Positions 1-15,393 of a DNA stretch of 15,393 bases are shown one piece after another; the first letter of the stretch is position 1; the number at the start of each line of letters is the position of its first letter. A program made the position numbers and the translations under genes. This DNA is from Bacteroidales bacterium. Lineage in GTDB: Bacteria > Bacteroidota > Bacteroidia > Bacteroidales > F082. The DNA lies in the NCBI GenBank assembly GCA_017428285.1, contig JAFRRE010000091.1:1-15393 (forward strand). Reading direction: 5' to 3'. A model generated the notes under the pieces. It was not told where the DNA came from. It made no database searches and saw only the letters and a program-made list of their open reading frames with translations.

Positions 1-174
1 AACATACATGCCTCGTTGGATGCTTTTGTCTCTACACCGGACTATCACATCAAGCAGGGCTTTGTGTTATCAAACGAACGAGAAGTCACACAAAACGGGA
101 AAGTGACTTACCTTCCCGTTTATTTTGTCATGTTTTTTATTCCCTCAACGCCACCTGAAAAGGTGATAGTGTGA
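1..174 (+). CDS. C-terminal fragment of a probable DUF4143 (AAA_14-type) ATP-binding protein
   Basis: An open frame enters from the left edge in frame 1 and runs 57 codons to a TGA at 172-174. The translation looks like the end of the Bacteroidota AAA_14/DUF4143 ATPase family: LDAFVSTPDYHIKQGFVLSN, then a charged turn (NEREV), then a hydrophobic beta-strand ending GKVTYLPVYFVMFF. In that family the C-terminal restriction-nuclease-like region typically closes with a similar strand of the form (I/V)TYLPIYxxMF. The P-loop ATPase core would lie outside the window, so activity cannot be judged. These proteins are often found as stand-alone accessory genes whose cellular role is unknown. Family assignment is from recognition of the tail only; the open frame itself is directly seen. 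It runs convergent to the DUF1573 gene, with 182 bases between the stop codons. Confidence 0.6.
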   Translation, partial: NIHASLDAFVSTPDYHIKQGFVLSNEREVTQNGKVTYLPVYFVMFFIPSTPPEKVIV

Positions 175-356
175 ATTTTAGTGCAAGCACTTTCGATGGC
201 TTGGGAGTAACTATGAAGTTTGTTTAGAACCGATGCTCATAACCCACCGAAAGAAGGGTACTTATGAAACCGTCATTCCAAAAAGAGAATTTGCCTCCTT
301 TGGCCCTTCCGGTATAACAACCTAGGCTTTTTGAGAACTAAATAATTCCATTCAAA
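175..356. other. Convergent intergenic spacer, no recognised feature
   Basis: This spacer lies between the stop codons of the DUF4143-like fragment (+) and the DUF1573 gene (-). I see no convincing terminator hairpin with a T-run for either gene, no ORF over 20 codons that looks coding, and no repeat shared with the other spacers. Confidence 0.5.
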
Positions 357-812
357 TCAATTGTTGACAGGAGCGCCGTTGCCGAAACCGTTTGTCTTCT
401 CGGGGAGGGTTTCCGTAGGTTGATCAAGCACTCGACCCTTGATGCGCAGCACCACAGTGGGGTTCTTGATGGCGTTAGAGGTAACCGTAACAGTCTTGTT
501 GAAACTGCCGCAACGGCTGGTCCTATAAGTCACCTTGATGACTTCCGACTTGCCGGGGAGGACAGGCTCGCTAGGCCAGGAAGGAACGGTACATCCGCAA
601 CTCGACTTGGGCTTTTGAATCAGCAGGGGCGCGTCGCCCGTGTTGGTGAAACGGAACTCACATTCGCCATTGCCGTTGTAAGGCACATCGCCGTAGTCGT
701 GGACGATTTCCTCAAATTCGATTTCGGGACCGCTTTGGGTCTTTGCGTCTTGCGCCTTGGCCGCTCCTGCCATAAGGAGCATGATGCCAAGCAGATAAAT
801 GACTTTCTTCAT
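357..812 (-). CDS. Secreted DUF1573 domain protein
   Basis: A 151-residue protein with a clear Sec signal peptide (MKK, hydrophobic core 4-18, probable cut at A20/Q21). The rest is one DUF1573 module, an immunoglobulin-like/ASH-type beta-sandwich common in Bacteroidota exported proteins. The family hallmark is visible: a beta-strand ending FRFTNTGDAPLLI, then the cysteine motif KSSCGCTVP (C72 and C74), then the LPGKSEVIKVTY strand. Further cysteines C51 and C101 could form disulfides. The last ~20 residues (PTETLPEKTNG...) are low-complexity and probably a disordered tail. The biochemical role of DUF1573 proteins is unknown; location is periplasm or cell surface, by inference. It is a monocistronic minus-strand gene, separated from the upstream TPR gene by 342 bases. 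I did not find a clear -7 box in front of it. Family confidence is high, function unknown. Confidence 0.9.
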   Translation of the reverse strand: MKKVIYLLGIMLLMAGAAKAQDAKTQSGPEIEFEEIVHDYGDVPYNGNGECEFRFTNTGDAPLLIQKPKSSCGCTVPSWPSEPVLPGKSEVIKVTYRTSRCGSFNKTVTVTSNAIKNPTVVLRIKGRVLDQPTETLPEKTNGFGNGAPVNN

Positions 813-896
813 TGCTTTTGATTTTAAGATGGTGAATAAATAGAGATTTGTGTTTTAAGTAAGTGTTCAGAATTATTACTATACAGTTATTCTTTT

Positions 897-975
897 GACA
901 CGGGACACGGGACTTCGGGACACGAGACAAGCCAATGTCTCGCGTCTCGCGTCTCGTGTCTCGCCGTCTCGCGTC
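897..975. repeat. Mirrored 7-bp tandem repeat array (inverted repeat)
   Basis: The left arm (897-928) is made of units GACACGG, GACACGG, GACTTCGG, GACACGA and a partial GAC. The right arm (937-975) is made of GTCTCGC, GTCTCGC, GTCTCGT, GTCTCGCC, GTCTCGC and a partial GTC. The right units are approximately the reverse complement of the left ones, with an 8-base spacer (929-936). A perfect 10-bp pair is GACACGAGAC (919-928) with GTCTCGTGTC (951-960). Each arm contains one 8-base unit. Either strand could fold into a long, register-shifting hairpin. It resembles REP-like intergenic repeats of Bacteroidales; whether other copies exist in this genome is not visible here. Confidence 0.75.
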
Positions 976-1020
976 AATATGTAAACTCAACATGCTCATC
1001 TAATTTGAAATGATGCTGCG

Positions 1021-1062
1021 AAACTACCGCCTTTGTCAAGCGGTCGGACAGTCATTCCAAAC
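1021..1062 (-). repeat. Flanking repeat copy A (distal to TPR sensor gene)
   Basis: This is 42 bases matching 32 of 42 positions, without gaps, to 2606-2647 on the other side of the TPR gene. Read on the minus strand it contains ACCGCTTGACAAAGGCGGT (1026-1044), which folds as ACCGC/GCGGT plus TT/AA with one bulged G and a 4-base loop. Weaker similarity continues for about 30 more bases toward 1091. No -33/-7 pair follows it, unlike copy B. Confidence 0.6.
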
Positions 1063-1154
1063 AATTCCGAGTTATAAAAATTGTAAAATACTGGAAACTA
1101 ATACGATAGTTCAATGCCCATTCCGATCATTTTTTTGAAATGGTCCAAGGTATT

Positions 1155-2567
1155 TTACCCTTCCTCCATCTTTTTCCTCCGTCTTCCGCGCAGTTTGTCC
1201 ACCATATTGACGGTGGTTCCAAGGTAATCCGCTTCCTCCTGGCGCGAGAGTTTGAAATAAGAAAGGATATAGGACTTCCGCTCGTCCTCGTCCAAATCGG
1301 GATACTTCTGCTGAAGGGTTGCTGTAAGGTCGGGATAGAGTTGGTCAACCACTTCCAGCATGGCTTTCCAATGGTCTTTGTCGTCATAAACGGAGGTCTC
1401 CAAATCCTTGAGAAGATTGGCTTTTTTGTTGCTGTTCAGATAATTGTCCAACAACAACATGATACGCTGTTCCTTCATCAAGGCCTCCGAAAGGCGGTCG
1501 GCATAATCCTGCTGGATTTGCTCATGCTCGGCGTGTTTTTGCGCCAAATCTTTGTTCTGCTGCTTGAAGTGGAACAGCTCGGCACTGATTTCGGCTTCGC
1601 GTTTACGCCTCCGTGCCAAACGGATTTGCGAAACCAACAACGCTGCCAAAACCAAAGTCGCTACCAAACTGACGATGACGATGATGCGCTGCTTGATGAT
1701 GATTTTACGGTTCAATTCGTTCCGCATCACTTCGCTGTCGTATTTATGGCTGATAAGCGCAAGATTGTTCTCCTGTTGCTCTATTTCTCTTAGATTGTTG
1801 CCTTCTTCGTACAAACATCCATATTTGCAAGCGGTTTCATAATCGCCGAGTTCTTCGGCAAAGTCGGACAAGACACCGTAATAGAACCAAGTATCCTCGT
1901 TAGGCTCAGTTTGGGACACAAGTTCCTCCAAACGGCTGTAATAATAATCAGCCGAATCCAAGTTGCCTGACTCATAAAAGATGTTCCCCATGTCATGATA
2001 ATAATACATCAGCAAGTTGTCGTCAGCATCTGCAATTGAAGCTTGCCAATACTGGCTTAGGTAGTCGGCCGACTTTTCGTAATCCCCAGCATTGAAATAC
2101 ATGACATGAAAGGCCGACAAGCAGTCGCGCTTTGCTTCCAATGACCCGCTTTGTTCGGCATACTCTAGGGCCTGATCCAAATAATATGCTGAACTATCAA
2201 ATTGTCCATGGTACTGATAGAAATCGCCCAACTCCCTCAATGCCTCGGCTCGGTCGGCATAGTCTTCGCCAAAGCCCTTGGCAGCAGCCTTCAGCAACAA
2301 AACAACCTCTTCTTTGTCAGCATAGTAGCCCAAGCATTGCGCAATACGATACCGTGCATGAGCCACCGTCAGAGTTTGATTCGCCATAAGGCCGTAATGC
2401 TCCGCTTCTTTAAACAAGCGCATGGCCTCCACCTTATTGCCTGAATCCAACTGAATACGAGCGTTTTCCAAGGCATCTTGGGCAGTTTGCTTCACATCAC
2501 GGGATGTAGGATGGCAAGCCGCCAACATGGTAACAAGGAAAGACAAAACCAGATGATGCAGTTTCAT
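1155..2567 (-). CDS. Lipid-anchored TPR / transmembrane / HTH-like one-component sensor
   Basis: Starting at the ATG at 2567 gives 470 residues; an in-frame ATG at 2585 adds six residues (MFIFVP) but spoils the signal peptide and overlaps the putative -7 box. Residues 1-18 form a lipoprotein signal ending in lipobox MLAAC (C18). Residues ~25-265 are helical TPR-type repeats (for example LGDFYQYHGQFDSSAYYLDQ and MGNIFYESGNLDSADYYYSR). A single membrane segment spans ~294-315 and is followed by RRRKR, so the C-terminus should be cytoplasmic. Next comes a coiled coil (~322-370). The C-terminal ~55 residues (LSRQEEADYLGTTVNMVDKL then RGRRRKKM) resemble the LuxR/GerE-like HTH that ends many Bacteroidota TPR regulators. 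Inferred role: periplasmic sensing coupled to transcription control. The ligand and targets are unknown. Neighbours are trkH upstream and DUF1573 downstream, both same strand. Confidence 0.85.
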   Translation of the reverse strand: MKLHHLVLSFLVTMLAACHPTSRDVKQTAQDALENARIQLDSGNKVEAMRLFKEAEHYGLMANQTLTVAHARYRIAQCLGYYADKEEVVLLLKAAAKGFGEDYADRAEALRELGDFYQYHGQFDSSAYYLDQALEYAEQSGSLEAKRDCLSAFHVMYFNAGDYEKSADYLSQYWQASIADADDNLLMYYYHDMGNIFYESGNLDSADYYYSRLEELVSQTEPNEDTWFYYGVLSDFAEELGDYETACKYGCLYEEGNNLREIEQQENNLALISHKYDSEVMRNELNRKIIIKQRIIVIVSLVATLVLAALLVSQIRLARRRKREAEISAELFHFKQQNKDLAQKHAEHEQIQQDYADRLSEALMKEQRIMLLLDNYLNSNKKANLLKDLETSVYDDKDHWKAMLEVVDQLYPDLTATLQQKYPDLDEDERKSYILSYFKLSRQEEADYLGTTVNMVDKLRGRRRKKMEEG

Positions 2568-2572
2568 GGGGA

Positions 2573-2607
2573 CAAAAATAAACAAGATCTCGTTTCAGCT
2601 TCACAAA
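2573..2607 (-). promoter_or_regulatory. Putative promoter of the TPR sensor gene
   Basis: On the minus strand, TATTTTTG (2573-2580) fits the Bacteroidota -7 consensus TAnnTTTG. A TTTG (2604-2607) lies 23 bases upstream as a possible -33 element. The -7 box ends five bases before the ATG at 2567, so the transcript would be nearly leaderless. The region is T-rich on this strand, so a chance match is possible. Confidence 0.4.
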
Positions 2608-2647
2608 ACTACCACTTTCGACAAGCGGTTGAAAGGGCAGTCCAAAC
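2606..2647 (-). repeat. Flanking repeat copy B, possible operator upstream of the TPR sensor promoter
   Basis: This matches copy A (1021-1062) at 32 of 42 positions. On the minus strand the hairpin ACCGCTTGTCGAAAGTGGT (2611-2629) keeps the same fold as copy A; one G-C pair is replaced by a G-U pair. It sits immediately upstream of the putative -33 TTTG, which is where a palindromic activator or repressor site would be expected. Confidence 0.55.
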
Positions 2648-2693
2648 TTTTTCATGGTTTTTGAAATGTAATAATTTGTGAATGAATTAGTTG

Positions 2694-2716
2694 AAAGTTT
2701 GTTCGTTCCAAACTTT
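2694..2716. repeat. 8-bp perfect inverted repeat
   Basis: AAAGTTTG (2694-2701) and CAAACTTT (2709-2716) pair around a 7-base loop. On the plus strand a run of T (2714-2719) follows, but no plus-strand gene ends here, so it is probably not a working terminator. It is AT-rich and could be a protein-binding palindrome in the trkH to TPR spacer. Confidence 0.4.
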
Positions 2717-2789
2717 TTTCGGTGAAAGTTCAAGGATTTTGGATTAAAATGTTGGTTATGGACAGCATTTTCTGAAGAAAAGTGTTGCT

Positions 2790-2825
2790 AAAAAAGCATC
2801 GGCAAACTCTCCAAGGTCCTTTGCC
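2790..2825 (-). terminator. Possible terminator after trkH
   Basis: On the minus strand, starting 13 bases past the trkH stop codon, GGCAAA (2820-2825) pairs with TTTGCC (2801-2806) around a 13-base loop. After GATGC comes a run of six T (2790-2795). The stem is short and the T-run is offset by five bases, so this is a weak candidate for a rho-independent terminator. Confidence 0.3.
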
Positions 2826-2838
2826 TTTACGCGGGTTT

Positions 2839-4302
2839 TTAATTCTTCCAGAATCCCCTCGAAAGCAAAGTAATCAGCGAGAACAGTTCCACCCTGCCAA
2901 GGATCATCATAAGCATGAGTATCCATTTGGAGGCCAAGGGGAAAGCAACATACGAGCCGCCTGGTCCCACCTGCCCAATACCCGTGCCTACATTGCTCAA
3001 AGTGGCTATCGACGCGCCTATGGCGGTGTTGAAGTCAGTCCCCGTGAAGAGCAAAACGACGACCCCAATGAGGAAAACGAGAAAATAGATGAAAATGAAA
3101 GATACATTCTTATAAACACCGCTGGTCGAGATGGACTTCCCGTTGACTTTCACGGGTAGCACGGCATTGGGGTGGATGATACGCTTCAACTCCAACACTG
3201 AGTTTTTAACGAAAATCAGATGACGGAAGATCTTGACACCGCCAGCCGTAGAACCCGAGCAACCACCGATGAACATCAACAAGAACAAGATAATCCATAG
3301 GAAAACAGGCCATGCTGTATAATCGCTAACGAAAAAGCCTGTGGTGGTGAAGGCGGAGATGACGCTGAAGAACGATTCGCGGAAGGCGGTGCCAAAGCTC
3401 TTGTTGCAACCAAACAGCAGTACCAGACCGATACCGATACCTAAGAAAATGGTATAAAGCAAGAAAGTCTTGAACTCTTGGTTTTTCAGTATGGCGAACG
3501 ACTTCCAGCTCATCGAAAGCAAGAGTAACGAGAAATTGCAGCCCGACAGTACCATAAAGACACTAACCACAACTTGGGAATAGTTGGAAAAGGCACCGAG
3601 ACTCTCTGTCCGTGTGGAGAAGCCGCCCGAGCTGATGGTACTCATCGAATGGCAGAGTGCATCATAGAAGTCCATGTCGCCGAAATAGAGTAGTACGGTT
3701 TCCAGCAGGGTGAAAAACAGATACATTCCCCAAATACGCCTCACGGTATGCATAATGCGGGGATGCAACTTGTCGTAGTTGATGCCATTGATTTCGGCCA
3801 CAAAGAGTTGCATGCCACTCATGCTTAGATAAGGCAAGATGGCGATGGTGAATACGATGATGGCCAAGCCACCAATCCATTGCGTCATGCTGCGCCAGAG
3901 GAGGATGTCTTTCGGGATAGATTCGATGCGGGTGAGGATGGTGGATCCCGTGGTGGTGAAGCCCGACAAGGCCTCGAAGAAGCCATCCGTGAAGTTGGGC
4001 ACACTCTTGCTGAGCAAGAATGGCATGGCTCCGAAGAGTGAGAGCACGAGCCAAGAGATGCAGACAACATATACGCCGTCGCGTGAACTGGTCTTGTCGT
4101 TTTTGTGGTTGCGCGTGGCAATGAGCAGGATGAAACCTGTCAGCAGGGTGATGAGAGCCGAGAAGGGCATACTGAAGGCATACAGCCCGTGGTGGAGATA
4201 AGTCACGGGGAGCACCGTCAGCATGAAGAGGCCTTCGATGAGGAGCAACTGGCCTTCAATGCGGAGGACTAAAGGATGGTTTATTTTAGTTTTCCACTTC
4301 AT
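2839..4302 (-). CDS. trkH: Trk/Ktr-type potassium uptake channel subunit TrkH
   Basis: A 487-residue polytopic inner-membrane protein, the normal TrkH length. The four pore-loop filter sequences are recognisable in order: SGFTTTGST (113-121), STISSGGFST (221-230), SAFTTTGF (316-323) and SNVGTGIGQ (436-444). The third-repeat gating-loop region GGCSGSTAGGVK (346-357) and the C-terminal ILGRVELFSLITLL (467-480) are also typical. Known role: conducts K+ (with Na+ or H+ coupling debated) under control of the NAD/ATP-binding TrkA ring on the cytoplasmic side. trkA lies directly upstream on the same strand; the 233-bp gap between them is unusually long and filled by a structured repeat. No obvious -7 box was found right before the start codon, so trkH may depend on read-through from trkA. 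No truncation or missing filter residue was seen. Confidence 0.96.
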   Translation of the reverse strand: MKWKTKINHPLVLRIEGQLLLIEGLFMLTVLPVTYLHHGLYAFSMPFSALITLLTGFILLIATRNHKNDKTSSRDGVYVVCISWLVLSLFGAMPFLLSKSVPNFTDGFFEALSGFTTTGSTILTRIESIPKDILLWRSMTQWIGGLAIIVFTIAILPYLSMSGMQLFVAEINGINYDKLHPRIMHTVRRIWGMYLFFTLLETVLLYFGDMDFYDALCHSMSTISSGGFSTRTESLGAFSNYSQVVVSVFMVLSGCNFSLLLLSMSWKSFAILKNQEFKTFLLYTIFLGIGIGLVLLFGCNKSFGTAFRESFFSVISAFTTTGFFVSDYTAWPVFLWIILFLLMFIGGCSGSTAGGVKIFRHLIFVKNSVLELKRIIHPNAVLPVKVNGKSISTSGVYKNVSFIFIYFLVFLIGVVVLLFTGTDFNTAIGASIATLSNVGTGIGQVGPGGSYVAFPLASKWILMLMMILGRVELFSLITLLSRGFWKN

Positions 4303-4314
4303 CGTTGTATTTTG

Positions 4315-4525
4315 TCACAAAACCTACAAAACCAGCAAAACTTTCTCTCCTAATAGTATAAAAACAAGCAATGTCACCCAACCGGGATGCCATTGCCAAC
4401 GCGCCTTGTGGCGCATGACTAACCTGCAAAGGCTTTTGGGCATCCTTTAGGATGCGTTGGAAAGGAGCCGGTTGGCGACTTTCTTTACTCAACAAACGGT
4501 TTTGAAAGTTTTGTCTGTTTTGTGA
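4315..4525. repeat. ~210-bp nested inverted-repeat element between trkA and trkH
   Basis: The element is built from concentric pairs. TCACAAAA (4315-4322) pairs with TTTTGTGA (4518-4525), CAAAACTTTC (4336-4345) with GAAAGTTTTG (4504-4513), CCAACCGG (4378-4385) with CCGGTTGG (4468-4475), and CCAACGC (4396-4402) with GCGTTGG (4454-4460). Inside are two small hairpins, GCGCC-TTGT-GGCGC (4401-4414) and GCATCC-TTTA-GGATGC (4440-4455). GGATGCC (4385-4391) can alternatively pair with GGCATCC (4439-4445). The layout resembles a MITE or large REP element, or a structured RNA in the trkA-trkH transcript. A spurious minus-strand reading frame crosses it and runs into trkA; I do not consider it coding. 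Confidence 0.7.
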
Positions 4526-4535
4526 TGCCATAACA

Positions 4536-5876
4536 TTAATGGAATAAGCGTTCAACAGCGGGGATGCCGGCAGGCAGAGCCAGCACCACCACTTGGTCGT
4601 CGGTCTCGATTTGGAAGTCGTCGGTGGCAATGAAGCTCTCCCCATCGCGAGTGATGCCGCAGATGATGGCATCGGTAGGCATGGCCAGCTGCCCGATGGG
4701 CTTGCGCGTGACCGCCGAGCCCGCCCTAACTTCAAACTCCACAATGTCGGCATCGATTCCGCTGAGGCTCTTCAGCGTGGAGACCTTGGCGCCTAAGGTG
4801 TATTTCACCATGTAGCTGGCCGCGATGAGTTTCTTGTTGATGATGGAGTCGATGCCAATGTTCTGCGAGATGTCGATGTAATCGATGTTCTCAACAAGGG
4901 CGATGGTCTTCTTCACGCCGAACGACTTGGCCTGAAGGCAAGTCAAGATGTTGGTTTCGGTGTTGTCAGTGACGGCAATGAAGGCATCCATGTCCTTGAT
5001 GCCCTCGTCCTCAAGCAGGTCGAGGTTTCGGGCATCGGCATTGACGACCAAAGCCTCCGAGAGGTAGTTGGTCAAGTCCATGCAGCGCTCCTTGTCGATT
5101 TCCAAAATCTTGATGTTCAGCTCTTTCTCAAGGCGTTTGGCGGTAATTCTTCCCACACGGCCTCCACCCACGATCATCACATTGTGGACATTGATTTGTT
5201 TCTTGCCGCTCAGTTTGATGATGTCCTTGATGGCGTGTGGCTTGGTGACCACATACACCATGTCGGCCACTTGGAAGACCTCATCGCCTTGAGGAACGAA
5301 AGTATTTTGTCGACGGTGAATGGCAGCAATACGGAACTCGATATGTTCATACTGGTTGATGACCTCGTCGACCGTCTTGCCAAGGATTTCGGCCTCGGGT
5401 TCCAGTTTCACCATGAAGAGTTGGAGGTTACCTCCTGCGAAGTCGTAGGTCTCCGAGGAAGCGTTTTTCTTCAGCAATGAGATGATTTCCTGTGCGGCAA
5501 TGTCTTCGGGCGAGAGCAAGCCATCAATGCCCAAATCTTGGTACATGCGCCACACTTCTGGGCTCAGGTTCTCCATCGTGTTGACGCGCGCAATGACTTG
5601 TTTGGCACCCAATTTCTTGGCGATGATGCCTGTCAGCAGGTTGATATGCTCATCGTGGAGCACGGCAATCATAAGGTCGGCTTTTTTCACATTGGCGCGT
5701 TGCAGCACGGCGGTCGAGGTGGAGTCGCCCGTGATGGTCATCAAGTCGCTGTGCGATTCCATCATTTTCAGCAGTTCCTCATGCGGGTCCACGATGGTGA
5801 TATTGTGGTTGCTGCGTACCAAGGCTTCCGCCAAGTGCATGCCTACTTCTCCGTCTCCGGCTATTATGATATTCAT
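4536..5876 (-). CDS. trkA: Trk potassium transporter regulatory subunit TrkA
   Basis: A 446-residue cytoplasmic protein with the full tandem layout of long TrkA: RCK_N 1 (Rossmann motif GDGEVG at 7-12, acidic D30 at the end of the second strand), RCK_C 1 (~145-222), RCK_N 2 (GGGRVG at 237-242, acidic E259/D261) and RCK_C 2 (~370-446). Both glycine-rich nucleotide motifs are intact, so both halves could bind NAD(H) or ATP. Known role: forms the ring that gates the TrkH pore in response to nucleotide binding. It precedes trkH on the same strand, which supports one potassium uptake unit. The start at 5876 is supported by a TAnnTTTG-type box 22 bases upstream. No anomalies were seen. Confidence 0.96.
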   Translation of the reverse strand: MNIIIAGDGEVGMHLAEALVRSNHNITIVDPHEELLKMMESHSDLMTITGDSTSTAVLQRANVKKADLMIAVLHDEHINLLTGIIAKKLGAKQVIARVNTMENLSPEVWRMYQDLGIDGLLSPEDIAAQEIISLLKKNASSETYDFAGGNLQLFMVKLEPEAEILGKTVDEVINQYEHIEFRIAAIHRRQNTFVPQGDEVFQVADMVYVVTKPHAIKDIIKLSGKKQINVHNVMIVGGGRVGRITAKRLEKELNIKILEIDKERCMDLTNYLSEALVVNADARNLDLLEDEGIKDMDAFIAVTDNTETNILTCLQAKSFGVKKTIALVENIDYIDISQNIGIDSIINKKLIAASYMVKYTLGAKVSTLKSLSGIDADIVEFEVRAGSAVTRKPIGQLAMPTDAIICGITRDGESFIATDDFQIETDDQVVVLALPAGIPAVERLFH

Positions 5877-5883
5877 TTCATTT

Positions 5884-5906
5884 CACTTTATAAAAGTGCA
5901 AATGTA
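5884..5906 (-). promoter_or_regulatory. trkA -7 box with palindrome in the leader
   Basis: On the minus strand TACATTTG (5899-5906) matches TAnnTTTG. A perfect 6-bp palindrome follows at once, CACTTT / AAAGTG (5884-5898, 3-base centre), between the box and the ATG at 5876. It would overlap the predicted transcription start, so it could be an operator or a small leader hairpin. No good -33 TTTG was found at 19-23 bases upstream. Confidence 0.5.
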
Positions 5907-5994
5907 GGCAAATAATTGAATATGTTGCAGCTTTTTTCTCGTTTTCTATTACAAGGTTATTTCTTCGTTGTCCTTGGCGTGTTATATTCTTGCA

Positions 5995-7035
5995 TTATTC
6001 TTCCAACGGCAAGGCATACCACAATGTGTCCACTGTATGACCTGCAACGATACCGTATCCACCTTTCACATTGGAATAGGTCTGGATGGGTTCGGCAAAT
6101 AACTGCATGGACATATCGCCTTGGTCGCAGGTGAACAAATAGTTGTAGTATTCTTTTGAGAGATGTTCCAAAGTAATGCCTATGCGGAAAAAGTCCAAGT
6201 TGGCGACTTCGTTTTTCCGAATCGAAATATTGAATGGCATCTTGAGTTGGTAGGACTTTCCATCGAAAAGCACGTCAGTAAATACCCCTTCGGGTCTCAG
6301 GTCTAAATCGCTGAAATCCACATATTCGTTGTCCCCTACTATTGCAGAACTAAAAATTGGATCGTTGTACTCTGCATAGTACGAAATGTAATTCACTCCA
6401 TCATCATACTGGCTTCCTCTATTGGCATGAATCCGGAAGAAATCTGTCTGTCCAGGTTTTGGGTCGGTAATTTCGATGGTTAACTCTAAATCACAGTAAA
6501 TATATAGGACGGTGTCTTCTTCGTGTTCAAATTCATTATACCAAGGTGAATACTCCGATGTCCAATCTTTGATTTTACTATCGGTGACCGCACATAGCAA
6601 AGCATTCGGTAGTGGGCTTGTTTCGGCCTCCACATCATCAAAACCATTAGCCGAAGCCGCAATTTTGATGATGTCGCCCACAGCAGGACAATAATCATAA
6701 GTATAGACTTTCCTGATATGGCCAAGATTTGGGTCGTTTGGGTCCCAAATGTCGTAGCTGACCACGGTGTCATTATGTGGAGTCATCTCGCCAAGTAAGT
6801 TGCCATTCACATAGAGCGTGGCCACAAGGTCATCAGGGGCAGTAGTGTTGGCATGGTTGTCCAAGAAAAAGAAACTCTTACTGATGGCAGCATTGACGGG
6901 TTGTCCAGGCTCCATGAGGCTGTTGATCACCAATTTCGGGTCGGTCTGCTCACCGTTGAATTCGATTTCTTTCTCGCAGGATGTGAGGAGTACTGCAGTA
7001 ACGATGGTTATTAAGGTTAGAAGGTTGGTTTTCAT
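5995..7035 (-). CDS. DUF4249 lipoprotein, partner of the TonB-dependent receptor
   Basis: A 346-residue lipoprotein: the signal ends in lipobox LLTSC (C20, followed by EKEIEF). The mature part fits DUF4249. The early strand DPKLVINSLMEPGQPVNAAI (about 32-51) and the C-terminal motif EPIQTYSNVKGGYGIVAG are both family signatures. DUF4249 genes in Bacteroidota are usually coupled to a TonB-dependent receptor gene, as here: the receptor ends 121 bases upstream on the same strand. By analogy with SusD it is probably a surface or periplasmic accessory of the transporter, but neither substrate nor biochemical role is known. The spacer between the two genes contains a long imperfect hairpin that could change their expression ratio. 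C-terminal residues are WYALPLEE. Length is within the usual family range. Confidence 0.9.
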   Translation of the reverse strand: MKTNLLTLITIVTAVLLTSCEKEIEFNGEQTDPKLVINSLMEPGQPVNAAISKSFFFLDNHANTTAPDDLVATLYVNGNLLGEMTPHNDTVVSYDIWDPNDPNLGHIRKVYTYDYCPAVGDIIKIAASANGFDDVEAETSPLPNALLCAVTDSKIKDWTSEYSPWYNEFEHEEDTVLYIYCDLELTIEITDPKPGQTDFFRIHANRGSQYDDGVNYISYYAEYNDPIFSSAIVGDNEYVDFSDLDLRPEGVFTDVLFDGKSYQLKMPFNISIRKNEVANLDFFRIGITLEHLSKEYYNYLFTCDQGDMSMQLFAEPIQTYSNVKGGYGIVAGHTVDTLWYALPLEE

Positions 7036-7054
7036 TGTTGTATTTTGTTTTCTT

Positions 7055-7153
7055 GACTATGGCCAATGGCTATTGACTATGACCGCTTTATTAAAATTGT
7101 AAGCGTTTCTATTATCAAAAAGCGGTCATTGTCATAGGCCATAAGCCATGGTC
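7055..7153. repeat. Long imperfect inverted repeat between receptor and DUF4249 genes
   Basis: Arm 1 (7055-7088) and the reverse complement of arm 2 (7120-7153) match at 27 of 34 positions, and the 31-base centre is AT-rich. The innermost 10 bases (ATGACCGCTT against AAGCGGTCAT) match perfectly. The outer arms consist of variations on ATGGCCAATGGCTAT. The element ends three bases before the receptor stop codon (7157-7159), so on the transcript it is a hairpin just after the receptor gene. Confidence 0.75.
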
Positions 7154-7156
7154 GAA

Positions 7157-9577
7157 TTAGAATTTATAACTATAACTCACCGACGGAATAATCGGGAACA
7201 AACTCGCCTGCATCAGCACTTTCTTTTCCGTTAGCGTGGCCTCATCCCATTTATAATCAGTGTAGATGATGAAGGGGTTGTTGTGGTTGTATGCATTGTA
7301 GACGCTGATGTTCCAAGTACGGGTGCCATATTTCTTTTGCTTGTGGAAGTTCATACCCACATCCAAACGGTGGTAGCTGCCCAAGCGGAAGTTGTTGCGT
7401 TCCAAGGCGTTGATAGAATAGATGTTGCCCCATTCATCGAGCAGGCCTTCGTAAACCTGTGTGCCAAGCGTGCCGCAGTTGCCGCTGCTGAAGACCCATG
7501 TGCCGCTGAGGTCGAAACGGTCGCTGAACTTATGCTGCACGGTAATGCTGAGGTCGTGACGGCGGTCGTATTTGGCGGGAAACACCTTCCCTTGGTTGAG
7601 GACCATACCTTCACGGTCGAACTGTCGCTTGGCGTGTGCCCAGGTGTAGCCGACCCAGCCCGTTGTCTTGCCGAAGCTGCGTTGCACAAGCAACTCTACA
7701 CCGTAGGCCCAGCCTTTGCCCATACAGACTTTTTCATCCCAGCGCTCCGAAGAGCCGAAGAATGAGGCTCCGTCTTTGTATTCCAAGAGGTTATCCATGG
7801 ATTTGTAGTAGCCTTCTACGGAGATGTCGAACAGGCGAGGCAATTCATAGAAAGCTCCGAGTGACACCTGATGGGCATTCATTGGCACGATGTTGGCCGT
7901 GACGGGCACCCAAAGGTCGGTGGGCAGGCTGAGGCTGCTGTTGGAGAGCAAGTGAACATACTGCGTCATATAGGCATAGCCCGCCTTGAGTGAGAGGTTG
8001 GAAGCCAGCATCACGCTGGTGCTGAGGCGCGGCTGCACGCTTTGGTAGGTTTTGCCCTCGACGGTGAAGGTGGAGTAATGCACACCTGCGTTCACGCGGA
8101 AGATGTCACCAAAAGTCATGTTGTCTTCGGCATAAAGGGCGGTCTCGTGGGCAAACACCTTGGGCGAACCTGCCGTAGTGTCCACCTCGGTCTCGTTGCC
8201 TGCAACAACCTTCATTGCCTGCACTTCTGGACGGAACATATGGTAGGTGTAGTTGCCGCCGAAGCGGATTTCGTGGTTGGGCAGGGGCGTATAGTCGAAG
8301 TCGACTTTGGCCGTCAGGTCGTTGATGCCCGACTTATAGGCCATGTTGAATTCATCTTTGATGGTGGCGGTGCTTTCTTGATAATGATAAACATTCTCTT
8401 CCGTGATACCCATACCAAGGTTGTGGCGGTATTGAGTGTAGTTGACCGAGGCATCCATGAAGAGCTGTTGCGAAATGACATGGTTCCAACGCAGGGCAGC
8501 TACTTTGTTGCCCCATTTCCAGTCCATGTTGAGGTAGTTTTGATATTGGACTTCACCATAAGCGTAGTCTTTGTTTTTTATGCCGAGGTAGATGGCGTCG
8601 TCGCCCGAGTAGAAACTCAGATAGAGTCGGTCCTTGTCGGAGATCTTCCAGTTGAGTTTGCCGTTGAAGTCGTAGAAATAATAGCCAGCCTTCAGCTTGT
8701 TGATTTCCTCCAGTTGCGACTTGGCAATCCAGAGGGCGGGTTTCATCAGCAAGTCGCTGTAGGTGCGGCGGAAGGAAAGGTTGAATGAGAGCTTGTCTTT
8801 CAAGATAGGACCTTCCAAATTGAGCTTCGATGAAATCAGGCCCACGCTTACATTACCGTGGTATTGCTGCATGTCGCCTTCCTTCATGCGTATGTCGACC
8901 ACCGATGAGAGGCGACCACCGAAATGTGCCGGGAAGCTACCTTTGTATAAGGTAACATTTTTAAGGGCGTCAGGATTGAAGACGGAGAAAAAGCCCATCA
9001 TGTGGTTGACATTGTAGACAGGCACGCCGTCGAGCAAAAGCAGGTTCTCATCGGGACCGCCGCCGCGCACATACATGCCTGCCGAGCCTTCCGATCCGTT
9101 TTGCACACCAGGCAACAATTGGATGGCTTTCAGCACATCGGCCTCGCCAAATAGGGTAGGGATGCTCTTGATTTGCTGCACGGGCAACTCCACCACGCTC
9201 ATCTGTGGGCTGCGGGCACTCACTGTGGCGCGCGTGCCTTCTACCACCACCTCATCCAAGGTCGTATTGGTCTCAAGAGCGAAGTTGAGGCTGATATTCT
9301 CTTTCAAATCAAGAGCTTTGTTCTGTTGTGTGTAGCCTACATAAGAAATTTGAAGGTCGACTTGACCTTGGTTCAAGGTTAGGGTATAGAAGCCGTAACT
9401 ATTGGTGGCACAGCCTTTCCCTGAATTTTTGTCGACAATGGTTGCTCCGATGAGAGTTTCCTTGCTGGCAGCATCCATCACATAGCCGCTGATGGTGCGT
9501 TTCTGCGCAAGAACTGACGCACAAACCAGCATCAAACCGATGATGATGAGCCATTTGTGAATAAACAAAGGTTTCAT
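7157..9577 (-). CDS. TonB-dependent outer-membrane receptor (DUF4249-associated type)
   Basis: An 806-residue outer-membrane transporter. Signal peptide 1-24 (SVLA/QKR). Residues 27-100 are a CarboxypepD_reg-like beta domain (ISGYVMDAASKETLIGATIV, then TNSYGFYTL, then ISYVGYTQQ). A short TonB-box-like stretch TLDEVVVEGT (107-116) precedes the plug (~125-232), with conserved LKAIQLLPGVQNGSEGSAGM, YVRGGGPDENLLLLDGVPVY and FPAHFGGRLSSVVDIR. The rest is a 22-strand-type barrel ending in the aromatic C-terminus SVSYSYKF. Known role of the family: TonB-energised uptake of large or scarce solutes. The next gene on the strand is DUF4249 rather than SusD, so polysaccharide uptake should not be assumed. 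A PorT-like barrel gene lies 125 bases upstream. The substrate cannot be read from sequence. Confidence 0.95.
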   Translation of the reverse strand: MKPLFIHKWLIIIGLMLVCASVLAQKRTISGYVMDAASKETLIGATIVDKNSGKGCATNSYGFYTLTLNQGQVDLQISYVGYTQQNKALDLKENISLNFALETNTTLDEVVVEGTRATVSARSPQMSVVELPVQQIKSIPTLFGEADVLKAIQLLPGVQNGSEGSAGMYVRGGGPDENLLLLDGVPVYNVNHMMGFFSVFNPDALKNVTLYKGSFPAHFGGRLSSVVDIRMKEGDMQQYHGNVSVGLISSKLNLEGPILKDKLSFNLSFRRTYSDLLMKPALWIAKSQLEEINKLKAGYYFYDFNGKLNWKISDKDRLYLSFYSGDDAIYLGIKNKDYAYGEVQYQNYLNMDWKWGNKVAALRWNHVISQQLFMDASVNYTQYRHNLGMGITEENVYHYQESTATIKDEFNMAYKSGINDLTAKVDFDYTPLPNHEIRFGGNYTYHMFRPEVQAMKVVAGNETEVDTTAGSPKVFAHETALYAEDNMTFGDIFRVNAGVHYSTFTVEGKTYQSVQPRLSTSVMLASNLSLKAGYAYMTQYVHLLSNSSLSLPTDLWVPVTANIVPMNAHQVSLGAFYELPRLFDISVEGYYKSMDNLLEYKDGASFFGSSERWDEKVCMGKGWAYGVELLVQRSFGKTTGWVGYTWAHAKRQFDREGMVLNQGKVFPAKYDRRHDLSITVQHKFSDRFDLSGTWVFSSGNCGTLGTQVYEGLLDEWGNIYSINALERNNFRLGSYHRLDVGMNFHKQKKYGTRTWNISVYNAYNHNNPFIIYTDYKWDEATLTEKKVLMQASLFPIIPSVSYSYKF

Positions 9578-9702
9578 AAATCAAAGTTTAATAAGTCAAT
9601 ATGCCACTTTAACGGCACTGATTCTTGTTTATTGCCGAGAAAATGATTTTTTGTATGACAATATGAATGCCTTGTGAGGTATAAGTGTGTTCATGGAACT
9701 AT

Positions 9703-10335
9703 TCACCAAATATCCGACCAAGTCACCGAAATCACATGGTTGGTGGATTTCGCGCCTTCCTTGAAGACATTGGCCATGCCGAAGGTGTAGCGCACCTCGA
9801 CATACCAATAACTCAATGCAGCAGTTAGGCCATAATCTATGCGGTTGAAACTGCCCAATTCCCAAGGGGTTATGTACTGCTGTTTCTTCTTGCCTTTCAC
9901 TTCCATAATGTTGTTGCCGCCTATGCAAAAACCGATTTGCGGTCCGATGCGCAGTCGTGGAATCATGGATTCATCCTCATCGTTTTCGTTCCATTTGCGT
10001 AGATAGATGTTGAGCAGCAGCGGCACATTGATGTAGTGTGATTTTTCCTTGTAGTGGATGGTATTATTGTTTTCAATCAAGCCTTTCTTGGAACTTGTGC
10101 CTTGCCGTGAATAAATTATATCGATTTCGGCACCTATAATGCTACGCTCGGGAATGAGCGCGATGCGAACTCCGCCAGTGAAATCGGTGCGGAAGGTGGT
10201 GCTGTCGTTGCCGCTGATCTTCATGGTGGAGAAAGTCGGGCCAAGCATTAGGCCACCGCCGATGCGCTGAGCCATCACGGAACCGGTACCGATGAGCCAA
10301 AAGAGAAACAGTATGAGCAGTTTTTTGTCTTTCAT
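9703..10335 (-). CDS. PorT-like outer-membrane beta-barrel protein
   Basis: From the ATG at 10335 the protein has 210 residues. This start gives a proper signal peptide (MKDKKLLILF... cut after VMA22/Q23) and follows a good -7 box; the open frame continues 21 codons further upstream but without signal character. The mature sequence begins RIGGGLMLGPTFSTMKISG and alternates hydrophobic strands (GGVRIALIPERSIIGAEIDI, HYINVPLLLNIYL, RLRIGPQIGFCIGG, VEVRYTFGMANVF), the pattern of the outer_membrane_beta-barrel/PorT-like family (OMP_b-brl_2). In this group the GPTFS and YINVPLLL motifs are usual. Function is unknown for most members; PorT itself belongs to type IX secretion, but this assignment is only to the fold family. 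It lies upstream of the TonB-dependent receptor on the same strand and is divergent to the AlkZ-like operon. Confidence 0.8.
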   Translation of the reverse strand: MKDKKLLILFLFWLIGTGSVMAQRIGGGLMLGPTFSTMKISGNDSTTFRTDFTGGVRIALIPERSIIGAEIDIIYSRQGTSSKKGLIENNNTIHYKEKSHYINVPLLLNIYLRKWNENDEDESMIPRLRIGPQIGFCIGGNNIMEVKGKKKQQYITPWELGSFNRIDYGLTAALSYWYVEVRYTFGMANVFKEGAKSTNHVISVTWSDIW

Positions 10336-10341
10336 AGATTG

Positions 10342-10349
10342 CAAAAGTA
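10342..10349 (-). promoter_or_regulatory. -7 box of the PorT-like gene, close to the start codon
   Basis: Minus-strand TACTTTTG followed by CA is a close match to the Bacteroidota TAnnTTTG(CA) box. Only six bases separate it from the ATG at 10335, so the mRNA would have almost no leader. It decides the start choice in favour of 10335. A -33 element was not clear. Confidence 0.6.
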
Positions 10350-10410
10350 CGTCATTTTTTGGAAACGGTATTCTTTTTCTCAAAAAACAATAGAACAATT
10401 GTTTAGGAGA

Positions 10411-10444
10411 TTTGTGGAAATAGGTCGAAAAAAGCGTACCTTTG
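10411..10444 (+). promoter_or_regulatory. Promoter of the AlkZ-like operon (-33 TTTG, -7 TACCTTTG)
   Basis: TTTG (10411-10414) and TACCTTTG (10437-10444, followed by CA) are spaced by 22 bases. This is the best match in the window to the Bacteroidota primary sigma factor promoter. The start codon follows at 10464, giving a leader of about 15 bases. It is divergent from the PorT-like promoter, the two -7 boxes being 87 bases apart. Confidence 0.75.
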
Positions 10445-10463
10445 CACGAGAATCAGAAAACTA

Positions 10464-11513
10464 ATGAATCCGATAGCCCTCCGATTACTCAACCAGCAGC
10501 TCATCAGCCCGCAGTTTGACAAGCCCGAAGCGGTGGTCAGCCACATGGGTGCGATGCAGGCGCAGGAATACCGCCTGATGCGCTGGGCGGTGGCGATGCG
10601 GACCAAGAAACCTTCAGCCAAAGCCTTCAAGAAAGCTTTCGACAGCGGGCAGATCATCCGTCTGCACCTGATGCGCGGCACTTGGCAACTCGTGTCGGCC
10701 GAGGACTATTGGCCCTTGCTCGAACTCTGTTCGGCGAAGGCATTGGCGGTCATCAAAGGATGGATGAATAGTAACAAGATTACCATTCCTGAAGAGGAAG
10801 TGAAACGCATCAGGGAAATCCTTGTCCAGACGGCTGCCGACAAGGGTAGTGTCACCAAGGAAGACTTCGTTGAGGCCTTGACGGAGAAAGACATCCACAT
10901 GGACGACCATCGCCTGTCGTACCACATCCGCTATGCCGAACTATCGGGGACGCTTTGCAGCGGCGACTTGTTGCCGATGAAGGCGACCTACGCCCTTGCC
11001 GCCGATAAGGTGAAAGCCCATGTCAAAATGGACCGCGATGAGACCTTGGCGATGCTGGCTAGGAAATATTTCCAAAGCCGCCAACCTGCCACATTGGAGG
11101 ATTTCGTGTGGTGGTCGGGGCTGAATATCAACGATTGCAGGCGGGGAATTGAGATATTAGGTGATTCCCTGCATGTAGAGACGCAAAATTTTGCGTCTCT
11201 ACCACGCAGGGAATATTATTTTACGGATGATTGCCGCACCCGAGGTTTCCGCAAAGGCAAATATCTCCTGATTCCGCCTTATGATGAATACCTCATCGGC
11301 TACAAGAGCCGCGACATCGTCCTCTCACCTGACTATAGCCATAAGGCGCACAACAACAGCGGCATCTTCCAGCCTATCATCGCCCACGACGGCGTGATTT
11401 GCGGCAACTGGACGCCTTTCAAGGAAGACCTACAAGCAACGTTCTTCATGGGTGAGCACGAGGCTGACATACAAGAAGAATGGAAACGATACAAGACTTA
11501 CCAACTAAAATGA
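10464..11513 (+). CDS. AlkZ-like winged-helix DNA glycosylase homologue (HTH_42)
   Basis: A 349-residue protein of the HTH_42 (formerly DUF1006) family of tandem winged-helix proteins that includes the crosslink-repair DNA glycosylases AlkZ and YcaQ/AlkX. Recognised motifs: HMGAMQAQ with the Gln-x-Gln pair Q32/Q34 (the catalytic position is QxQ in AlkZ-type and QxD in YcaQ-type), RGTWQLV (71-77), FVWWSGLNINDCRRGIE (214-230) and LLIPPYDEYLIGY (268-280). The QxQ form suggests the AlkZ-like branch, which excises bulky alkyl adducts or unhooks interstrand crosslinks; activity here is inferred. Residues 234-250 (DSLHVETQNFASLPRRE) are encoded by a palindromic repeat (11165-11213) that looks inserted between the usual strand and the YYF segment. 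It is first in an operon with the genes at 11521 and 12271. Confidence 0.88.
   Translation: MNPIALRLLNQQLISPQFDKPEAVVSHMGAMQAQEYRLMRWAVAMRTKKPSAKAFKKAFDSGQIIRLHLMRGTWQLVSAEDYWPLLELCSAKALAVIKGWMNSNKITIPEEEVKRIREILVQTAADKGSVTKEDFVEALTEKDIHMDDHRLSYHIRYAELSGTLCSGDLLPMKATYALAADKVKAHVKMDRDETLAMLARKYFQSRQPATLEDFVWWSGLNINDCRRGIEILGDSLHVETQNFASLPRREYYFTDDCRTRGFRKGKYLLIPPYDEYLIGYKSRDIVLSPDYSHKAHNNSGIFQPIIAHDGVICGNWTPFKEDLQATFFMGEHEADIQEEWKRYKTYQLK
11165..11213. repeat. REP-like palindrome inside the AlkZ-like coding sequence
   Basis: The core 11175-11202 is a perfect 28-bp palindrome with half-site GTAGAGACGCAAAA, centred at 11188/11189. Outer arms TTCCCTGC (11165-11172) and GCAGGGAA (11206-11213) pair as well, separated from the core by AT on the left and CAC on the right. 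The AGAGACGCAAAA-type palindrome is, from general familiarity, a repeat seen between genes in Bacteroidota. Here it stays open in the gene's frame and adds no stop codon. Confidence 0.9.
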
Positions 11514-11520
11514 AAAGAAT

Positions 11521-12261
11521 ATGAAAGAAAAACCTTCGTCCGGCACCAAACAGTTTCTGTTGACGCTTCTCGCGACAACCTTCTCAATCATACTCACCTT
11601 CGGCACCTCGGCCATCATCGATAGACGCCATAAAGCGGCGGCCAAGAAGGAAATGGTCATGATGATTCTCTATGGCTTTGACAAAACCATTGAACAATTG
11701 GAAGATGTAAGTTCCGCTTTCCAGAAGGCAAAACGGAATCAACAGGAGCTTGCCTTTCATCCGGAGTATTTCGACAGCCTTCGTTTCCAATTTACAGATG
11801 CTTTTACGGTTGTCCAAATGGAGTTTTCTGAAACGACAGAAAACATTTTTTCCTCCAATATAGAGACTTTCAACACCCTCGGCAATGTCAATTTTATTCA
11901 TGAAGTTTCTTCTTTCTATAGTTTGCGCCATAAATACGAAGAAGACCTATTGGTTGGATATAAAAAAGAGATGACGGAGTCAGGATTAATGAAGTCTGTA
12001 GGAAAACTTCTCAAATTTGACTTTCCTAATTATTATTTCACGAATCAAGTTTATTTGAAGTCATTGAAGAGTACACGAGACCTTTGCATGAAAATGATGA
12101 AGGTCAGCGAGGATGAAATGAAAGAATTCAGCAACCAACGCGTGGTGAATGAAGATCATAGAGAAGATTATGGAATCTCTAATGAACAGTTGCTGAAAGA
12201 GATGTTTGAGGAAGAGGAAATTCTCAAACAAGCCAGAGAGAAGCTTGAACAAAACCAATAA
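11521..12261 (+). CDS. Unknown single-pass membrane protein
   Basis: A 246-residue protein not recognised as a named family. It has one N-terminal membrane segment (~11-33, FLLTLLATTFSIILTFGTSA) preceded by a Lys-containing tail and followed by DRRHKAAAKK, so the bulk is probably cytoplasmic by the positive-inside rule. The remainder is mainly helical, with many charged residues and a probable coiled coil near the end (LLKEMFEEEEILKQAREKLE). No cysteine- or histidine-rich catalytic motif stands out. It starts seven bases after the AlkZ-like stop codon and ends nine bases before the acetyltransferase, so the three are very likely co-transcribed. Base composition is visibly more AT-rich than the neighbouring genes, which may point to weaker constraint or separate origin. 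Existence as a gene is well supported; function unknown. Confidence 0.8.
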   Translation: MKEKPSSGTKQFLLTLLATTFSIILTFGTSAIIDRRHKAAAKKEMVMMILYGFDKTIEQLEDVSSAFQKAKRNQQELAFHPEYFDSLRFQFTDAFTVVQMEFSETTENIFSSNIETFNTLGNVNFIHEVSSFYSLRHKYEEDLLVGYKKEMTESGLMKSVGKLLKFDFPNYYFTNQVYLKSLKSTRDLCMKMMKVSEDEMKEFSNQRVVNEDHREDYGISNEQLLKEMFEEEEILKQAREKLEQNQ

Positions 12262-12270
12262 GCCATAAAA

Positions 12271-12909
12271 ATGAACATCAGATTAGAACAACCCAAAGAT
12301 TATCGAGAGGTAGAGAACCTCACGCGCGAGGCGTTTTGGAATGTCTATCGCCCTGGATGCTTGGAGCATTATGTGCTCAACCAATACAGAAACGACCCCG
12401 ACTTCATCCCGGAACTTGACTTTGTGATGGAGGAAGACGGTAAAATCATAGGTCACATCATGTTCTCGAAAGCCGAGCTTGTCTTAGACGACGGCACCAA
12501 GAAGCCCTCGTGGACCTTTGGCCCCATCAGCATCCACCCTGATTACAAACGCAAAGGCTACGGGTTGAGGCTTTTGAATTATGCATTGGATAAAGCGCGT
12601 GAAATAGGTGTCGGTTTCCTCTGCATGGAAGGCAATATCGACTTTTATAAGCATGCAGGCTTTGACCTCGCCAGCAAATTCAGGATCCATTATCACGATG
12701 AGCCGCGCGATGCCGAAGTGCCTTATTTCCTTGCCCAAGAGCTTATTCCAGGCTGGCTTCAGAAGGAAGGCATTACCGAGGCCACCTACTGCCCGCCAAA
12801 GGGCTATTTTGTGGCGGATGAGAACCCAAAAGCGTTTGAGGCATACGAATCCACTTTCCCGAAAAAGGAAAAACTCCGTTTGCCTGGACAATTGGGATAC
12901 GAAGGATAG
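12271..12909 (+). CDS. GNAT family N-acetyltransferase
   Basis: A 212-residue protein with a standard GNAT fold over residues 1-140: MNIRLEQPKDYREVENLTRE (beta1-alpha1), FVMEEDGKIIGHIMFSKAEL (beta2-3), FGPISIHPDYKRKGYGLRLL with the acetyl-CoA pyrophosphate loop R94-K-G-Y-G98, then FLCMEGNIDFYKHAGF. The ~70-residue C-terminal extension (PYFLAQELIPGWLQKEGITE... GQLGYEG) is common in the YhbS-like branch. Known reaction: transfer of acetyl from acetyl-CoA to an amine; the acceptor cannot be predicted. It is the third gene of the AlkZ-like operon, starting nine bases after the membrane protein. It ends with TAG, which shows that TAG is a normal stop codon in this genome. Confidence 0.93.
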   Translation: MNIRLEQPKDYREVENLTREAFWNVYRPGCLEHYVLNQYRNDPDFIPELDFVMEEDGKIIGHIMFSKAELVLDDGTKKPSWTFGPISIHPDYKRKGYGLRLLNYALDKAREIGVGFLCMEGNIDFYKHAGFDLASKFRIHYHDEPRDAEVPYFLAQELIPGWLQKEGITEATYCPPKGYFVADENPKAFEAYESTFPKKEKLRLPGQLGYEG

Positions 12910-12911
12910 CT

Positions 12912-12974
12912 ATGAAATGGTTATTAGCTGTGTGCCATTTGATTTTTGCAATGATGAATTTTATAAGTAGATGA
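12912..12974 (+). CDS. Possible 20-residue hydrophobic peptide after the acetyltransferase
   Basis: An ATG two bases after the acetyltransferase stop codon opens a 20-codon frame (begins MKWLLAVCHLIF, ends with TGA at 12972-12974). The peptide is hydrophobic with one early Lys and one terminal Arg, like a minimal membrane peptide. There is no independent evidence of translation, and short frames like this arise by chance. Confidence 0.2.
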   Translation: MKWLLAVCHLIFAMMNFISR

Positions 12975-13007
12975 GCAGAATTAGTTTACAGAAAAGGCAG
13001 AGAATTT

Positions 13008-13070
13008 GGCTGTCAGCAGTCAGCCATGGTGCTACCAAGCTGATAGCTGACGGCTGATAGCTGACAGCTA
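13008..13070. repeat. Inverted and direct repeat (GCTGATAGCTGAC family)
   Basis: GCTGATAGCTGAC occurs twice in tandem at 13039-13051 and 13053-13065 (period 14). The left part GGCTGTCAGCAGTCAGCC (13008-13025) is nearly the reverse complement of GGCTGATAGCTGACAGCT (13052-13069), so the whole folds as a hairpin with about 15 paired bases. It lies between the acetyltransferase and zinc-ribbon genes and might end the first operon, although no T-run follows directly. Confidence 0.7.
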
Positions 13071-13125
13071 AGAAGCTTATAATAATGCAGTTTTGTTTTG
13101 AATAGATACTTAAATAAATAAACCT

Positions 13126-13395
13126 ATGGAACTAAAATTTTGTCAGAGCTGCGGAATGCCGCTTACCCAAGAGATTCTCGGCACCAATGCCGACGGAAGC
13201 AAGAACGAAGACTACTGCATGTATTGCTACAAAGACGGCAAGTTTACGCAGGAATGCACCATGGAAGAAATGATCGAGTTCTGTTCGCAGTTTGTCGACG
13301 AGGTCAACAAGAACATGCCCAAACCCATGACCAAGGACGAGTACAAAGGCATGATGCGGCAGTTTTTCCCGACGCTGAAGCGTTGGAAACAGTGA
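13126..13395 (+). CDS. Small putative zinc-ribbon protein
   Basis: An 89-residue protein matching the putative zinc-ribbon family (Zn_ribbon_2, PF12674). It has CxxC at C6-C9 (FCQSCGMPL) and CxxC at C31-C34 (YCMYCYKDGKF), separated by the polar segment GTNADGSKNEDY. The helical tail MEEMIEFCSQFVDEVNK and the ending MMRQFFPTLKRWK are also usual for the family. The four cysteines should bind one zinc ion. Function is unknown; the family occurs alone or as an N-terminal part of small stress-linked proteins. It ends four bases before the oxidoreductase start codon, so both are likely read from one mRNA. Upstream sequence (13071-13125) is AT-rich, but no clear TAnnTTTG box was found. Confidence 0.88.
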   Translation: MELKFCQSCGMPLTQEILGTNADGSKNEDYCMYCYKDGKFTQECTMEEMIEFCSQFVDEVNKNMPKPMTKDEYKGMMRQFFPTLKRWKQ

Positions 13396-13399
13396 ATTC

Positions 13400-14866
13400 A
13401 TGGCGCAACGGACGGCAATAATCATCGGCGCAGGCATCTCGGGACTTACCACGGCTGTCTATCTGCAACGTTCAGGCATCCAGACGCTTGTATTGGAGAA
13501 GGCTGCTGGTCCAGGAGGGGTTTCCACCAGCTGGAAGCGCAAAGGCTACATTTTCGAGGGTGGCATCCATTAGCTCATCGGGGCCAAGAAAGAAATCCCT
13601 TTGCATCAGATTTGGTTGGAAACGGGTGCATTGCAGGATAACAACCCTGTCTTTTTCAAAGATCCTATCTATACCTTGGTGGACGAAAAAGGTAGCATGC
13701 CGTTGTTTCGCGACTTGCATGGATTGGAAATAACAGGTTTTAGGGACAAGCTTGCCTTGTGGCGTCTTCGTTTTCACTTGGCCTGTTTCAAGAATTTCCA
13801 TCAGCCTATCGGAGATTTAAGGGGCCTGAAAGTCCGAAACCCCAAGCCGTTTTCTGTTTGGGAATATGTCAAGATGCTGCCTGCCGTCCTCGTCACGCCA
13901 TTTTTGATGGCCCAGTCGGCGCGAGCCTATGCCAAATGGTTCAAGAATCCACGGATAAGGGCACTTTTGGCCGCTGTTGTGGAGCCTGAAATCAATGCGT
14001 TGTCGTTCATCTACACCCTGGGCACCTTTCATGTGGGCGACAGCGGCTATCCTAAAGGCGGCTCGCTGCGCATGGCGCAAAACATGGCTGACACATTCAA
14101 AAGTTGTGGTGGAGTAATCCGATACCAGACTCCTGCGGATGAGATTTTCTTTGAAGGGAAACAGTGGTTGGTTCGTACCAAGGACGAGATGCTTACGGCA
14201 GATGTCGTAGTCATTTCGGCGGATGCCCGAAGCGCCATCGACACGCTTTTCAAGGAGCCTTTACAAGACAACTGGGCCAAAAAGATGCGGTCGGGACTTC
14301 GAACAACTCAATGTATGTTTCTCGGTGTCGGAGTCCAGGCCGATTTGTCCTCATGGCCCCGCTCCATGCAGATTGTGCTGCCTCATCCTCTGCAAGCTGC
14401 AGGGCGCACCTATCAAACGATTGTCGTGAACAACTATGTCACAGAGGAAGGCTATGCTCCCAAAGGGTGCAGTGTCATCACTTGTCTGCTTCACGGCTCA
14501 ACCTACGGTTATTGGAAAGCGGCCAAGGAAGACGGCAGCTATGCAGACAAGAAAAATGAGGTGATGTCGCATTTTATCGAAGCCATCAGTGAGGTGATTC
14601 CCGAAATCAAGGATGCCGTGGCTGTGACCGATATGGCCACGCCGCTCACCTACGAGCGATATTGCAACACCTTCGAGGGAAGCTACATGACGGACTGGCC
14701 GCCCTTCCGACGCTTGTACCACGCGCCCGTTCGTTACCGCGAAGGCTTATATTTTACGGGGCAACGAACGGCCTATTCCGGAGGACTTCCCCCAGCCGCC
14801 CAAAGCGGTCGCACTACTGCCCAAACGGTTTGCAAAGACCTTGGCGTGGAGTTTGTTGGGGCATAA
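13400..14866 (+). pseudogene. CrtI/phytoene-desaturase-like FAD oxidoreductase interrupted by in-frame TAG
   Basis: From the ATG at 13400 the frame starts with a dinucleotide-binding fold: IIIGAGISGLTTAVYL (GxGxxG at 10-15), then LVLEK with acidic E33, then AGPGG (36-40). At FEGGIH (52-57) it meets TAG (13571-13573, codon 58). The same frame then continues LIGAKKE... with no other stop to TAA at 14864-14866, 488 codons in all including the TAG. Homologues usually read GG(I/L)HWL(I/V)G here, so TGG to TAG is a one-base change. The C-terminal FAD motif LYFTGQRTAYSGGLPPAAQS is intact. An internal TTG at 13601 opens the downstream 421 codons, but that product lacks the FAD-binding fold. Related enzymes (COG1233) desaturate or saturate polyprenoid-type chains; substrate unknown. 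Either a fresh nonsense mutation, an assembly error, or stop read-through. Confidence 0.85.
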
Positions 14867-14867
14867 T

Positions 14868-15393
14868 TCAGCATGGAAAAGATGAAGCTCTATCGCACTC
14901 CTCCAGCCACTTTTCCAGTATCTCGCAGTACTTGTCGGTCTGTTCGACGAAGCACGTGTGACGTGCGCCTTTGAAGACTTCCCAGCGGCTGTTGGGGATG
15001 TTCTCGTAGAGTGAGGCAGCCACCACAGGGGTGCAGATGTCACGGGTGCCGCTACAAATCAGGCAAGGCTGCGTGATTTGGTGCAGACGGTCGGTGTATT
15101 CGAAGTCGGCCAGATCGCCTAGGGGTTGGTATTCGTTGGGCCCCCAGCCGTAGAGGTAGGCTTCATCGCCGGCGCGTTTCGGGCGACGGATACACTCTGG
15201 CGAGTTGTCATCTACGCTGATGACATAACGCTCATAGTAATGCTCGTTGGCGCGGAGGTAGTCGGGGTCGTCCCATTTCCCGGTGGCTTCGGCATGGCGG
15301 ATGGCCTCTTGGTCTTCTGCCGACATGTATTTGATGAGGCGGTGCTGCTCGCTGGCCCACAGCGAGCTGGAGGCATGGCCCGAAGAGAGGATG
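14868..15393 (-). CDS. Alpha/beta hydrolase, prolyl-iminopeptidase-like (partial, N-terminus outside window)
   Basis: The minus-strand frame is open from its stop codon (14868-14870, TGA) to the right edge, so the gene continues beyond the window; the ATG at 15326 is internal. The visible 174 residues resemble the second half of proline iminopeptidase-type serine peptidases. The cap domain is SSLWASEQHRLIKYM... with ANEHYYERYV. The end of the core is CLICSGTRDICTP, containing the likely catalytic Asp (SGTRD), and VFKGARHTCFVEQ, containing the likely catalytic His. The nucleophile Ser would lie just outside the window. Known role of the family: release of N-terminal residues, often proline, from peptides. 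It converges on the oxidoreductase with one base between the stop codons. Confidence 0.85.
   Translation of the reverse strand, partial: ILSSGHASSSLWASEQHRLIKYMSAEDQEAIRHAEATGKWDDPDYLRANEHYYERYVISVDDNSPECIRRPKRAGDEAYLYGWGPNEYQPLGDLADFEYTDRLHQITQPCLICSGTRDICTPVVAASLYENIPNSRWEVFKGARHTCFVEQTDKYCEILEKWLEECDRASSFPC

Follow-up and report, generated by a model that had tools for sequence, protein, structure and literature searches.

An in-frame TAG at a conserved tryptophan codon of a CrtI-like oxidoreductase gene in a Bacteroidales bacterium, probably a recent nonsense mutation

Main

The window, the whole 15,393-nucleotide stretch of Bacteroidales DNA analysed here, carries a gene for a putative FAD-dependent, CrtI-like oxidoreductase, the reading frame of which is interrupted by one TAG codon at a position that encodes tryptophan in relatives. 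The interruption is probably a recent nonsense mutation that makes this copy a null allele of an accessory gene. A G-to-A transition at position 13572 would have turned the tryptophan codon into UAG; RF1 would read this codon and stop translation after 57 residues; and the remaining fragment, keeping the nucleotide-binding signature and missing the rest of the FAD domain together with the substrate domain, would have no activity. The loss would be tolerated because the gene appears to be dispensable in the genus.

Architecture of the interrupted gene

The interrupted frame (13400–14866, + strand) comprises 488 codons followed by a TAA terminator at 14864–14866, which is in phase with both the ATG at 13400 and the TAG. 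This TAG, at 13571–13573, is codon 58 of 488 and the sole internal stop; the 430 codons that follow it contain no other. Both pieces of the frame match the same profiles. The 57-residue piece aligns with PF01593 (Amino_oxidase) at profile positions 1–45 and the 421-residue downstream open reading frame at positions 192–442 (scores of the two pieces 43.9 and 34.7 bits, both passing the gathering cut-off), and the corresponding regions of TIGR02734 (NCBIfam crtI_fam) are 1–50 and 212–493. A preliminary description of this DNA had proposed that a single transition replaced a conserved tryptophan with TAG in a frame open on both sides and belonging to one family throughout; the profile matches, together with the TGG codon and tryptophan residue of the relatives described below, bear this out.

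The product expected from ATG to TAG (13400–13573, + strand) contains the N-terminal dinucleotide-binding signature (GAGISG, PGG). As GAGISG, which we take to be the FAD-binding signature of the family, lies within these first 57 residues, neither piece should be an active enzyme by itself. Downstream, the earliest ATG, GTG or TTG codon 3′ of the TAG is the TTG at 13601, from which a 421-codon frame is open (13601–14866, + strand). Translation might restart there, or at a later codon, to yield a shorter protein in a new role. The product would, however, lack the N-terminal signature, which is nearly invariant among 34 aligned relatives, and homologues range from 482 to 706 residues in length, with none shorter among the best 120 of 662. 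We therefore regard reinitiation as the most improbable of the explanations considered here, and we agree with the earlier expectation that a start at this TTG would not yield a working enzyme, since the sequence of its product is without GAGISG.

The enzyme was placed by means of an intact homologue, P0009, which shares 94% identity with the window's frame. Its structural model has a mean pLDDT of 89, and the best fold matches are 4rep (TM score 0.73 by query length) and 4dgk (TM score 0.60), at 17–18% sequence identity. P0009 scores 82.6 bits against PF01593 over residues 13–477, above the gathering cut-off of 19.8; against TIGR02734 it scores 108.7 bits, under the curated cut-off of 238.1. 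As far as this modelling and profile evidence goes, the protein is a putative CrtI-like oxidoreductase, and assigning it a carotenoid substrate would go beyond that evidence. The portions of the literature available to us on nonsense mutations and stop reassignment in Bacteroidales, on gut pseudogenes and on rumen phytoene dehydrogenase contained nothing on this gene.

Conservation of codon 58

Codon 58 is TGG in all 23 distinct DNA relatives with at least 78% protein identity (a count that excludes 19 duplicates and more distant rows). A degenerate pattern admitting either TAG or TGG, applied to 99 genomes of the genus, likewise recovered TGG in 23 of 23 copies and the TAG allele in none of the 99 genomes. 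Base 13572 itself is A in the window and G in six of six chosen close relatives. At the protein level, residue 58 is tryptophan in 120/120 of the best 120 of 662 homologues, which were drawn from the 7996 candidates with the most words in common. In the alignment of these same best 120 homologues, 186 columns reach at least 97% conservation, and the window deviates at codon 58 only. The other 185 columns agree, and no further frameshift or stop is present, in keeping with the earlier observation that the rest of the gene is undamaged.

A wider chosen alignment (n = 34) has tryptophan at this residue in 32 sequences, asparagine in one from an archaeon (L060) and tyrosine in one from a cyanobacterium (L061). 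Given these two substitutions, the aligned sequences indicate that tryptophan is the rule at codon 58 within this branch and not across the whole superfamily.

Truncated alleles were also sought among homologues of the 57-residue piece. None of the seven short homologues stops at the position of codon 58 in a database clustered at 90%, in which a truncated allele could hide within a cluster; five continue through His-Trp, one (P0007) diverges earlier and one (P0008) has other residues there. A scan of viral contigs, which may omit records near the window's genome, returned no exact match to the TAG allele, and no second assembly with TAG was found, so that the base is known from one sequence only.

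Evidence for and against a sequence error

The main rival to a recent nonsense allele is an error of consensus or assembly: the gene would be intact in the organism, with the A at 13572 either wrong or a minority variant of a mixed metagenomic sample. We judge this unlikely, though by no means negligible. It would account for a difference of one base with no other damage and for the confinement of TAG to a single sequence (0/99 genus genomes and no viral-contig match, within the reach of that scan). A second unique change at the end of a gene, the loss of a neighbouring gene's stop at 14891, lies 1.3 kb away and is also consistent with error. The gene concerned encodes a proline iminopeptidase-like protein (14868–15326, − strand), with AGA at codon 14889–14891 in place of the TGA or TAA found in 7/7 relatives shown there. 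Loss of the stop at base 14891 adds seven residues up to the next TGA, and this change may be real too.

Against an error, unique changes are not dense around the TAG and their spectrum is ordinary. Over the 10822 columns common to the window and three relatives, 172 changes are unique to the window, and 184, 213 and 287 to the individual relatives. Between 13001 and 14000 the window has five (relatives: 5, 32 and 33), and between 14001 and 15000 it has 22 (relatives: 23, 29 and 31). G-to-A and C-to-T changes, which account for 74 of the window's 172, are the most frequent class there and in each of the three relatives. An error-rich stretch was rejected on these grounds, unique changes showing no concentration near the TAG; a single wrong base, on the other hand, would leave no mark in their density. 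On balance, we infer that the A is present in the organism.

UAG as a functional stop codon

A real TAG could still permit a working enzyme if a suppressor tRNA, or leakiness of termination, allowed UAG to be decoded often enough. In support of such a tolerated stop, the 430 codons after the TAG retain a pattern of purifying selection, as if the protein were still being made, although a young stop predicts the same pattern. Several observations argue against it. The window's GNAT acetyltransferase gene (12271–12909, + strand) ends in TAG, and its orthologue in one relative (L036) has TAA at the same place, which indicates that UAG works as a stop here. Among the five relatives compared at this gene, three have TAG at the same residue, L036 has TAA, and the alignment to L032 stops one residue short of the end. 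The TrkA gene shows the same exchange within the clade: its stop is TAA in the window and in two relatives (L048 and L031) but TAG in two others (L046 and L036).

The decoding machinery of near genomes points in the same direction. RF1 scores above the cut-off in 3/3 of them. In G001, the nearest genome, which shares 42% of sampled 31-mers with the window, is 93% complete and is distinct from the window's own genome, no tRNA with anticodon CUA occurs among the 36 tRNA genes found, all of which could be typed (30 from the loci in which they lie and the others from adjoining or additional sequence). The suppressor tRNA(CUA) that the preliminary description had suggested looking for is thus not among them. 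Nor does any copy in the genus have UAG at codon 58, so nothing points to a read-through mechanism conserved among them. Stop usage, together with the RF1 and tRNA genes of near genomes, led us to reject genome-wide reassignment of UAG. Although the window's own genome might deviate from the near genomes, recoding in general is very unlikely. We consider a tolerated stop highly improbable. Still less probable is its narrower form, in which a genuine stop has become fixed in the strain and leaky decoding of UAG continues to make useful enzyme, which would explain the constraint on the 430 codons.

The preliminary description had left four options for the stop: recent, a consensus error, strain-variable or tolerated by read-through. 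A recent mutation is favoured here, with a consensus error as the less probable alternative, whereas read-through conflicts with the use of UAG as a normal stop and with the RF1 and tRNA content of the near genomes.

Age, selection and distribution of the gene

When the window is compared with nine relatives, the ratio of non-synonymous to synonymous change (dN/dS) ranges from 0.076 to 0.197, and the 36 pairs among those relatives give 0.059–0.148; the highest value of all 45 pairs, 0.197, is that of the window and L046. Among nine sequences, six of the codon differences unique to the window change the amino acid, one of these being the stop, and five are synonymous, as against 34 and 68, respectively, for the other eight sequences together. 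These ratios hint weakly at a longer relaxation of selection, in counts too small to decide the matter or to date the stop, whereas a single stop with no other damage would fit a young event. Decay of long standing finds no support, as there is no further damage and dN/dS lies within the range of the relatives or slightly above it.

The oxidoreductase gene is accessory and patchily distributed in the genus. It is present in 23 of 99 genomes (E value of 1e-50 or better), and in seven of the 46 that have at least 90% completeness and at most 5% contamination; this patchiness makes loss of the gene unsurprising. None of the 24 matches from the 23 genomes has an internal stop. One apparently split gene (in genome G114) was discounted, both of its pieces terminating at contig ends. 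Within the clade the gene is under purifying selection, and losing it may carry some cost.

Genomic neighbourhood

Immediately upstream, a gene for a Zn_ribbon_2 (PF12674) protein (13126–13395, + strand) ends four bases before the ATG of the oxidoreductase gene, and the two are probably co-transcribed. Downstream, the oxidoreductase gene is convergent with the proline iminopeptidase-like gene, which is cut by the end of the window. Within the extent of the fetched loci, the window is collinear with metagenome-assembled genomes of Bacteroidales, the longest collinearity being with L046 (94.7% over 8.8 kb, 6602–15393, with further pieces back to 3274). Sources named for the collinear relatives include goat stomach compartments and reindeer, and many of these relatives are labelled RUG, presumably for rumen uncultured genome. 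Among the genome contigs searched, the closest homologues outside Bacteroidales are encoded at seven loci of Treponema metagenome-assembled genomes (L050, L051, L052, L054, L055, L057 and L059; 41–48% identity), three of them from dairy cattle gut, and the gene may have moved horizontally between Treponema and Bacteroidales of the gut.

Two other genes of the window stand out in comparison with relatives. The DUF4249 gene (5995–7035, − strand) encodes a protein 72–74% identical to its counterparts in the syntenic loci L031, L046 and L048; in the same loci, its neighbours are 98–99% (TonB-dependent receptor-like protein) and 100% (TrkA) identical. This divergence resembles the outcome of allele replacement or of diversifying variation at the surface. 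A 246-residue protein without a Pfam match (11521–12261, + strand) has a dN/dS of 0.31–0.46 in comparisons with five relatives; this exceeds the values of the other genes compared, of which only DUF4249 (0.30–0.36) comes close.

Discussion

For annotation, we suggest flagging the gene as interrupted rather than listing it as a functional phytoene-desaturase-like enzyme, and leaving the 421-residue downstream open reading frame without a protein annotation. Read as a recent nonsense mutation, the case is an ordinary one, in which a point mutation has inactivated a gene that occurs patchily among gut Bacteroidales. Read-through of UAG, if true, would make it more interesting; the evidence points against it.

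Compared with the CrtI-like and phytoene desaturase superfamily (TIGR02734; 4dgk, CrtI; 4rep, gamma-carotenoid desaturase), the protein appears to have the same N-terminal dinucleotide signature and, as judged from the model of the intact homologue, the same overall fold. It differs in its low identity to 4rep and 4dgk (17–18%) and in failing to reach the TIGR02734 cut-off, and the window's copy differs further in being interrupted at codon 58. Bacterial genomes contain recent nonsense-allele pseudogenes, in which one point mutation has created an in-frame stop and the remainder of the gene is intact and syntenic. The gene described here has the same features, with a sense codon at the position of the stop in both sets of 23 homologous copies, and we see no difference between it and such pseudogenes.
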